Source of the DNA: Haloprofundus halobius
GTDB lineage: Archaea; Halobacteriota; Halobacteria; Halobacteriales; Haloferacaceae
Assembly: GCF_020097835.1 (NCBI RefSeq)
Contig: NZ_CP083666.1
Coordinates: forward strand, 992,001-1,056,000
Direction: 5' to 3'
DNA length: 64,000 nt
Below the pieces are notes generated by a model, which saw only the letters and a program-made list of their open reading frames with translations, did no database searches and was not told where the DNA came from. Both the position numbers and the translations under genes were made by a program. Of this stretch, positions 1 to 64,000 are shown piece by piece; position 1 is the first letter of the stretch, and every line of letters begins with the position of its first letter.

Positions 1-232
1 CGCCACGAAGGGATTTGAATCAGGGAACGGAGCGTAGCGGAGTGACCGTGGTTCAGATCCCGTCGGTTCGTTCGCTTCGCTCACTCCCCGACGACGTTCG
101 CAAACGCTTCGCGTTTGCTCACTCCCTCCCAACCCGCTTCTCGAATTTCACGTCTCGGAGCGACCGGCTTGCAGACGAAACGCCTCGAAACTTTTTGCTC
201 CTCCCCGTCGACTCCCCCACGGGTGACCCCTC
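1..232. repeat. tRNA-3'-end-like remnant and inverted repeats
   Basis: No gene is seen here. Bases 1-20, read on the minus strand, resemble the T-loop and acceptor end of a tRNA, but the T-stem does not pair, so this is a remnant and not a tRNA. A perfect 8-bp inverted repeat with a 3-nt loop lies at 100-118 (gcaaacgc / gcgtttgc). Motifs of the type cgaagcgagtga recur on both strands near 30-125 and again at 39841-39856 beside the tRNA-Leu duplicate. Such debris is common at haloarchaeal tRNA-adjacent integration scars (inference). Confidence 0.4.
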
Positions 233-907
233 GTGTCCGACAGTCCGCGCCGCCTCCTGACGCTCCGCCGCCTCGTCGCACTCGCCGCGCTCGCCGTCGT
301 GACAACCCTCTATCGACACCTGATTCGGCCGTGGCACATGTCGTGGGGGGCGACGACGGCCGAACGTCGGTCGGCGCTCCCCGGCGACGACCTGCTCGAC
401 GACGCGCTCGCGGAGTCGACGCGGGCGGTGACCATCGCCGCGCCGCCGGAGCGCGTCTGGCCGTGGCTGGTCCAACTCGGGCAGGGTCGGGCCGGGTTCT
501 ACAGCTACGACTGGCTGGAGAATCTCGTCGGGGCCGACATCCACAACGCCGAGCGCATCCTCCCCGACGAGCAGCGTCTCGCCGTCTCGGACACCGTTCG
601 ACTCGCTCCCGAGGACTACTTCGTCCGGCCGCCGGTGACGACGCTCACCGTCCGGGAACTCGACGCCGGGCGAATCCTTGTCCTACAGGGGTTCGATGGC
701 GGGACGTGGGCGTTCGTGCTCGAACCGATCGCGGAGGGGACGACGCGACTGCTCGTCCGTTCGCGGGCGGCCCCGATTCGCAGCCGGCCCGGTCGGCTGT
801 TGCACTCTCTCGTCTACGAACCCGTCCACTTCCTGATGGAACGAAAGATGCTGTTGGGCATCAAGGCACGTTCGGAGGGGGAGTCGTCGCCGTCTCCCGA
901 CTCGTAG
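233..907 (+). CDS. SRPBCC-fold (polyketide cyclase-like) membrane-anchored protein
   Basis: A 224-residue protein read from a GTG start. Residues about 8-23 form one hydrophobic segment after a basic N-terminus, so it is probably anchored in the membrane. The rest looks like an SRPBCC/START-type domain: the stretch VTIAAPPERVWPWLVQLGQ is the typical first strand and helix of that fold, and a late strand-rich part (WAFVLEPIAEGTTRLLVRSR) matches its sheet. Members of this fold bind hydrophobic ligands in a deep cavity. No ligand or reaction can be named. No catalytic residues are evident. The next gene starts 69 nt downstream on the same strand. Confidence 0.7.
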   Translation: MSDSPRRLLTLRRLVALAALAVVTTLYRHLIRPWHMSWGATTAERRSALPGDDLLDDALAESTRAVTIAAPPERVWPWLVQLGQGRAGFYSYDWLENLVGADIHNAERILPDEQRLAVSDTVRLAPEDYFVRPPVTTLTVRELDAGRILVLQGFDGGTWAFVLEPIAEGTTRLLVRSRAAPIRSRPGRLLHSLVYEPVHFLMERKMLLGIKARSEGESSPSPDS

Positions 908-976
908 CAGAGTCGCCGGTACGCGACCCGCACGACACGCAGTCGTTATACGCCGGACCCCCCTACTCGGTTCACC

Positions 977-1693
977 GTGACCGAGTTCCCCGACGCAGAC
1001 ACCACCGACGACATCGCGGCCGAACGCGACGAGACCGTCGAAGCAGTTCGTTCGCACGCGGGCCAGATCGCCCGACAGCTCGCACTGTTGCAGGGCGGTG
1101 ATTACGGCCAGCGGACGTTCAACACCGACGAGGGCGAGTGGACGCTGAAGTACGAGGCCGGCGACCTGCAGTATCTCCGCTTCAGCGGCCGCTCCGGCGA
1201 CGACGTCTACGTCGTCTCGACGAAACAGCCGCCGGACCCGACCGACCTCCACCGGGCGATGGCCGACTACGACGCGTTCGTCGAGTCGTACAACCGCTAC
1301 GTCCGCTCGCTCGACGGCGTGCTCGACGACGTGCGGGGCGACTTTCCGAAAGTGGAGACGACCGACGCCGTCGTCTCCGAACGGGACCGCCTGGTCGAGC
1401 GTATCCGGGACGTCGCCGACGCCATCGCGGGCGAACTGCACCGGTACGACGGTACCGACTACGGGACGTTCTCCGCGCGCGTCGACGGCGCACGATGGGA
1501 GTTGAAGCGCGAGCACGCACGCGTCTCCTACCTTCGCGTCGGCGGTCAGAGCGGCACCTACCTCGTCTCGCAGTACGAACCGCCGTCGGCGCCCGACGTT
1601 CGCGAACACGCCGACGCGTTCGCCGGCTTCGTCGAGGCGTACAACGACCACGTCGCCGAACTGGAAGCCGACCTCTCGGAGATCTCCCTCTGA
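977..1693 (+). CDS. Unknown protein made of two similar halves
   Basis: A 238-residue acidic protein with no recognised domain, read from a GTG start. It has an internal duplication. Residues about 16-116 align with 135-231, with matching landmarks in the same order: ERD (16/135), DYG (42/161), a Trp (55/174), YLR (66/185), a Val-Ser strand end (80/198) and FVExYN (101/218). Each half starts with a helix of alternating charge, then a strand-rich core, then a closing helix. No transmembrane segment or signal peptide is seen. The function is unknown. It lies downstream of the SRPBCC gene with no visible functional link. Confidence 0.75.
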   Translation: MTEFPDADTTDDIAAERDETVEAVRSHAGQIARQLALLQGGDYGQRTFNTDEGEWTLKYEAGDLQYLRFSGRSGDDVYVVSTKQPPDPTDLHRAMADYDAFVESYNRYVRSLDGVLDDVRGDFPKVETTDAVVSERDRLVERIRDVADAIAGELHRYDGTDYGTFSARVDGARWELKREHARVSYLRVGGQSGTYLVSQYEPPSAPDVREHADAFAGFVEAYNDHVAELEADLSEISL

Positions 1694-1929
1694 TAGTCAT
1701 CCGCAGCGGATAGTAGTTTTAGCAGGAATTCATTATTCACACAATCAACATATTTATAAGTATCCCGCCCTGAAGATAGGGCACGGAACACGATTACACA
1801 GTACGCGTTCACCCTCGCGCAGCCAGCGCTCGGGCAACGACCGGAGCCCCTCGCCCGATACGGCCCCGTCACGCTATCACACGTGGTTCGCTTACAGAGT
1901 AACTATGTACTCTTTGGTGAATCACAACG

Positions 1930-2265
1930 ATGTCCAGTCTACTTACTCCGTCCGACGAAGAGAACGAGATGACACTCACAGAACTGCTCGACGTCCTCGC
2001 AGACGAGCGCCGCCGCCGAATCCTCGACACGATCGAGCGGGCTGACGCCCGCCTTCCGGTGGAGATACTCGCGAACGCTCTCGCTCCGGACGACTCCAGC
2101 GATGACGAGATCAAGACGGTGCAGGTCTCGCTCGTCCACACCCACCTTCCGAGGCTCGCCGACGCCGGTCTGCTAACGTTCGACCGCGACGACCGCGCGG
2201 TCTGGCCGACGTCCGCCACGTCGGAGGCGTTGTCCGTCGTCGACGCCGCACAGAAGGTGTCGTAG
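1930..2265 (+). CDS. Small HTH protein, DUF7344-like
   Basis: A 111-residue protein of the winged-helix type common in haloarchaea. The visible pattern is an N-terminal helix (LTELLDVLADERRRRILDTI), a middle region ending in VHTHLPRLADAGLLTFDRD, and a wing. This resembles the DUF7344 group (family name from memory). Such proteins are presumed transcription regulators; no effector is evident. Its stop overlaps the start of a zinc microprotein (TAGTG at 2263-2267), so the two are probably co-translated. A distant relative lies at 40452-40862 with the same VHxxxLPRLxxAG core. Confidence 0.75.
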   Translation: MSSLLTPSDEENEMTLTELLDVLADERRRRILDTIERADARLPVEILANALAPDDSSDDEIKTVQVSLVHTHLPRLADAGLLTFDRDDRAVWPTSATSEALSVVDAAQKVS

Positions 2266-2438
2266 TGAACCGGACTCTGTGCCGGTGTCGGGACTGCGGC
2301 AGCGTCTACGTCGCCAGAAAACCGAACGACGGATCGGTCCAGATAATCGGCACCGACGCCGGATGCCCGTGCGGGAGCGAAGCGCTCTCCGAGATGACAA
2401 GCGAAACGCTCGACGAGTTGAGCGAGAGCGCGACGTAG
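2265..2438 (+). CDS. Zinc-binding microprotein (CxC...CPCG)
   Basis: A 57-residue reading frame that starts at GTG 2265 and overlaps the last base of the preceding stop codon. It has five cysteines: CRCRDCG near residues 6-12 and CPCG at 34-37, which form two knuckles of a plausible zinc site. The C-terminal third is an acidic helix rich in Glu, Ser and Leu. Haloarchaea encode many such microproteins, and several are known to matter for swarming, biofilm or stress growth, but no role can be given here. The overlap with the HTH gene suggests shared regulation. It is easily missed because it begins with GTG and is short. Confidence 0.65.
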   Translation: MNRTLCRCRDCGSVYVARKPNDGSVQIIGTDAGCPCGSEALSEMTSETLDELSESAT

Positions 2439-2499
2439 AAGCGCCGATTCGATCCGACACCGGGCCGAGCGGTCCGATGTTTTCCGCGACTCCCGACGA

Positions 2500-3687
2500 C
2501 TACTGCTGGAGCCGTGCGGCCGCCGCGTCCAGCGCTTCGTCGCCCGCCACGTCGACTCCCTGCGCGTCGAGCGCGTCCGCGAGCGACGCGAGCAGGTACG
2601 TGACGTTCTTCGGGTTCGCCGAGTGACCCATGCAGCCGATGCGGAAGATCTCACCGTCGAGGTCGCCGAGGCCGCTGGCGATTTCGAGGTCGTACTGGTC
2701 GAGGAGATACGAGATGACCGCGCCGTCGTCCGCGCCATCGGGGACGCGCACGGCGTTGAGACTCGGCAACCAGTAGTCGTCTGCGGCGTTCATCTCCAGT
2801 CCCATCGCCTCGACGCCCGATTTGAGCGCGCCAGCGACGCGCAGGTGGCGGTCCCACCGCGATTCGATGCCTTCCTCGGCGACGAGTCGAAGCGCCTCAC
2901 GCAGCGCGTAGACGTTCGTGATGGGGGCGGTGTGGTGGTACGAGCGGTCGTCACCCCAGTACCCCTCCAAGAGCGAGAGGTCGAGATACCACGACCGCGG
3001 TTGTTCCTCCCGGGAGAGCACCTTCTCCATCGCGCGGTCGTTGAGCGTCAGCGGACTCGCACCCGGCGGACAGGAGAGACACTTCTGCGGCCCCGAGTAC
3101 GCCACGTCGACGCCCCACTCGTCGGCACGGAACTCGACACCACCCAAGGAAGTGACGGTGTCGGCGACGACGTACGCGTCGTGGCTGTGCGCGATGTCGG
3201 TCAGTTCCGAGACGTTCGGCTGGAGGGCACCGGTACTTGTCTCGGCGTGGACGAAGCCGAAGACGTCGGGCTGGTGCTCGTCGAAGGCGTCCTGGACGTC
3301 CGCGGGGTCGAGCGGTTCGCCCCACGGCGCGTCGACTTCGACGACCTCGCCACCGGCGCGCTCGGCCATGCTCTCCATGCGGCCGCCGAAGTAGCCGTTC
3401 GTCGGCACGAGCATCGTGTCACCGGGTTCGACGAGGTTGCCGATGGCCGCCTCCATCGACGCCGACCCCGTCCCCGAGACGGGGATCGTCCACCGGTTGT
3501 CGGTGCGGAACGTGTACCGAAGGAGCTCTTGAACCTCGTTCATGATGTCGATGAACGAGGGGTCGAGGTGGCCGACTAGTGGCGTGCTCATCGCCCGCAG
3601 TACTCGGGGGTGGACGTCGCTCGGTCCCGGTCCCATCAGCGTTCGCTGCGGCGGTGTCAGTTCGTCGACGTCGGGCGCGTCGGACAT
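2500..3687 (-). CDS. Class V PLP aminotransferase (alanine/serine-glyoxylate type)
   Basis: A 395-residue fold-type I PLP enzyme. Family features seen: an N-terminal MGPGPSDVHPRVLRAM segment, a GTGSASMEAAIGNL phosphate-binding turn, the VADTVTSLGG strand carrying the PLP-binding Asp, and the SGPQKCLSCPPG loop with the Schiff-base Lys. It should transfer an amino group from alanine or serine to glyoxylate, giving glycine; the exact donor cannot be read from the sequence. The start at 3687 is chosen because a strong Shine-Dalgarno (gggaggt) lies just upstream; an in-frame extension beyond it is unlikely. It follows the FAD/Fe-S oxidase gene on the same strand, about 105 nt away. Both could act on 2-hydroxy or 2-oxo acids, which is a weak hint of shared metabolism. 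Confidence 0.88.
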   Translation of the reverse strand: MSDAPDVDELTPPQRTLMGPGPSDVHPRVLRAMSTPLVGHLDPSFIDIMNEVQELLRYTFRTDNRWTIPVSGTGSASMEAAIGNLVEPGDTMLVPTNGYFGGRMESMAERAGGEVVEVDAPWGEPLDPADVQDAFDEHQPDVFGFVHAETSTGALQPNVSELTDIAHSHDAYVVADTVTSLGGVEFRADEWGVDVAYSGPQKCLSCPPGASPLTLNDRAMEKVLSREEQPRSWYLDLSLLEGYWGDDRSYHHTAPITNVYALREALRLVAEEGIESRWDRHLRVAGALKSGVEAMGLEMNAADDYWLPSLNAVRVPDGADDGAVISYLLDQYDLEIASGLGDLDGEIFRIGCMGHSANPKNVTYLLASLADALDAQGVDVAGDEALDAAAARLQQ

Positions 3688-3792
3688 ACCTCCCGGTTTC
3701 GCGGACTGCGAGAAAAAGCCATGGGTGTTCGTCGCACGATGCCGGTTTCTCGCGTCGGCCGTCGGCGAGTCGTACGGTCGCACGTCGGCCCG

Positions 3793-6786
3793 CTACGGCC
3801 GACCGTCGAGCGCTGCCGCGACGAGTTCGACGGGGTGGGCGGGTCGCGTCGAGTCGTCTCGGTCGCCGAGTTGCGTCCGGCACGACGCGCCGGGGGCGAC
3901 GACGGTGTCACCGCCGCTCTCGTCGACCTGTTCGACGAGGATGTCCGCGATGGACTGCGAGAGCCCGTAATGTTCGCTCTCGTAGCCGAACGACCCCGCC
4001 ATCCCGCAGCAACCCGAGTCGAGGTGGTCCACGTCGTAGCCGACGCTCCGGAGTACGTTCGCCGCGTGGTGGTCCTTGTTCAGCGCCTTCTGGTTGCAGT
4101 GGCCGTGGTAGGTCAGCCGTTGACCGACCGCTCGGGTCGACAGGCGTTCGGCCAGTCGGTAGGTGTCGAGATATTCGAGGACGCCGTAGGCGTTGGCACC
4201 CACCGCCAACACGTCGTCGCCGTCGAGCAGATCCGCGTACTCGTCCTGGAGCATCACCGCGTCGGAGGGTTCGACGAAGACGACGGACCGCCCACGCTCG
4301 ACGGACGGGTGGAGGGCGGCGACGTTCCGTGCCGCGCGTTTCCGCGCGAGACTCAGGAAGCCGCCCGAGTACGCCGCCCGCCCGCTCGGCGCGGTGCCAG
4401 TCGCGAGCTTCACGTGCACGCCCGCCGCCTCCAGCACCCTGACGGCCGCCTTTCCCGCCTCCGGGTAGATGTAGTTCGTGTACGTGTCGGGGAACAGGAG
4501 CACTTTCTCGTCGGCCGCGTCCGGCGAAACCGACGTCTCCCGTCCGTCGAACCACCGCTCCAGCGACTGCCGGGTGAACGTCGGCAACTCACGGTCGGGA
4601 GCGATGCCGAGCGCCCGATTCAACAGGGGTCGTACGCCCGGCAGTTTCGACGCGAGGTTCGAGACGGGTGCGGTGGCGCTGCCGACGGCCGCGAGGCGGT
4701 CGATGTCGGCGAACAGCCGCTCGCGCAGGCCGCTGCCCTCCTCCTCGTGGTACTGATGTTTCACCTCGGCTTTGAGTTTCGCGAGGTCGACGCCCGTCGG
4801 ACAGTCGTTCGCGCAGCCCTTACAGCCGATGCAGAGGTCCAACACCTCCGACTGGAACCGCTCGGAGTAGAGTTCCTCCTCGTCCAACTCGCCGGTGATG
4901 GCGGCGCGAAGCAGGTTCGCTCGACCTCTCGTCGTCGCCGCCTCGTCGCGCGTCGCCCGGTAGGTCGGACACATCGTGTCGCTGCCGGTCTGTCTGCAGG
5001 TGCCGCAACCGTTGCAGAGTTCGACCAGTTCGGAGAAACTCCCGTGTTCCTCGAAGTCGAGACTCGTCTCCCACTCCGTCGAGAAGTACTCGGAGCCGTA
5101 GCGCAGCGACTGCCGCATGTCGGTGGGTTGGTCGTCCCGGAAGACGACTTTTCCGGGGTTCATCCGCCAGTCGGGGTCGAACGCCGTCTTCAGTTCTTGG
5201 AACGCCGCCCACAACTGCGGCCCGTACATCTTCGGGTTGAACTCGGTTCGCGCGAGGCCGTCGCCGTGTTCGCCCGAGAAGGAGCCGTGATGCTCCAACA
5301 CGAGGTCGGTCACCGCATCCGAGATCGAGCGCATCGTCTCGATATCCTCGCCGTCCTTCAGGTTGAGGATGGGGCGGATGTGGAGCGTGCCGACCCCCGC
5401 GTGCGCGAAGTACGCCGCCGACGTGCCGTGGTCGTCCAACACCTGCTCGAACTGGTCGACGTACTCGGCCAGTTCTTCGGGGGGCACCGTCGCGTCCTCG
5501 ATGAACGGATACGGCTTCGCGTCGCCCGGCAGCGACATGAGCAGCGGAATCGCCGCCTTCCGAAGCTTCCAGAGTCGACCCTGCGCCCCGTCGGTGTACG
5601 CCTCGACCACGTCGAACGCCTCGCCCTCGACGAGAAAGCGGTCGTTCGTCCGCTCGATAGCTTCGGGGAAGTCGTCGTGCAGCTCCGAGTCGAACTCCAA
5701 CATGAGCGCCGCCGCCGTGCCCTCCGGCATCTGCGCGGCGTACTCGGCGAATTCGCCGGAGTCGCGGGCCAGCCGAAACACCTCGTCGTCCATCAGTTCG
5801 ACGGCGCTGGTGTCGAACTCCAGCGCCGCGGGGACGGCCGCCATCGCGTCCACCAAATCCGAGAAACAGTACACTGCCAGCGCCGTCTCCTCCGGCTTGG
5901 TGACGAGCGACAGTTCGGCTTCGACGACGACGCCGAGGGTCCCCTCCGCGCCGACGAGGAGTTTCGAGAGGTTCAGCACCCGCTCGCCGTTCGCTGTCTC
6001 TCTGACCACCTTGTCCAGATTGTAGCCCGAGACGTTGCGCTTGAGGTCGGGATACCGGCTCTCTATCTCGTCGGCGTTCTCCTCGACCAACCGTCGAACC
6101 GTCCGATAGATGTCGGCTTCGAGATCGTCCTTCTGGAGTATCTCGTCCCACTCGTCGCCGTCGACGACCACGTCTCTGGTGTGAATCAGCGACCCGTCGG
6201 CGAGTACCACGTCCAGTTCCTCGGTGTAGGCGTCGGTGATACCGTAGCGCACCGAGTGCGCGCCCGTCGAGTTGTTGCCGATGCCGCCGCCGACCGTCGC
6301 GCGGTTCGAGGAGGCGGGGTCGGGCGCGAACTTCAGCCCGTGCGGCGCGAGCGCGTCGTCCAAGTCGTCCTGGACGACACCGGGTTGCACTCGCGCACGT
6401 TTGGCGTCGGGGTCGATATCCACCACTCGGTCCATGTACTTCGAGAAGTCGAGGACGACGCAGCTCGGTCCGACCGCCTGTCCCGCCAGCGAGGACCCCG
6501 CGCCTCTGGGCAGTATCGGCACGTCGTGGTCGGCGGCGACGCGAACCGCCGCCTGCACGTCGTCGGCCGTGCGGGGGAGGACGACTCCCGCGGGGCGCGC
6601 GCGGTAGATGCTCCCGTCCGTCGCGTACAGCAGTTGACTGTACTCGTCGAACCGGACCTCCCCCGAGACGGCGTCGCGCAGCGCTGCCGCGAGCGCGGTG
6701 TACTCGCTCACGTCTGCCACGCTCTTCGACCCGGAGCCGCGATACGCCTCGAACGCCTCGACCGTGGGTTGCTCGTCGACCGCCAT
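3793..6786 (-). CDS. FAD-linked D-lactate/glycolate-type dehydrogenase fused to Fe-S/CCG module
   Basis: A 997-residue fusion. Residues about 55-250 are a PCMH-type FAD-binding domain (RGAGSSLAGQAVG; PASSNRATVGGGIGNNSTGA). Then comes the FAD-oxidase C-terminal domain with the HAGVGTLHIRP and FSGEHGDGLAR motifs. Two 4Fe-4S clusters follow: CNGCGTC near residue 589 and CIGCKGC near 651, each with the distal CP. The end is a CCG-type domain with SGCCGMAGSFG near 925. This is the GlcD plus GlpC layout of membrane-linked quinone-reducing D-2-hydroxyacid dehydrogenases. The likely reaction is oxidation of D-lactate or a similar acid, with electrons passed to the quinone pool. Substrate choice is uncertain. 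Confidence 0.9.
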   Translation of the reverse strand: MAVDEQPTVEAFEAYRGSGSKSVADVSEYTALAAALRDAVSGEVRFDEYSQLLYATDGSIYRARPAGVVLPRTADDVQAAVRVAADHDVPILPRGAGSSLAGQAVGPSCVVLDFSKYMDRVVDIDPDAKRARVQPGVVQDDLDDALAPHGLKFAPDPASSNRATVGGGIGNNSTGAHSVRYGITDAYTEELDVVLADGSLIHTRDVVVDGDEWDEILQKDDLEADIYRTVRRLVEENADEIESRYPDLKRNVSGYNLDKVVRETANGERVLNLSKLLVGAEGTLGVVVEAELSLVTKPEETALAVYCFSDLVDAMAAVPAALEFDTSAVELMDDEVFRLARDSGEFAEYAAQMPEGTAAALMLEFDSELHDDFPEAIERTNDRFLVEGEAFDVVEAYTDGAQGRLWKLRKAAIPLLMSLPGDAKPYPFIEDATVPPEELAEYVDQFEQVLDDHGTSAAYFAHAGVGTLHIRPILNLKDGEDIETMRSISDAVTDLVLEHHGSFSGEHGDGLARTEFNPKMYGPQLWAAFQELKTAFDPDWRMNPGKVVFRDDQPTDMRQSLRYGSEYFSTEWETSLDFEEHGSFSELVELCNGCGTCRQTGSDTMCPTYRATRDEAATTRGRANLLRAAITGELDEEELYSERFQSEVLDLCIGCKGCANDCPTGVDLAKLKAEVKHQYHEEEGSGLRERLFADIDRLAAVGSATAPVSNLASKLPGVRPLLNRALGIAPDRELPTFTRQSLERWFDGRETSVSPDAADEKVLLFPDTYTNYIYPEAGKAAVRVLEAAGVHVKLATGTAPSGRAAYSGGFLSLARKRAARNVAALHPSVERGRSVVFVEPSDAVMLQDEYADLLDGDDVLAVGANAYGVLEYLDTYRLAERLSTRAVGQRLTYHGHCNQKALNKDHHAANVLRSVGYDVDHLDSGCCGMAGSFGYESEHYGLSQSIADILVEQVDESGGDTVVAPGASCRTQLGDRDDSTRPAHPVELVAAALDGRP

Positions 6787-6924
6787 TGACCCTGGCTACG
6801 ACGGAGTGGGACTAAATAGCACAGGTATCGTTCACGGACGTTCGTGTGCGTTCGGTGGCTCCGCCCCCGAGCGCCCGACCTACGAACCGAAATCCCTATT
6901 CGCCGGTTCGTTTCACTGCACACC

Positions 6925-8233
6925 GTGGACTCCAAGCGACTCCAGTTCTACGGGCTCTATCTCACACGGTTCGCCGAGGGGTTCGGGTTCATCACGCTAA
7001 TCACGTTATTGCCCGAGTACATCGACCTGCTCGACCCGCAGAACTTCGCGCTGCCGCTCGTCGGCATCACGCTCAGCGCCGGGTTCATCATCGGAATGTA
7101 CACCACCGGGTTCACGCTCGCTCAGACGTTCGCCGTCGTCCCGCTGGCGTGGGCGGGCGACCGGTACGACAAACGGCTCGTCCTTCTGGGGTCGCTTTCC
7201 GTCGGTATCGTCGCCTACGCGCTGTTTCCGCTACTCGACACCGATGCGTCCGGTGCGAGTCTGCTCTTTATCCTCGCCCGCGCGCTGCAGGGCGTCGCCG
7301 TCACCGGCGCGTCGCTGATGTCACTATCGCTGGTCGGCGAACTCGCCTCGGGCGGCACGCGCGCGCGCGAACCACATCGGTAAGGCTAACGCCTCGAACT
7401 TCGCGGCCTCGGTCGTGGGCAGTATCAGCGCCGGCGCGCTCTACGAACTGCTCGGCTTCACGCCCATCTTCGCGCTCATCGTCGCGATGCTCTCGGTGGC
7501 GACGGGCATCGTCTGGCTCTTCGTCTCGCCCGACGAGACTCGGGTGAAGGGGTTTCCGTTCTCGGACCTCGCGCTCAATCGCCGCATCGTCACGCTCTCC
7601 AGTTTCCGCGCGCAGTACGCCGTCGCCGTGACGCTCGTCCGGACGTGGGTGCCCATCTACGTGGGCGTCTCCGCGGCCAGCGGCGGGCTCGCCTACGGCG
7701 CGCTGGCGGTGAGCGTCACCGTCGTCGCCGAGAAGTTCTGTAACATGTTGCTACAACCGTACACGGGCGGCCTCTCGGACCGCTACGGACGCGCGCTGTT
7801 CGTCTTCCTCGGCGGCGGGGCGTACGGCCTCGTCGCGCTCGCGGTGCCCTTCTCGCTCGCCATCGGCACGGCACTCGGCGCGCCGACGGAGCTCCCGTTT
7901 CTCGGCCCGCTGACGCCCGCGTTCCTCCCGCTAGTCGCGCTCTCGGGACTCCTCGGCATCGCCGACAGTTTCCGCGAACCGGCGAGCATGGCGCTGTTCG
8001 CCGACGAGGGAAGCGGGGGAAAGGGTGTGGCTTCAAGTTTCGGTATCCGCGAACTCGTCTGGCGGCCCGGGAGCGTCGTGGGGCCGCTGCTCGGCGGGTG
8101 GTTGATGGCGGAGGTCGGCATGGCGTGGGTGTTCTACGTCGGCGGGGCGTCGGCGATTACGGGCGTGCTGACGATGCTCGGCGTGCTCGCCTATCACAAC
8201 GGAACCGGCGTCCGCGCGCTGGCGGAGTGGTGA
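6925..8233 (+). pseudogene. MFS transporter broken by a frameshift
   Basis: Two frames together encode one 12-helix major facilitator. The first runs from GTG 6925 (frame 1) through about five helices, including a TM2-3 loop AWAGDRYDKR, and stops at 7381-7383. The second frame continues from about 7370 with KANASNFAASVV and then the remaining helices, with GLSDRYGR as the equivalent loop of the second half. The break falls in a (CG)6 run at 7358-7369. A loss of two bases or gain of one there restores one frame. It may be a sequencing error, a slippage (phase-variable) site or a true pseudogene. Substrate is unknown. GTG 6925 gives the natural N-terminus MDSKRLQFYGLYLTRFAEG. Confidence 0.8.
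7358..7369 (+). repeat. (CG)6 run at the MFS frameshift
   Basis: Twelve bases of alternating CG inside the MFS gene, exactly where the reading frame changes. Simple dinucleotide runs like this are prone to polymerase slippage and to sequencing error. Confidence 0.85.
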
Positions 8234-8255
8234 GCGCCGCCTCGACCGCTCGGAC

Positions 8256-8306
8256 GTCGTTCAGTCGTCGGTCGTCGTTCAGTCGTCGGTCGTCGTTCAG
8301 TCGTCG
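8256..8306. repeat. Three-copy 18-nt tandem repeat
   Basis: Three perfect copies of gtcgttcagtcgtcg at 8256-8270, 8274-8288 and 8292-8306, each separated by gtc, giving an 18-nt period. The last copy supplies the stop codon of the membrane-protein gene that ends at 8297 on the minus strand. Because 18 is a multiple of three, each copy gives another in-frame TGA (complements at 8297-8299, 8279-8281 and 8261-8263). Confidence 0.9.
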
Positions 8307-9346
8307 CTTCTGACGCCGCGTCGGCCGTGAACTGACACGTCGCGCCCCCACGCTCGCCGTTCCGTCTCCGACTTGCCGTCGGGTCGAAGCGCCCACCCCA
8401 GCGAGTAGCCGGCGACGCCGACGACGAGGCCGAGGCCGAGGCCGCTCTCGACGCCCGCCGAGAGCACCCCGAAGAGCGAGGGGTCAGCCACCTGCACCCC
8501 CCAGACGACGCCGAGCAGAAACGACACGTGGACGGCGAACGACAGACAGGTGAGGGCGCTCTCGCCGCGCGCCGACCCGTAGCCGACCGCCCCGAGTGCG
8601 ACGACGACGACGACGCCGTTCAGGAGCGCCGGGTGAGCGACTTGCGAGAGATACGCCGCTAGCAACACGGCGACGAGCGCGATCGAACCGACCTGAGCGC
8701 TCGGTTCCGAGCCGCGTATTCGGGCGTACAGCGCCACCGCGACGAGAACGGCGATACCGACGGTGTAGATGGCGGTGCTCCACGGGAGCAGCGACCCGGC
8801 GACGACGAGCGAGGCGACGCCGGCGACGGCGAGTGCGGCTGTCACTCGGTCGTGGTTCATCGCCGCGCCGTCGGTGCGGACGTCGAGGAGAAACGAGAGC
8901 GGCGTCACGTCGCCGTGAGAGACGGAGTCGTCGCGCCGACGGATGGCGGTGCCGACGGCGAAGATGACACTCCCGACGACAGCCGCGAGGCTTCCGGCGA
9001 AGCCGGCGGCTCTGGCGACGGCGGTGGCCGTCGGGACGTCGCCGACGCCGAGGGAGACGACGAGCAGTTGTTGGCCGTGGACCGAGAGCGCGAAGGGAAC
9101 GGCGAAGACGGCGGCCCACACGCCGCCGACGCCGCCGCCGCGAACGGTGTAGCGGAGGAGTCCACCGATACCGATGGTCGCACCGAGCAGCGTCGGAATC
9201 GAGAGTAGCGTGACTCCGTCGAACGCGGCGGCATCGACGAAGCCGTAACTCACGAACCCGACGGCGAGCACGACCGACGTGGCGACCGTCAGACAGGTCA
9301 ATTTTTCGTTAGTCCCGAGGACTATCGACCGGTAACGCTGCGACAC
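8297..9346 (-). CDS. Unknown polytopic membrane protein
   Basis: A 349-residue protein with about ten hydrophobic segments; no family is recognised. Segments include residues about 18-40, 43-65, 75-100, 108-135, 168-190, 193-213, 219-240, 244-262, 268-290 and 297-318. A short polar loop with charged residues lies near residues 136-165. The C-terminus is basic and cytosolic in appearance. There is no signal peptide beyond the first helix and no obvious transport motif. It is convergent with the broken MFS gene and its stop lies inside an 18-nt tandem repeat. Function cannot be assigned. Confidence 0.7.
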   Translation of the reverse strand: MSQRYRSIVLGTNEKLTCLTVATSVVLAVGFVSYGFVDAAAFDGVTLLSIPTLLGATIGIGGLLRYTVRGGGVGGVWAAVFAVPFALSVHGQQLLVVSLGVGDVPTATAVARAAGFAGSLAAVVGSVIFAVGTAIRRRDDSVSHGDVTPLSFLLDVRTDGAAMNHDRVTAALAVAGVASLVVAGSLLPWSTAIYTVGIAVLVAVALYARIRGSEPSAQVGSIALVAVLLAAYLSQVAHPALLNGVVVVVALGAVGYGSARGESALTCLSFAVHVSFLLGVVWGVQVADPSLFGVLSAGVESGLGLGLVVGVAGYSLGWALRPDGKSETERRAWGRDVSVHGRRGVRSDD

Positions 9347-9435
9347 ATCTGGGTAGTGGAGCGACCACTACATATAATTTGGTCAGACAGTACGTGTCCG
9401 GAACCGGTCAGACGGGGAGCCGGTTCGACGACCGG

Positions 9436-11364
9436 TCAGTCGAGGAAGTCGGGGGCGACTCGTTTCTCGTCGCGCTCCTCCCGGAGGTGCGCGCGGAACG
9501 CGTCGCGGTCGACGTCGTTCTCCTCGCGCTCCTGTCGGTCACGGACGGAGACGGTCCCCGCTTTCTCCTCGTTGTCACCGATGATTATCATGTACGGCAC
9601 GCGGTCGGTGTGCGTGTCCTGAATCTTGCGTCCGATGGTCCACGAACGGTTCTCGACGCCGACGCGGAGCCCCTCCTCGCGGAGTTCGCCTGCGACCTGT
9701 TCGGCGTAGTCGAGGTTGTCGTCGCTGATGGGCAACACCCGCACCTGCTCGGGGGCGAGCCACAGCGGGAACTTCCCGTTGAAGTGCTCGATGAGCACCA
9801 TGAGGAAGCGCTCGTAACTGCCGTAGAGCGCGCGGTGGATCATCACCGGGCGGTGGTCCGCGTTGTCCTCGCCCGTGTAGGTGAGGTCGAACCGCTCGGG
9901 CATGTTGAAGTCGAGTTGGACCGTCGGGCCGTCCCAACTGCGGCCGAGCGCGTCCTCGAAGCCGAAGTCGATCTTCGGGCCGTAGAACGCGCCGTCGCCC
10001 GCTTCGAGGTGGTAGTCGATGTCGCCGTCGTCCAGCACGGCCTTCAGCTGTCTCTCGGCCTTCTCCCAGATTTCGTCGCTCCCCACCGATTTCTCGGGGC
10101 GCGTCGCCAGCGCCACGTCGGCGTCGAGGTCGAACGTCTCGAACACCGTGAGGATGTTGTCGATGATGAGGTTGATCTCCTCTTCAATCTGGTCGGGGCG
10201 GACGAACAGGTGGCCGTCGTCGATAGTGAACGACCAGACGCGCGAAAGACCGGAGAGTTCGCCGCGCTGTTCTTTTCTGTAGACTTTGCCGTCTTCGAAG
10301 TAACGCACGGGGAGGTCGCGATAGCTCCACGACTTCTGGTCGAAGATGGTCGCGTGCCCCGGGCAGTTCATCGGCTTGAGGCCGTACTCCTCGTCGTTGA
10401 CGTCGAGGAGGAACATGTCGTCGACGTAGTTCTCGTAGTGGCCCGACTTCTTCCACAGCTCCGTCCGGAAGAGGTGCGGCGTCTCGACGGGGTCGTAGCC
10501 CGCTTCGAGGTTCAGGTTCTTCGCGTAGTCGGCGAGTTCGTCGAGGACGCGCTTGCCGTTCGGGTGGTAGAGCGGCAACCCCGGCCCCGTCACCTCGTCG
10601 ATGGAGAACAGGTCGAGTTCGCGGCCCAGTTTGCGGTGGTCGCGCTCGGCGGCCTCCTCGCGGCGCTCGACGAACTCCTCGAGCTCCTGTTCGTCGGCGA
10701 ACGCCGTCCCGTAGACGCGCGTCAGCGTCTCGTTTTGCTCGTCGCCGCGCCAGTAGGCCGAGGAGATGTTGAGGAGTTTGAACGCGCCGATCTCGCCCGT
10801 CGACTCGACGTGCGGGCCCTTACAGAGGTCCTCGAACTCGCCCTGTCGGTAGAAGCTGATCTCCTCCTCGTCGGCGGCCTCGGTGTCGAGGATGTCCTGT
10901 TTGAACGGGTTGTCCTCGTAGTAGTCGAACGCCTCCTCGCGGCTCATCGTGAACCGCTCGATCTCGTAGTCCTCGGCGACGATGTCGGTCATCTCCTCCT
11001 CTATCTCGCGGAGGTCGGACTCGTTGAGGTCGACGTCCGTCACGTCGTAGTAGAAGCCCTCGTCCGTCCACGGACCGATGGTCAGTTTGGCCTCGGGGCG
11101 GAGACGGAGCAGCGCCTGCGCGAAAACGTGCGCCGCCGAGTGGCGGAGCACGTCGAGGTACTCGTCGGAGCCGTCGGTGACGATGACGAGTTCCGCGCCG
11201 TCCTCCAGTTCCGTCGCCTTGTCGACGAGGTCGCCGTCGACGACGCCGGCCACGGTGTCCTCGCCGAGGCCCGGTCCGATCTCGTAGGCGGCGTCTTCTA
11301 CCGTGGACCCCTCCGGGACGGACAGTTCGGAGCCGTCCGGCAGGGTCACTACGATCTCACTCAT
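9436..11364 (-). CDS. thrS: Threonyl-tRNA synthetase
   Basis: A 642-residue class II synthetase that charges tRNA-Thr. The order is: TGS domain (residues 1-62), a second N-terminal domain with HSAAH (75-79) as in the bacterial N2 editing domain, the catalytic core with motif 2 region [13 protein letters not shown] and the zinc-site MNCPGH, then an anticodon domain beginning near [11 protein letters not shown]. The zinc Cys and His residues of the active site appear intact. The length and domain plan are those of bacterial ThrRS, not of the archaeal type with a D-aminoacyl deacylase-like editing domain. It is divergent from malQ; a TATA-like element lies 28 nt from the start. Confidence 0.96.
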
Positions 11365-11389
11365 GAACGGACGAAACCGGAGGACGGGG

Positions 11390-11395
11390 ATAAGT
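11390..11395 (-). promoter_or_regulatory. TATA-like element of thrS
   Basis: The minus strand reads acttat centred 28 nt before the thrS ATG, at the spacing expected for a leaderless haloarchaeal transcript. Confidence 0.5.
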
Positions 11396-11464
11396 GTTTT
11401 TGACCCGCGCTACCGGGGTAGCGAAAGGAATGTATCGGCGCTCCGATTCCGCCGGTCCCTACAG

Positions 11465-11470
11465 TTAAAT
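11465..11470 (+). promoter_or_regulatory. TATA-like element of malQ
   Basis: ttaaat centred 27 nt before the malQ start codon. No Shine-Dalgarno is seen, which suggests a leaderless mRNA. Confidence 0.5.
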
Positions 11471-11493
11471 CACAGAAGCCGGAACTGTCTGCC

Positions 11494-12984
11494 ATGCGAT
11501 TTGACCGACAAAGCGGCGTCTTTCTCCACGTCTCTTCGCTCCCCGGCCCCCATGGCATCGGCGACCTCGGCGACGGCGCGCGCGCCTTCGTCGACTTCCT
11601 CGCGAAGGCCGACCAGTCGCTGTGGCAGTTCTGCCCGCTGGGACCGACCTCGGCAGCGCACGGCAACTCGCCGTACCAGTCGTTCTCGGCGTTCGCGGGT
11701 AATCCGCTCTTCGTCGACCTGCGCGACCTCTCCGACCGCGGATGGCTCACCGACGGCGACCTGAAGCCAGTTCCCGAGTTCGACCCACACGAGACCGACT
11801 ACCAGCGGGTGACGGAGTACAAGCGCTCGATGCTCGAAACGGCGTTCGAGCGGTTCGAGTCCGAGGCGACAGACGACGAACACGACGCCTTCGAGGCGTT
11901 CCGCGAACGGGAGTCGTCGTGGCTCGACGACTACTCTCTCTTCATCTCACTGAAGGAAGAACACGACCGCGTCGCGTGGATAGACTGGCCCGAGGAGCTG
12001 AAGACCAGAGACGAGGGGGCGCTCGACCGTGCCCGCGACGACCTCGAAGCCGAGCGCCGCTACCACGCGTTCTGTCAGTTCCTGTTCGACGAGCAGTGGC
12101 GCGGCCTCAAGTCGTACGCGGCCGAGAAGGATATCTCGCTCGTCGGCGACCTCCCCATCTACGTCGCGCTCGACAGCGCCGACGTCTGGGCGTCGCCCGC
12201 GGCGTTCGACCTCGACGAGAACCACGAACCTGCGGCCGTCGCGGGCGTCCCGCCGCAGTTCGGCGACAGCGGTCAGCGGTGGGGGAACCCGCTGTACGAC
12301 TGGGACCACCTCCGCGAGACCGACTACGAGTGGTGGCGCAGCCGCCTCTCTCGGCTCTTCGACCTCGTGGACGTCGCGCGTCTCGACCACTTCAAGGGGT
12401 TCGACGAGTACTGGGCGATACCCGCCGACGCCGACGACCCGGCTGCCGGGTCGTGGCGCAGCGCGCCCGGCTACGACTTCTTCGAGACGATAGAACGCGA
12501 GTTCGGGGATCTCCCGTTCGTCGTCGAAGATTTGGGGTTCATCGACGAGCAACTCGCCGCGTTCCGCGACCACTTCGAGTTCCCGGGCATGCGCGTTCCC
12601 CACTACGCCGACTGGTGCCGCGAGGGCGACATGAACCAGCCGATGCACTATCCGCACAGCAGCATCGGCTACACCGCCACTCACGACACCGACACGACGG
12701 TCGGCTACTACCACAGCCTCCCGGACGACCAGACGGACTGTCTGCACTACAACCTCGGCGTCGACGGCAGCGAGATCAACTGGTCGATAATCGAAGCGGT
12801 GTGGAACTCCGAAGCCGTGTTAGCGATGACGACCGTTCCGGATCTCCTCGGTCTCGGCTCCGAAGCCCGGTTCAACACGCCCGGCACAGCCGAAGGGAAC
12901 TGGTCGTGGCGGTGTACGTACGAGGGACTGGACGAGGGGGTGGCCGAGCGACTTCGGGACGTGACCGACTTCACGATTCGGTGA
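11494..12984 (+). CDS. malQ: 4-alpha-glucanotransferase (amylomaltase)
   Basis: A 496-residue GH77 enzyme that transfers alpha-1,4-glucan segments in maltodextrin or glycogen metabolism in the cytosol. The N-terminus shows the GH77 signature (SSLPGPHGIGDLG, then GNSPYQSFSAFAGNPLFVDL). Catalytic positions are visible: nucleophile Asp in VARLDHFKGF, acid/base Glu in VVEDLGFI, and the third Asp in YTATHDTDT. The length is normal for a short amylomaltase. It is divergent from thrS and convergent with the flippase-like gene that ends 18 nt downstream. Confidence 0.95.
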   Translation: MRFDRQSGVFLHVSSLPGPHGIGDLGDGARAFVDFLAKADQSLWQFCPLGPTSAAHGNSPYQSFSAFAGNPLFVDLRDLSDRGWLTDGDLKPVPEFDPHETDYQRVTEYKRSMLETAFERFESEATDDEHDAFEAFRERESSWLDDYSLFISLKEEHDRVAWIDWPEELKTRDEGALDRARDDLEAERRYHAFCQFLFDEQWRGLKSYAAEKDISLVGDLPIYVALDSADVWASPAAFDLDENHEPAAVAGVPPQFGDSGQRWGNPLYDWDHLRETDYEWWRSRLSRLFDLVDVARLDHFKGFDEYWAIPADADDPAAGSWRSAPGYDFFETIEREFGDLPFVVEDLGFIDEQLAAFRDHFEFPGMRVPHYADWCREGDMNQPMHYPHSSIGYTATHDTDTTVGYYHSLPDDQTDCLHYNLGVDGSEINWSIIEAVWNSEAVLAMTTVPDLLGLGSEARFNTPGTAEGNWSWRCTYEGLDEGVAERLRDVTDFTIR

Positions 12985-13002
12985 GCGTAGTCGAGCACCT
13001 GC

Positions 13003-14058
13003 TCACCGAAGCTCCCGAAGCCCCACCGACAGAAACAGCGAACTCAGCCCCCCGACGAGCAGCAGGAACCAGTACGAGCAGACGCGGTAGACCAGTACCG
13101 CCGCGGCGGCCGTCTCCAGTCCGACTTCGGCGAGAAAGACGACGGCGGCAGTCAACCCGACCTCGGTCCCGCCCAACCCGCCAGGCGTCGGCAACAGCGT
13201 CGCCAACCCGGCGGCCGGAACGACGAACAAGACGAGCGCCAGCGGGAGCGACTGGCCGACGGCGAGCGACCCCAGATAGAGGGGAAGCGCGAACAGCACC
13301 CAACCGACGACGGCGAAAGTCGCCGCCCGAACCACGGTTCGGCGGTCACCGGTGGCGCGGTCGAACGTCGAGAAGAACTCGTCGAGGCCGCGCTCGACCG
13401 CCTCCGGAGTGAGTCGGTGCTGCAACCGCGGTCCGGCGCGCCGAAACACCGTCCGACCGACCAGCGCGATGCCGTGGACCAGGCGGCGGAACGCCGTCCG
13501 CCGCTTGACGAACCCGGCGATTGCGAGGGCGACGAGCGCCAGGACGCCGACCAGTCCGAGCGCGACGAGTTCCGTTCCGGAGGCGACGCCGTCGGCGACG
13601 GCGAACCAGCCGAACCCGAGTCCGGCGACGGCGAGCGACGCGACGAAGACGACGAGTTCGCTTGCGGTGACGGAGGCGAAGGTATCGCGGTAGTCGAGGT
13701 CCATCTCCTCGGCGAGCACGTACGCCATCAGCGGGACGCCCCCGGCGTGGCCGAACGGGAGAATCTGCTTCGCGAACGTCCCGGTGAGATACCCGAGTCG
13801 GACTCGGCCGGTCGACACCGCGGGGTCGACGGTCCGCAGAAACAGCAGCGTCGAACTGCTCCACGCCAACTGTGCGAGCAGACTCGCGACGAGCGCCACG
13901 ACCAACAGAACCGGGTCCATCGTCTGCAACTCGAGGAAAATCCCGCGCCAACTCACGCCGGAGAGAGCGACCAGCACCGCAAGTACGACGACGACAGCGA
14001 CACCCACGCCGACGCGCTTGCGCATCGACCCGGCGCGAGTGACGTTCGTCGTTTCCAT
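13003..14058 (-). CDS. Flippase-like integral membrane protein (LPG synthase TM / UPF0104 type)
   Basis: A 351-residue protein with about eight to nine transmembrane segments. It has the hallmarks of the UPF0104 / lysylphosphatidylglycerol-synthase transmembrane region: GTFAKQILPFGHAGGVPLMAYVL early on, and LLPTPGGLGGTEVG near the end. Family members are thought to move lipid-linked substrates or act with glycosyltransferases; archaeal AglD has a related C-terminal part. No soluble transferase domain is attached here. The start is set at ATG 14058; an in-frame GTG at 14076 is possible and would add six residues. Confidence 0.82.
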   Translation of the reverse strand: METTNVTRAGSMRKRVGVGVAVVVVLAVLVALSGVSWRGIFLELQTMDPVLLVVALVASLLAQLAWSSSTLLFLRTVDPAVSTGRVRLGYLTGTFAKQILPFGHAGGVPLMAYVLAEEMDLDYRDTFASVTASELVVFVASLAVAGLGFGWFAVADGVASGTELVALGLVGVLALVALAIAGFVKRRTAFRRLVHGIALVGRTVFRRAGPRLQHRLTPEAVERGLDEFFSTFDRATGDRRTVVRAATFAVVGWVLFALPLYLGSLAVGQSLPLALVLFVVPAAGLATLLPTPGGLGGTEVGLTAAVVFLAEVGLETAAAAVLVYRVCSYWFLLLVGGLSSLFLSVGLRELR

Positions 14059-14150
14059 GCAGAGTGGTAGTTGCACAGAACAGTATGAGTCTTCTGTCTA
14101 TCACGTAATCGAATAGCTCGTCGGTACCGACACGCGAACTGACCCCCTGT

Positions 14151-14726
14151 CTACTCGGCGAACGGATCCGGGTAATCCATCTGCGCGGCGATTTCCCGAC
14201 GCGTCTCGGTGTCTGTCAGTCGTTCGACGAGGTGGAGTCCGATATCGAGTGCCGACGCCACGCCCCGAGCGGTGACGACGGGCCCTTCGTCGACGACGCG
14301 GGCGTCGACCACCTCGCAGTACTCTTCGAGCAGTTCGAAGGCGTTCGGGTGGGTCGTCGCCCGCGTTCCCCCTAAAAATCCGGCCGCACCCAACAGCAGC
14401 GACCCCGTGCAGACCGACGCGACGAGCGGACACCCCTCGGCCGTTTCGAGCCACGAGACGAACCTCTCGTTGTCTCGTAACTCCCGTGTGGCGCTCCCGC
14501 CGGGGACGAACAGGAGATCGTAGCCCGCGAGCGACTCGCCGACCGAGTCGACCTCGAAGCGGAGGTTCGCGGCGGCGGTCACCGTCTCAGTCTGCGTCGC
14601 TGCGGGGGCGCAGACCGCCCAGTCGAGGTCAGTGTAACCCATCGTCGAGAGACGAGTCACGGGGTCGAACCCGCCGACGAAGTCGAGTGCGGTCATCCCG
14701 TCGAAGGCGACGAACCCTGCGCGCAT
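14151..14726 (-). CDS. DJ-1/PfpI family protein
   Basis: A 191-residue flavodoxin-like protein. It has the nucleophile elbow VASVCTGSLLLGAAG with the reactive Cys, and the strand-loop LLFVPGGSATREL. The pattern is closest to the ThiJ/PfpI group with isonitrile hydratase-like members; other members are deglycases or cysteine proteases, so the reaction is open. Start 14726 is chosen because a Shine-Dalgarno (gggagg) lies directly upstream, which argues against the longer in-frame extension to 14798. The neighbouring gene at 14856 is divergent. Confidence 0.82.
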   Translation of the reverse strand: MRAGFVAFDGMTALDFVGGFDPVTRLSTMGYTDLDWAVCAPAATQTETVTAAANLRFEVDSVGESLAGYDLLFVPGGSATRELRDNERFVSWLETAEGCPLVASVCTGSLLLGAAGFLGGTRATTHPNAFELLEEYCEVVDARVVDEGPVVTARGVASALDIGLHLVERLTDTETRREIAAQMDYPDPFAE

Positions 14727-14855
14727 GGCCTCCCGTTTCGCGGCACGCGCTATCATCGTTCCGGCGGCACGTACCACGCACCGCCCGTCCGAATCCACGC
14801 TCGCACGGATAGCCGCGGGGACAACTCACATGGCCCCTCGCGGTAACCACTCGCC

Positions 14856-16112
14856 ATGAACGTCGATACCGACCGCCTCCGGGCGGACATCGAAGCGAAC
14901 GCCGAGTTCGGCGACATCGACGCCGAGGAGGGTCACGGCCGGACCGTCCTCTGCGGAACCGAGGCGAACAGACAGGCCCGCGAGTACTTCGTCGAGCGAC
15001 TCGAAGACGCCGGGCTCGCGGTCGACGTCGACGCTATCGGTAACGTCTCGGGCACGTGGTCGCCCGACCCGGTCGACGAAGACGCCGCCCCCGTCGCCTT
15101 CGGCAGCCACCTCGACTCGGTCCCCGAGGGCGGCATCTTCGACGGCCCGCTCGGCGTCTACGCCGCGCTCGAAGGCGTCCGTGCGATGCGAGACGCGGAT
15201 CTCGACCCCGAGCGCCCGGTCGTCGTCGTCTCCTTCACCGAGGAGGAGGGCCAACGGTTCGCCGACGGCCTACTCGGCTCGTCGGTGTCGGTCGGCGAGC
15301 GCACCGTCGAGGAGGCGCTGGCGCTCGAAGACGACGACGGAATCACGCTCGGGGACGCGCTCGACGACATCGGCTTCCGCGGCGAGGGACTGCTCGACGC
15401 GAGCGAGTGGGACGCGTGGTACGAACTCCACGTCGAGCAGGATACCCAGCTCGAACGGGCAGGCGTTCCGGTGGGCGTCGTGACGACCATCACCGGTATC
15501 AGCCACTGTGAGGCGACGGTTCTCGGCGAGGCCAATCATGCAGGAGCGACGCCGATGGACGAGCGAACTGACGCGCTGGCGGCGGCCGCCGAGTTCGTCC
15601 TCGACGTGGAGCGCGCAGCCAACGGCGTCGTCGCCGAGTCGAGCGACTCCGCGGTGGGGACGGTCGGCTCGCTCGACGTCTCGCCGAACGCGACGAACGT
15701 CGTGCCGGGACGCGTCGAGATGGGCGTCGACGTCCGCGACGTCGTGTACGACTCGATGCAGACCGTCGTCGGGGCGGCCCGAGAGAGCCTCACTCGCCTC
15801 GAAACCGAGCGCGGCGTCGACACCGAGTTCGTGCGCCCGTTCGACCTCGAACCGACGCCGATGGCCGACCGACTCCGGGAGGCGGCCCACGCCGCCGGCG
15901 AGGCCGCCGGTATCGAGACGATGGACATGCACTCCGGGGCGGCCCACGACACCATGCACGTCGCCGACGTGACCGACGCGGCGCTGCTGTTCGCGCCCTC
16001 GCGCGACGGCATCTCGCACAACCCGCGCGAGTGGACCGACTGGGACGACTGCGCGGCGGCGGCGCGCGTGCTCGCCGGGGCCGTCGCCGACGCGGCGGGC
16101 GGGACTCTCTGA
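14856..16112 (+). CDS. M20-family amidohydrolase (N-carbamoyl-amino acid hydrolase / allantoate type)
   Basis: A 418-residue binuclear-metal hydrolase of the AmaB/HyuC/AllC branch. Metal ligands are visible in order: His in FGSHLDSVPEGG, bridging Asp in GIFDGPLGVY, Glu pair in SFTEEEGQRF, His in WYELHVEQD, and the C-terminal His in MDMHSGAAHD. The small dimerisation domain is in the middle (GISHCEATVLGEANHAGA). These enzymes remove a carbamoyl or ureido group from N-carbamoyl amino acids or allantoate. Which substrate is used cannot be decided; no purine- or hydantoin-breakdown genes are next to it. Confidence 0.9.
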   Translation: MNVDTDRLRADIEANAEFGDIDAEEGHGRTVLCGTEANRQAREYFVERLEDAGLAVDVDAIGNVSGTWSPDPVDEDAAPVAFGSHLDSVPEGGIFDGPLGVYAALEGVRAMRDADLDPERPVVVVSFTEEEGQRFADGLLGSSVSVGERTVEEALALEDDDGITLGDALDDIGFRGEGLLDASEWDAWYELHVEQDTQLERAGVPVGVVTTITGISHCEATVLGEANHAGATPMDERTDALAAAAEFVLDVERAANGVVAESSDSAVGTVGSLDVSPNATNVVPGRVEMGVDVRDVVYDSMQTVVGAARESLTRLETERGVDTEFVRPFDLEPTPMADRLREAAHAAGEAAGIETMDMHSGAAHDTMHVADVTDAALLFAPSRDGISHNPREWTDWDDCAAAARVLAGAVADAAGGTL

Positions 16113-16173
16113 CGAACCGGCGTCACGGACGCACACCGAAACCCGCAAGCCCGCAGGGACAAACGAGCAGACG

Positions 16174-17118
16174 ATGGAGCGAGGGGCGATTCCACTCGAC
16201 GAGTTGGCCGGCGAGTTCGACCTGCAAGCGACCGTCGAGAGCGGCCAGTCGTATCTCTGGGACCGCGCCGACGGCGGCATGTACGAGACGATGGTCGCCC
16301 ACGGCGGCGACTACTGGTACGAGACGGTCGTTCCCCGGATAGACGGCGTGAACGACGAGCAGGCGGTCCTACGGGTGCGGCAGGTCGGCGACCCCGTTAC
16401 TGGGAGATTGGAGTGGGAGTCGAACGTCGACGCCGTTCCGCTGCTCACCCACCTGCTCCGCCTCGACGACGACCTGGACGCGATTCTCGGTGCGACGCCG
16501 GACGACCCGCTCCTCCGGCGGGCGTACGACGCGTATCGCGGGATGCGACTCGTCCGCGACCCGCCCTTCGCCTGTCTCATCTCGTTCATCTGCTCGGCGC
16601 AGATGCGCGTCTCGCGCATCCACGGGATGCAGATGGCCATGGCCCGCGAGTTCGGCGACCGGGTCGAGTTCGACGGCGAGACGTACCACGCGTTTCCGAC
16701 GCCCGCGCAGTTGGCCGAACGAACCGAGGACGAACTTCGGGACCTGAGCCTCGGCTATCGTGCGCCCTACGTCCAGCGCAGCGCGGAGATGGTCGCCACC
16801 GGCGAGGTACACCCCGACGATGCGCTCGGTCTCGATTACGAGGGCGCCCGCGAGTTCCTCACGACTTTCGTCGGCGTCGGCGACAAGGTGGCCGACTGCG
16901 TTCTCCTCTTCTCGTTGGGCTTCCTGCAGGCGGTACCGCTGGATACGTGGATTCAAACGGCCATCGCGGACCACTACCCCGACTGCGAACGGGGGAACTA
17001 CTGCGAGACGTCGCGGGCGATACGCGAGCGCTTCGGCGGCGACTACGCGGGTTACGCGCAGACGTACGTCTTCTACTACCTGCGCGCCGGTGGCGACGGC
17101 GACGACGACGGCGTCTGA
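16174..17118 (+). CDS. ogg: 8-oxoguanine DNA glycosylase-like HhH-GPD enzyme
   Basis: A 314-residue base-excision-repair enzyme of the Ogg1/AlkA superfamily. The N-terminal part forms the antiparallel sheet domain. The helix-hairpin-helix is FVGVGDKVADCVLLFSLG with the catalytic Lys, followed by AVPLDTWIQTAI with the activating Asp. These match the Ogg1 arrangement of a Lys nucleophile plus Asp, so both glycosylase and lyase activity are expected. SFICSAQMRVSRIHGM is the second conserved helix. The likely substrate is 8-oxoguanine opposite C. The C-terminus is a short acidic tail. Confidence 0.88.
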   Translation: MERGAIPLDELAGEFDLQATVESGQSYLWDRADGGMYETMVAHGGDYWYETVVPRIDGVNDEQAVLRVRQVGDPVTGRLEWESNVDAVPLLTHLLRLDDDLDAILGATPDDPLLRRAYDAYRGMRLVRDPPFACLISFICSAQMRVSRIHGMQMAMAREFGDRVEFDGETYHAFPTPAQLAERTEDELRDLSLGYRAPYVQRSAEMVATGEVHPDDALGLDYEGAREFLTTFVGVGDKVADCVLLFSLGFLQAVPLDTWIQTAIADHYPDCERGNYCETSRAIRERFGGDYAGYAQTYVFYYLRAGGDGDDDGV

Positions 17119-17351
17119 CTCGCTGGCGGCCCCTCGTCGGCCCCGTCTACCTCGGCGGGTCCATCGAACGCCGCCGGTTTCGACGTTCCTCGCCGATTTC
17201 GGTGGGTCCATCGAACGTCACCGATCTCGACGTCCCTCGTCAGCGCCCGTCGTCCTCGCGTCGCCGACTCCGCCTGACTGTCCGCTCGCCGTGACGGACA
17301 CGTCGCGGCGGGCGAACATCTATGCGTTTCGATGGGTTACCACTAGCCACT

Positions 17352-17816
17352 ATGGACTGCAGAGTCGTCGTAGAGGCGGCCGTTCCCGTCTACGACGTGG
17401 GGACGACGGACGAAGCGGTCCGCATCGCTATCTCCAAAACCGGCGAGATGCTCAACCCCGACCTCAACTACGTCGAGATAAACATGGGGACTCGACAGTC
17501 GCCGTCCGGCGAGGAACTCCCACCAGCGTTCATCGCGGCCGACGAGGCGCTCGTCGCACTCGAACTGGAGATGACCGTCTTCAACGTCGAACGCGAGGAA
17601 CACGCGTCGCGAATCGCCAGAAAGGAGATCGGCCAGCGCCTCGACAACATCCCGCTCAAGGTACTGGAGGTGAGCGTCATCCCGGAGGAAGGCGAGAACG
17701 GAGCGGAGTCGGACGGCGAATCGGTCGACGAGCCGGACGACGAATCGGACGACGACGAGTTGTTGCCGGAGTTCGAAGAGATGGTCGACGAAGAGAGCGA
17801 CGGCTCACAGTCGTAA
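17352..17816 (+). CDS. DUF555 / UPF0212 family protein
   Basis: A 154-residue protein of an archaeal-only conserved family. The core spans residues about 1-112, beginning with the strand CRVVVEAAVPVYDVGTTDEA and containing NPDLNYVEINMG and FNVEREEHASRIARKEIG. After residue 113 comes an extended acidic tail of Glu, Asp and Ser, typical of a haloarchaeal adaptation. The function of the family is unknown. The start is set at ATG 17352; an upstream in-frame ATG at 17322 is less likely because the conserved strand begins at 17352. About 230 nt of gene-free DNA precede it, with two copies of gggtccatcgaacg. Confidence 0.85.
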   Translation: MDCRVVVEAAVPVYDVGTTDEAVRIAISKTGEMLNPDLNYVEINMGTRQSPSGEELPPAFIAADEALVALELEMTVFNVEREEHASRIARKEIGQRLDNIPLKVLEVSVIPEEGENGAESDGESVDEPDDESDDDELLPEFEEMVDEESDGSQS

Positions 17817-17841
17817 CTTCGAGAGAACTACAGTCGACGTC

Positions 17842-18078
17842 TCAGTCGGCTTTCGGCGCGACTGTTTCCGGTTCCGGCTCGTCCATCGAGGACGTGATAC
17901 CTTTCGCGAGTTTGAAGACGGCTGCTTTGTGGTCCGTCTTCGATTTGTGAATAGATGTCGGCCGGACGCCAAGTTCGTTGTATTCTGTAAGGTCGAGTTC
18001 TGTGTCTATCCAATGTTCCTGCTGGCTTCGTACCTCTGCAAGCAGGCCGTGAAGGTGAATGAGCTCCTGCTTCTTCAT
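17842..18078 (-). CDS. UPF0058 family protein
   Basis: A 78-residue helical protein. MKKQELIHLHGLLAEVRSQ is the family signature. The family is found across Euryarchaeota, and its molecular role is not established. A TATA-like element (actataag on the minus strand) lies about 30 nt before the start, which supports ATG 18078 over the in-frame ATG two codons earlier. The gene is convergent with the DUF555 gene and divergent from the aIF2-beta gene. Confidence 0.85.
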   Translation of the reverse strand: MKKQELIHLHGLLAEVRSQQEHWIDTELDLTEYNELGVRPTSIHKSKTDHKAAVFKLAKGITSSMDEPEPETVAPKAD

Positions 18079-18104
18079 GAGCAAATTCTCGTTGATACTC
18101 GATG

Positions 18105-18111
18105 CTTATAG
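18105..18111 (-). promoter_or_regulatory. TATA-like element of UPF0058 gene
   Basis: The minus strand reads tactata-type sequence centred 30 nt before ATG 18078, at leaderless spacing. Confidence 0.5.
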
Positions 18112-18238
18112 TACTATCTTGAGTCTCGTTAACACGGTACTCTGTGAGAGACTCTCTATCTGCCGATACTGGTGGTTCCGCCGAACGGTGCGAAAACGGT
18201 CGTGAACGTTATGCCGTCGGCGCATGGAACCCTGAACG

Positions 18239-18643
18239 ATGGACTACGACGAGCAACTTGACAAGGCGCTCTCGGAGTCACCGGACGTCGAAGGCGGCGG
18301 CGGTCGCTTCGAGGTCCCCGACCCGAACGTCCGGCCTGAAGGGAATGCGACAGTATTCGAAAACTTTCAGACGGTGGTCGACGCGCTCGGGCGCGACGAG
18401 GCTCACGTGCTGAAATTTCTGCAGACCGACCTGGGTACCAGCGGCCACATCGACGAGAGCGGACGCGCCCGCCTGACGGGGAACTTCCGCGAGGACCGCG
18501 TCGCCCGCGCCGTCGAGGAGTACACCGAATCGTTCGTCCTCTGTCCGGAGTGCGGGCTTCCCGACACCCGTCTCGTCGAGGAGCGCGGCACGAAGATGCT
18601 CAAGTGCGACGCCTGCGGCGCGCTGTCGTCGACGGGGCAGTAG
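18239..18643 (+). CDS. eif2b: Translation initiation factor aIF2 subunit beta
   Basis: A 134-residue subunit of the archaeal aIF2 complex that delivers initiator Met-tRNA to the small ribosomal subunit. It has the central alpha-beta domain (FENFQTVVDALGRDEAHVLKFLQTDLGT) and the C-terminal zinc ribbon with CPECG and CDACG knuckles about 28 residues apart. The N-terminus is short, as expected in archaea. A weak TATA (cgttatgcc) is 28 nt before the start. It lies divergent from UPF0058. Confidence 0.94.
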   Translation: MDYDEQLDKALSESPDVEGGGGRFEVPDPNVRPEGNATVFENFQTVVDALGRDEAHVLKFLQTDLGTSGHIDESGRARLTGNFREDRVARAVEEYTESFVLCPECGLPDTRLVEERGTKMLKCDACGALSSTGQ

Positions 18644-18697
18644 CGCCGTCGCTCGTCGGACGGACTCGAAGAAATTCGTGTGCGGTGTGCGGAGACG

Positions 18698-18877
18698 CTA
18701 CTCGAACTGTTTGACGGTGTTCAAGTCGGACTCTGTCCGCATGAACTCGGCTAACCGGCGTGTCGCGTGACAGTTTGGACAACTGAAGTTCGTGCGATGG
18801 CCGGGCAACTCGCTGGGACCGGACTCCCAGTCTTTTCCACACTCGGGGCACAACAAGCGGACGAACGCTTCGACCAT
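18698..18877 (-). CDS. Small zinc-ribbon protein (CPECG/CPNCH)
   Basis: A 59-residue protein with two zinc knuckles, LLCPECGKDW and FSCPNCHATRR, about 24 residues apart, then a short acidic helix. It is a conserved haloarchaeal microprotein of unknown function. Start ATG 18877 is supported by a TATA-like element 28 nt upstream on the minus strand; a longer in-frame version would include that promoter. It sits 30 nt downstream of nothing on its own strand except the TFB gene end at 18932, so the two are separate units. Confidence 0.8.
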   Translation of the reverse strand: MVEAFVRLLCPECGKDWESGPSELPGHRTNFSCPNCHATRRLAEFMRTESDLNTVKQFE

Positions 18878-18902
18878 ACGACTGACCCACGGGAGCGGCT
18901 TC

Positions 18903-18908
18903 AATAAA
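18903..18908 (-). promoter_or_regulatory. TATA-like element of zinc-ribbon gene
   Basis: Minus strand tttatt centred 28 nt before ATG 18877. This decides the start codon of the small zinc protein. Confidence 0.55.
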
Positions 18909-18931
18909 TGTTTGTGCCGCACTCACACGAT

Positions 18932-19900
18932 TTAGGCGAACAGGCCGGCGTCTTCCGCTTCCAGTAACTCTTTGTACCGGTTGCGGATGGTGACCTCGCT
19001 GATGTTGGCGACGTCCGACACCTCGCTCTGGGTCACCTTCTCGTTGGTGAGAAGGGCGGCGGCGTAGACGGCGGCGGCGGCGAGACCGACCGGCGACTTG
19101 CCCGAGTGGACGCCCTTCTCCTTGGCCGTCTTCAGTAGCTGACGGGCGCGACGTTCGGCCTCGTCGGAGAGGTCGAGCGCCGAGGCGAACCGCGGCACGT
19201 ACTGCTCGGGGTCGGCGGGCTGAATTTCGAGTTTCAACTCGCGGACGATGTAGCGGTACGTCCGGGTGAGCTCCATCTTCTCGACGCGCGAGACGGTCGC
19301 GATCTCGTCGAGACTGCGGGGCATCCCCGCCTGTCGAGCGGCGGCGTAGAGGCTCGCCGTGGCGACGCCCTCGATGGAACGTCCCGGCAGCAGGTCCTCG
19401 CCGAGCGCGCGGCGGTAGATGACCGAGGCGGTCTCGCGGACGTTCTCGGGGAGCCCGAGCGCCGACGCCATGCGGTCGATCTCGCCGAGCGCCTGCTTCA
19501 GGTTGCGCTCCTTCGAGTCGCGGGTGCGGAACCGCTCGTTCCAGGTACGCAGTCGCTGCATCTGCTGGCGCTGGCGCGAGGACAGCGAGTTGCCGTAGGC
19601 GTCCTTGTTCTGCCAGCCGATGTTGGTCGACAGCCCCTTGTCGTGCATCATCTTCGTCGTCGGTGCGCCGACGCGGGACTTCGAGTCACGCTCCGCGCTG
19701 TCGAACGCGCGCCACTCGGGACCGCGGTCGACGGAGTCCTCTTCGACGACGAGACCGCAGTCGGTACAGACGGTCTCGCCGTGCTCGGTGTCGCTGACGA
19801 GTCGGCCGCCACACTCGGGACAGGTGCGTACCGACTCGGTCTCTTGTTCTCGTTCTGGTTCCGTTTCGCCGGTGTACGTACGGATGGTTGTGTCGGTCAT
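18932..19900 (-). CDS. tfb: Transcription initiation factor TFB
   Basis: A 322-residue TFIIB orthologue that recruits RNA polymerase to TBP-bound promoters. The N-terminal zinc ribbon has CPECGGRL and CTDCGLVV. Next is the B-reader region (AFDSAERDSKSRVGAPTT), then two cyclin repeats beginning near residues 120 and 220, and a recognition helix (SEVSDVANISEVTIRNRYKE) that reads the BRE. Haloarchaea carry several TFBs, and the paralogue cannot be assigned. Start 19900 is the natural MTDTTIRTY N-terminus. A strong TATA lies about 100 nt upstream, so this mRNA probably has a real leader. Confidence 0.95.
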   Translation of the reverse strand: MTDTTIRTYTGETEPEREQETESVRTCPECGGRLVSDTEHGETVCTDCGLVVEEDSVDRGPEWRAFDSAERDSKSRVGAPTTKMMHDKGLSTNIGWQNKDAYGNSLSSRQRQQMQRLRTWNERFRTRDSKERNLKQALGEIDRMASALGLPENVRETASVIYRRALGEDLLPGRSIEGVATASLYAAARQAGMPRSLDEIATVSRVEKMELTRTYRYIVRELKLEIQPADPEQYVPRFASALDLSDEAERRARQLLKTAKEKGVHSGKSPVGLAAAAVYAAALLTNEKVTQSEVSDVANISEVTIRNRYKELLEAEDAGLFA

Positions 19901-20261
19901 GGTATGGTCCTCGTGATAGTGGCGGACCGCTATCCGGGGGAGAGAAATATGGAGAATTCGCCGGAGTCGGTCCTTACCCTCAGTAAGGCCGCAAGAGTTA
20001 TAAATGTTTCGTGGTAAACCCCCGTCTCGCGTCCCAAAACAGACGAATACGTGAGTGTTCATTCTTCGAGAACTTCCGCTGACGACGTTCGTGAGTATTA
20101 AATCTGACGGTGATCTGTCGAGCGACGTCCTCGCCCGTTCCCCGTACGAGAAGACGAGTCGCTCACAGCGCGGTCGACAGGACGAAAATTCGAGTCGCTT
20201 CGCTCCAGCGTCCAGGTCGACCGCCTTCGCCCCATCTACTGGGTCCGCGTTCGACCGCGTC
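19901..20261. other. Gene-free region upstream of tfb
   Basis: This 361-nt stretch holds no convincing gene. On the minus strand it carries the tfb promoter: atttataa at 19998-20005, which predicts a 5' leader of about 75 nt. The region 20060-20260 shows no repeat or RNA feature that I can support. Confidence 0.6.
19998..20005 (-). promoter_or_regulatory. TATA box of tfb
   Basis: atttataa on the minus strand, the best TATA match between the lipoprotein gene and tfb. It is about 102 nt before the start codon, so an untranslated leader is likely. Confidence 0.5.
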
Positions 20262-20909
20262 TCAGGCGGGGTGCTGTACCGACTCGAACAGCGAGACGAT
20301 GTTCGACTCCTCGCCGCTCAACTGTTGGGGATAGACGCCGAGCGCGATGACGAAGTCGTCCTCGTTGCGCACCTTCGTCACGTGGACGAACACGTCTATC
20401 TGCTCGCCTTCGACGTTCGAGGTGGCCGCGTACTTCGTCACCTCGGTGTCGGTTCCGAGCACCGTCAGCGTCTGCGAACTCTCCTCGCTCACGTTACTCA
20501 GTCCGTCGTACTGACTCGTCAGCATCTGGACGAGGTCCTCGTTACTGTCGTCCTTGAGGGGGTTGAACGTCCGGCCCGCGATCTCGACGGCCGGCGAGGA
20601 GATGGCCGCGAACACGCCGAGTTTCTGCTCGCCGAGCAGACTCATACTCAGCGTCTTCTCGTACGTCGATATCTGGTTCGTGGCCTCGACGTTCCGGGTC
20701 TGGCCGGCGGCGCTGAACTCGCGCGTGATGGTCTTCGCTTCGGTGCCGTCGAGTTCGTAGCCAGTCTCCTCCGCGACCGACTCCTCGGCCAACGCGGGGT
20801 CCGACTCGAACGAAAGCGACTCCTCACCCGTGACGAAGCCGAGACAACCGCTCGACGCGACCAGCGCGCCGAGTGCCGCAGTCGCTACCTCGCGTCTCGT
20901 GTGTCTCAT
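20262..20909 (-). CDS. Tat-type lipoprotein, DUF6517-like
   Basis: A 215-residue predicted secreted lipoprotein. The N-terminus has a twin-Arg motif (HTRREVATAALG) and a lipobox ending at SSGC, so it should be exported by Tat and anchored to the outer face of the membrane by a lipid-modified Cys near residue 21. The mature part is strand-rich, with Thr and Ser-rich segments. It resembles a haloarchaeal DUF6517 protein (family name from memory); function unknown. Start ATG 20909 is supported by a TATA (cttataa) 28 nt upstream. Confidence 0.78.
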   Translation of the reverse strand: MRHTRREVATAALGALVASSGCLGFVTGEESLSFESDPALAEESVAEETGYELDGTEAKTITREFSAAGQTRNVEATNQISTYEKTLSMSLLGEQKLGVFAAISSPAVEIAGRTFNPLKDDSNEDLVQMLTSQYDGLSNVSEESSQTLTVLGTDTEVTKYAATSNVEGEQIDVFVHVTKVRNEDDFVIALGVYPQQLSGEESNIVSLFESVQHPA

Positions 20910-20933
20910 CGCCCCCGTCTCTCTCACTCAGGG

Positions 20934-20940
20934 TTATAAG
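20934..20940 (-). promoter_or_regulatory. TATA-like element of lipoprotein gene
   Basis: Minus strand cttataa centred 28 nt before ATG 20909, at leaderless spacing. Confidence 0.6.
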
Positions 20941-20994
20941 TTTCTCGGCCGGACTGTCCACGTATACGACTGCTCTCGGCGCGGCCGAGTCACC

Positions 20995-21840
20995 TCACTC
21001 GCCGCGCCACTCCGGCTCTCTCCCCTCCAGAAACGCGTCGATGCCCTCGTTCTTGTCGTGGCTGTCGAACAGACCGACGAACAGTTCTGACTCGTACGCC
21101 AGCCCTGCGTCGAGGTCCGTGCGGGTCGCGGCGCGGAGCGCCTCCTTCGCCCGCGCCAGCGCAAGCGGGCTCTTCGCGGCCATCTTCCCGGCGAGGTCGG
21201 CGACCCGCTCGTCGAGCTCGTCCGCCGGATGCGCCTCCTCGACCAGTCCGATTTCGGCCGCTTCGATGCCTGTGACCAGTTCGCCCGAGAGGACGAGCTT
21301 TCGCGCCTGTCCCGGTCCGACGAGTCGGGTCAGCCGCTGGGTGCCGCCGCCGCCGGGGATGATGCCGAGGGTGATTTCAGGCTGCCCGAGTTTGGCGTCC
21401 TCGCGGGCCAATCGAACGTCGCAGGCCTGCGCGAGTTCACAGCCCCCGCCGAGGGCGTGGCCGTTGACGCGGGCGACGACGGGCTTCGAGCAGTCGGCGA
21501 CGGTCTCGTAGATACGGGGTCGCTCGCTCGCCTCGTGCTGTTCGACGGCGCTCCGTTCGCGCAGTTCCGTCACGTCGGCCCCGGCGACGAACGCCTTCGC
21601 CTCGTCCGAACCCGTGAGCACGACGACCCGCACCTCGCCGTCTTCCTCGACAGCAGCAAACACCCGAGTGAGTTCCGTCCGGACCTGCGCGTTCAGCGCG
21701 TTGCGCGCGTCCGGTCGGTCGATGGTGACCGTCAGCACGCCGTCACCGTACTCGCCGCGTTCGACACGGACGAACTCGGCGTCCGCGGCCGCGGCGTCGA
21801 CACTCGCCGTCTCGCCGTCTCCCTCGCCGCTCTCACTCAT
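20995..21840 (-). CDS. Enoyl-CoA hydratase/isomerase (crotonase family)
   Basis: A 281-residue crotonase. It has the oxyanion-hole loop AFVAGADVTEL, then GHALGGGCELAQACD and GQPEITLGIIPGGGGTQRL. Both catalytic Glu residues of classical hydratases are present (in GGCELA and GQPEI), so it should hydrate 2-enoyl-CoA and not act only as an isomerase. The start codon overlaps the end of the 3-hydroxyacyl-CoA dehydrogenase gene by 8 nt, so the two form an operon for consecutive beta-oxidation steps. It may serve fatty-acid or phenylacetate breakdown. The first about 20 residues are an acidic extension. Confidence 0.92.
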   Translation of the reverse strand: MSESGEGDGETASVDAAAADAEFVRVERGEYGDGVLTVTIDRPDARNALNAQVRTELTRVFAAVEEDGEVRVVVLTGSDEAKAFVAGADVTELRERSAVEQHEASERPRIYETVADCSKPVVARVNGHALGGGCELAQACDVRLAREDAKLGQPEITLGIIPGGGGTQRLTRLVGPGQARKLVLSGELVTGIEAAEIGLVEEAHPADELDERVADLAGKMAAKSPLALARAKEALRAATRTDLDAGLAYESELFVGLFDSHDKNEGIDAFLEGREPEWRGE

Positions 21841-22714
21841 CGTCTGCCCCCGAGACGCCGACTATCTCGCCGTCCTCCCAGACGTAGAACCCCTCGCCCG
21901 TCTTCTTGCCGAGTTTTCCGGCGCGCACCTTCTTTCGGAGGAGCGTCGGCGGGCGGAACCGCTCACCTAACTCCTCGCGGAGATGTTCGAGGATGTCCAG
22001 ACGGACGTCCAATCCCACGACATCGCCGAGTTCCAGCGGCCCCATCGGGTGGTTGTAGCCGAGTTCCATCGCGGCGTCGATGTCGCGAGGGCTGGCGACG
22101 CCCGACTCGACCATCCGGACCGCCTCGACGCCGAGGGCGACGCCCAACCGCGACGTGGCGAACCCCGGAGCGTCCTCGACGACGACAGCGGTTTTTCCAA
22201 CTCCTTCGACGAACGTCTCGGCGAACTCGCGCGTCTCCGCGCACGTCTGCTCGGCCAGCACGACTTCGACTAACTGCATGATGTGCGGAGGGTTGAAGAA
22301 GTGGAGACCGACGCAGCGTGAGGGGTCGTCGAGCACGCTGGCGATGCTCGTCACCGGCAGCGACGAGGTGTTCGTCGCTATCACGGCGTCGTCGGGCGCG
22401 TGGTCGGCCGCATCCGAGACGACGGTTCGTTTCAGGTCTTCGTCCTCCGGCACCGCCTCGACGACGAGGTCCGCGTCGGCGACAGCCGCCACAAGGTCCG
22501 TCGTTCCCGTCAGTCGTGACAACGTCTCCTCTCGCTCCGTTTCGCTCACCTTTCCGCGCTCGACGCCCCCGTCGAGATTCGACTCGATGGCCGCCAGTCC
22601 GTCGGCGACGAGGTCCGCCTCGATGTCGCGGAGCGTCACGTCGTGGCCGCCCATCGCGCTCACCTGCGCGATGCCGTGCCCCATCGTTCCCGCACCAAGT
22701 ACACAGACGTTCAT
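21833..22714 (-). CDS. hbd: 3-hydroxyacyl-CoA dehydrogenase
   Basis: A 293-residue NAD-dependent dehydrogenase that oxidises 3-hydroxyacyl-CoA to 3-oxoacyl-CoA. The Rossmann signature is LGAGTMGHGIAQ. The NTSSLPV turn, the catalytic His in GLHFFNPPHIMQLVE and the PGFATSRLG and HPMGPLELGD motifs are all present. The length matches single-domain bacterial-type Hbd/PaaH. It is the first gene of a two-gene operon with the hydratase. A TATA-like element (tttaat, minus strand, 22738-22743) lies about 27 nt before the start. Confidence 0.93.
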   Translation of the reverse strand: MNVCVLGAGTMGHGIAQVSAMGGHDVTLRDIEADLVADGLAAIESNLDGGVERGKVSETEREETLSRLTGTTDLVAAVADADLVVEAVPEDEDLKRTVVSDAADHAPDDAVIATNTSSLPVTSIASVLDDPSRCVGLHFFNPPHIMQLVEVVLAEQTCAETREFAETFVEGVGKTAVVVEDAPGFATSRLGVALGVEAVRMVESGVASPRDIDAAMELGYNHPMGPLELGDVVGLDVRLDILEHLREELGERFRPPTLLRKKVRAGKLGKKTGEGFYVWEDGEIVGVSGADDE

Positions 22715-22737
22715 GACCGATGTGGCTCGGGTCGGCG

Positions 22738-22743
22738 ATTAAA
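22738..22743 (-). promoter_or_regulatory. TATA-like element of hbd operon
   Basis: tttaat on the minus strand centred about 27 nt before ATG 22714. Confidence 0.5.
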
Positions 22744-22833
22744 TCATTCCCATTGCACTACGTCTCGTCGCCGCTTGTTGTCAGCAGACGGGAGTTTACC
22801 TGCCTACTTGGTGGTTCCCTCCTACAGAACGGT

Positions 22834-23145
22834 ATGGTCGACGTGACACTCGACGCAGAGGAGATGAGCCGAGAAGACGTCGCGGCGAGACCCGAAGAAC
22901 TGGCCCAGGAACTCCGCGAGGGCGACGCCTTCGACGTGAGGGTCGGCAACAAGACGGTGACGCTCAACCCGCGTGAGAGTCTCGCCTTCGAGTTGAGCGT
23001 CCGCGAGCGCTCGGCCATCCTCCGCGGCAATCGCGAGACGGTGTCGATAAGGATGGACTGGAAGTCGAAGTACGGGGAACCGCCGACCGCACGGAGTAAC
23101 CGTTTTGTACCGCCTCTCCGAGCGAAGTATCATGGTTTACAATGA
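22834..23145 (+). CDS. Amphi-Trp domain protein
   Basis: A 103-residue small protein. Residues 1-77 follow the amphi-Trp pattern: an amphipathic N-terminal helix (ARPEELAQELREGDAFDV), short strands (VRVGNKTVTLNP), then a strand ending at MDWKSK. The role of this small family is unknown; a membrane-surface function has been guessed from the amphipathic segments. The C-terminal 26 residues after DWKSK are not typical, and the stop lies 14 nt inside the paaK coding region. The paaK TATA-like sequence lies inside this tail. Confidence 0.7.
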   Translation: MVDVTLDAEEMSREDVAARPEELAQELREGDAFDVRVGNKTVTLNPRESLAFELSVRERSAILRGNRETVSIRMDWKSKYGEPPTARSNRFVPPLRAKYHGLQ

Positions 23146-24415
23146 GGTAGAGCGGACGGACCGCGACGAACTGCAGTCGATGCAGGACGAGCGTCTCCGG
23201 ACGACTGTCGAACACGCCTACGAGAACGTCGATTTCTACCGCGACGCCCTCGACGAGGCCGGTATCTCGCCGGGCGACGTCGGCGGTATCGACGATATCT
23301 CGCTGCTCCCGTTTACCGCCAAAGAGGACTTCCGCGACCGCTATCCGGACGGTCTCGTCGCCGTCGAGAGAGACCAGTTGCGGCGCATCCACGCCTCGTC
23401 GGGCACGACGGGCAAACCAAAGGTGGTCGGATACACCGAGGGCGACCTCCAGCTTTGGGGCGAAGTGATGGCACGGTCGCTCGAAACCGCGGGTGTCGAC
23501 CCGAGCCACACCGTCCAGAACGCCTACGGCTACGGTCTCTTTACTGGCGGCCTCGGCATCCATCTGGGCTGCGAGACGCTCGGGACGAACGTCATCCCCA
23601 TCGGCGGCGGGCAGACGGGGAGGCAGTTGGAACTGCTGTCGGACCTCGGGTCGGACGTCCTGACCTGCACGCCGTCGTACGCGCTCTACCTCGCCGAAAC
23701 CGCCGAAAAAGAGGGTATCGACCCCCGCGAGTGGAACCTCTCGACGGTCGTCATCGGCGCGGAACCCTGCACCGCGCCGATGCGCGCCGAGATAGAGGAG
23801 GCACTCGACGTGACGGCGCTCGACATCTACGGTCTCTCCGAGATAATCGGCCCCGGCGTCTCGATGGAGTGCGAGGCCAAATCGGGACTGCACGTCTGGG
23901 AGGACCACTTCTATCCCGAAGTCGTCGACCCCGAGACGGGCGACCCGCTTCCCGAGGGCGAGGAGGGCGAACTCGTCTTCACGACGCTGACGAAGGAAGC
24001 CGTTCCAGTTCTGCGCTATCGGACCGGCGACCTGGCGACGCTGACGCGCGAATCGTGCGACTGCGGGCGGACGATGGTTCGGATGTCACACGTCACCGGT
24101 CGCAGCGACGACCTGCTCATCGTCCGCGGCGTCAACGTCTACCCCAGCGAGATCGAGTCCGTCGTGCTGGAGTTCGACGAGGTCGCTCCGTACTACCGCA
24201 TCGATCTGAAGCGCGACGACCAACTCGACACCATCGATATCACCGTCGAGCGGACCGAGTCCTTCGACGGCGGCGACGACGAGTTAGCGCAGCGACTCCG
24301 TGACCGACTCCAGACCGTGCTGTCGCTGTCGCCGGATTCGCTCACCATCGCACCGCCGGGCGGCATCGAGCGAACGGAAACTGGAAAAGTGAAACGCGTC
24401 TTCGATCACCGCTGA
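23132..24415 (+). CDS. paaK: Phenylacetate-CoA ligase
   Basis: A 427-residue AMP-forming ligase that makes phenylacetyl-CoA from phenylacetate, ATP and CoA, the first step of the pathway. It shows the nucleotide loop HASSGTTGKPKVVGYT near residue 90, the YGLSEIIGPGVSMEC block, the hinge YRTGDLATLT and the C-terminal GRSDDLLIVRGVNVYPSEIE. The size and motif set are those of PaaK. A gttttgta element is centred 27 nt before ATG 23132, which supports this start over the in-frame ATG at 23105. The epoxidase genes are about 8 kb away on the same strand. Confidence 0.94.
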   Translation: MVYNEVERTDRDELQSMQDERLRTTVEHAYENVDFYRDALDEAGISPGDVGGIDDISLLPFTAKEDFRDRYPDGLVAVERDQLRRIHASSGTTGKPKVVGYTEGDLQLWGEVMARSLETAGVDPSHTVQNAYGYGLFTGGLGIHLGCETLGTNVIPIGGGQTGRQLELLSDLGSDVLTCTPSYALYLAETAEKEGIDPREWNLSTVVIGAEPCTAPMRAEIEEALDVTALDIYGLSEIIGPGVSMECEAKSGLHVWEDHFYPEVVDPETGDPLPEGEEGELVFTTLTKEAVPVLRYRTGDLATLTRESCDCGRTMVRMSHVTGRSDDLLIVRGVNVYPSEIESVVLEFDEVAPYYRIDLKRDDQLDTIDITVERTESFDGGDDELAQRLRDRLQTVLSLSPDSLTIAPPGGIERTETGKVKRVFDHR

Positions 24416-24443
24416 CGACGGTTCGAGGTGGCTGGCCGGCCGT

Positions 24444-24893
24444 CTACGCCTCCGAAGACGTCGCCGTCGGGTCCGCGGCCACATCGTCGTCGAGACGCTC
24501 GGCGTCACCGCTCTCTCCACCCTCGGAGCCGTACTTCTCGCGCCGTCGCTCGTTCTCCTCGCGGATACGCCGACCGCTGTAGAGGTAGTACGCCGGGGCG
24601 ACGAACGGGAGCGCGAACGCCGCGCCGAACCAGAGATGTCGCGACCAGCCCCAGTCGTACCCCTGTCGTCGCATCGCCTTGATGTCCGAGCGGATGAAGC
24701 CGGCGATGAACAGGTGGGTGACGAGCATCACGACCAACCCCGAACCGTTGCCGATGGGAATCGAGAGCACGAGAATCGGGATGCCGAGCAGCCAGATGAG
24801 AAGCACCAGTTTGCGATACGGCGCGACCAGGCGGCGCTCGCTCCAGCCGTCGCCGCCGGGGTCGGCGTCGCGTCCGCGTCTGTAGGCGTCCAT
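24444..24893 (-). CDS. Small membrane protein with three helices
   Basis: A 149-residue protein with hydrophobic segments at about residues 29-47, 52-70 and 84-107. The N-terminus is polar and charged, and the C-terminus is a Glu/Arg-rich and then acidic cytosolic tail. The middle loop has FIRSDIKAMRRQGYDWGW, a pattern seen in haloarchaeal membrane proteins of unknown role. No family name can be given with confidence. The gene is divergent from the ASCH-domain gene at 25005 and convergent with paaK. Confidence 0.7.
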   Translation of the reverse strand: MDAYRRGRDADPGGDGWSERRLVAPYRKLVLLIWLLGIPILVLSIPIGNGSGLVVMLVTHLFIAGFIRSDIKAMRRQGYDWGWSRHLWFGAAFALPFVAPAYYLYSGRRIREENERRREKYGSEGGESGDAERLDDDVAADPTATSSEA

Positions 24894-25004
24894 GCGTCGA
24901 GATGGCCGCCCGCGGAGCAAAAACGATTCGCCCGTGGGTTGGTTTCGTCGAGTTCGAGAGCCGACGACCCGGCCGCTTTTCTCCGTCCCATCCCAAAGCC
25001 CCCT

Positions 25005-25319
25005 ATGGCAGAAATCGACGCCGCGAACGTGCTCCCGACCGAGAGACTGCAGTCGATGGTCGCCGACGGCCGAGTGACGCAACTGCACCGCGGCCACGCG
25101 TACGCCGAGACGGGCGACACCTTCGAGGTCGACGGCGAGCGGTTCGAGGTGGTCGCCGTCGAGACTCGAACTCTCGGCGACCTCACCGACGAAGACGCCC
25201 GCGCCGAGGGGTCCGAGAACCTCGACGCCTACCGCGAACGCCTCGAACGCGCCCACGACGACTTCGAGTGGGACGACGAGACCGACATCGTCCGCCACCG
25301 CTTCGAACCGGTCGAGTAA
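25005..25319 (+). CDS. ASCH-domain protein
   Basis: A 104-residue PUA-like protein. LPTERLQSMVADGRVTQLHRG followed by YAETGDTFEVDGERFEV and a Glu-rich ending fit the ASCH family, a beta-barrel with a proposed RNA-binding cleft. ASCH proteins are thought to act in translation control or RNA modification; some hydrolyse modified cytidines. No target is evident. A weak TATA-like tract (cttttctc) is about 27 nt before ATG 25005. Confidence 0.75.
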   Translation: MAEIDAANVLPTERLQSMVADGRVTQLHRGHAYAETGDTFEVDGERFEVVAVETRTLGDLTDEDARAEGSENLDAYRERLERAHDDFEWDDETDIVRHRFEPVE

Positions 25320-25345
25320 CCGTCTCCGCTTCTGCGTTCAGTCGG

Positions 25346-25801
25346 CTATCCCAGTCGTTTCACCGCAATCTCGTGTTCTCCGTCGTCCGTTTCGATAGCG
25401 ACTGTGCCGACGATGGCGTCGCGGACCGTCTCGCGCCACGCTTCGACGGCCCGCACGTGCTCGTCGCGGTGCGCCTCCACCGAGTACGCTCCCGACTTCC
25501 GGAGACGGTCCTCGGAGTCGTCAGGGGTCGGAAACGGAGGGACGTCGCCCACCAGCCGCTCCGGGTCGAGATGTATCGGCTCGGCCGGACCGTCGTAGCT
25601 CCCTTCGCTCCCGGCGAGGTGGAGGCGAGCGCGCATCCGCCCCGCGAACGGCGGCGTCACGCGCAGGACGGCGGGCGCTCGCTCCCGACGGCGGGCCTCC
25701 ACCGCCGCGACGACGTCGTCGGCGGTGACGGCGATCGAGCGGATGCGTACGGGACTCGCGCTCGTCTCGTCGGAGCCCTCGTCGTCGGTGTCTGGAGTCA
25801 T
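25346..25801 (-). CDS. Conserved haloarchaeal hypothetical protein
   Basis: A 151-residue soluble acidic protein. No domain is recognised. Residues about 10-90 contain VRIRSIAVTADDVVAAVEAR and then RVTPPFAGRMRARLH, which looks like an alpha/beta fold. The end is strand-rich (VGTVAIETDDGEHEIAVKRLG). The start is set at ATG 25801, where the acidic N-terminus begins; upstream in-frame codons cover the neighbouring gene's ending region. It lies on the same strand as the small zinc protein 75 nt away, possibly in one transcript. Confidence 0.6.
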   Translation of the reverse strand: MTPDTDDEGSDETSASPVRIRSIAVTADDVVAAVEARRRERAPAVLRVTPPFAGRMRARLHLAGSEGSYDGPAEPIHLDPERLVGDVPPFPTPDDSEDRLRKSGAYSVEAHRDEHVRAVEAWRETVRDAIVGTVAIETDDGEHEIAVKRLG

Positions 25802-25875
25802 TACTGGACGTTCGCCGGCGAGACGGAAATCGCGCTCCTCTGTTCCCTCAACGACCACCGCGACCGACGACGGGT

Positions 25876-25986
25876 TTACGAGGTGACCGAGAGACCGCCG
25901 CCACACTCCGGACAGAGCGCGTAGTACGACCGTGGTGTCACTCGCTGGTCACACCGTTCACAGACGAACGTCGAACGTTCCGTCAT
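25876..25986 (-). CDS. Rubrerythrin-like zinc microprotein
   Basis: A 36-residue protein with two knuckles, FVCERCDQR and LCPECGGG, 17 residues apart. It matches the very short haloarchaeal proteins annotated as rubrerythrin-like domain proteins (from memory). These likely bind one zinc or iron ion in a rubredoxin-like loop pair. A TTTAAC element sits about 25 nt before the start on the minus strand. Two ATG codons are adjacent; the second (25986) was chosen, and the first would add one Met. Confidence 0.65.
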   Translation of the reverse strand: MTERSTFVCERCDQRVTPRSYYALCPECGGGLSVTS

Positions 25987-26081
25987 CATTCTATGTGGTC
26001 TCCATACCGTGTTAAATGTTATCGTGAGTCTCTCACCACAAAGTACACAAATTTTTACCATCGATCGGTGAACCGTGAGAC

Positions 26082-26543
26082 GTGCCATACAGCTACGAAC
26101 CCCAGTTCTTCGAGGAGTACGAAGTCGGCCAGACGTTCGAGAGCGCTGGACGCACCGTGACCGAGACGGACTTCGTGATGCACTCGGCGTTCTCGGGAGA
26201 CTGGACGGAACTGCACAGCAACCGTCATTACGCCGACGAGGAGTACTTCGGCGAGCGCGTCGCCCACGGGCCGATGACGTTCGTCCTCGCGACGGGACTG
26301 GTGTTCCGGTGCGGGTTCCTCGAACGCACCGTCGTCGCCTTCCTCGGCATGAACTACATGGACATCCCCGCGCCCGTCAGGATGGGCGATACCATCTCGC
26401 TGGAGATGGAAGTCGTGGAGACGAAACCGTTCTCCAGCCGCGACGACGCCGGACTCGTCGTCATCGACTCGGAGATGACGAACCAAGAGGATGAGACGGT
26501 GTTCTCGGGAGATATGAAGTTCATGATAAAGACCGAACCGTAG
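26082..26543 (+). CDS. MaoC-type hot-dog hydratase
   Basis: A 153-residue MaoC-like protein from a GTG start. The hydratase 2 motif is present in the form SGDWTELHSNRHYADEEYFG, with Asp and His in the expected places, then ERVAHGPMTFVLATGLV. Enoyl-CoA hydratases of this group, and the MaoC half of bacterial PaaZ, share these residues. Together with paaK, paaABC and the two beta-oxidation genes nearby, it could stand in for the oxepin-CoA hydrolase half of PaaZ (inference). A ttttta element is centred about 27 nt before GTG 26082. Confidence 0.85.
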   Translation: MPYSYEPQFFEEYEVGQTFESAGRTVTETDFVMHSAFSGDWTELHSNRHYADEEYFGERVAHGPMTFVLATGLVFRCGFLERTVVAFLGMNYMDIPAPVRMGDTISLEMEVVETKPFSSRDDAGLVVIDSEMTNQEDETVFSGDMKFMIKTEP

Positions 26544-26670
26544 TCGGGGACGTTTTTCGCCGAACGCACCGCCGCTTGCTCGGACGACGCGAGCGAGTAT
26601 TGTCGACGTGTACGAGTCACACCGAGGCGAGACAGTCGCCACCGACTGAAGGTGAGCGTCGACCTCTGCA

Positions 26671-26692
26671 TCGGCTTGCCATAGCAAGCCGA
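26671..26692 (+). promoter_or_regulatory. 9-bp hairpin before the acidic four-gene operon
   Basis: tcggcttgc and gcaagccga form a perfect 9-bp stem around a 4-nt loop (cata). It ends 37 nt before ATG 26730. It could be an RNA hairpin in the leader or a palindromic operator. No other gene is in this gap. Confidence 0.6.
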
Positions 26693-26729
26693 ACCACCAT
26701 GGACGGCGGTGTGGACTTGTCACAAAGCA

Positions 26730-27605
26730 ATGGATTCGGAACGTCCACCCGAGCACGTCGAACGGTTGGAAATAGACAGTATCAGGCAGAGAGTACTGAC
26801 GGACGGCGGACAGAGTGCCGAAGCCGAGGAATCGGAGGAGGCCGACGAGTCCGAATCGTCCGAGGAATCGCAAGAATCGGAGGAAGCTGAGCAATCGGAG
26901 GAAGAAGAGTCGGCCGAAGACGAAGAGTCAGCGGACGAAGAAGGCGAAGAGGAAGAAGGCGAAGACGAAGAGGAGTTCCCCTCCGAGACGGCCAAAGAGA
27001 AGAAAGACACCTCCGACCAGCGACAGGAGGCGATGCGAGGCGAGGACGAGACGGGCGTACTGTTTTTGGACCTCGAGGGCCTCCATCTCGACCTCCTCGG
27101 GTTGGAAGTCGACCTCGACGACGTCGTCCTCGACCTCTCCGCCAAGGAGGGCGAGGGCAACCTCGTCGGCAACCTCCTCGCGGCCGTCGCCGGACTGCTC
27201 GACGACGGCCTCGGCAACATCGCCGACAAGCTGCCGGGGATGCCGGAGCTACCGGATCTCAAGGACATGCTTCCGGAACTGCCGTCGCTCGGCGGCGAGG
27301 GTGAAGACGGCGAGGGCGGCCGCCTCTCCTCGGCGGCGGACGCCACGAAGAGCACGCTCAAATCCGCCGCGAAAGAACTCCCGCTAAAAGATATCGCGGT
27401 CCAGATCATCGTCGGGGTGGTGAACCAACTGTTCGGTGACACCCAGAAGGACGAAAGCGAGGAGGAAGAAGGTGAAGAGAGCGAGTCCGGCGAGGAAGGC
27501 GGCGAAGAGAGCGAGTCCGGCGAGGAAGGCGGCGAAGAGAGCGAGGGAGAAAGCGACGAGGAGGGCGAATCGTCCGAGGACTCCGAGGAGGAAGACGAGT
27601 CGTGA
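26730..27605 (+). CDS. Acidic operon protein 1 with LDLLGLxVxLDD core
   Basis: A 291-residue very acidic protein. Residues about 30-85 are almost only Glu, Ser, Asp and Ala. The hydrophobic core (108-160) has LFLDLEGLHLDLLGLEVDL and GNLVGNLLAAVAGLLDD, then a Pro/Leu linker with PELPDLKDML and an amphipathic helix (LKDIAVQIIVGVVNQLFG, about 219-236). The tail is acidic, with a 10-residue repeat from a 30-nt DNA repeat. I recall similar LDLLGL...GNLLGNLL cores in bacterial proteins of unknown role, but not their function. The stop overlaps the next start (GTGA, 27602-27605). No signal peptide is seen, so it is probably cytosolic or peripheral. Confidence 0.7.
   Translation: MDSERPPEHVERLEIDSIRQRVLTDGGQSAEAEESEEADESESSEESQESEEAEQSEEEESAEDEESADEEGEEEEGEDEEEFPSETAKEKKDTSDQRQEAMRGEDETGVLFLDLEGLHLDLLGLEVDLDDVVLDLSAKEGEGNLVGNLLAAVAGLLDDGLGNIADKLPGMPELPDLKDMLPELPSLGGEGEDGEGGRLSSAADATKSTLKSAAKELPLKDIAVQIIVGVVNQLFGDTQKDESEEEEGEESESGEEGGEESESGEEGGEESEGESDEEGESSEDSEEEDES
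27481..27540 (+). repeat. Two perfect 30-nt tandem units in acidic gene 1
   Basis: Bases 27481-27510 and 27511-27540 are identical, with partial copies on both sides. The unit stays in frame and encodes ESGEEGGEES. This can change copy number without breaking the frame. Confidence 0.9.
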
Positions 27606-27850
27606 GCGAGTCGTCGATTCTCGGCCGCATCGACGTGACCGAACTGCTGTCGAACCTCGACTACGACGAACTGCTCGCAAACACGAAGTGGAACGGAATT
27701 CAGGACGAAGACGCGCTCGGCGAGCGACTCGGCGGTCGAGGCGGCGAAGTACTCGGTGCGCTCGTCGGTTCGGCGCTCGGCGCACTACTGGGCGAACGCT
27801 TCGTCGAAAAGACGCTCGACCGCTTCACGGGAGGCAGCGATGATGAGTGA
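27602..27850 (+). CDS. Acidic operon protein 2 with seven-step GxxxG zipper
   Basis: An 82-residue protein from a GTG start that overlaps the previous stop. After an N-terminal segment (ESSILGRIDVTELLSNLDYD) come Gly residues at 40, 44, 48, 52, 56, 60 and 64: a glycine every fourth residue. The stretch LGALVGSALGALLGERF is hydrophobic enough to insert into or across a membrane or to pack into another helix. The end is acidic (GGSDDE). Glycine zippers usually mediate tight helix packing. Its partner could be the adjacent protein 3, which has the same spacing. Function unknown. Confidence 0.72.
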   Translation: MSESSILGRIDVTELLSNLDYDELLANTKWNGIQDEDALGERLGGRGGEVLGALVGSALGALLGERFVEKTLDRFTGGSDDE

Positions 27851-28595
27851 CTCCTCGTCCTCGTCGTCTTCGCTGCAGAACGTCGTCGCCGACGAGGTCG
27901 AAGACCAGATCGACGGCCGCGAGGTCGGCGAGAGCATCGGCCGAAAGATCGGCAGTCGACTCGGCCGCGAACTCGGGCGACGACTCGGCCGGACGGTCGA
28001 CGAAACGGTCCGTGAGGGCATCGAGACGGGGAAGAAACCGTTCGAGATACTCGCCGACGTCAAAGAGACGCTCAGACAGGCCATCTTGAACTCGCTGGGC
28101 TCCCGCGAGGCGGTCGAGGAGAGCGCCAACGCCTTGCGCGACGCGGTGTCCGAACCGAGCGAAATCGAACAGGCGGCCGAGGAGGCCGCGGAGTCGGCGC
28201 AGGAAACCGCCGAGAGCGCCACAGAGCAGGCGACCGACACCGCCGAAAGTGCCGCCGAGGAAGCGACCGACACCGCCGAGCAAGCTACCGAAGAGGCGAC
28301 CGACGCCGCCGAGAGCGCCGAAGAGTCGGCCGAAGACGCCGCCGACGAGGTCGAATCCCGCGCGTCGGACGCGGTACCGGACAATCTGAGTGACGTGCGC
28401 CGCGAAACGTACCAGGAACTGCTCGAAACCGTCTCGTACCGCGAACTGCAGTCGATGGCGAAGGACGCCGACGTCAAGGCGAACCAGAGCCGCGAGGAGC
28501 TCGTCGAGGAGCTCGTCGAGCGGTTCGACGAGGAGACCGACTCGGCTGAGGGCTCCGACCAGTCGGACTCCGACGGGGGTGACGACGACGAATGA
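27840..28595 (+). CDS. Acidic operon protein 3: GxxxG zipper, AET-rich repeat, SAP-like tail
   Basis: A 251-residue protein starting at ATG 27840 (27843 is the alternative), overlapping gene 2 by 11 nt. Gly residues at 26, 30, 34, 38, 42, 46 and 50 form a seven-step GxxxG zipper, here with Arg and Glu between, so it is polar and not membrane-like. Residues 111-176 are Ala/Glu/Thr/Ser repeats (for example TAESAAEEATDTAEQA) similar to LEA or apolipoprotein helices. Residues 195-229 (QELLETVSYRELQSMAKDAD, then NQSREELVEELVERF) fit a SAP/Rho-N-type helix-extension-helix, which often binds nucleic acid. Function unknown. Confidence 0.72.
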   Translation: MMSDSSSSSSSLQNVVADEVEDQIDGREVGESIGRKIGSRLGRELGRRLGRTVDETVREGIETGKKPFEILADVKETLRQAILNSLGSREAVEESANALRDAVSEPSEIEQAAEEAAESAQETAESATEQATDTAESAAEEATDTAEQATEEATDAAESAEESAEDAADEVESRASDAVPDNLSDVRRETYQELLETVSYRELQSMAKDADVKANQSREELVEELVERFDEETDSAEGSDQSDSDGGDDDE

Positions 28596-29395
28596 GCGAC
28601 GCCGCCGAGACAGTCGACCGCCTCCTCGACGAAGTGAGAGAGGCACTCTCGGCGTCCGACGAGGAGGGCGACGACCGGCTCCGCGAACTCGCCGACGAGA
28701 CGGCGGCGTTCGTCGACGAGACGACGACCAAAGAGCTCATCAGAGCCGTCGGGCTCACCGACGACGACGGGGACCACGTGGAGACGATCCCCCGCGCCTT
28801 CGCCGTCGGCGGCGAGGAGTCCGTGCTCGACCTCAAGACGATTCTCGCGCTGTCGAACGCCGAGGACACCGAGGACGACGACGCGATGGACGAACTCCGA
28901 GCGCGGCTCTCGGAATTCACCGAGGAGTTGGACCAGTTGTCGGCGGACCAGTCGGTCGACGAAGAGAAGACGGACGAGACGGAGGCCGACGAAGCGGAAG
29001 CTGAACCCGACGAGACGGAGAGTGAAGCCGACGCCGAGGCAGCCGAAGAGCCCGAAGAGCCCGAAGTCGAGGCGGATGCGGAGGGAGACGACGAGTCGGA
29101 GGGTGCCGGTTCGCTCCTCACCGAGTCGCTGCAGTCGCAACTCGACGAGGCGGCCGACTCGCTCAAAGCCAGCGTCGAACAGATGCAGGCGGGTGGTGAG
29201 GAGGACGCGGAAGCCGAGCCGGGCGACGAGACCGACGCGGAAGACGAAGACGCCGAAGACGACGAACTCGTCGACGTGGGTCTCGGCGACGACGACGGCC
29301 GCTCCCGCGGACGGGCGACGATGCACTCAACCGTGCCGAAGTCGCGGCGCGACATGAACGGCGTCGCCAGACACTCGACCGTGCCGAAGCGGTGA
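28592..29395 (+). CDS. Acidic operon protein 4 with double HSTVPK tail
   Basis: A 267-residue protein overlapping gene 3 by 4 nt (ATGA). Residues 1-115 form a folded-looking N-terminal part (AAETVDRLLDEVREALS; TTKELIRAVGLTDDD; VLDLKTILALSNAED). The middle is a long Glu/Asp/Ala stretch, about 130-172, then an amphipathic helix (LLTESLQSQLDEAADSLKAS) and more acidic sequence. The last 26 residues switch to basic character and contain HSTVPK twice (245-250 and 261-266), separated by SRRDMNGVAR. The repeated end motif looks like a docking or recognition tag. No family name is recognised. Confidence 0.72.
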   Translation: MSDAAETVDRLLDEVREALSASDEEGDDRLRELADETAAFVDETTTKELIRAVGLTDDDGDHVETIPRAFAVGGEESVLDLKTILALSNAEDTEDDDAMDELRARLSEFTEELDQLSADQSVDEEKTDETEADEAEAEPDETESEADAEAAEEPEEPEVEADAEGDDESEGAGSLLTESLQSQLDEAADSLKASVEQMQAGGEEDAEAEPGDETDAEDEDAEDDELVDVGLGDDDGRSRGRATMHSTVPKSRRDMNGVARHSTVPKR

Positions 29396-29525
29396 GCGCG
29401 ACGACCCGAACGCGCAGGCCATCCTCCGGGGGACATCTCGACCCCGGCACGGTGTACCGTCTCGGACGACGCGTTCCCGTCTCGAACCCGCCGCCGACTT
29501 CTCGGCTCGCAACTGACGCTTCGAC

Positions 29526-30710
29526 ATGGTGCCACGACCAACGACAGTTCGCCGGACGCTGACCAGCGTCGCCGACGAGTTTCGAGCGAAGAACGTCGCG
29601 TTCATGGCTGGCAGCATCGCGTACAACGCGTTCGTCTCGCTGCTCCCGCTCTTGTTGCTGCTGGTCCTCTCGGTGTCGGTCGTCGGGAGCGGCGCGCTCG
29701 AACGCCGCGTCATCGAACTCGCCGCGACGTATCTCGCTCCGGGCGTCGGCGACACGCTCCGAGAAGTGCTACGCGAGGCCGACGAGAACACCGGCTTCTC
29801 GCTCGTCGGCATCGTCGTCCTCCTGTGGGGGACACTAAAGATATTCCGCGGCCTCGACACCGCCTTCTCCGAAATCTACGAGACGACGCAGACCGACGAC
29901 TTCGTCGACCGGATTCGCGACGGGTTCGTCGTCCTCACGGCGCTTTTCGTCGCCGTCGTCGCCATGGTTACGGCCGGGTCCGCCTTCGCAGCGCTGACGC
30001 AGCGACTCGCCATCGGCGTCCTGAACCCCCTGTTTCTCGTCGTCTCGCTCAGTATCGCCTTCTTCCCGCTGTACTACGTCTTTCCGAACGTCGACGTCAC
30101 CCCCCGACAGATTCTCCCCGGCCTCCTCACCGCCGCGGTGGGGTGGGCGATGCTCCAGGCGCTGTTTCAGGTGTACGTCGCCGCCTCGGCGAAGACCGAC
30201 GCGTACGGCCTCCTCGGCGGTGTCGTCCTTCTGGTCACGTGGCTCTACTTCGGCGGTCTCCTCCTGTTGCTCGGCGCGGTTGTCAACGCCGTCGTCGGGG
30301 GCTACATAGGCGGAGGCTCGGTCGCGACGGAGGCGGACGGTTTCTCGTTCGCCGACTCCCACACCGCCTCGGACTCCTCGAACACCCACACGTACCGAGA
30401 GTCGCACCTCTCGCCGGACGAGGCGGCGACGCACCTCCGTCGTCTCCGCGAAGGGCTGACCGGCCGATACGACCGAATGCGCCCGACCGACGACGAGAGA
30501 ACCTACCGTCTTCTCTCCGAAACGACCGAGGTCGGCCTCCTCGAACGCTCGTACGGGGTCGACGACGACCTCGTCTACGAGACGTGTTTCCGATGGTGTC
30601 TACCCGAGGGCGACACCGAGGCGACCGGGGACGGCGAAGCCGTCGTCGACCTCGCCGACGAGACGGACGGGTCGTCGACAGCCGACGCGCATCGTACCGA
30701 GGAGCGCTGA
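29526..30710 (+). CDS. YihY/BrkB-family membrane protein, copy 1
   Basis: A 394-residue protein of the UPF0761 (YihY/BrkB, once called RNase BN) family. Early motifs are KNVAFMAGSIAYNAFVSLLP and VLLWGTLKIFRGLDTAFSEIYE. About six transmembrane helices lie between residues 20 and 270. The last about 120 residues form a soluble charged tail with HLSPDEAATHLRRLREGLTG and YGVDDDLVYETCFRW, longer than in bacterial YihY. The family's transport or enzymatic role is unsettled. The gene lies 130 nt after the acidic operon and 76 nt before its paralogue. Confidence 0.85.
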   Translation: MVPRPTTVRRTLTSVADEFRAKNVAFMAGSIAYNAFVSLLPLLLLLVLSVSVVGSGALERRVIELAATYLAPGVGDTLREVLREADENTGFSLVGIVVLLWGTLKIFRGLDTAFSEIYETTQTDDFVDRIRDGFVVLTALFVAVVAMVTAGSAFAALTQRLAIGVLNPLFLVVSLSIAFFPLYYVFPNVDVTPRQILPGLLTAAVGWAMLQALFQVYVAASAKTDAYGLLGGVVLLVTWLYFGGLLLLLGAVVNAVVGGYIGGGSVATEADGFSFADSHTASDSSNTHTYRESHLSPDEAATHLRRLREGLTGRYDRMRPTDDERTYRLLSETTEVGLLERSYGVDDDLVYETCFRWCLPEGDTEATGDGEAVVDLADETDGSSTADAHRTEER

Positions 30711-30786
30711 CATCGGTGGTGACGACGCTGCATCGACGGACTCGGTCCCGGCGAAACGATTTCCGCAGCGACGTTGACCCGACGAT

Positions 30787-31932
30787 ATGAGTACCCGACG
30801 CTCTCCCGTCGCGGTCGGGAAACAGGTTCTCGGGGAGTTCAGTTCGAAGAACGTCGCGTTCATGGCCGGGAGCATCGCGTACAACGCGTTCGTCTCGTTG
30901 ATTCCGCTTCTGCTCTTAGTCGTACTCCTAGTGTCGATTCTCGGCTCTGCGGAACTCGAACGACGGGTTTCGACGCTCGTCGCGTCGTCGCTGACGCCCG
31001 CGGCGGGAGATCTCGTCTCAAATGCGCTCGACAGCGCGAGCGAGGGGACCGGCCTGTCGGTCGTCGGCGTCGTCGTCCTCCTGTGGGGGACGCTGAAGAT
31101 ATTCCGCGGGCTCGACACCGCCTTCTCCGAGATCTACGAGACCGAGGACACCAACGAACTCACCGACCAACTCCGCGACGGACTCGTCGTCTTCGTCGCG
31201 CTCCTCGTCGGCATCACGGCGATGGTCGCCGCCAGCACCGCCTTCGCCGCCTTCGAGTCGCTCCCGTGGGTCGGCCTGCTCAACCCACTCCTGTTGGTTC
31301 TCGGGCTAGCAATCGCCTTTCTGCCGCTGTACTACGTGTTTCCCGACACCGACCTCTCGGTTCGGGAAATCCTCCCCGGCGTGCTAACGGCGGCCGTCGG
31401 GTGGGCGTTGCTCCAGGGCGTGTTCCAGTTCTACATCGCCTTCTCGGACAAGTCGGAGGCGTACGGCGTGCTCGGCGGCGTCATCGTGCTCGTCACGTGG
31501 CTCTACTTCGGCGGTCTCGTCCTTCTGCTGGGGGCGGTCGTCAACGCCGTCGTCGGCGGCTACGCGACCGGTTCGGCGGGCGGCGTCGGGAGGGGTGCCG
31601 CACAGCGCGCCGCGAATCGGGAGGTACTCCGTGAAGACCGGCTGAACCGCGACCAGGCGGCGAGATATCTGCGGCGACTCCGCGAGGACATCGCCCGGCG
31701 GTACGAAGGAATGGAGCCGACGCGGACCGACGGAACGCCCGGCCGCCTCCGGATGCCGGAGACCGGGACGCTCGAAGTCGCCGAGCGGGCGTTCGACGAG
31801 GGCGACGAACGGGTCCACGAGGTACGACTCCGGTGGCAGACGGGGAAGTCGAACGCTCACGTCGGTTCCGAGGCGACGGAAGCCACCGACGCGGATTCGC
31901 CGGACCGGTCAACGTCGCCCGTCGACGACTGA
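30787..31932 (+). CDS. YihY/BrkB-family membrane protein, copy 2
   Basis: A 381-residue paralogue of the preceding gene. It shares KNVAFMAGSIAYNAFVSLIP and VLLWGTLKIFRGLDTAFSEI, and its YLRRLREDIARRYEGMEPT segment matches the tail of copy 1. The DNA is also clearly similar in the conserved parts, which points to a tandem duplication. The C-terminal tail differs most (RLRMPETGTLEVAERAFD), so the two may have different partners. Six helices are expected. Function as for copy 1. Confidence 0.85.
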   Translation: MSTRRSPVAVGKQVLGEFSSKNVAFMAGSIAYNAFVSLIPLLLLVVLLVSILGSAELERRVSTLVASSLTPAAGDLVSNALDSASEGTGLSVVGVVVLLWGTLKIFRGLDTAFSEIYETEDTNELTDQLRDGLVVFVALLVGITAMVAASTAFAAFESLPWVGLLNPLLLVLGLAIAFLPLYYVFPDTDLSVREILPGVLTAAVGWALLQGVFQFYIAFSDKSEAYGVLGGVIVLVTWLYFGGLVLLLGAVVNAVVGGYATGSAGGVGRGAAQRAANREVLREDRLNRDQAARYLRRLREDIARRYEGMEPTRTDGTPGRLRMPETGTLEVAERAFDEGDERVHEVRLRWQTGKSNAHVGSEATEATDADSPDRSTSPVDD

Positions 31933-31956
31933 CCTCGGTCGACGGATCTCGTCCAG

Positions 31957-32598
31957 CTAACTTTTCCCGAGCACCTGTCCGAGCAACCCCGCCTGTCCGC
32001 GCCGGAGTCGTTCGAGAAACGCCGACTTACTGATTCCCAGTTCATCCGCGACTTCCCCCGCCGTCACCGCCTTCGGCACCGAGAAGTAACCCATCTCCAA
32101 CGCCGCCCGGAGCGCCGCCTCCTGTGCGGGCGTCACGTCCCACCGTGCGGCGGCCGACTCCGCCTGGGGACCGAGCGGATACACTCGTTCGAGCGTCACA
32201 CCGACGGCTTCACCGGCAGCAGCCAACACCCCCTGTAGCACGTCGTAGCCGACGACTGCCCCGGTGAAGCGCTCCTCGCCGTCGCGGTAGGTCAGCGTCT
32301 CGGCGACGAACCCCACGTCGGTCAGTTCGTGGACGATACAGGGGTGTTTCGAGAGGCAGCGGTACGTGTCTCTCCCTTCGGCCGTCGCGCGGTGGAGGTA
32401 GCGCAGTCGCTCGTCGGCGTCGAGCGTCGCCGCGAGTCCATCGTTCGTCGTCGCGCCGAATCGCAGGAGGACGTTGCCGTCGCCGCGCAATTGCGGCGGT
32501 TCGCACTCGATAGTCGTGCCCGTCGCCCGCGACGCCGCCGCCAGCGGGCAACTGTCGCCGGTCACGCGGAACTCCACCACCAGACACTCCTCGCGCAT
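31957..32598 (-). CDS. Bat-type HTH regulator (likely regulator of the paa genes)
   Basis: A 213-residue regulator. The C-terminal about 60 residues form the HTH_10 (bat) domain: VTPAQEAALRAALEMGYFSV and GEVADELGISKSAFLERLRR. The N-terminal part (REECLVVEFRVTGDSCPLAA) is a small sensor-like alpha/beta domain with a conserved Cys. Start ATG 32598 is chosen because a strong TATA lies about 28 nt upstream, which makes the two longer in-frame starts unlikely. It is divergent from paaA across an 85-nt gap, so control of the paa operon is the obvious guess. No ligand site can be named. Confidence 0.82.
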   Translation of the reverse strand: MREECLVVEFRVTGDSCPLAAASRATGTTIECEPPQLRGDGNVLLRFGATTNDGLAATLDADERLRYLHRATAEGRDTYRCLSKHPCIVHELTDVGFVAETLTYRDGEERFTGAVVGYDVLQGVLAAAGEAVGVTLERVYPLGPQAESAAARWDVTPAQEAALRAALEMGYFSVPKAVTAGEVADELGISKSAFLERLRRGQAGLLGQVLGKS

Positions 32599-32620
32599 CG
32601 ACTGTCGGTAGCGCCGCATG

Positions 32621-32630
32621 ATTATATAAA
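32621..32630. promoter_or_regulatory. TATA-type element between bat regulator and paaA
   Basis: attatataaa reads as a TATA on both strands (tttatataat on the minus strand). On the minus strand it is 28 nt before ATG 32598. On the plus strand it is about 58 nt before the paaA start, so paaA would have a leader of about 30 nt if it uses this element. Confidence 0.6.
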
Positions 32631-32683
32631 CACCGCCCATAGACGGGTGAACTCGTATGCCGGAGAATCTATAACGAACGACC

Positions 32684-33628
32684 ATGGACCTCGACACCGT
32701 CAAAGCACGGGCCGGACCTCGCCAGTTCAGCCCGAAAGACGACATGCCGGAGGAGTACCGAAAGGCGGCGACGCGGATGATCCAGTTCCACGCTAACTCC
32801 GAGGTGATGGGCGGCTACCTCGACAAGGCGTTCACCCGCATGGCGCCGAGTCTGGACCGGAAACTCGCGTGCACGGCGAAGACGCAGGACGAAATCGGCC
32901 ACGCGCAACTGCTCTACCGCGCCGCCGAGACGCTCGGCGTGAAGACGCGCGAAGAGATGCTCGACGAACTCGAACGCGGCGACGGGAAGTTCCTCAACTG
33001 CTTTCACTACCCGGTGAACTCGTGGTACGAAGCGCCGATGATCGACTTCTTCGTCGACGGCGGCGCGATGCGCCGGCAGGCGACGCTGAAGCGCACCTCG
33101 TGGGAGCCGTACGCGCATGCGATGGACAAGGTCTGCTTCGAGGAGGGCTTTCACGTCAAACACGGCGAGGACATCCTTCGGGAGTTGATGCGTTCCTCGA
33201 AGGCAAACCAGGAGCGCACGCAGGCGGTGTTCGACACGTGGTGGCCGCGCATCCTGCAGTTCTTCGGGCCGATGAACAGCGAGAGTACGCACAACGACTT
33301 CGCCCAGCAGGTCGGGCTGAAGACGGTCTCGAACTCGGAACTCCGACAGGCCTTTTTGAACGCCTACATCCCGAAAGCAGAGAAGTACGGCCTCGAAATC
33401 CCCGACGAACCCAGAATCGAGTACGACGAGGAGACCGGCAAGTACCGGGTGGTCGAGGAGGACCTCGACTGGGACGAGTTCTGGACCATCGCGAAGAACG
33501 ACTACGAGGGAAGCTACGAACAGATCGGCTCGCGTCGCCAGCGCCACGAAGCGGTGTCGTGGGTGCGCGAGGCGATGGACGGCTGGGAGAACAACTCGGC
33601 GGGTACGACCCCGCAGGCGGCCGATTAG
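32684..33628 (+). CDS. paaA: Phenylacetyl-CoA epoxidase subunit PaaA
   Basis: A 314-residue catalytic subunit of the 1,2-phenylacetyl-CoA epoxidase, a di-iron monooxygenase that opens the ring pathway. It has the carboxylate-His motifs AKTQDEIGHAQLLY and CFEEGFHVKHGEDI expected of the di-iron site. The length is normal for PaaA. It is the first gene of paaA-B-C-D plus the zinc ribbon; paaB starts one base after its stop codon. Divergent from the bat-type regulator. Confidence 0.95.
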   Translation: MDLDTVKARAGPRQFSPKDDMPEEYRKAATRMIQFHANSEVMGGYLDKAFTRMAPSLDRKLACTAKTQDEIGHAQLLYRAAETLGVKTREEMLDELERGDGKFLNCFHYPVNSWYEAPMIDFFVDGGAMRRQATLKRTSWEPYAHAMDKVCFEEGFHVKHGEDILRELMRSSKANQERTQAVFDTWWPRILQFFGPMNSESTHNDFAQQVGLKTVSNSELRQAFLNAYIPKAEKYGLEIPDEPRIEYDEETGKYRVVEEDLDWDEFWTIAKNDYEGSYEQIGSRRQRHEAVSWVREAMDGWENNSAGTTPQAAD

Positions 33629-33629
33629 A

Positions 33630-33956
33630 ATGATCTGGGAAGTGTTCAGACAGGAGAAGCCGGGGAAGTACCACCAGCACTGCGGCAACGTCCACGCGCC
33701 GGACCGCGACATGGCGCTGATGTTCGCCCAGATTCAGCACGGCCGCCGCATGCAGACCAACAGCCTCTGGGTCGTCCCCCGCGACGAAATCGGCGAAGTC
33801 GACGCCGACGAGACCAAGTTCGGCGGCACCACGGACAAGGCGTACCGCTGGGCGATGACGTACAACAACGTCGACGCCAGTTTCGCCGCCGAGGTCGAGG
33901 AGAGCGAGGACGAGCAGCGCGAAGCGGCGAAGAAGCGCGAGGAGGCACAGTCGTGA
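33630..33956 (+). CDS. paaB: Phenylacetyl-CoA epoxidase subunit PaaB
   Basis: A 108-residue structural subunit. MIWEVFRQEKPGKYHQHCG and VHAPDRDMALMFAQIQHGRR match the PaaB family. The C-terminus is a haloarchaeal acidic/Lys tail. It begins one base after the paaA stop and overlaps paaC by 4 nt, so all three are co-translated in a defined ratio. Confidence 0.93.
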   Translation: MIWEVFRQEKPGKYHQHCGNVHAPDRDMALMFAQIQHGRRMQTNSLWVVPRDEIGEVDADETKFGGTTDKAYRWAMTYNNVDASFAAEVEESEDEQREAAKKREEAQS

Positions 33957-34786
33957 ACCAGCCCCGATTCGCCGGTCCCGACGACCTCGGCGACCGCGAG
34001 CGGGCGGCGCTCGAAGCGCTCCTCTTTCGGCTGGCCGACGACGAGTACGTCGCCGCCGAGCGCTACATCGAGTGGCAGATATTCGCACCGACGCTCGAAT
34101 CCGACCTCGCGCTCGCCAACGTCGCCCAGGACGAGTACGGCCACGCCCGCCTCTGGTACGACCTGCTGCAGGACCTCGGCTACTCCGAGCAGGAACTCAT
34201 CTGGGAGCGCCCGCCCGAAAACTGGCGACACGCGACGCTCGTCGAACTCGAGACGGAACCCGGCGACTGGGCGGACACGATGGTCCGGACGTACCTCTAC
34301 GACACGGCCGAGCAATTGCGCATGGAGGCCATCGTCGACTCGTCGTACGCGCCGCTCCGTGACCGCGTGGGGAAGGTGCTCGCCGAGGAGTCGTACCACC
34401 GCGAGCACGCCCAGAACTGGCTGGACCGCCTCGCCGACGAGGGGAGCGAAGAGAGCCGCGCCCGCGTCCAGACCGCCCTCGACCGCCTGTTCCCCCACGC
34501 GCTGACGCTCTTCGCCCCCGGACCGGACGAAGACGAGATTCTCGAACTCGGCTTCCGGACCGAGACGCTGGGTGACCTCAGAACGGAGTGGCTCGAAATC
34601 GTCGTGCCGTACCTCGAATCACTCGGTCTCGACGTTCCCGAGCCGGACGAGGTCGCGCGCCCGGAGACGACCGGCCGCGACGGCGACCACACCGACGACT
34701 GGTTCGACCTCTACGAGGAGTTCACGGCGACGTACCGCCGACTCGACTTCGAGAAGCCGACCACGCTCAGAGGTGAGGGCGCGTGA
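33953..34786 (+). CDS. paaC: Phenylacetyl-CoA epoxidase subunit PaaC
   Basis: A 277-residue structural partner of PaaA with the same four-helix fold. QDEYGHARLWYDLLQDL and EESYHREHAQNW resemble the ferritin-like motifs, so in this archaeon the site may not be fully degenerate; bacterial PaaC binds no iron. It overlaps paaB at its start and paaD at its end, each by 4 nt. Confidence 0.93.
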   Translation: MNQPRFAGPDDLGDRERAALEALLFRLADDEYVAAERYIEWQIFAPTLESDLALANVAQDEYGHARLWYDLLQDLGYSEQELIWERPPENWRHATLVELETEPGDWADTMVRTYLYDTAEQLRMEAIVDSSYAPLRDRVGKVLAEESYHREHAQNWLDRLADEGSEESRARVQTALDRLFPHALTLFAPGPDEDEILELGFRTETLGDLRTEWLEIVVPYLESLGLDVPEPDEVARPETTGRDGDHTDDWFDLYEEFTATYRRLDFEKPTTLRGEGA

Positions 34787-35235
34787 GCACCGACGAGAGG
34801 GGCGAGTACGACGAGTTCGAGGGAAGTGAGTTCGGCAACTCGGAGTCCGAGTCGGAAGCGTGTACCTATACCGACTACACGTCCGGCGAGGCGCACGACC
34901 AGTACCCAAAAACCGGCGAGGGTGCTACCGGCGTCGAACGCGACGTGTGGGACGCGCTGTACGAGGTCGAAGACCCCGAGATGCCCGTCAGCATCGTCGA
35001 CCTGGGGCTCATCTACGACGTCCGCGTCGCCGACGACGTCGCGCACGTCGAGATGACGCTCACCTACACCGGCTGCCCGGCGCGCGACATGATTCTCAAC
35101 GACGTGCGCTGCGCCGCGCTCGCCGCGGGCGTCGCCGACGCCGAGGTGACGCTCCGATACTCGCCGCCGTGGAACGTCGAGATGGTGACCGAAGCAGGGA
35201 AAAATGACCTGCGGGAGTTCGGGTTGAGCGTCTGA
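34783..35235 (+). CDS. paaD: PaaD-like DUF59/MIP18 protein (without its zinc ribbon)
   Basis: A 150-residue protein from a GTG start, overlapping paaC by 4 nt. Residues about 50-150 are a DUF59 domain: DALYEVEDPEMPVSIVDLG, LTYTGCPARDMIL and VTLRYSPPW. PaaD is thought to help assemble or repair the di-iron site. Bacterial PaaD ends with a zinc-ribbon domain; here that part is missing and is encoded by the next gene, which starts on the last base of this stop codon. Residues 1-45 are an acidic, Ser/Glu-rich extension. Confidence 0.9.
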   Translation: MSTDERGEYDEFEGSEFGNSESESEACTYTDYTSGEAHDQYPKTGEGATGVERDVWDALYEVEDPEMPVSIVDLGLIYDVRVADDVAHVEMTLTYTGCPARDMILNDVRCAALAAGVADAEVTLRYSPPWNVEMVTEAGKNDLREFGLSV

Positions 35236-35399
35236 TGCGCTTCGACCCGAGCACCCGCGGCGACGGGCCCGAAACGGGCGTCGAGTGTCCCTACTGCGAG
35301 TCGACGAATACGGTGCGCGACCACCCGAAGGGTCCCGGCCTCTGCCGGTCGATGCACTACTGCGAGGACTGCGACCAGCCGTTCGAGCAGTTCGGCTGA
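35235..35399 (+). CDS. Free-standing PaaD C-terminal zinc ribbon
   Basis: A 54-residue gene that starts at ATG 35235, overlapping the paaD stop by one base (TGATG). It has ECPYCESTNTVRDH and LCRSMHYCEDCDQPFEQFG, the same pattern as the zinc-ribbon end of bacterial PaaD. A split of one protein into two co-translated parts is the best reading. Its partner is presumably PaaD. The gene has been short enough to be overlooked, and no paaE reductase gene follows. Confidence 0.85.
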   Translation: MRFDPSTRGDGPETGVECPYCESTNTVRDHPKGPGLCRSMHYCEDCDQPFEQFG

Positions 35400-35445
35400 C
35401 GGCGGAGTCGTCCCCTTTTAACCCTCGGCGCGTCCACCTCCGACC

Positions 35446-36294
35446 ATGACCGAAGACGCGTGGTTCGTCGGGGTCGACCCCGGCGACACCGAAGCGGCGG
35501 CGTCACGTATCCGCGAGGGAAGCGCCGACGCGCCCGCCGACTGGCCCGCTGCCGCCGTCGACAGCGGATTCGCCGCCGACGAGGACGAGTACTACGACAG
35601 GCTCCGAGTGGCGACCATCGAGGCCGCACGCAGCGCCGCCGCCGAGGCCGAACGCGCCGACGACAAGCAACTGATGCACGCCGTCCGCGCGATGGACGAC
35701 GCCGAACGAACCGCGAACGAACTCGCCGAACGCCTCGGCGAGTGGGCCGGGAGCCTCTTCGAGGACGCGGGAACCGGCGTCGACGCCGCCCGCGAACTCG
35801 CCGAGCGCGACCCGCAGGACCCCACCGAGGAGCGTATCGTCTCGCTGGCCGAACGCGTGACAGACGTGGCCGACGAACGCGACGCGCTCCGCGAGTACGT
35901 CGAACGCCGTGCCCCGGAAGTCGCACCGAACATGGCCGAGATGGCCGGCCCCGTGCTCACCGCCCGTCTCGTCTCGCTCGCGGGCGGTCTCGACTCGCTG
36001 GCGAAGAAACCCAGCGGGACGGTGCAAGTGCTCGGCGCGGAGGACGCGCTGTTCGCCCACCTCGCGGGACGCGCGTCGTCGCCGAAACACGGCGTCATCT
36101 ACGTCCACGAGGCGGTGCGGGGCACTCGGCAGCAGGACCGAGGGTCGGCCGCTCGCGCGCTCGCGGGCAAACTCGCTATCGCCGCGCGAATCGACCACTA
36201 CGGCGGCGATATGCGGCCCGAGATTCACGACGAACTCCGCGAGCGAATCGAGACGATTCGCGCCCGCGCCGAGGAGGGAGGTGACGTCGAGTGA
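35446..36294 (+). CDS. nop5: Nop5/Nop56-58-like box C/D RNP protein
   Basis: A 282-residue core protein of the archaeal C/D-box RNA methylation complex. The N-terminal part and coiled coil precede the Nop domain: ASSPKHGVIYVHEAVRGT and QDRGSAARALAGKLAIAARI. It bridges L7Ae on the guide RNA and fibrillarin. The Lys-rich tail of many orthologues is absent, as expected in haloarchaea. It overlaps flpA by 4 nt, so they form one operon. A ttttaac element is about 28 nt before the start. Confidence 0.93.
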   Translation: MTEDAWFVGVDPGDTEAAASRIREGSADAPADWPAAAVDSGFAADEDEYYDRLRVATIEAARSAAAEAERADDKQLMHAVRAMDDAERTANELAERLGEWAGSLFEDAGTGVDAARELAERDPQDPTEERIVSLAERVTDVADERDALREYVERRAPEVAPNMAEMAGPVLTARLVSLAGGLDSLAKKPSGTVQVLGAEDALFAHLAGRASSPKHGVIYVHEAVRGTRQQDRGSAARALAGKLAIAARIDHYGGDMRPEIHDELRERIETIRARAEEGGDVE

Positions 36295-36923
36295 GCTCGC
36301 TCCCGACGGGCGTTGAACGTCGCTCGTTCGATGGCCGCGAGCGACTCGCCACGCGGGGCGAGACGGTGTACGGCGAACCGACCGATGGGGAGTGGCGGCT
36401 CTGGGACGCCGGGCGCTCGAAACTCGGCGCGATGCTCGAACTCGACGTGGAGACTGGGCTGTCGGGCGGTGACTCCGTTTTGTACCTCGGCGCGGCGTCG
36501 GGCACGACGGTCAGCCACGTCGCCGACTTCTCGGGACCGACGTACGCCGTCGAGTTCGCGCCTCGGCCCGTCCGCGATCTCGTCGGCGTCACCGAAGACC
36601 GAGATAACCTCTTTCCGCTGTTGAAGGACGCCCGGAAACCCGAGACGTACGCCCACGTCGTCGAATTGGACCTCGACGTACTCGTCCAGGATGTCGCGAC
36701 GCGTGGACAGGCCGACGTCGCGGTCCGCAACCGGCAGTTCCTCGCCGACGACGGGCGATTGCTCATGGCCGTCAAGGCGCGTAGCGAGGACGTGACGAGC
36801 GACCCCGACGCGGTGTTCGACGGCGTCGTCGAGCGACTCGAAGATGCGTACGAGGTGCTGGAGACCGCACGCCTCGACCAGTTCCACAGCGACCACCTCG
36901 GCGTGGTGGCCCGGCCGCGCTAA
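36291..36923 (+). CDS. flpA: Fibrillarin (rRNA/tRNA 2'-O-methyltransferase)
   Basis: A 210-residue AdoMet-dependent methyltransferase of the box C/D RNP. LWDAGRSKLGAML precedes the AdoMet loop VLYLGAASGTTVSHVADF; VYAVEFA-type and LLMAVKARSED strands follow, as in fibrillarin. It starts at GTG and overlaps nop5 by 4 nt. With Nop5 it adds 2'-O-methyl marks guided by small RNAs. Confidence 0.94.
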   Translation: MSSLPTGVERRSFDGRERLATRGETVYGEPTDGEWRLWDAGRSKLGAMLELDVETGLSGGDSVLYLGAASGTTVSHVADFSGPTYAVEFAPRPVRDLVGVTEDRDNLFPLLKDARKPETYAHVVELDLDVLVQDVATRGQADVAVRNRQFLADDGRLLMAVKARSEDVTSDPDAVFDGVVERLEDAYEVLETARLDQFHSDHLGVVARPR

Positions 36924-37009
36924 CTCGGGAGTGAAACTCCGGGCCGGGGCGACGCCCGCGGTTGCGCGCAACCACCGCACTCCCGGTCGCTGCGGCCGAC
37001 TCCACGAAC

Positions 37010-37016
37010 TATTTAC
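37010..37016 (+). promoter_or_regulatory. TATA-like element of gshA
   Basis: tatttac centred 27 nt before ATG 37040; it selects that start over upstream in-frame codons. Confidence 0.5.
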
Positions 37017-37039
37017 TCCGAGGTTTCGAAAGGCGGGCA

Positions 37040-38116
37040 ATGGAGGAGTTGGGCACGCGCGAGGCGTTCGACCGGATGGGAACCCTCGGCATCGAAGAGG
37101 AGTTTTTCATCGTCGACGACGCCGGCCGTCCCACGTCGGGTATCGACGAGCTGGTGTACGGCGACGACCCGCCGGAACCGCTCGGCGGCCGCATCGACCA
37201 CGAACTGTTTCAGTTCACCATCGAGACGCAGACGCCGCTCATCGAACGCCCCGGCGACGCCGCGGACGCGCTCTACGAGGTCCGCGAGGCGCTCGTCGAC
37301 CACGCGGAGGCTCACGGCTTCGGTGTCGCCGCCGCTGGACTCCATCCGACGGCGGAGTGGCGCGAACTCGACCACGCGCAGAAACCGCGCTACCGTGCCC
37401 AACTCGACCGAATACAGTATCCGCAGCACCGAAACACGACGGCCGGACTCCACGTCCACGTCGGCGTCGACGACGCCGACAAAGCCGTCTGGGTCGCAAA
37501 CGAACTCCGCTGGTATCTCCCGCTCTTGTTGGCGCTATCGGTGAACTCACCGTTCTGGAACGGTTTCGACACCGGCCTCGCCTCGGCGCGGGCGAAGATA
37601 TTCGAGGGGCTCCCGAACACCGGGATGCCCACTCGCTTCGCGGATTTCGAGTCGTACGCGCGCTTCGAGCGCCGGATGGTCGAGACGGAGTCGATAAACG
37701 ACCGGGGTGAACTCTGGTACGACGTCCGCCCCCACACCGGCCACGGCACCGTCGAAGTTCGGACGCCCGACACCCAGCGCGACCCCGACGTGGTGCTGAC
37801 GTTCGTCGAGTTCGTCCACGCGCTGGTCGTCGACCTTGCGGAACGCTTCGAGGACGGCGAGTCAGGGACGGATATCCGCCGCGAACTCCTCGACGAGAAC
37901 AAGTGGCGGGCGATGCGCCACGGCCACGACGCGTCGTTCGTCGACAGAGACGCCGAGTCGGTCGTCGACCTCGAAGCGGCCGTGGGCCGCGCCTGCGACA
38001 GACTCGGTGTTTCCGGACTGCGCTCGGTGCTGAACGACGAGAGCGGCGCGACACGGCAGCGACGCGTCCTTCGCGAGAGAGATGTGGACGCGCTCTGCGC
38101 GTCGCTCCTGCTCTGA
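37040..38116 (+). CDS. gshA: Glutamate-cysteine ligase (GCS2 family)
   Basis: A 358-residue ATP-dependent ligase that joins glutamate and cysteine to give gamma-glutamylcysteine, the main low-molecular-weight thiol of haloarchaea. The start of the GCS2 fold is [18 protein letters not shown]; later blocks are [35 protein letters not shown] and [18 protein letters not shown]. The length is right for haloarchaeal GshA. ATG 37040 is supported by a TATA at the leaderless distance. The neighbours are an RNA-modification operon and a regulator gene, so no thiol operon is seen. Confidence 0.9.
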
Positions 38117-38189
38117 CCCGCCTCTCGCTCGCGACCGAATCGGCCGTACGCCTTTTCCGACTGTAGTTCTGACCTCCGACCCTAAACAC

Positions 38190-38720
38190 ATGTCTGCCGA
38201 GGAAACCCCCGAAGACACACGCAACGACGAGCGAACGGCTGAGGAGGACGAACAGCCGACTCGGGCGCGACTCGGCGAAGACGCAGACCGTGCAGCCACC
38301 GAGTTCGACCAGAGTGTCGTCGACCTGCTGGTGTGGATGCTCGACACCGAGACGCGGGCGCGAATCTACGTGCATCTCCGCCAGTATCCCGACAGTACGA
38401 GCGACGAGGTCGCCGAGGGAACCGGACTGTATCCGAGCACCGTCCGCGAGGCGTTGGCGGAACTCCACGGTGAGGACCGAGTGACGCGCCAGAAGCGGGA
38501 GAGCGCCGGTGCGGGAAACAACCCGTACGAGTACGAGGCGATTCCGCCGAGCGAACTGGTTCGCAGCGTCGCCGGAGAGGTGCAGTCGGAGTTGAACACG
38601 GTGTTCAATCTCGACAACCGACTCCGAGGCGAGGCGGACGTCGACGCCGACGGTGCCGAGTCGACCCCGGTGACCATCACCGTCGACGGCGAATCGGCCG
38701 ACGCCAGCCCCGAATCGTAG
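38190..38720 (+). CDS. Winged-helix transcription regulator
   Basis: A 176-residue protein with an acidic N-terminal 40 residues and a wHTH: VVDLLVWMLDTETRARIYVH, then TSDEVAEGTGLYPSTVREAL and a wing with VTRQKRES and NNPYEYEAI. The second helix of the HTH is TVREALAELHGED. This is a TrmB/ArsR-like fold. A C-terminal helix (LVRSVAGEVQSELNTVF) may dimerise. The target is unknown. It lies between gshA and coaD and may control either. Confidence 0.78.
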   Translation: MSAEETPEDTRNDERTAEEDEQPTRARLGEDADRAATEFDQSVVDLLVWMLDTETRARIYVHLRQYPDSTSDEVAEGTGLYPSTVREALAELHGEDRVTRQKRESAGAGNNPYEYEAIPPSELVRSVAGEVQSELNTVFNLDNRLRGEADVDADGAESTPVTITVDGESADASPES

Positions 38721-38768
38721 TCCGACCAAGCCGACCTTTTTAAGTGAGCCGACGCCGACACGGCGATT

Positions 38769-39263
38769 ATGCACGTCGCGCTCGGTGGGACGTTCGACCC
38801 GGTCCACGACGGTCACCGCGCCCTGTTCGAGCGCGCGTTCGAAATCGGCGACCTCACGGTCGGACTGACCTCCGACGAACTCGCGCCGCAGACTCGCCAC
38901 GAGGAGCGGTACGTCCGTTCCTTCGAGGACAGAAAGCGGGACCTGGTCGCCGAACTCGAACCGCTGGCGGCCGAGTACGACCGCGAGTTCGAGGTTCGCG
39001 AACTGTCGGAACCGACGGGTATCGCCACCGAACCCGGCTTCGACGTTCTCATCGTCTCCCCGGAGACCGAACGCGGCGGCGAGAAAGTCAACGAGATCCG
39101 CAAGGGGCGTGGCCTTGACCCCCTCGACATCGAAGTCGTCGACCACGTCGCCGCCGCTGACGGCGAGCGCATCTCCTCGACGCGCATCGTCTCGGGCGAA
39201 ATCGACCGTCACGGTAACCTCACCCCCGAGCGCGAGGGTCGCGGCAGGACGCCGCCGGAGTAA
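38769..39263 (+). CDS. coaD: Phosphopantetheine adenylyltransferase, archaeal type
   Basis: A 164-residue nucleotidyltransferase of coenzyme A synthesis that adds AMP to 4'-phosphopantetheine. The ATP site is GGTFDPVHDGHRAL (the HxGH-type motif is HDGH) and the closing loop is ISSTRIVSGEI. EPTGIATEPGFDVLIVSPET is the typical archaeal middle strand. A ctttttaag element lies about 28 nt before ATG 38769. It is separated from the mini-TFB gene by only 8 nt at the convergent 3' ends. Confidence 0.92.
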   Translation: MHVALGGTFDPVHDGHRALFERAFEIGDLTVGLTSDELAPQTRHEERYVRSFEDRKRDLVAELEPLAAEYDREFEVRELSEPTGIATEPGFDVLIVSPETERGGEKVNEIRKGRGLDPLDIEVVDHVAAADGERISSTRIVSGEIDRHGNLTPEREGRGRTPPE

Positions 39264-39271
39264 TCACCCGG

Positions 39272-39607
39272 CTACCACGATGGCGGGCGGAAGCCGGCGT
39301 CTTCGAGGATATCTTTCCAGCGTTTCTGTATCGAGAGTCGAGTCACGTCCATCGCGTCGGCGACGGCGGTCTGGGAGCGCTCCTCGCCGGCGATGAGTGC
39401 CCCGGCGTAGAGACTGGCGGCTGCGGTCGCGGGTTTCGAGCGATCTTCGTTCGGGACGTGAGTGAGAAACAGGTCGGTCGCGTTCGACCGCGACTCCGAG
39501 CCGAGGTCGAGGCTGTCGGCGGCCCGCTCGAGCTGGGTCAGCCACTCCTCGTTGTCGACGCGGTCCCGTGCGCGGTACATGAGCCACCGTTGTCTCTCGG
39601 CGGGCAT
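39272..39607 (-). CDS. Mini-TFB: single cyclin-fold protein
   Basis: A 111-residue protein related to one cyclin repeat of TFB. KPATAAASLYAGALIAGEER followed by SQTAVADAMDVTRLSIQKRWKDI is the typical repeat end and recognition helix of TFIIB. There is no zinc ribbon, no B-reader and no first cyclin repeat. It may compete with or modulate a full TFB, or bind DNA alone. Function unknown. Its start is just upstream of the tRNA-Leu gene, on the opposite strand. Confidence 0.8.
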   Translation of the reverse strand: MPAERQRWLMYRARDRVDNEEWLTQLERAADSLDLGSESRSNATDLFLTHVPNEDRSKPATAAASLYAGALIAGEERSQTAVADAMDVTRLSIQKRWKDILEDAGFRPPSW

Positions 39608-39684
39608 AAACTGAACGCGTGGCCCCGCGACGACGCTCCCGGGAACGACAGCTTCTTACTGCGCTTTCGGCTACTACAGGGTGC

Positions 39685-39768
39685 GCGTGGGTAGCCAAGC
39701 CAGGAAACGGCGCAGCGCTTAGGACGCTGTCTCGTAGGAGTCCGCCGGTTCAAATCCGGTCCCACGCA
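39685..39768 (+). tRNA. tRNA-Leu (anticodon UAG)
   Basis: A class II tRNA. The acceptor stem pairs GCGTGGG (39685-39691) with CCCACGC (39761-39767), then the discriminator A. The D-stem pairs gcc/ggc, the anticodon stem is CAGCG/CGCTG around the loop CTTAGGA, giving anticodon UAG. A long variable arm and a T-arm (gccgg ttcaaat ccggt) complete it. CCA is not encoded. No intron is seen. Confidence 0.93.
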
Positions 39769-39770
39769 TA
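39745..39770 (+). repeat. 26-bp direct repeat, copy at tRNA-Leu 3' end
   Basis: The 3' end of tRNA-Leu (T-arm and acceptor strand) with two further bases. It is repeated at 39869-39894 with one mismatch (t to c). This is the usual signature of an att site left by an integrase-driven element. Confidence 0.85.
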
Positions 39771-39868
39771 AACCGGCGCGAGTGGACACGAGCGCCGTGT
39801 TTTGCTGACTGAGGGTTTGAACCCTGCAAGTCGCGCGCAACGAGCGAAGCGAGTGAGCACGTCTTTTT

Positions 39869-39894
39869 CCGGTTCAAATCCGGCCCCACGCATA
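39869..39894 (+). repeat. 26-bp direct repeat, downstream copy
   Basis: Second copy of the tRNA-Leu 3' end (25 of 26 bases equal), 98 nt after the first. There is no tRNA body in front of it. It probably marks an insertion scar or one end of a former element. The DNA after it is richer in AT than the host. Confidence 0.85.
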
Positions 39895-39995
39895 CGCCCT
39901 CGGCGTTACGTCGCGCAATTCTCTCGGTGTGTCTATCGGAAGAAAACCCACAAAATTCGCTCGATAGACCACATTCATTGCAACGCTGTCCCGTA

Positions 39996-40346
39996 GTGGA
40001 CGGAGACGAAACCGAACCCAATCGGAACGTCATCACCGTCCCCGAAGCCACCCGAAAACTGATTTACGACTACAACAGGGCGACCTCGAACAGCGAGAAG
40101 CGCGACATCGAGAATCAAGTCCTCGAAGAAACCGTCTGGCGGCCCGAACGCGAAGCCGATGGCGGCCCCTTCACGCTGTCGAGAGACGACCTGATGGCCT
40201 TGTACGAACGCTTGGACGATGACGATGAAGAAGGCAAGCAGTTGGTTCGGAAGGCGCTGGTGGACCACCTGTCGCCGTCGGTCACTTTTCTCCGGAAACT
40301 CGTGGACAGCGAGAAGCCGCCGAGTAACTCACTTTCGACGCATTAG
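39996..40346 (+). CDS. Accessory hypothetical protein
   Basis: A 116-residue soluble acidic protein read from GTG 39996 (an ATG-less start; an in-frame ATG at 39927 also exists). It is helical: ITVPEATRKLIYDYNRATSN, then KRDIENQVLEETVWRP and LSRDDLMALYERLDDDDE. No family is recognised. Base use is less GC-biased than in the flanking genes. It lies directly after the duplicated tRNA end, so it is likely part of the accessory patch. Confidence 0.45.
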   Translation: MDGDETEPNRNVITVPEATRKLIYDYNRATSNSEKRDIENQVLEETVWRPEREADGGPFTLSRDDLMALYERLDDDDEEGKQLVRKALVDHLSPSVTFLRKLVDSEKPPSNSLSTH

Positions 40347-40420
40347 AGATAGAGGGAGTCAGTAAGAGTTGACTTTTCTATCTACTGGGAACCGGGGATT
40401 TAGTGTGACGCCACTAACAC

Positions 40421-40426
40421 TTATAT
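40421..40426 (+). promoter_or_regulatory. TATA-like element of accessory HTH gene
   Basis: ttatat centred 28 nt before ATG 40452, in an AT-rich gap. Confidence 0.6.
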
Positions 40427-40451
40427 CGTAAGTCGTTGACGTTACTATAGA

Positions 40452-40862
40452 ATGTCTGACGATACCTTCGGGTCAGATGGTGGAGAATATAACTGGAGAA
40501 GCGGGTGCGCGACCCAGTTGCTACGCGATTCGAGGGTCACCGAGAACCTTGATACTATTTTCGAACTCTTAAGTATTGCACGGCTCCGCTACGTCCTCTA
40601 TTACCTCTATAGTATGGACGACGAGGTCGTCGAGATCGAAGATGTAGTTCACGCAGTATGTGCCTACGAGGCCGCTGGCACGGAACCAGACGAATCCCCA
40701 TCACGGGACCAAGTCAAACTTGATGTACACCATTCGAAGCTACCCCGTCTTGACGCGGCCGGAATCATCGACTACGACTCCCGACAGAAGGAACTCCGCT
40801 TTTACCGCTCTCCATCTCTCGAAGAGTGGCTCGAACACGCTCGGTACATGGAATTAGACTAA
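40452..40862 (+). CDS. Accessory HTH protein, DUF7344-like
   Basis: A 136-residue protein with the same core as the gene at 1930: LDTIFELLSIARLRYVLYYL, then VHHSKLPRLDAAGIIDYDSR. It is thus probably a winged-helix regulator of the DUF7344 group. Its codon use is AT-richer than that of the flanking genes, which suggests it came with the element inserted at tRNA-Leu. A TATA lies 28 nt upstream. It may regulate the element or an unknown target. Confidence 0.65.
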   Translation: MSDDTFGSDGGEYNWRSGCATQLLRDSRVTENLDTIFELLSIARLRYVLYYLYSMDDEVVEIEDVVHAVCAYEAAGTEPDESPSRDQVKLDVHHSKLPRLDAAGIIDYDSRQKELRFYRSPSLEEWLEHARYMELD

Positions 40863-41534
40863 GTAAATAACAATCTCCTACAGAAATAAATTAGACAATC
40901 AACGGCTCAAAAGTAGTACTCGGAGCTAGTACGTTTAGGGAATCATTGACAGCGCGATGCGCCTCTGATCGAGACTCCCTCAGTGGTCGATACACCACAC
41001 AAACCCTACCGCAATGGGACTGATGTCGAAAATTGGCCGTCCGTGAATCGAAAGTAGCTCCGAATTTTCACGAAGCGGTCATCCCAATTCGTGTGATTCA
41101 GGTGGGTACGACAACTGCTCATCTGCAAACGTAGCTACAGGTACTGATCGCGGCCACCACTCTCCTGAGCCTCCGTCATTTGGCCAACTGAGCTCGCTCA
41201 AATCGAATTGGCCATGAATAGGTAGGGAAGAAAGTACAGAACCGATCAGTTGCCATCGCACTCGTAACCCTCGTCGAAATCGCAGTCGGACTCGAACGGT
41301 TGCTCCGGGAGACCAGTCGTCGAAACACGAATTAAGCCTCTCCCTCCCGATACGCCCACTTTAACACGTCGAATGTTCATCATGACTGCGCCATCGACAG
41401 TCAGCCATCGTCTGACTTGGCTCCCTACAAATGTATTAACACTCTTATTGCGTGATAGATACTGTCACGAATCACCAAACGGCGGTAGGTACGCGCCACA
41501 ACTTCTATAGGTGCTCCTTGAGAGTTATCGGTCA
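40863..41534. other. AT-rich gene-free accessory patch
   Basis: This 672-nt stretch carries no gene that I can support. Only short frames are seen (for example a 60-codon minus-strand frame at 41079-41261, and a hydrophobic plus-strand fragment near 41250-41330 without a start). These may be decayed gene ends. The composition is AT-richer than the rest of the window until about 41500. The far end holds the dacZ promoter. Confidence 0.6.
41503..41510 (+). promoter_or_regulatory. TATA-like element of dacZ
   Basis: ttctatag centred 28 nt before ATG 41535. This selects that start and suggests a leaderless dacZ-mscS mRNA. Confidence 0.55.
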
Positions 41535-42344
41535 ATGTCAATGCTGGCTGACTTCTTGAACGACCTCATGGCCGACGTCGACGGCCTGTTTCTGTTCTCC
41601 CCGAGCAGTTCGTTCTACGAACGATTCGAGAACGTCGAGACGAGCCTCGTCGTCGTCGCGCCGACGAACGCCGTCGACGCCGACCAGTTCGTCGAACTGC
41701 CGCTGGAGTTCGAGAACGTCCGCGACCGGGTTCGATTCGGCATCGAGGGGGCGATGGACGAGGGTCTCGTCGATAGTGGCGACGTCGTCGCCTGCACCAT
41801 CGGGACGTTCGGCGACGACAGCGATACGCTGCTTCGAGTCCGCGCCGACGAGAAGATGCACTCGGGGATGTACGACCTGTTCACGAACTCACGCGCGGAC
41901 CCGAGTGTCATCCGTGACGTGTTCGAGGTGGCCATCGAACTCGGCAAGAAGGGCCAGAAAGGTAGCCCCGTCGGCGCGCTGTTCGTCGTCGGCGACGCGG
42001 GCAAGGTGATGAACAAGTCGCGTCCGCTGAGCTACAACCCGTTCGAGAAGAGCCACGTCCACGTCGGCGACCCCATCGTCAACGTGATGCTCAAGGAGTT
42101 CTCCCGACTCGACGGCGCGTTCGTCATCTCCGACTCGGGGAAAATCGTCTCCGCGTATCGCTATCTCGAACCCGGCGCGGAGGGCGTCGACATCCCGAAG
42201 GGACTCGGTGCGCGCCACATGGCCGGTGGCGCGATAACCCGCGACACGAACGCGACGGCCATCGTGCTCTCGGAGTCTGACGGCCTCGTCCGGGCGTTCA
42301 AGGGCGGGCGGTTGATACTCGAACTCGACCCGGAGGATTACTGA
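41535..42344 (+). CDS. dacZ: Diadenylate cyclase
   Basis: A 269-residue enzyme that makes c-di-AMP from two ATP, essential and dose-sensitive in Haloferax. The DAC-domain motifs are present: DGAFVISDSG and LGARHMAGGAIT (the DGA and RHxxG type). The N-terminal domain contains ADVDGLFLFSPSSSFYERF, typical of archaeal DacZ. The start is chosen from the TATA spacing. The gene for a MscS channel starts one base after its stop. c-di-AMP controls turgor and ion transport in many microbes, so the pairing is meaningful. Confidence 0.94.
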   Translation: MSMLADFLNDLMADVDGLFLFSPSSSFYERFENVETSLVVVAPTNAVDADQFVELPLEFENVRDRVRFGIEGAMDEGLVDSGDVVACTIGTFGDDSDTLLRVRADEKMHSGMYDLFTNSRADPSVIRDVFEVAIELGKKGQKGSPVGALFVVGDAGKVMNKSRPLSYNPFEKSHVHVGDPIVNVMLKEFSRLDGAFVISDSGKIVSAYRYLEPGAEGVDIPKGLGARHMAGGAITRDTNATAIVLSESDGLVRAFKGGRLILELDPEDY

Positions 42345-42345
42345 G

Positions 42346-43125
42346 ATGCAGACACAGCTTGGTCAGATATACGACGCGGTCCCCCCGCGCATCTGGCTCG
42401 CACTCGGCGTGCTCGCGCTCGGCGTCATGCTGAGCATCATCGTCGGGGCGGTCAACCGCCGCTTGCTGGAACGGGCGGGGTTGGCGGGCGTCATCGAGGG
42501 AACCGGCTTCGAACGTCTCGCGCAGGGTCTGGGCACCTCCACCATCGCTATCGTCGCTCAGCTCAGCACGTACTTTCTTATCGGTCTCACCATCGTCGTC
42601 GCGCTCACCGTCGCCGACGTCGGGTACACCGACACCTTCTGGACGCGCCTCGTCGCGTTTCTGCCGCGGCTGTTCGTCGCGCTGCTCATCCTCATCATCG
42701 GCATCCTCATCGGCGACAAGGTGGAGCTACTGGTCGCCGAGCGTCTCCGCGGCGTCAAACTTCCCGAAATCGGCCTCCTCCCGACGCTCGCGAAGTACAG
42801 CGTCTTCTATCTCGCCGTGCTCGTTGCGCTCAGTCAGGTCCGAATCAACACCCTCGCGCTCGTCGTCCTCCTCGCCGCCTACGCGTTCGCGCTCGTCGTC
42901 TTCGCGTCGCTGGCGTTCAAGGACATGCTCTCGTCGGCGGCGGCGGGCATCTATCTGCTGTTGAACCAGCCGTACACCATCGGCGACAGAGTTCGACTCG
43001 GCGAGCAGTCCGGCATCGTCCAGGAGATCGACATGCTCGTCACGCGTGTCGAAACCGACAACCGCGAGTACATCATCCCCAACCGCGCCGTCTTCGAAGA
43101 GGGTATCGTCCGCGTCTACGACTGA
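42346..43125 (+). CDS. MscS-type mechanosensitive channel
   Basis: A 259-residue MscS-family protein with about five hydrophobic segments (residues 15-35, 65-90, 100-122, 141-160, 163-185). The pore-lining helix and beta domain are SLAFKDMLSSAAAGIYLLLN and IGDRVRLGEQSGIVQEIDML. The C-terminal vestibule domain is short. It should open under membrane tension to release solutes during osmotic downshock. It is co-transcribed with dacZ. The end overlaps the convergent acyltransferase gene by 10 nt. Confidence 0.92.
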   Translation: MQTQLGQIYDAVPPRIWLALGVLALGVMLSIIVGAVNRRLLERAGLAGVIEGTGFERLAQGLGTSTIAIVAQLSTYFLIGLTIVVALTVADVGYTDTFWTRLVAFLPRLFVALLILIIGILIGDKVELLVAERLRGVKLPEIGLLPTLAKYSVFYLAVLVALSQVRINTLALVVLLAAYAFALVVFASLAFKDMLSSAAAGIYLLLNQPYTIGDRVRLGEQSGIVQEIDMLVTRVETDNREYIIPNRAVFEEGIVRVYD

Positions 43126-43700
43126 CTCGAGTCGTCGTCACTCGTTTTCCGGTCGGCGCCGGTGTCGTCCTCGTTCGCTTTCTGGTCGGCGTCGACGCCG
43201 TTTCGGGAAACCACTTCGGCGGGGACGCCCGCGACCGTCTCCCCAGGCGGCACATCCCCGGCGACGAGCGAGTTCGCCGCCACCTGTGCGTCCGCCCCGA
43301 TGTGGACGCCCGGGAGGACGACTGTGCCCGCGCCGACCATCGCCCGCTCACCGACGACGACTTCGCCGGTTCGGTACTCGTCCTGGAGGAACTCGTGACA
43401 GAGAAGCGTCGCGTCGTAGCCGATTATCGCGTGGTCCTCGACGGTCACGAGGTCCGGCCAGAACACGTCCGGTGTCGACTCCAACCCCCACGAGACGCCC
43501 TCGCCGACGGTGACGCCGATGCGTCGGAGGAGCCAGTTTTTGAGCCGCAGGCTCGGCGAGACGCGTGCGGCGACGATGGCGGCGTAGTTGCGGGCGACGA
43601 CGAGCGGCGAGCGCGCGCGCGTCCACGACTGGAGGGAGTTTCGCGGTCCGGGCGTCGGATGGCGCACGAGGCGGTCGTGCCGTGATTCTGCGTCCGTCAC
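43116..43700 (-). CDS. Hexapeptide-repeat (LbH) acyltransferase
   Basis: A 194-residue protein from a GTG start. The left-handed beta-helix is marked by hexapeptide repeats: VTVGEGVSWG, VTVEDHAIIGYDATLL, VVVGERAMVGAGTVVLPGVH and IGADAQVAANSLVAGD, then the usual end GETVAGVPAEVV. It belongs to the acetyltransferase group with maltose/serine acetyltransferase-like members. Substrate unknown. The C-terminus is a polar acidic tail. The start at 43700 follows the natural N-terminus; a longer frame exists but is a shadow. Confidence 0.85.
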   Translation of the reverse strand: MTDAESRHDRLVRHPTPGPRNSLQSWTRARSPLVVARNYAAIVAARVSPSLRLKNWLLRRIGVTVGEGVSWGLESTPDVFWPDLVTVEDHAIIGYDATLLCHEFLQDEYRTGEVVVGERAMVGAGTVVLPGVHIGADAQVAANSLVAGDVPPGETVAGVPAEVVSRNGVDADQKANEDDTGADRKTSDDDSSQS

Positions 43701-43779
43701 GGAGCGTGCTTTCGCTCGGCGGCTAATAAACCGGTGGGAACACCCATTCACGGCGCTGAACGAGGGCGGAGCGACTGTC

Positions 43780-44925
43780 TCAGACGCTCGTATCCTGTTC
43801 GGCGAACGAGAGACGCCAGTCGTTGCGGTCGGCGAGGTGGCGTCCGCCGACGGTCCACTGCGCTTCGTCCTCGGGGACGAGCGGTCGGGCGACGACCGGC
43901 GTCGGGGACCCCCTGATCGACATCGGGAAGCTGTCGTTGCGGAGGAAGTTGAGGCGAGAGAGCACCTTCGGAGGCACCGTGTCCTCGGCGACGGCGACGG
44001 CGTCGGCGTAGTCGTGGTCGGCGATGGCGACGCGGAGGAGTCGGTCGAACGCCTCGCTCTCGGCCTCGGGGTCGACCATCGGCAGCGCGTCGAGAATCTT
44101 CGTCGTCGTGATGCCGCGGGTGGCCTGCGTGCAGGCGACGATGCTCGCGACGATCTCGCCGTCACGCTTCGCCGAGTAGGCGGCGGTGTCCCACTGCGGG
44201 TTCGCGAAGCGCCAGTTGTAGAACGCCTCCGTTCGCGGCGCGTGGAGGCGCGGCGGGGTCGCCGACTCGTAGAGGGCGGCGAGACGCTTTGCGGGGATCT
44301 CGGCGTGACGCGTGACCGTCACGTCGTCGTCGCCGCCGTGGCGAGCGGCAGCGAGCGTTGCCGCGTCGCGAGCGCGGTGGCCGGCCGCAAAGAGGAGGTC
44401 CGCAAACGGCCCCATACGTTGCGCGCGGTCGGATTTGAGGAAGGCAGACGGTTTCTGGATGCGGTACGCCGTCGCTACCTCGCCGACCTGAACCCAGCCG
44501 AGTTTGAGGAACGCGCCGATGGCGGCCTGGTTTGGGAAGTTGAAGATGAACGACGGGCCGTCGTCGGTGTAGTAGTCGATGGCCGCTTCGGTGATGCGCG
44601 TCAGGAGACCGTTCCGTCGGTGGTCGGGATGGACCATCGCGTCCGCGGGTTGGAGGGCCGACACCGACTCGTCGCCGCCACGAATCTCGAACGAGATGAA
44701 CGGCTCGGCGCCGACGATTTCGCCGTCTTTCTCGGCGAGAAACATCCGGACTTCGTCGGTGTGTGGGCCGCCGTAGCGCCAGTCGAACCACTCGGGCGTG
44801 CGAGGCTTCTCGAACACTTCCTCGTAGAGGTCGAGGAACTGGTCACGGTCGGCGGGCTCGTACCGGCGGATGATGTAGCCGTCCTCGGCCGGTGTCGCTT
44901 TACTTTGAGGCGATACGTGTCCCAT
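43780..44925 (-). CDS. GNAT-family N-acetyltransferase
   Basis: A 381-residue protein. The N-terminal about 140 residues form a GNAT domain: EDGYIIRRYEPADRDQFLDL, LAEKDGEIVGAEPF and the acetyl-CoA motif AMVHPDHRRNGLLTRITE. The second half (from about residue 230, YNWRFANPQWDTAAYSA) resembles a further GNAT-like half, as in double-domain acetyltransferases. The acceptor is unknown. It is on the same strand as the LbH acyltransferase, 80 nt upstream of it, and may act on the same substrate class. Confidence 0.85.
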   Translation of the reverse strand: MGHVSPQSKATPAEDGYIIRRYEPADRDQFLDLYEEVFEKPRTPEWFDWRYGGPHTDEVRMFLAEKDGEIVGAEPFISFEIRGGDESVSALQPADAMVHPDHRRNGLLTRITEAAIDYYTDDGPSFIFNFPNQAAIGAFLKLGWVQVGEVATAYRIQKPSAFLKSDRAQRMGPFADLLFAAGHRARDAATLAAARHGGDDDVTVTRHAEIPAKRLAALYESATPPRLHAPRTEAFYNWRFANPQWDTAAYSAKRDGEIVASIVACTQATRGITTTKILDALPMVDPEAESEAFDRLLRVAIADHDYADAVAVAEDTVPPKVLSRLNFLRNDSFPMSIRGSPTPVVARPLVPEDEAQWTVGGRHLADRNDWRLSFAEQDTSV

Positions 44926-45055
44926 GTGCACTCGGCTTTTACAGCTACGGGCTTTGTTATGTCCTTCGTACCGGGCGTAAGCGAGTCCATGAGCCCCGGT
45001 TGTGGGTTCTTACTGTCGAACGTCCTCGTAGGGGTGACTGTCCCTCCTGTTGGGT

Positions 45056-46342
45056 TTATTGGGTCCGTAACTCCGCCATGTGTTCGACTCGCCGCTCGAC
45101 CAGTTCCGCGCTCCCGATATCGTGGCGGATTCGGAGACCGTTGCCCGCCGCCGCGAGCGCGTCCGCCGCGACTGCCTCCGCCGCCGCGATGGTGTCGCCG
45201 AGGCCGACGACTGCAAACGACCGAGACGTGCTCGTGTACAGTCCGTCGTCGCGCTCCTCGACGCTCGCGTAGAACAGTAACCCGTCGCCGACGTTGTCCT
45301 CGTCGACTTCGATGCGTGCGCCCGCTTCCGGATTCGTCGGGTATCCGTCCGGGACGGCGTACTTACAGACCGTCGCCGTCGGCGAAAAGTCCAGTCCCGG
45401 CAGCGGTTCTCCGTCGCGGGCGGCGGCGAGCACGTCGACGAACGGCGTTTCGAGTACCGGTAGCGTGTTCATCGCCTCAGGGTCACCGAACCTGGCGTTG
45501 AACTCGACGACGCGGACGCCGTCGGCGGTGAGCATGAACTGGCCGTAGAGGACGCCTCGGTAGTCGGGAAGCGCCGAGACGACGGCCTCCAGCACGTCGA
45601 CGGCCTCCTCGTAGTCACCCTCCTCCATGAACGGAAGCGTTCGCCCGGCGTCGCTGTAACTGCCCATGCCGCCGGTGTTCGGACCCTCGTCTCCCTCGTA
45701 GGCGCGCTTGTGGTCCTGAACGGCGGGCGTCGGCCGCACGTCGCCGTTGGCGACGAGCGCCTGTACGGTGAACTCTTCGCCGACGAAGCGCTCCTCGATA
45801 ACGACCTGCTCGTACTTCTCGGTGCGGAGGTACTCTTTCGCCTCCTCCTTCGTCACCTGGTCGCCGGTCACCTTCACGCCCTTCCCGCCGGTGAGTCCGG
45901 CGGGTTTGACCGCCACGTCGCCGTCGTACTGGTCGATGTAGGCGCAGGCGCCCTCGATGTCGTGGAACGTCTCGAAGTCGGGACAGCCGGGAACGTCGTT
46001 TTCGACCATGAACCGGCGCTGGAACGCCTTGTCCGTCTCGATGCGGGCGTCCATCTTCCGTGGTCCGAAGGCGTACACGCCGCGTTCTTCGAGCGCGTCG
46101 ACGACGCCCGACGCGAGCGCGGACTCGGGACCGACGACGGCGAGCGTCGCCGCTACCGTCTCTGCGTAGTCGGCGATCGCGTCCGCGTCCGTCTCGTCGA
46201 CTCGCTCGAAGCCGTCGGCGAGCGAAACGACACCCGGGTTTCGGTTGCTCGCGCAGGCGTACAGGTCGCAGTCGGACGCCAGCGACCGGGCGATTGCGTG
46301 TTCGCGGCCGCCGCCGCCGATGAGAAGCACCGTCTCCGTCAT
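45056..46342 (-). CDS. purD: Phosphoribosylamine-glycine ligase
   Basis: A 428-residue ATP-grasp enzyme for the second step of purine synthesis, making GAR from phosphoribosylamine, glycine and ATP. The N-terminal loop VLLIGGGGREHAIARSL, the ATP-grasp core KPAGLTGGKGVKVTGD, and the end LYGQFMLTADGVRVVEFNAR with RFGDPEAMNTLPVLE are complete. The start at 46342 is the natural MTETVLLIGG; a tttaca element lies 28 nt before it on the minus strand. Confidence 0.96.
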   Translation of the reverse strand: MTETVLLIGGGGREHAIARSLASDCDLYACASNRNPGVVSLADGFERVDETDADAIADYAETVAATLAVVGPESALASGVVDALEERGVYAFGPRKMDARIETDKAFQRRFMVENDVPGCPDFETFHDIEGACAYIDQYDGDVAVKPAGLTGGKGVKVTGDQVTKEEAKEYLRTEKYEQVVIEERFVGEEFTVQALVANGDVRPTPAVQDHKRAYEGDEGPNTGGMGSYSDAGRTLPFMEEGDYEEAVDVLEAVVSALPDYRGVLYGQFMLTADGVRVVEFNARFGDPEAMNTLPVLETPFVDVLAAARDGEPLPGLDFSPTATVCKYAVPDGYPTNPEAGARIEVDEDNVGDGLLFYASVEERDDGLYTSTSRSFAVVGLGDTIAAAEAVAADALAAAGNGLRIRHDIGSAELVERRVEHMAELRTQ

Positions 46343-46508
46343 ACGACGACGTGCTACGCACGAGAGTGTAAACCTTGTTGCTTTCTGCACCGAGAGTGTG
46401 CACATTCGTGTATTGGATTCGTTTCACTCGCCGACGACACTCGTGTCGGCGCAGTTCTGGATTCGCCGGAGCACACGGCTTTTCCCTCCTGTAGCCCGTA
46501 CGGAGTGT

Positions 46509-48608
46509 ATGACCGACCCGACGGGCCGAAACCGCCTCGACGAGGAACAGTCTCCGTACCTCCGGCAGCACTCGGACAACCCCGTCAACTGGCAGCCGTG
46601 GGACGACACGGCGCTCGAAGCGGCCCGCGAGCGCGACGTGCCCATCTTTCTCTCCATCGGCTACTCGGCCTGCCACTGGTGTCACGTGATGGCCGACGAG
46701 AGCTTCGAGGACGACGCCGTCGCCGAGGTGCTCAACGAGGAGTTCGTTCCCATCAAGGTCGACCGCGAGGAGCGCCCCGACCTCGACGGCGTCTACCAGA
46801 GCATCTGCCAGCTCGTCTCCGGGCGCGGCGGGTGGCCGCTCTCGGTGTGGCTCACGCCCGACGGTCGCCCCTTCTTCGTCGGGACGTACTTCCCGCCCGA
46901 GTCTCGCCAGGGAATGCCCGGTTTTCTCGACCTGCTTCGGGACCTCTCGCGGTCGTGGGAGGAGGACCGCGAGGAGATCGAGAACCGCGCCGACCAGTGG
47001 ACCGCCGCCGTCCGCGACGAGTTGGAAGACACCCCAGACCAACCGGGCGAACTCGACGACGACCTGCTCGGCACGGCGGCGCAGGCGGCACTCCGTAGTG
47101 CGGACCGCGAGTACGGCGGGTTCGGAGCCGGCGGACCGAAGTTCCCCCAGCCGACGCGCCTCGACCTCCTGATGCGAGCGTACGCCCGAACCGGCCGCGA
47201 CCAGGCGCTCGGCGTCGTCACCGAGACGCTGGACGCGATGGCCTCGGGAGGTCTGTACGACCACGTCGGCGGCGGCTTCCACCGCTACGCTACGGACAGA
47301 GAGTGGACCGTTCCGCACTTCGAGAAGATGCTGTACGACAACGCCGAACTCCCGCGCGTCTACCTCGACGCCTACCGACTCACGGGTCGCCCTCGGTACG
47401 CGACGGTCGCTCAGGAGACGCTCGCGTTCGTGGAGCGCGAACTCACGCACAAAAAAGGGGGATTCTACAGCACGCTCGACGCCCAGAGCGAGGGCGAGGA
47501 GGGCAAGTTCTACGTCTGGACCCCCGACTCGGTGCGCGAGGCGGTCGACGACGAGACGACGGGCGACCTCGTCTGCGACCGCTACGGCGTCACGAAGAGC
47601 GGGAACTTCGAGCACGGTACAACTGTACTGACGCTCGCCGAGAGCGTGAGCGGTCTCGCCACGAAGTACGACCTCGACGAGGACGAGGTCGAACGACGAT
47701 TGATGGACGCGCAGACGGCGCTGTATGAGGCCCGCGAGGAGCGCGAACGCCCCGCCCGCGACGAGAAGATTCTCGCCGGCTGGAACGGCCTGATGGTCTC
47801 GGGGTTCGCGGCGGGCGCGCGGACGCTCGACCCCGCGCTCGCCGCAACCGGCGAGAAGGCGCTCTCGTTCCTCCGTGAGAACCTCTGGAACGACGACGAG
47901 AGACGGCTCTCGCGGCGGTTCAAGTCCGGCGACGTGAAGGGCTCGGGCTATCTCGAAGATTACGCGTTCCTCGCCCGCGGCGCGTTCGACCTGTACCAGG
48001 CGACCGGCGACGTCGACAACCTCTCGTTCGCGCTCGACCTCGCGCGGGCCATCGAAGCGGAGTTCTGGGACGAAGACGAGAGAACGCTGTACTTCACGCC
48101 CGAGAGCGGCGAGACGCTCGTCGCGCGTCCGCAGGAGCGCCGCGACCAGTCGACGCCGTCGAGTCTCGGCGTTGCGGTCTCCGTGCTCCTCGATTTGGAC
48201 CACTTCGCGCCCGACGCCGAGTTCGGTCACGTCGCCGAGGAGGTGCTCTCGACGCACGCGAACCGTCTCCGGGGGAGTCCGCTCGAACACGGGTCGCTCG
48301 TCCTCGCCGCCGAGAAGCGCAACCGAGGGGCGCTCGAACTCACCGTCGCCGCCGACGACCTCCCCGCGGACTGGTGGGAGGCGCTGGCGAGTCGATATCT
48401 CCCGGCGACGATTCTAACCCAGCGACCGAAGACGGACGGCGAACTGAAACAGTGGCTGGACGCACTCGACCTCGACGAGATACCGCCCATCTGGGCCGGA
48501 CGTGAGGCCGTCGACGACGACCCGACGGTGTACGCCTGCGAGAACTTCACCTGTTCGCCGCCACAGACGGACGTTAGATCGGCGTTGGATTGGGCGCTGG
48601 AGAACTGA
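46509..48608 (+). CDS. YyaL/DUF255-type thioredoxin-fold protein
   Basis: A 699-residue protein of the YyaL (spermatogenesis-associated 20) family. The N-terminal 170 residues are a DUF255 thioredoxin-like domain: SPYLRQHSDNPVNWQPW and IGYSACHWCHVMADESF with the CHWC active site. The rest is an (alpha/alpha)6 barrel with repeats such as ASGGLYDHVGGGFHRYATD and FEKMLYDNAELPRVYLDAY. Its activity is not known; sugar epimerase/isomerase-like functions have been proposed. A small thioredoxin gene follows on the opposite strand. Confidence 0.9.
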   Translation: MTDPTGRNRLDEEQSPYLRQHSDNPVNWQPWDDTALEAARERDVPIFLSIGYSACHWCHVMADESFEDDAVAEVLNEEFVPIKVDREERPDLDGVYQSICQLVSGRGGWPLSVWLTPDGRPFFVGTYFPPESRQGMPGFLDLLRDLSRSWEEDREEIENRADQWTAAVRDELEDTPDQPGELDDDLLGTAAQAALRSADREYGGFGAGGPKFPQPTRLDLLMRAYARTGRDQALGVVTETLDAMASGGLYDHVGGGFHRYATDREWTVPHFEKMLYDNAELPRVYLDAYRLTGRPRYATVAQETLAFVERELTHKKGGFYSTLDAQSEGEEGKFYVWTPDSVREAVDDETTGDLVCDRYGVTKSGNFEHGTTVLTLAESVSGLATKYDLDEDEVERRLMDAQTALYEAREERERPARDEKILAGWNGLMVSGFAAGARTLDPALAATGEKALSFLRENLWNDDERRLSRRFKSGDVKGSGYLEDYAFLARGAFDLYQATGDVDNLSFALDLARAIEAEFWDEDERTLYFTPESGETLVARPQERRDQSTPSSLGVAVSVLLDLDHFAPDAEFGHVAEEVLSTHANRLRGSPLEHGSLVLAAEKRNRGALELTVAADDLPADWWEALASRYLPATILTQRPKTDGELKQWLDALDLDEIPPIWAGREAVDDDPTVYACENFTCSPPQTDVRSALDWALEN

Positions 48609-48617
48609 GTCGGCAGC

Positions 48618-49001
48618 TTACGCCGTCTGCTCGACTTCTTCGAGTCGCTCGCCGAGATAAGCCGTAGCCGGAATCGGTTCGTCCTCGACGTACCGTACGA
48701 GTTCCTCACCGTTCTTTTCGACGACGATGGTCGGAATCAGTTCGATGTCGTACTCCCCGACCCGCGGACCGCGCTTGCTGCCGTCGTCGTTCTTCTCGAC
48801 CGGGAACTGCTCGATTCGCTCCTCGGGCACACCCGCCTCCCGGAGCGCCGCCGCGAAGTCGGGTAGTTGCTGGCGGCAGTCCTTGCACCAGTCGCCGCCC
48901 CAGACTTTGAACGTCAGTCCCTCTCGCCCGAGCGCCTCGACGGCGTCTTCGTAGCCCGCAGGGCTCCACGTCGGATTCGGCTCCATCGTGTTCAGTTCCA
49001 T
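48618..49001 (-). CDS. Thioredoxin-fold protein
   Basis: A 127-residue thioredoxin-like protein. The active site is GGDWCKDCRQQLPDF (CxxC with KD between), and IPTIVVEKNGEELVRYV is the cis-Pro strand. It likely reduces disulfides or acts in thiol transfer. It lies 9 nt from the end of the YyaL-like gene, convergent. ATG 48986 is a possible shorter start; ATG 49001 was chosen for length. A partner reductase is not in view. Confidence 0.82.
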   Translation of the reverse strand: MELNTMEPNPTWSPAGYEDAVEALGREGLTFKVWGGDWCKDCRQQLPDFAAALREAGVPEERIEQFPVEKNDDGSKRGPRVGEYDIELIPTIVVEKNGEELVRYVEDEPIPATAYLGERLEEVEQTA

Positions 49002-49164
49002 TGGCCGGTCGTTGGCGGCGGAGGCTTTTAATGGCCTCGCTGGCGGTGATTCTGCGCGCACGGTCGATTCGAGACTCGCGTCCGCAGATTCGTGCGTCCG
49101 AGACGGCGTCGAACGTTGCCGGTGTCCGCCACCGGTTTACGTCACAATCGCTTACCGGTCGCCA

Positions 49165-50178
49165 ATGAACGCGAGCATCCTCGATACGATCGGCTCGCCC
49201 CTGGTGCAACTGCAGTCACCGGAGGGCGCGACGGTCGCCGCGAAAATCGAGTCGAAGAATCCCGGTGGATCGGCGAAAGACCGCCCGGCGCTGGCGATGG
49301 TCGAGGCCGCCGAACGCGACGGGACGCTCTCGCCCGGCGACGAACTCGTCGAACCGACGAGCGGAAACACGGGCATCGGGTTGGCCGTCGTCGCCGCCGC
49401 GAAAGGCTACGACATCACCATCGTGATGCCCGGTTCGAAGTCGCCCGAGCGCCGCCGCATCATGAAGGCGTATGGAGCGACTCTCGAACTCGTCGACGGC
49501 GATATCTCCGACGCCAAGGAGCGCGCCGACGAACTCGAAAAAGAGCGAGAAATGGTCCAGCTCCGCCAGTTCGCGAACCCGGCGAACCCGGAGGCGCACT
49601 ACCGCACGACGGCCGAGGAGATCCTCGAACAGGTCGACGGGAGAGAAGTCGACGCGCTCGTCGCGGGCGTCGGCACCGGCGGCACGCTCTCGGGCATCGG
49701 TCGTCGCCTCCGCGAGGAGTTCCCCGAGATGGAGGTCGTCGCCGTCGAACCCGAAGACAGCGCCGTCCTCTCCGGGAGAGAACCCGAAGGCGACAGCTTC
49801 CAGGGGATGGGTCCGGGCTTCGTCAGCCCGAACCTCGACACCGACCTGCTGGACGACGTCGTCACCGTCTCGCTCGACGACGCCGAGGCCGAGTGTCGCC
49901 GTCTCGCCCACGAAGAGGGTATCCTGGTCGGCCAATCCAGCGGCGCGTCGAATCTCGCCGCCCAGCAGGTCGCCGTGCGCCTCGCGCGACCCGAACTGAA
50001 CTGCCCGGACGTGCCCGACGCGGTGTCACAGCGCATCGAGACCGACGGCGGGGCCGGGACGGTCGAGTACGACGACTGCCCGCTCGTCGTCACCGTCTTC
50101 TGGGACAGCGGCGAGCGCTACATGTCGACCGGGATGTTCGACGCGGGTCCCAAACTCGGCGACGGCGGGTCGCCGTAG
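49165..50178 (+). CDS. PLP-dependent cysteine synthase-like enzyme
   Basis: A 337-residue fold-type II enzyme (CysK/CysM/CBS group). The PLP Lys lies in NPGGSAKDRPALAM, the Asn loop is PTSGNTGIGLAV and the phosphate loop is GVGTGGTLSGIGRRL. It should join a serine-derived acceptor and sulfide, or make cystathionine-type products. The C-terminus has VFWDSGERYMSTGMFD, normal for CysK. The start ATG 49165 opens with ASILDTIGSPLVQLQSPEG. Exact substrate not clear. Confidence 0.9.
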   Translation: MNASILDTIGSPLVQLQSPEGATVAAKIESKNPGGSAKDRPALAMVEAAERDGTLSPGDELVEPTSGNTGIGLAVVAAAKGYDITIVMPGSKSPERRRIMKAYGATLELVDGDISDAKERADELEKEREMVQLRQFANPANPEAHYRTTAEEILEQVDGREVDALVAGVGTGGTLSGIGRRLREEFPEMEVVAVEPEDSAVLSGREPEGDSFQGMGPGFVSPNLDTDLLDDVVTVSLDDAEAECRRLAHEEGILVGQSSGASNLAAQQVAVRLARPELNCPDVPDAVSQRIETDGGAGTVEYDDCPLVVTVFWDSGERYMSTGMFDAGPKLGDGGSP

Positions 50179-50203
50179 GCGTCCCGTTTCGGTTCTCCCG
50201 GAA

Positions 50204-51268
50204 CTACTCCGCCGACAGCCGCCAGAGCGTCGAGGAGTACTCTTTGCCCGGATCGGGGCCGCCGGAGACGGCGTATAACGCGCCGTCGATGGCCGCGACG
50301 CCGAGTCCGTGTCTCCCCTCCGGCATGTCGGGGTACTGCTCCCACTCGTCGTTCTCGGGGTCGTAGGCTTCGACCGTCGCCTGTGTCCCCTCGGGTTTCT
50401 CGCCGCCGAGGACGAACACCTTGCCGCCCATCGCCCCGCCGTTGACGCCGCCGCGCTCGGAGGGCATCGGCGTCAACTCCGTCCACTCGTTGGTCTCGGG
50501 GTCGTACATCTCGTTGGCGCTCATCTCCTCGCCGAACTCCGAACGGCCGCCGACGACGTACAGTTTCCCCCCGACCGCTCCCGACGTGAGGTGGTTGCGA
50601 GCGGTCGGCATATCCGGCCCCTTCGACCACTCGTCGCTCTCGAGGTCGTAGATTTCGAGCGTCGCCCGCAACCCGCCGCCGAGGCCGCCCTTCGTGTACC
50701 CGCCGGCGACGTACGCCTTTCCACCGACGAGCTCTGCGGTCGGCGCGCCGCGGCTCGTCGGCATCCGTGCGCGCTCCTCCCACTCGTCGCTCTCGGGATC
50801 GTACGCGTACGTCGTCGCCACCGACTTCTCCGCCTCGGTGTAGCCGCCGAAGACGAGAATTCGACCCTGATAGGTGATGGCCTTAACGTGGTGTAGCGCC
50901 TGTGGCAGCGCGGCGGCGCTCCGCCAGGAGTCGCCTTCAGGGTCGTAGACGGCGACGGCGTCGGTGACGCCGTCGGGAACGTAGCCGCCGATGACGTACA
51001 GTTCGCCGTTCAGCGCGGTCGCTTCGACCTCCGTTCGCTCCGGTTCCGGCATCGCCGTCAGTTCGGTCCAACGCATCTCGTCGTCGCTCGCCGCCGTCTG
51101 CGTCGGGGTGTCGGTCTGCACCGGTTGGTCGGTCTGTTCGGACTGGCCGGACTGGTCGTCTGGTGCGCCCGTCGCACCGGAGGCGTCTCCTTCGTCTACG
51201 CATCCGGCGAGTGCGAGGGCGGCCAGCACTGTGCCGTGTCGGAGGAACTGTCGTCTGTTCGTACTCAC
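50204..51268 (-). CDS. Tat-exported Kelch-repeat lipoprotein
   Basis: A 354-residue secreted protein from GTG 51268. The N-terminus is STNRRQFLRHGTVLAALALA followed by the lipobox GC, so it is Tat-exported and lipid-anchored. A Thr/Gln/Ser/Asp-rich linker (residues 25-60) leads to a Kelch beta-propeller of about six blades, each with a VxGG and YDPExDEW pattern (for example YVIGGYVPDGVTDAVAVYDP, VFGGYTEAEKS, AYVAGGYTKGG). The propeller probably binds a surface ligand. Function unknown. Confidence 0.85.
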   Translation of the reverse strand: MSTNRRQFLRHGTVLAALALAGCVDEGDASGATGAPDDQSGQSEQTDQPVQTDTPTQTAASDDEMRWTELTAMPEPERTEVEATALNGELYVIGGYVPDGVTDAVAVYDPEGDSWRSAAALPQALHHVKAITYQGRILVFGGYTEAEKSVATTYAYDPESDEWEERARMPTSRGAPTAELVGGKAYVAGGYTKGGLGGGLRATLEIYDLESDEWSKGPDMPTARNHLTSGAVGGKLYVVGGRSEFGEEMSANEMYDPETNEWTELTPMPSERGGVNGGAMGGKVFVLGGEKPEGTQATVEAYDPENDEWEQYPDMPEGRHGLGVAAIDGALYAVSGGPDPGKEYSSTLWRLSAE

Positions 51269-51402
51269 GGTTACTCTCGACGGTAGTAAGCCGGAGGCGG
51301 CCAAGGTTATGTCGGGCTTACTCGAGTCCCCTCCCCCGAAACCACCCGATTTCCTGACATCCGAGGGCTCCGATTCGAGCGTCAGAACCCGGCGAGGTGG
51401 GG

Positions 51403-51855
51403 CTACTCGCCGAACTCGGCTTCGGTTACGCGAACCGTGAGCGTCTCCTCGACGTCGTAGAGGTCGTAGTCGGGCACCTGCCCGTCGACGCGTGCGAGGA
51501 ACATGGGGTCGAGCAGTTCGTCGTCGTCGACGCCGTACACCTTCAGGAAGCGATCGGTCTCCTCGGGACGGACGCCGCCCTCGCGGACGGCCGTCGCGAG
51601 TTTCCGCGAGAGCCACTCCGTCTCGCTGATGCTCGGCGACTGGACGAGCGCGTCGTCGACGAACCGGACGAGATACCAGTTGAGGTCGTTCAGAAGCGAG
51701 ACGGCCGCGCCGACGCTCACCGTCTCCAGTTCGAGGCTGTTGCGGTACGGTTCGCGGAGGGCGTACGTCGACAGCGCGGCGCGAGCCGTGTCGCGCGACA
51801 GCAACTCGTATCGGAGGTTCACCTCGGACGCGCCGAGTAGACAGACCCGCGTCAC
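51403..51855 (-). CDS. DUF5804-like conserved haloarchaeal protein
   Basis: A 150-residue soluble protein beginning TRVCLLGASEVNLRYELLSR and containing SLLNDLNWYLVRFVDDAL. It resembles a haloarchaeal DUF5804 family protein (name from memory). No catalytic residues are evident. It lies on the same strand and 63 nt downstream of thiI, so the two may be co-transcribed, which could point to a sulfur or tRNA context. Confidence 0.72.
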   Translation of the reverse strand: MTRVCLLGASEVNLRYELLSRDTARAALSTYALREPYRNSLELETVSVGAAVSLLNDLNWYLVRFVDDALVQSPSISETEWLSRKLATAVREGGVRPEETDRFLKVYGVDDDELLDPMFLARVDGQVPDYDLYDVEETLTVRVTEAEFGE

Positions 51856-51918
51856 GGCTGTAGGTACCCGGTTGCGGCTATAGGGGTTGCGGTCCCGTTC
51901 TCGGCCTGTCCCCGCCCG

Positions 51919-53148
51919 TCACTCGAACTCCACCACGCGCGCCTCCCGAGCCACCGTCTCGGCCCGCGACAACAACCTCTCCGGTTCCGCCGCCTCCACC
52001 GCCGCGAGCGCGGCGTTCGTCTCCGGACGCGACGGCGCGACGCGCTCACAGCCCACGGGAAGCGTCGAGTCGTCGTAGGTTCCGATTTTCCGCGCCTGCG
52101 CGACGATGTCGGGCTTGTCGCGCGTCAGCAGCGGTCGGTACACCGGCACCGTGGTCGCCGCGTCGGTGACGCCGAAGTTCGGGCCGGTCTGACTCGACTT
52201 CTGGCCCAACGACTCGCCGGTGACGACGGCGTGCGCACCCACTTCCTGCGCGACGGTCTCGCCGATTCTGAGCATCATCCGCCGGAGCGAGAGCATCCGC
52301 GTCGCTCCAACCTCGGCGGCGAGTTCCGCCACGAGGTCTCCCGCCGAGACGACCCGGGGACGAACGTCGAACCCGGGCGCGAAGTCAGCGAGGCGGCGCA
52401 TCGTCGACACCGCGCGAGCCTCGTGGTCCGGGCCGCCGAAGTCGCCCAAATCGACGTAGACGGGGACGACGACACAGCCGCGTTTCATCACCTCCCACGT
52501 CGCGACGGGCGAGTCGATACCGCCGCTGACCAACGCGACTGCGGTGCCTTGCGTCCCGAGCGGCAGGCCACCCGGCCCTACACGTTCTCCGGTCGAGACG
52601 AACGCCTCGTCCTCGCGGGCTTCGACGCGGTAGGTCACGTCAGGGTCGTCGAGATCGACGGACGCGCCGGTTTGTTCCTCTACTACTGCGCCGCCGACGC
52701 GTTCGAGCTCCCGACTGCCGAACTCGTGCGCCGATTTGGGGCCGGCACGCGAGACGCGGACGGCGAACGATTCTTCGCTCCGCTGCTCGCCGGCCAGCGA
52801 CTCCAAGATATCGAGAAGCGCCTCTCGCTCCGGTTCGCAGGAGACGGCGGGACGCGCGGCGACGACGCCGAACGTGTCCGCCGCGGCGTCGGCGGCGTCA
52901 TCGGACGACGTCCGATGGGCTGCCGGACTCCGTCCGGCAACGGCGTCCTCCTCCTCGGGGTTTCGGAGGCGAATCAGCGGCCGCGACCACCGGCGCTCCA
53001 CCGCGGCGTCGACAGCACGAGACCCGAGCATCGCGTCGAGGTTCGAGACGAGCGTCCGCTCCATCCGGCCGCGGACTTTCGAGCTCTTCGTCCCCATCTC
53101 GCCGTAGGAGACGACGACGGTGTCGCGTTCGAGGGCCACAGATTCCAC
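51919..53148 (-). CDS. thiI: tRNA 4-thiouridine synthase ThiI
   Basis: A 409-residue enzyme for s4U at tRNA position 8. The N-terminus holds the ferredoxin-like and THUMP domains (RVSRAGPKSAHEFGSRELER), and the PP-loop is VALVSGGIDSPVATWEVMKR. Later blocks are VVTGESLGQKSSQTG and TVPVYRPLLTRDKPDIV. No C-terminal rhodanese domain is present, which is common in archaea, so sulfur must come from another carrier. It is the first gene before the DUF5804-like gene. Confidence 0.94.
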   Translation of the reverse strand: MESVALERDTVVVSYGEMGTKSSKVRGRMERTLVSNLDAMLGSRAVDAAVERRWSRPLIRLRNPEEEDAVAGRSPAAHRTSSDDAADAAADTFGVVAARPAVSCEPEREALLDILESLAGEQRSEESFAVRVSRAGPKSAHEFGSRELERVGGAVVEEQTGASVDLDDPDVTYRVEAREDEAFVSTGERVGPGGLPLGTQGTAVALVSGGIDSPVATWEVMKRGCVVVPVYVDLGDFGGPDHEARAVSTMRRLADFAPGFDVRPRVVSAGDLVAELAAEVGATRMLSLRRMMLRIGETVAQEVGAHAVVTGESLGQKSSQTGPNFGVTDAATTVPVYRPLLTRDKPDIVAQARKIGTYDDSTLPVGCERVAPSRPETNAALAAVEAAEPERLLSRAETVAREARVVEFE

Positions 53149-53221
53149 TACGCGAGGCTATCCGGGCGGAGGATAAGAGGGTTCGCACCTCGGACTTCGT
53201 CGCCTATTCGTCGCATCGGAC

Positions 53222-53992
53222 CTACGTCACGGCTAGTGCTACGCTTGACGCGACCAGCGTAGCTCCGAGGACGGTTTTCAGCCGGGGTGCGTCGACTCGG
53301 TGGGCGACTCGCCACCCGACGACGACGCCGACGAGTTCCGGAACGCCGACGAGTGCGACGAGCGGGAGCGAGACGGCTCCCTGCGACACGTAGGTCGCCG
53401 CGGCGAACGCCGAGAGAAACACCGACTGCACCTGTGCGGCGGCGAGCGCGTCGAGCATCGAGATACCGAGAAGCACCAGTACCGGAACGGTCACGACCGG
53501 TCCGCCGACGCCGAGCAGTCCGCAGACAACGCCGATGACGAACCCGAGGACGGCGACCACCGACGCGCCTGTCGGACGGTCCGGGTCGACCGACCACCAC
53601 GACCCCAGCGCTCGCCGCTCGCGGTAGACGATGCTCACGCCGACGAGCGCCGTGAACCCGGCGAGCAACGACCCGAACAGCGACTCGGAGAGGACCGCGT
53701 TCGTGAGCGCACCTACTACTGCGCCGACCATGCTCGGCACCGTGACGAGCGTCGCGAGTCGTTTTCCCGCTCGCGTCCGAAGCTCTCCGGACCGATAGTA
53801 GGTGTAGCTGCCGAGCAGACCCGTGACGACGAACGTCGTCAGCGCCGTCCCGGCGACGGTCGACGACCCAACGTCGGTCAGCGCGAACAGCGCGACGGTG
53901 ACGAAGATGCCGCCGGGACCGACGGCGGTGATGCCGACGCCGGCCAGAAAGGCGACGACGACCAACAGAACCAGCGTCGAGGTCGAGAGCAT
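53222..53992 (-). CDS. TauE/SafE-family sulfite exporter-like permease
   Basis: A 256-residue membrane protein with about eight transmembrane helices and two equal halves. The conserved turns AVGPGGIFVTVALFALTDV and CGLLGVGGPVVTVPVLVLLG mark the family. Members move sulfite, sulfoacetate or related organosulfur acids out of cells. ATG 53992 is 14 nt downstream of the stop of the Nramp-like gene, so they form one transcript. An in-frame GTG at 54016 lies inside the overlap. Confidence 0.88.
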   Translation of the reverse strand: MLSTSTLVLLVVVAFLAGVGITAVGPGGIFVTVALFALTDVGSSTVAGTALTTFVVTGLLGSYTYYRSGELRTRAGKRLATLVTVPSMVGAVVGALTNAVLSESLFGSLLAGFTALVGVSIVYRERRALGSWWSVDPDRPTGASVVAVLGFVIGVVCGLLGVGGPVVTVPVLVLLGISMLDALAAAQVQSVFLSAFAAATYVSQGAVSLPLVALVGVPELVGVVVGWRVAHRVDAPRLKTVLGATLVASSVALAVT

Positions 53993-54005
53993 ATCGAATC
54001 GGGAG

Positions 54006-55271
54006 CTAGATGCCACCGGTTGTCAGCGTCTCGATGAATCCCGGCAGCGACGTGGCGGCGAGATAGATCGAGAGCAGCACGAGCGTCGCGTTCACGAGCG
54101 ACAGGCCGAGGCTGTTCTTGTCCTCGCCCATCGTCTGTCGGTCGTTGACCGCCCAAAACAGCAACACCGCGGCGATAGGCAGACTGATGATGCCGTTGTA
54201 CGCCGGGAACAGGATGATCATATCGATGACGCTGAGCCCGGCGAACTGGTGGACCAATGGCGAGAGGCTACCGATACCGACGCCCACCGCGTAGATGAGT
54301 TTGAACTCTCGGCTGCTGGAGTCGGCTCTCCGACCACAAGCGTGCTGGAGCAGATACGACGGCGTCCACATGATGGGGATGATGCTGTTGAACGCGGCGG
54401 CGATCGTCCCGAAGAGGAAGACGAACATCGCCCACTGGCCGAGCACGTCGGCGAGCGCTCGTCCCGGCGTGATGAACGTGTCGAGGTTCGTGTAGCCCGC
54501 CGGTCGGAGCACCGCCGCCGCGACGACGAGGATGGCGATGGTCGTGATGCCGCCGACGAGGTAGCCGAGACCGAGGTCACGACGGACGTCCGGCAGATCC
54601 GCGCGACTCGTCCAGCCCTTCTCGTCGACGAGGTTCGATTCGAGGAAGAAGTTCGGCCACAGCGCCGTCGTTCCCACGATGGCCGCGGCGAGCGTCAGCG
54701 ACCCGCCGGGAATCGACGGGACGAATCCGGAGGCGATGCCGGTCATCGAGGGCGAGCTCACACCCGCGACGGTGACGTAGACGGCGAGCAGTCCGAGCAT
54801 CATCAGGGTCATGATGCGTTCGACGCCCTCGTAGTCCATGACACCGATGAGAATCGCGAGAGCGCCAGTGACGACCGCGAGCGGTTGCCACCCGATAGCG
54901 CCACCGAGGAGAATCGAGATGCCCATTCCGACCGCGGCGGTGAGTTCGAGCGCCCACGCGACGCACCCGACCGAGAGCAGGACCGCCAGCAGCGTCGCGC
55001 CCGTCCTCCCTAGCTTTCGCCGGGCGAACTCCATCAGCGGCACCCCGAAGATGCCCAGCCGGGCGCTCATGTCCTGCCCGATAAACCCGATGAGTGCGCC
55101 ACCGACGACGGCCCAGATGAGCGCATAGCCGAACTTAACCCCGGCCTGGCTCGCGATGAACACCGAGCCCGAGCCGAAGTAGCTGGCGACCATTACGAAC
55201 GCGAGACCGTATTTCTGGAAGAACCCCGTCATCGTACTCCGGAGTCCGTCCGAGTATGAGCCGAATGACAT
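54006..55271 (-). CDS. Nramp-like carrier without the metal-binding motifs
   Basis: A 421-residue transporter with about 11 helices and the Nramp/APC fold. The TM1 region is VASYFGSGSVFIASQAGVKFG, where canonical Nramp has a DPGN motif; the aligned residues here are GSGS. The TM6 region is TTALWPNFFLESNLVDEKGW, where MPH would be; here it is LWP before N. The main metal-coordinating Asp, Asn and Met are therefore missing, so divalent-metal transport of the classical kind is doubtful. The start is chosen at ATG 55271. It precedes the TauE-like gene by 13 nt. Confidence 0.8.
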   Translation of the reverse strand: MSFGSYSDGLRSTMTGFFQKYGLAFVMVASYFGSGSVFIASQAGVKFGYALIWAVVGGALIGFIGQDMSARLGIFGVPLMEFARRKLGRTGATLLAVLLSVGCVAWALELTAAVGMGISILLGGAIGWQPLAVVTGALAILIGVMDYEGVERIMTLMMLGLLAVYVTVAGVSSPSMTGIASGFVPSIPGGSLTLAAAIVGTTALWPNFFLESNLVDEKGWTSRADLPDVRRDLGLGYLVGGITTIAILVVAAAVLRPAGYTNLDTFITPGRALADVLGQWAMFVFLFGTIAAAFNSIIPIMWTPSYLLQHACGRRADSSSREFKLIYAVGVGIGSLSPLVHQFAGLSVIDMIILFPAYNGIISLPIAAVLLFWAVNDRQTMGEDKNSLGLSLVNATLVLLSIYLAATSLPGFIETLTTGGI

Positions 55272-55473
55272 TTGTTGAGAACCGAGTATCCGCGTTGTCC
55301 GAATCTTCCGACACGGTAACATTCCAGAATTAGAGGAATTGTTCTGGTGCTTGCAGATGAAAGGACGACTACGGGTCGCGACCGACCGCGTCTACAAGAA
55401 TCATCGAGGAAACCGACGGCTCACGCCGTCTCGCGCACGGCTACCGTCGATAGCGAAAAGAGAGACGCCGCAG

Positions 55474-56679
55474 TTAGAACGTCGAGATGTCGCCTTCGAT
55501 AACCGAACGCGTCACGTCCGTCACGTCCGCGAGTTCGCGGTCGACGATGGCCTCGACTTCCTCGCGGATGTCGTCGACCTCGACGCCCTCCTCGGTGACG
55601 ACCTGCGCGTCGGCGACGTGCGGGTGGTCGATGGGGCGGCCGATCTGTGAGAGCAGTCGAACTTGCAGGTCCCGGATCCCCTCGACTTCGTCGACGACGC
55701 TCTCGGCGATTTCGGTCGACAGCAGGTTGTATATCTTCCCGATGTGGTTGACCGGGTTCTTCCCGCTTGTCGCCTCCATGCTCATCGGTCGGTTCGGCGT
55801 GATGAGGCCGTTGGCGCGGTTACCGCGGCCGACGGAGCCGTCGTCGCCCTGCTCGGCGCTTGTGCCCGTCGTCGTGAGGTAGATGGAGCCTTCCTCGTAG
55901 TCGTCGGCCGTGTTGACCTCGACGTTGACCTCGCGGTCGGTGTGCTCGCGGGCGAGACCGGCGACGAACTCCTGGACCCGGTTGACCGCGGCGTCGTACG
56001 CGTCGAATCCGGCGACGTACGAGTCGACCATCGCGGCGGCGACGGTGATATCTATCCGGTCGCCCTCGCGCTTGCCCATGATCTTCACGTCCGGGCCCAG
56101 TTCCGGGTGGTCGGCGGCGTACGCGCCGTTGAGTTCCCGCTCTGCCGCGAGGACGATCTCTTCCGTCTCTGTCAGCGGCGCGTGGCCGACGCCGAAACTC
56201 GTGTCGTTGGCCATCGGCACCTGCACTTTCTCTTCGCCGAAGACGTCCTGGAGGTCGCCGGAGCCCTCGCCGAGTTTCACGTCGACGACGACGTCGCGGC
56301 CGTACTCCAGCTCCGGGATGTGCTCGTCGAGATACTCGCGGGCGGCCGACAGCGCCGTCGACCCGACGGGCAGTTTCTCGCCCTCGTACTCCTTGGTCGC
56401 GCGCCCGACGATGAGAATGTAGATGGGTTCGACGACTTCGCCGCCGCCGAAGGCGGGTGCGGCGGTTCCGGCGACCAGTTGCGTCTCGTCGGTGTTGTAG
56501 TGCAGCACCTTGCCGACGCGGTCGAGATACAGCTTCGAGAGCGCCCGCGAGACGCTCTCGGCGATGCCGTCGCAGATGGAGTCCGGATGGCCGATACCTT
56601 TCCGCTCGACGATTTCGACTTCCTGGTCCTCGACTGCGAGTCGGTCGATACCCTCGACCCGAATGTTCCGCTCGCTCAT
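55474..56679 (-). CDS. mat: S-adenosylmethionine synthetase, archaeal type
   Basis: A 401-residue enzyme of the archaeal MAT family that makes AdoMet from methionine and [23 protein letters not shown] and [20 protein letters not shown] are the family signatures; [20 protein letters not shown] is the later active-site block. The sequence is unrelated in detail to bacterial MetK. A TATA-like element is 29 nt before the ATG. The gene is divergent from none on its upstream side; the CYTH gene is on the same strand. Confidence 0.95.
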
Positions 56680-56704
56680 TGTTCGGCGTTCAGCGCCGCA
56701 GATG

Positions 56705-56711
56705 CTATAAC
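56705..56711 (-). promoter_or_regulatory. TATA-like element of mat
   Basis: gttatag on the minus strand, centred about 29 nt before ATG 56679. Confidence 0.55.
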
Positions 56712-56798
56712 TTGCGGTAGTAATCGGGTGTGGGCGTTATTAACGCGATACCGAAACGGGTCCGAAATTGGATCCGAAACGGATCGAAAACGGGTGCG

Positions 56799-57362
56799 TC
56801 ACCCCTGCTTTTCGAGCAACAACCCGAGGTACGAGGTCCGAATCTGCTCGTCGGGGTCCAAATCGAGTTCCCGAAGCACGGCCGCCGCGCCCTCGCGCAC
56901 CGATTCGAGTTCCGACTCCTCGGCCTCCCGTTCGACTTCGACGAACTCGCCGAGTCCCTCCACCCGGTCGAGAACGACCGTGTAGTCGTCGACGCGGAAG
57001 TACTCGCGCTCCTTCTCGACGACTGCGGCCGGTTCGAAGCCCAGGCCGTCGAAGACGTTCGCCATCGTCTCGCCGTCGTCGACGCCCGTCTCGAACTCCT
57101 CTCGGGTCTTCGACTCGCGTTCGACGAGCGGCCCTTTGTACGTCACTTTCGCCGTCTCCGCGGCGTCTTCGTCGGCCATCGCGTCGGTGCGGCGCTCCCG
57201 GCGGATGCGGAGCGCTTCGTCCGTCTCCGCGAACTCGCGGTGGGGCGCGTCGTAGTAGGTGTCCGCCTGCGCGACACCGCCGAGTTTCTCCGCGCCCATC
57301 GCTTCGAGACGCTCTCGAACGTCTCCGTGGTCGGCGCGGAGTTTCAGTTCGACCTCGTACAT
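56799..57362 (-). CDS. CYTH-domain protein (class IV adenylate cyclase / thiamine-triphosphatase type)
   Basis: A 187-residue protein of the CYTH family. It opens with MYEVELKLRADHGDVRERL, the ExExK signature, and has DTYYDAPHREFAETDEALR with the Tyr/Asp pattern, then a tunnel-type barrel (VVLDRVEGLGEFVEVERE). CYTH enzymes bind triphosphates; members make cAMP or hydrolyse ThTP or inorganic triphosphate. The substrate cannot be decided. It is divergent from the FKBP gene. Confidence 0.87.
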   Translation of the reverse strand: MYEVELKLRADHGDVRERLEAMGAEKLGGVAQADTYYDAPHREFAETDEALRIRRERRTDAMADEDAAETAKVTYKGPLVERESKTREEFETGVDDGETMANVFDGLGFEPAAVVEKEREYFRVDDYTVVLDRVEGLGEFVEVEREAEESELESVREGAAAVLRELDLDPDEQIRTSYLGLLLEKQG

Positions 57363-57596
57363 GATCGAATTCTCGGTGCTTCGACTCAAAAGCGTGGCCC
57401 TCCGGACCGTCTCCGCTCCATCTCGTCTCTGCCCGACTCGCTGCCCCACCGTCTCGTCTCCATCCGACTCGTCGTCCTACTGCCCCGTCTCCCGCTCTCC
57501 GCACCGTTTCGCTGGTCACCATCCGCTCCGGAGTGGGGCCTGTTCACGACCGTCACACCCGGGAGCAAGTCGGTTCCGCGGGTACGAAACGTGATT

Positions 57597-57603
57597 CTTA
57601 TAG
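57597..57603 (+). promoter_or_regulatory. TATA-like element of the FKBP gene
   Basis: cttatag centred 27 nt before ATG 57627, at leaderless spacing. Confidence 0.6.
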
Positions 57604-57626
57604 GGCGCACGGGAGACGTAGCCTAC

Positions 57627-58658
57627 ATGAGTGACGAACAACAGGCGGAATCGGCCGACGAGTCAGTCGACGCCGAGACGCCCGACGACGTGGAGGACGG
57701 AGCGGAGAACGGAGAGAGTTCCGGAGTGCAGGACGGCGACTTCGTTCGTCTGGCGTACACGGTCCGAACCAAAGACGACGACACCGTCGTCGACACGACG
57801 AGCCAAGAAGTGGCCGAAGAGGCCGAAATCGACACCGAGAACCACGAATTCGAACCGCGCGTCGTCATCGTCGGCGCGGGTCACGTGTTCGAGGCTGTCG
57901 ACGACGACCTCATCGGCAAAGAGGTCGGCTACGAAGGCTCCGTCGACGTGCCCGCCGCCGAAGCGTTCGGCGAGTACGACTCCGACAACGTCCGAACCGT
58001 GAGCGCGGACAAGATCTCCGAGGACGACCGCTACCCCGGCGCGCACGTCAACGTCGACGGCGAGCAGGGCCACATCGAGACCATCATCGGCGGCCGCGCC
58101 CGAATCGACTTCAACCACCCGCTGGCGGGTGACGACCTCGAGTACGAGTACGAGATTCTCGACGTCGTCGACGACCGCGAGGAGCAGGCGGAGGGTCTGC
58201 TCGGTATGTACCTCCAGCAGAGCCCCGAACTCTGGATTCAGACCGACGAGGTCGAAGAGGAGATGCCGCTCGAAGGCGGCGACGACGTCGACCCCGAGGA
58301 AGCCGAGACCGAGACCGTCACCGAGGAGAAGGAGACGCTGTACATCGAGGCCACGCCGCAGATGACGATGAACCAGCAGTGGATGTTCTCGAAGCAGCAG
58401 ATCGCGCAGGACCTCATGGACCGCCTCGACCTCGACCGCGTCATCGTCCAGGAGACCATCGACGGGATGGGGATGGGCGGTATGGGCGGCATGATGGGCG
58501 GCATGGGCGGTATGGGTGCCGGCGACATCGAGGACGCACTCGACGACGTCGACGTCGACGCCGACGAGATCGTCGACGAACTCGAAGCCGAAGACGACGA
58601 CGGTCACGATCACGACGACGGTCACGATCACGACCACGACCACGATCACGACCACTAA
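57627..58658 (+). CDS. FKBP-type peptidyl-prolyl isomerase with Met-rich and His-rich tail
   Basis: A 343-residue SlyD-like foldase/chaperone. Residues about 35-195 form the FKBP fold with the insert-in-flap domain: QDGDFVRLAYTVRTKDDDTV and AEAFGEYDSDNVRTVSADKI. Next is a second domain (TPQMTMNQQWMFSKQQIAQD), as in long archaeal FKBPs. The end is unusual: an MGMGGMGGMMGGMGGMG stretch, then an Asp/Glu-rich part and a last 17 residues of His/Asp repeats. This could bind nickel, copper or another metal, as the tail of SlyD does. An acidic leader of 34 residues precedes the fold. Confidence 0.9.
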   Translation: MSDEQQAESADESVDAETPDDVEDGAENGESSGVQDGDFVRLAYTVRTKDDDTVVDTTSQEVAEEAEIDTENHEFEPRVVIVGAGHVFEAVDDDLIGKEVGYEGSVDVPAAEAFGEYDSDNVRTVSADKISEDDRYPGAHVNVDGEQGHIETIIGGRARIDFNHPLAGDDLEYEYEILDVVDDREEQAEGLLGMYLQQSPELWIQTDEVEEEMPLEGGDDVDPEEAETETVTEEKETLYIEATPQMTMNQQWMFSKQQIAQDLMDRLDLDRVIVQETIDGMGMGGMGGMMGGMGGMGAGDIEDALDDVDVDADEIVDELEAEDDDGHDHDDGHDHDHDHDHDH

Positions 58659-58715
58659 CCGCGCCGTCCGCCGCGAATCCGCGATTTCTTTACTCCCGAC
58701 GCGTCACTGACGAGC

Positions 58716-58964
58716 ATGGACGTTCCCGATGACCTGAAAGTCGCGGCCGTCGCCTCGGGGTGTACCGTCGGTCTCTCGGTGTTGCTCCGCTACGGTCTCG
58801 ACGTAGACGCGAACATCTTCGTCCGACTGCTGCCGCTTTTCGTCTACTTTCTCTACCTGTTTTCGAAGGACGCGCTGTCGGAGACGACGCTCGGTGAGGC
58901 GGTGACGTGGTGCGTCGTGACCGTCGTCGCGACGATCGGAGCGCTGCTGTTCTACGCCCTCTGA
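58716..58964 (+). CDS. Small membrane protein
   Basis: An 82-residue protein with two to three hydrophobic segments (about residues 8-25, 33-50 and 60-82). Between them are LSVLLRYGLDVDANIFVRLL and LFSKDALSETTLGEAVT. No family is recognised. It lies 57 nt after the FKBP gene on the same strand and its end is 5 nt from the convergent RecA-like gene. It may be a small accessory membrane protein. Confidence 0.65.
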   Translation: MDVPDDLKVAAVASGCTVGLSVLLRYGLDVDANIFVRLLPLFVYFLYLFSKDALSETTLGEAVTWCVVTVVATIGALLFYAL

Positions 58965-58969
58965 AGCCT

Positions 58970-59596
58970 TCAGGCGATGTCGCGGCTGGTATCGATGGTG
59001 ACCTCCTCGGTCAGCCGCAGTTTGATGGTCTCCTCCAGCGCCCGTCCGCCGCGGAACTTCGGAATCGCCAAACGATTCTCGATTTCGGAGCCTTTCACCT
59101 GCGTCTGTAACTCGAAGACGGCGTCGGACATGTGCTCGGTCATATCGCGGTTGTCGGGCACCGACCGACCGTCGAGCGCGTGCAACACGGCGACGCCGCC
59201 GGTGTTCATCACGTGCGTCTGCAGTTCGTTGAGGAAGTTGCGGTAGCGCGTCGGCTCCGTACGCTCCAGCACGTCGACGACGTCGACGATGAGGTTCGCC
59301 TCCTCCGGGAGCGCCTGCACGAGTCGGTTGGCGTGGTCCAGCGCCGCATCGCCGCCGATGTCGCGTATCGTCGGCCGACCGACCCGCGTGGTCATCCGAT
59401 CCAACGCGTCCTGTACCGCCTGGTCGGAGCGCACCGTCGTCAGGTACAGCGTGCCGCGCGTCGACGTGAGTTCGTACAGCAGCAACTCCGACTGACTCGC
59501 CGGCGTCGCCGCGAGTGTGACGATGCTTCCGGCCGGGATACCACCGCCTAGCTGGCGGTCGAGCACCGTGATTCCGGTCGGAAGCTTACTTGCCAT
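58970..59596 (-). CDS. RecA/KaiC-like protein with degenerate Walker A
   Basis: A 208-residue RecA-superfamily protein, similar to a haloarchaeal DUF7125 group (name from memory). It starts with SKLPTGITVLDRQLGGGIPA, as in KaiC and Rad55. The phosphate loop position is TLAATPASQSELLLYELTST, which lacks the GxxxxGK[ST] of a true Walker A; Walker B is NLIVDVVDVLERT. It may bind nucleotide weakly or have lost ATPase activity and act as a regulatory or scaffolding protein. A strong TATA is 25 nt before the start, inside the end of the upstream MinD-like gene. Confidence 0.75.
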   Translation of the reverse strand: MASKLPTGITVLDRQLGGGIPAGSIVTLAATPASQSELLLYELTSTRGTLYLTTVRSDQAVQDALDRMTTRVGRPTIRDIGGDAALDHANRLVQALPEEANLIVDVVDVLERTEPTRYRNFLNELQTHVMNTGGVAVLHALDGRSVPDNRDMTEHMSDAVFELQTQVKGSEIENRLAIPKFRGGRALEETIKLRLTEEVTIDTSRDIA

Positions 59597-59615
59597 ACGC
59601 AATCACGAACGTGAA

Positions 59616-60254
59616 TCATAATATGTCTTGCTCACGAGAGAGTTCGTTCGCCACTCGTGCGTACGCCGGTCGTCCGCCATCCGTCCGACGGTCGGACCGT
59701 TCCGGACGTTCGCGTTCCGGTACCGCCGCGACGACGGGGCAGTCGAGCAGTTCCGAGACGCCCGTCGGGGTGAGCCGCGTCCGGTTGAGGACGACGCCGA
59801 CCACCTGTGTCCCGAGCGCGCGCGCCATCGCCGCCGTCTTCGACGTGTCGCGCAGCGCAGGCGCACAGAGCGTCGTCACCAGAAGCACCGCGTCGGCGAC
59901 GCGCAACGGTCCCGCGGCGTCCGGTCCCGCTCCCGCCGGACAGTCGACGAGCGTCGCCGCGTCCACGGGTTTGACGCGCGCGAGTTGCGTCGCGGTGTCG
60001 CTGTCGGGGCCGGACGGCGCGGCCGGGAGAACCGACAGCCCCGGAGACGCTTCGTGTGCCATCGACAGCGCGTCGTCGCCGACGTGACCGATGTCGGCGA
60101 CGGTCGGTTCGCGCGGCACGTCGGCGAGCGCGTGGAGATTCGGCATATCCCGGTCGGCGTCGACGGCGAGGACGTGGCCGTCGAGTGCCCTCGCCACCCC
60201 GAGCGTCGTCGTCGTCTTTCCGCAGCCACCTTTTCCGCCAGCGATTGCGAGCAT
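59616..60254 (-). CDS. MinD/ParA-like ATPase
   Basis: A 212-residue deviant-Walker ATPase. GGKGGCGKTTTTLGVARAL is the deviant Walker A with the signature Lys, DADRDMPNLHALADV is the switch region, and TLVDCPAGAGPDAAG is the Walker B. MinD/ParA proteins bind membranes or DNA and move on ATP. The C-terminus lacks an obvious amphipathic membrane-targeting helix, so its partner is unclear. Start at ATG 60254. The next gene's promoter lies at the end of this frame. Confidence 0.85.
   Translation of the reverse strand: MLAIAGGKGGCGKTTTTLGVARALDGHVLAVDADRDMPNLHALADVPREPTVADIGHVGDDALSMAHEASPGLSVLPAAPSGPDSDTATQLARVKPVDAATLVDCPAGAGPDAAGPLRVADAVLLVTTLCAPALRDTSKTAAMARALGTQVVGVVLNRTRLTPTGVSELLDCPVVAAVPERERPERSDRRTDGGRPAYARVANELSREQDIL
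59618..59625 (-). promoter_or_regulatory. TATA-like element of the RecA-like gene
   Basis: catattat on the minus strand, centred 25 nt before ATG 59596, inside the 3' end of the MinD-like gene. Confidence 0.6.
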
Positions 60255-60300
60255 ACGGGCTCTGGCCGCGCTCTCGGATTTGAACGTTCGGACGGTGGCA

Positions 60301-60334
60301 CGGAGGCAGTTGCGGTGCGGAGGCGGTTGCGGTG
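60301..60334. repeat. Two-copy 17-nt tandem repeat
   Basis: cggaggcagttgcggtg and cggaggcggttgcggtg, adjacent with one mismatch. It lies in the gap between the MinD-like gene and ylbF. Confidence 0.8.
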
Positions 60335-60346
60335 CGGAAAGCCGAG

Positions 60347-60370
60347 CCCTCGCTGTACCGCGAGCGAGGG
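60347..60370. repeat. 8-bp inverted repeat
   Basis: ccctcgct and agcgaggg around an 8-nt loop. A hairpin or a palindromic protein site in the same gap. Confidence 0.65.
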
Positions 60371-60416
60371 CGAGAGGCCGAGCGAGCGGCCCTTTTTCAT
60401 CGACGTTTTTGCAAGC

Positions 60417-60439
60417 GGGGGTGCGCAAAGCGCACCCCC
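60417..60439. repeat. 10-bp inverted repeat after ylbF
   Basis: gggggtgcgc and gcgcaccccc around a 3-nt loop (aaa). It starts about 17 nt after the ylbF stop on the minus strand. No T-run follows it on either strand, so it is not a simple terminator, but the stem is very stable. Confidence 0.75.
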
Positions 60440-60455
60440 CGCAGTAAAAAGGTCG

Positions 60456-60830
60456 CTAGTCGTGACAACAACCGCCGGCCTCGCCGCCGAAGTCGACGGC
60501 GAGTGGTTCCGAGATGGCCCTGTTAATCTCTTCGAGGCGGCTCTGGAGTTCCTCCTGTGCTTCGAGGTACTCGGCCATCGTCGGCAGCGAGTGTAGTTCC
60601 TGCTGGGCGCGCTGGACTTTCTGGAGTTGCTGCTGGTTCGCCTCGCCCATCTGGCGAGCGACCATGAACTCCTCGCGGAGTTGCTCGAACTCTGAAATCT
60701 GCTGTTGGACTTCCTCGTCGTCCTCGACTTCGGCTTTCGCGTCTTCGAAGGCTTCGTACTCGGGGAGAGCCGCGATGGCGTCGCCGAGTTCGCGGCCGAG
60801 TTCGTCCGTTCGCGCCGTCTCGATGCTCAT
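60456..60830 (-). CDS. YlbF-family protein with CCHD end
   Basis: A 124-residue helical protein: TDELGRELGDAIAALPEYEA and QQISEFEQLREEFMVARQM are YlbF/YmcA-like, with coiled-coil character. In Bacillus, YlbF, YmcA and YaaT form a complex with Fe-S clusters that controls RNase Y and sporulation; an archaeal role is not known. The last residues are GGEAGGCCHD, a Cys-Cys-His that could bind metal or a cluster. Its gap holds several repeats. Confidence 0.8.
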   Translation of the reverse strand: MSIETARTDELGRELGDAIAALPEYEAFEDAKAEVEDDEEVQQQISEFEQLREEFMVARQMGEANQQQLQKVQRAQQELHSLPTMAEYLEAQEELQSRLEEINRAISEPLAVDFGGEAGGCCHD

Positions 60831-60885
60831 GGACGCGCTTGGAACCGGAGCGGTTTAGGCTTGCCGAATAGCGATATCACCCGTC

Positions 60886-61302
60886 TCACCGGTCGCCACC
60901 GAGCACCACGCGGAGTTCGTCGTACACCGCGTGCTGGTTCGTTCCGTCCCACTGGCTCGAGGCGGGCCAGAGGTCGTACCCGTCGTCGTCGCGGCGTGGC
61001 GCGAGATGGATGTGAAAGTGTGGAACCGACTGCTGGGCGGCCTCGCCGCTGGCGTGCAGCAGGTTGACGCCGGCGTAGCCCGCCGTCTGGAGGCGGTGTG
61101 CGACGGTCTGGGCGTGTTCGGTGGCGCGTGAAAGCACTTCCTCGGGGATATCGAAGAGACTCTGGTAATGATCGCGCGTGATAACGAGCACGTGACCGGG
61201 TGTCTCCGGCGTTCGGGGGACGACGACGAGCGACTCGGAGCGTTCGTCCAGAACGACACCGGGAGCGTCTCCGTCAACGAGAGCGCAGAACGGGCAGGTC
61301 AT
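60886..61302 (-). CDS. HIT-family nucleotide-binding protein
   Basis: A 138-residue histidine-triad protein. The active site is VPHFHIHLAPRR (HxHxHx). The N-terminus CPFCALVDGDAPG contains a CxxC zinc-like pair, common in Hint/Fhit-like archaeal members. It hydrolyses small nucleotide phosphoramidates or dinucleotides; the substrate is unknown. It is close to the esterase gene on the same strand (27 nt), so they may share a transcript. Confidence 0.88.
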   Translation of the reverse strand: MTCPFCALVDGDAPGVVLDERSESLVVVPRTPETPGHVLVITRDHYQSLFDIPEEVLSRATEHAQTVAHRLQTAGYAGVNLLHASGEAAQQSVPHFHIHLAPRRDDDGYDLWPASSQWDGTNQHAVYDELRVVLGGDR

Positions 61303-61329
61303 CCCCAAAACGATTCGAAGCGGGCTAAT

Positions 61330-61992
61330 TTACTGTTCCGGGACCTGTCGTTCGACGAACTCGACGAGGTCACGGAGTTCGTCGCGTCCGACGCCGTGAC
61401 CCACGTCGTACACCGAAAACGAGACTTCGGCGCCGAGCTCTCGTAGGCGTTCAGCGGCGGCTTCGGTCCGCTGTGCGGGGATTATCTGGTCGGCGCTTCC
61501 CGCACCCACGAACACCGGCTTTCCGGTGAGTTCGGGCGGTTCGAGGTCGGCGTGCGACTCGGCGAGGTAGCCGTGCAGCGCGACGACCCACGCGAAGCGG
61601 TCGGGGTTCTCCAGCAGCAAAGCGAGGCTCGTAATCGACCCCTGACTGAACCCGATCAGCCCGAGATTCTCCGCGTCGAGGTCGAACGCCTCGACGGCGG
61701 CGTCGATGCTCTCCGAAATCAAATCGAGACTCCGGCGGAACTCTTCGGCGTGCGGTTGGCTCTGGTGGAGGCCACCTGCCGACATATCGAGTTCGTACCA
61801 GGTGTACCCTCCCATCAACCGGTCCGGCGCGCGCAGGCTGACGACGTGCATCGTGTCGGGCAACTGCTGGGCGATGGGAAGCAGGTCCTCTTCGTCGGCA
61901 CCACGTCCGTGGAGAACGAAAACGGCGGGTGCGGGACCGTCGCTCGATACCGTGGGTTCGACGTGTACGTGTTCCAACGGAATGTCGGCCAT
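61330..61992 (-). CDS. Carboxylesterase/phospholipase-type hydrolase
   Basis: A 220-residue alpha/beta hydrolase of the phospholipase/carboxylesterase family. It has VFVLHGRGADEEDLLPIAQ (oxyanion region), the nucleophile GLIGFSQGSITSLALLLENP, an Asp in AGSADQIIPAQRT and the His in YDVGHGVGRDEL. The catalytic triad Ser-Asp-His is complete. Substrate not known. The start is the natural MADIPLEHVHVEP at 61992. Confidence 0.9.
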   Translation of the reverse strand: MADIPLEHVHVEPTVSSDGPAPAVFVLHGRGADEEDLLPIAQQLPDTMHVVSLRAPDRLMGGYTWYELDMSAGGLHQSQPHAEEFRRSLDLISESIDAAVEAFDLDAENLGLIGFSQGSITSLALLLENPDRFAWVVALHGYLAESHADLEPPELTGKPVFVGAGSADQIIPAQRTEAAAERLRELGAEVSFSVYDVGHGVGRDELRDLVEFVERQVPEQ

Positions 61993-62090
61993 CGACTCCA
62001 CGTATGGCTGCATCGGCCTTCAATCGGGGAGTGACACGCACGTAACCGGCCGCACACGGGACGGCGCCGTTCCGGCGAGCTCGGGAGGTT

Positions 62091-62282
62091 TTAGCTAACC
62101 CCGAGAACCCGTCCGCAGTTCTTACAGCGCCAGAGGTCTCTCGTTCCCGCCCCGAGGATGATACGCGGTGGGTCTGCGGCGTCGTCGACTTCGAGTTCGG
62201 CGACTTCGTGTTCGTGCTCGGCGTCGTCGGTCGTCTCGATGTCGGCCCCACAGTTGGGATACTGGAGTAGTTCAGCTGACAT
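62091..62282 (-). CDS. Small zinc-ribbon-like protein with one Cys replaced by Tyr
   Basis: A 63-residue protein. The C-terminal knuckle is LWRCKNCGRVLGVS. The N-terminal knuckle is LLQYPNCGADIET, where the usual first Cys of a CPxCG site is Tyr. One transition (TGT to TAT) would explain the change. The middle is acidic with His (DAEHEHEVAELEVDD). It may still bind zinc with His, or it may have lost the site. It is a small gene of unknown role just before the esterase gene. Confidence 0.6.
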   Translation of the reverse strand: MSAELLQYPNCGADIETTDDAEHEHEVAELEVDDAADPPRIILGAGTRDLWRCKNCGRVLGVS

Positions 62283-62615
62283 GTGCCTGTTACGACACGC
62301 AAGCAGATGACTGACACGGTGTTTGGTGTCACGGGTGACCGTTCGTCGGTGGTGATTGTGTCGATACGCGTCCAAGGGTCGTACCGCACCTGAAACCCGC
62401 CTTCCGCTTTCTGGAGAACGCGCTGGCGTTTTACTTCTCCAACCAGCACGCCGTCCTGAGCGCGTGGGTCCGATACCCTGTCCATCGCGCAGTAGGCGAT
62501 GCCGACGCTCCACGTCTGTGCGACCGGCGGCCTGCTGTTTCTCGCGCGGGTGACGTGGGACTGAGAGAATCGCCGAAACGCCGAGGTTAAACGTCCCGAC
62601 ACGCAAGAGAGGCCA
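62283..62615. other. Gene-free region upstream of dph2
   Basis: No start-to-stop gene is convincing here. A minus-strand stretch near 62485-62320 encodes a protein-like string (VGEVKRQRVLQKAEGGFQVR) but has no stop of its own and runs through the next gene. The opposite strand also has an aromatic-rich frame (FRFLENALAFYFSNQHAVLS). One of them may be a degraded gene. Confidence 0.5.
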
Positions 62616-63662
62616 ATGAGCCAGGACGCCTACTCCGAAGGGGACCTCCGAAACACCGGCATGGCCCTCCGCCACGACCGCGAGTGGGACTACGAACTCG
62701 AACGCATCATCGACGAAATCGAGGACCGCGACGCGACGAAAGTCGGCCTGCAGTTCCCCGAGGGTCTCAAGCGCCGCGGCCCGGCCGTCGCCGACGACCT
62801 CCGACAGCTCTGCGACGACGACGTGACGTTCCTGCTGTCGGGGCAGCCGTGTTACGGCGCGTGCGACCTCGACACCTACCTGATGCGCCGCACCGACGTG
62901 TTCGTCCACTTCGGCCACTCGCCGATGAAGGAGTCGGACAAGATCATCTACGTGCCGCTCTTTTCGAACGTCGACCCCTTCCCCATCATGGAGGAGTCGC
63001 TGGACGAACTCGACGACCCTGCGGAGAACCCCGACGTGGGTCTCGTCACGACCGCCCAGCACATGAACCTCTTCGAGGACATGTGCGAGTGGCTCGAAGC
63101 GCGCGGCTTCGAGGTCCACACTCGCCGCGGCGACGACCGACTCACCCACGAGGGCCAAGTCCTCGGCTGTAACTACGCCTCCGCGGACATCGACGCCGAC
63201 CAGGTGCTGTACGTCGGTGGCGGGAAGTTCCACCCGCTCGGCCTCGCGATGGAGCACCCCGACAAGAACGTCGTCATCGCCGACCCCGTCAACAACGTCG
63301 TCACCATCGCGGATACGGAAAAGTTCCTCAAGCAGCGCTACGGCGCGGTCCACCGCGCGATGGACGCCGAGAAGTGGGGCGTCATCTTCTGCACCAAAAT
63401 CGGGCAGGGCCGCTGGGAGAAAGCCGAGGAGATCGTCGAGAACAACGAGAACGCCTACCTCATCACGATGGACGAAGTCACGCCGGACCGCCTGCGCAAC
63501 TTCAACATGGACGCGTTCGTCAACACCGGTTGTCCGCGTATCACCACCGACGACGGCCCGCGGTTCCACAAACCGATGCTGACGCCCGGCGAGTACGAGA
63601 TCGCCGTCGGCAACAAACCACTCGAGGATCTGGAGTTCGACACGTTCCACGGCACGTGGTGA
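62616..63662 (+). CDS. dph2: Diphthamide biosynthesis enzyme Dph2
   Basis: A 348-residue archaeal Dph2 (Dph1/Dph2-like), the radical enzyme that adds a 3-amino-3-carboxypropyl group from AdoMet to a His of elongation factor aEF2. The three cluster Cys residues are in recognised places: SGQPCYGACDLDTY, GQVLGCNYASADI and NTGCPRITTDD. The core VGLQFPEGLKRRGPAVADDL is typical. The length matches the family. Confidence 0.93.
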   Translation: MSQDAYSEGDLRNTGMALRHDREWDYELERIIDEIEDRDATKVGLQFPEGLKRRGPAVADDLRQLCDDDVTFLLSGQPCYGACDLDTYLMRRTDVFVHFGHSPMKESDKIIYVPLFSNVDPFPIMEESLDELDDPAENPDVGLVTTAQHMNLFEDMCEWLEARGFEVHTRRGDDRLTHEGQVLGCNYASADIDADQVLYVGGGKFHPLGLAMEHPDKNVVIADPVNNVVTIADTEKFLKQRYGAVHRAMDAEKWGVIFCTKIGQGRWEKAEEIVENNENAYLITMDEVTPDRLRNFNMDAFVNTGCPRITTDDGPRFHKPMLTPGEYEIAVGNKPLEDLEFDTFHGTW

Positions 63663-63743
63663 GGTCGGCGTAGGCGGCGAAGCTGGTCCGCCGCCGGTGA
63701 CTGTCTCCACAAAACATTTCACGGCGTTGTTCTTTCTCTCTGT

Positions 63744-64000
63744 ATGGTCTCCAAACGATCCCTCCGAATCGCCGGGTCGGCGACGGTCGCGCTCGCCGTG
63801 CTCGCCGGCGTCGCTGCCGGACAACAGCCGCCTTCGACCCCCAGCGCACCGCAAATCTCGCCGGTCGTGGCCTTCGTCGCCTCGCTGGCTATCAACCTCA
63901 TCATCGGCGGCATCGTCGTCGCCGTCGCGCCGAACTACCTTCGCCGGACCGCCGCTCGCGTCCGTAACGACCCCGCCTCGACGTTCCTCTGGGGTCTCAT
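63744..64000 (+). CDS. Partial membrane protein (haloarchaeal, bactofilin-adjacent type)
   Basis: The gene starts at ATG 63744 and runs past the window end, with 85 complete codons visible. Residues 8-24 are a signal or membrane segment (IAGSATVALAVLAGVAAG), and residues 39-61 are a second helix (VVAFVASLAINLIIGGIVVA). NYLRRTAARVRNDPASTFLWG follows. It resembles haloarchaeal membrane proteins of unknown role. The rest is not visible. Confidence 0.6.
   Translation, partial: MVSKRSLRIAGSATVALAVLAGVAAGQQPPSTPSAPQISPVVAFVASLAINLIIGGIVVAVAPNYLRRTAARVRNDPASTFLWGL

Follow-up and report, generated by a model that had tools for sequence, protein, structure and literature searches.

A four-gene operon probably belonging to the gas vesicle system of haloarchaea without GvpC

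Gas vesicles are flotation organelles, and the protein that usually braces their shell is GvpC. Loss of GvpC yields weakened vesicles and loss of GvpI very long ones (PMC4390858, PMC7688916); GvpI binds GvpH, GvpF and GvpL (PMC7688916). Several haloarchaea with gvp clusters devoid of gvpC are described in one review as Vac-negative for unknown reasons, although their 11 genes should suffice (PMC4390858). The combination of an extended GvpI and no gvpC was already noticed for Natrialba magadii in its 2012 genome paper, in a passage that makes no mention of the operon described here (PMC3403918). Bacillus megaterium has gas vesicle proteins outside the core set, GvpU and GvpT, which may have an organising function (PMC11445434). 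We describe here a haloarchaeal module, P1-P4, which differs from GvpU and GvpT in being a four-gene operon and is likened to them by role, not by sequence; for this module we propose a shell-bracing role, as for GvpC.

The operon was found in a 64,000 nucleotide stretch of the genome of Haloprofundus halobius (NZ_CP083666.1, positions 992,001 to 1,056,000; hereafter the window). As described in the initial annotation, it consists of four overlapping open reading frames on the + strand. P1 (26730-27605, 291 aa) starts at a conserved ATG at position 26730 and has acidic, low-complexity arms flanking a conserved core. It overlaps by 4 nt the gene for P2 (27602-27850, 82 aa), a small protein with a GTG start and a glycine-zipper stretch. 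P3 (27843-28595, with a start maybe at 27840; 250-251 aa) overlaps P2 by 8 nt (11 nt with the earlier start) and combines, according to alignment and AlphaFold prediction, a glycine-zipper stretch, a long Ala/Glu-rich helix and a SAP-like C-terminal domain. P4 (28592-29395, 267 aa) overlaps P3 by 4 nt and is a GvpI paralogue (see below). All the parts that had been listed beforehand could be recognised, namely the hydrophobic core of P1, the glycine zippers of P2 and P3, the Ala/Glu-rich helix and SAP-like tail of P3 and the double end tag of P4. The description of each protein as extremely acidic proved correct for P1, P4 and P3, whose aspartate plus glutamate contents (36%, 35% and 29%, respectively) rank first to third in the window, where the median is 18%; it did not for P2, which is ordinary in this respect (21%, rank 20).

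Searches of P1-P4 against Pfam and NCBIfam assigned them to no family, in agreement with the initial annotation, and returned only sub-threshold glycine-zipper and composition-driven matches. A matching operon on a Haladaptatus plasmid, the one annotated relative that was checked, is annotated as four hypothetical proteins. The four genes are under purifying selection: comparison with four other Haloprofundus genomes gave dN/dS values of 0.11-0.47 over all genes (0.23-0.34 for P1, 0.11-0.19 for P2 and 0.19-0.28 for P3). Together with the recurrence of the gene order in other genera, these values indicate that P1-P4 are real, constrained genes rather than chance reading frames.

The order P1-P2-P3-P4 was found in Haloprofundus, Natrinema, Natronococcus, Haladaptatus, Halogranum, Halogeometricum, Halegenticoccus, Haloarcula and Halohasta. 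It is thus kept in other haloarchaea, well beyond the genus, as expected if the four genes form a system, which is how they had initially been read. In H. halobius the operon is unlinked to the gvp cluster, which lies 1.2 Mb away and contains gvpA, O, F, G, H, I, J, K, L and M, without gvpC and gvpN. In other cases (Halohasta, Halocatena, Halalkalicoccus, Halococcus and several MAGs), P1-P4 genes lie within a gvp cluster or next to one; P1-P2-P3-P4 adjoins gvpO-A in Halohasta, and the order in Halocatena is gvpF-G-H-P1-P2-I-J-K-L-M. No relative was detected in viral contigs, and a tblastn search of plasmids with P3 gave no match at 1e-5, though Haladaptatus plasmids carry diverged copies. Haladaptatus halobius has three P1 loci, one on the chromosome and two on plasmids (L041, L043, L047), and two gvp clusters. 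The gvp cluster of Haloprofundus halobius itself, which lacks the AAA ATPase GvpN, is adjoined by a gene for a CDC48-like double AAA ATPase (L128:15634-17793).

The genes flanking the operon in the window, encoding a MaoC-like dehydratase, BrkB family proteins and PaaA, are common to Haloprofundus marisrubri and are not kept in other genera, so that the local context says little on function. For the same reason, a polyhydroxyalkanoate-granule or phenylacetate function, suggested by the MaoC and PaaA neighbours, was rejected. A phenylacetate degradation locus does surround the operon, with an AMP-binding ligase of the phenylacetate-CoA ligase type (23105-24415) and PaaA (32684-33628). Two BrkB/YihY-family membrane proteins are encoded in tandem just downstream of it (29526-30710 and 30787-31932), apparently through duplication. 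Further on, at 39685-42000, a tRNA-Leu gene is followed by a region of low G+C content (0.54 versus about 0.66), possibly an integrated element.

We then compared the distribution of the module with that of gvpA by profile searches. Of 391 Halobacteria genomes, 130 had a P1 core and 162 had gvpA. All 130 genomes with P1 contained gvpA, and none of the 229 genomes without gvpA contained P1, bearing in mind that the 391 genomes are a sample of species whose clade structure lowers the amount of independent evidence. At the genus level, the 40 genera with P1 all fell within the 53 genera (out of 86) that have gvpA (p 1.6e-13). A profile of the SAP-like domain of P3 also matched 130 genomes, 124 of which were P1 genomes, and in roughly twenty pairs whose coordinates were compared by eye the P3 match and P1 shared a strand and were separated by 1.3-2.4 kb. 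P1 was not detected in about 16 gvpA genomes, whose clusters are of the acidic-GvpI type or unexamined, indicating that the module is not universally required.

GvpC showed the complementary distribution. Strong repeats of the haloarchaeal GvpC family (Halo_GVPC, PF05465) were present in 14 gvpA genomes, none of which had P1; a weak match of 22.8 bits in one P1 genome (G256) was scored as not confident. The exclusion within gvpA genomes has a p value of 8.5e-12, which overstates it, since it separates two classes of clusters with few independent switches. In two genera (g31 and g42), some species are of one type and some of the other. Among the clusters examined, those with GvpC encode a short GvpI of 113-148 aa with a net charge of +4 to +17, and those of the P1 class a long acidic GvpI of 290-383 aa with a net charge of -41 to -63. 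GvpN was found in 14/14 GvpC genomes and in 24/48 of the P1 genomes tested, a proportion that led us to reject it as an obligate partner of the P1 class. No PF05465 match was obtained with P1-P4 or anywhere in the H. halobius genome. With its acidic, helical repeat-like region and its small C-terminal domain, P3 is reminiscent of GvpC in layout; however, P1-P4 have no sequence match to GvpC, are four proteins instead of one and, unlike gvpC, are not encoded between gvpA and gvpN.

Eighteen gvpA genomes were first scored as having neither P1 nor GvpC. In one of them (G259), GvpI is short and basic, and gvpA and gvpN are separated by a GvpC-like gene (L191:9684-10934) without PF05465 match. The C-terminal end of the product of this gene looks SAP-like by eye, a resemblance that received no support from the SAP profile of P3 and was dropped; other GvpC proteins have a CxxC...H zinc-finger-like end at this place. 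Another (G216) contains a decaying operon (L199:2305-4776) in which P1 has lost its core, P2 and P3 are intact and the P4 reading frame lacks the conserved tail; gvpN has been lost from the gvp cluster of this genome, so that decay affects the operon and gvpN alike. A further six of the 18 had their clusters examined, and all encode a long acidic GvpI. Haladaptatus and Natrinema are two of the genera with species listed as Vac-negative (PMC4390858), and the species of both that we examined have the module. The table of a later review gives the same Vac-negative species as having gvpC (PMC9501494), in conflict with PMC4390858, with PMC3403918 and with the missing GvpC repeats in the P1-class genomes that we searched.

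The relationship between P4 and GvpI was analysed in detail. Conservation within P4 is highest in the basic tail, HSTVPKSRRDMNGVARHSTVPKR (29324..29392, + strand), which contains two S-T-V-P boxes. Proteins encoded at the gvpI position carry RNPTA-x-STxP...STVP...RIYGxRF, a tail that is also common to the short basic GvpI. Profile-profile alignment (hhalign) of P4 with gvpI-position proteins gave a probability of 99.2% and an E value of 2.9e-19 over the N-terminal domain. A full-length P4 profile drew in P1 proteins upon iteration, probably via their acidic composition, and the homology was therefore re-tested using just the N-terminal domain and the tail, against control sequences that had been shuffled or reversed. 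With the N-terminal domain profile, 13/13 extended GvpI scored above all 65 shuffled and 13 reversed controls, and the GvpI-tail profile found P4 proteins at E values of 3e-4 to 0.007. The N-terminal profile did not match the short GvpI, which are devoid of that domain. A search of the genome with a short degenerate pattern for STxP codons was uninformative.

Extended GvpI and P4 thus have in common an N-terminal domain, an acidic linker and a double S-T-x-P tail. However, the NPTA box and the terminal R-[IL]-[YF]-G-x-R motif of GvpI are absent from P4, which is encoded outside the gvpH-gvpJ interval and is found in genomes that also have GvpI; in H. halobius this interval is occupied by the organism's own GvpI. 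Lacking the NPTA and RIYGxRF boxes, P4 is a relative of GvpI and not GvpI: from these alignments, it is a paralogue of the extended acidic form.

The P1 core (55 aa; 27042..27206, + strand) shows in alignments an alternating hydrophobic pattern of beta type followed by an amphipathic helix, and its fold was not confidently predicted (low AlphaFold confidence for the monomer). A C-terminal amphipathic helix of P1 (27384..27434, + strand), with a conserved hydrophobic pattern, was predicted with low to moderate confidence. Profiles of P1 and P3 compared with the sequences of solved structures yielded nothing credible. A relationship was found between P2 and P3, both of which contain glycine-zipper stretches. 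Much of the SAP-like domain of P3 (28386..28553, + strand) was modelled with a pLDDT above 90. In Foldseek it matched best the SAP-type domains found in DEK, ERI1, Rho and Tho1, which may hint at the helix-helix-helix SAP/Rho-N fold, but all E values exceeded 0.5 and P3 has no SAP match in Pfam.

A profile search of our genome collection retrieved 29 loci with a P1 core, 26 of which were haloarchaeal or euryarchaeal and three from Chloroflexi (L045, L046, L051). The Chloroflexi genomes have no gvpA match, which suggests that the P1 core may have been recruited from elsewhere; two of the three proteins have an apparent signal peptide and extra cysteines. P1 and GvpO proteins also have in common an N-terminal motif of the L-L-T-D-G-G type, with an acidic stretch after it (26730-26820 in P1 of the window; L130:5430-6113; GvpO of L056 and L057).

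Upstream of P1, we observed a dyad, GGCTTGC-CATA-GCAAGCC (26673..26690, + strand), centred 48 nt before the start codon, which is a candidate promoter or operator element. It is conserved in five Haloprofundus genomes, where gvpA is also preceded, at a distance of 47 nt, by a TGC-N4-GCA dyad with flanking GCC; in one P1 copy the GCC is replaced by GGC. A promoter profile trained on gvpA of other genera gave higher scores on P1 upstream regions than on control genes (p 2.8e-7 for 16 loci, not all of them independent; p 0.003 with one locus per genus; p 0.009 in genera where the operon is unlinked), the Haloprofundus region itself having a moderate score only. This result supports, without proving it, co-regulation of P1 and gvpA.

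Co-occurrence with gvpA, linkage to gvp clusters, exclusion of GvpC and paralogy of P4 with GvpI together make it very probable, as far as sequences can tell, that P1-P4 belong to the gas vesicle system. The initial annotation had seen in them an undescribed operon of assembly-type proteins, which agrees with the conserved order and with the lack of a family, and also pieces of a particle, granule or membrane-bound scaffold; as a free-standing structure, this part of the proposal is superseded by the assignment to gas vesicles. We consider it highly improbable that an independent acidic scaffold or granule operon co-occurs with gvp genes by accident: even though the operon is far from these genes in H. 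halobius and many other species, it is missing from every gvpA-less genome, is linked to gvp clusters in other genera and encodes a GvpI homologue. Most likely, it is an accessory or shell module dedicated to the GvpC-less class, and its exact job (shell brace, assembly factor, tether or part of another GvpA organelle) is what we infer. The reading that we prefer, and to which we give an even chance, is a gvp module, unlinked in H. halobius, which works with the GvpC-less haloarchaeal clusters by an adapter and bracing mechanism. With its basic STVP tail, P4 would attach to the complex for assembly to which GvpI binds (GvpH, GvpF, GvpL) and, as an adapter, would bring P1-P3 to the growing GvpA shell. 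There, P1, through its hydrophobic core and amphipathic helices, and the glycine-zipper and helical proteins P2 and P3 would form an acidic layer. This layer would brace or shape the shell, the job that GvpC and the short basic GvpI perform jointly in Halobacterium. Against this mechanism, those P1-class species that the literature mentions by name are Vac-negative and their clusters may make no gas vesicles, the fold of the P1 core is not confidently predicted, and some gvpA genomes have no detected P1.

The same proteins could instead be extra chaperones or nucleators, acting in the manner proposed for the GvpF-M accessory complex: they would maintain GvpA, GvpJ and GvpM in solution, initiate assembly and dissociate afterwards. 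This is a less probable alternative but the one to be taken most seriously, as P4 resembles GvpI, which is itself accessory and has GvpH, GvpF and GvpL as binding partners (PMC7688916), and P1 and P2 lie in Halocatena within the gvpF-M operon, between gvpH and gvpI. However, the module phyletically replaces GvpC and no accessory gene; the H. halobius cluster has retained gvpF, G, H, I, J, K, L and M. Acidic low-complexity proteins might also cluster or tether vesicles, or hold them to the nucleoid via the SAP-like domain in P3, for which the structure search ranked nucleic-acid binding domains highest; a clustering role is described for GvpU and GvpT in Bacillus (PMC11445434). Given that the SAP match is not significant and that such a role leaves the exclusion of GvpC unexplained, we regard it as unlikely. 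That the P1-class gvp genes and P1-P4 build a GvpA-based organelle or particle other than a buoyant gas vesicle would account for gvpC-less species being Vac-negative with a set of 11 genes expected to be enough (PMC4390858), and for the purifying selection on the module. All core gvp genes are nevertheless conserved except gvpC, and gvpN in some species, and the Vac-negative phenotype may merely reflect the growth conditions tried, so that this explanation is quite unlikely too.

No link between P1-P4 and gas vesicles was found in the open-access literature or annotation examined. Under a broader formulation, whose chances we judge to be evenly balanced, most haloarchaeal gvp systems would constitute a second, GvpC-less class always reliant on a separate P1-P4 operon, whether for vesicles coated with several proteins unlike GvpC or for a GvpA organelle that is not a gas vesicle. 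If this is true, clusters that have been read as silent or incomplete had a required second locus that was overlooked. The operon, being conserved, co-inherited and often unlinked, renders the puzzle of Vac-negative, gvpC-less species (PMC4390858) directly testable. New shell or coat proteins could also serve in engineered gas vesicles. In our sample of gvpA-bearing Halobacteria, the module occurs about nine times as often as detected GvpC, and the textbook GvpA/GvpC vesicle may therefore be a minority design in this group.
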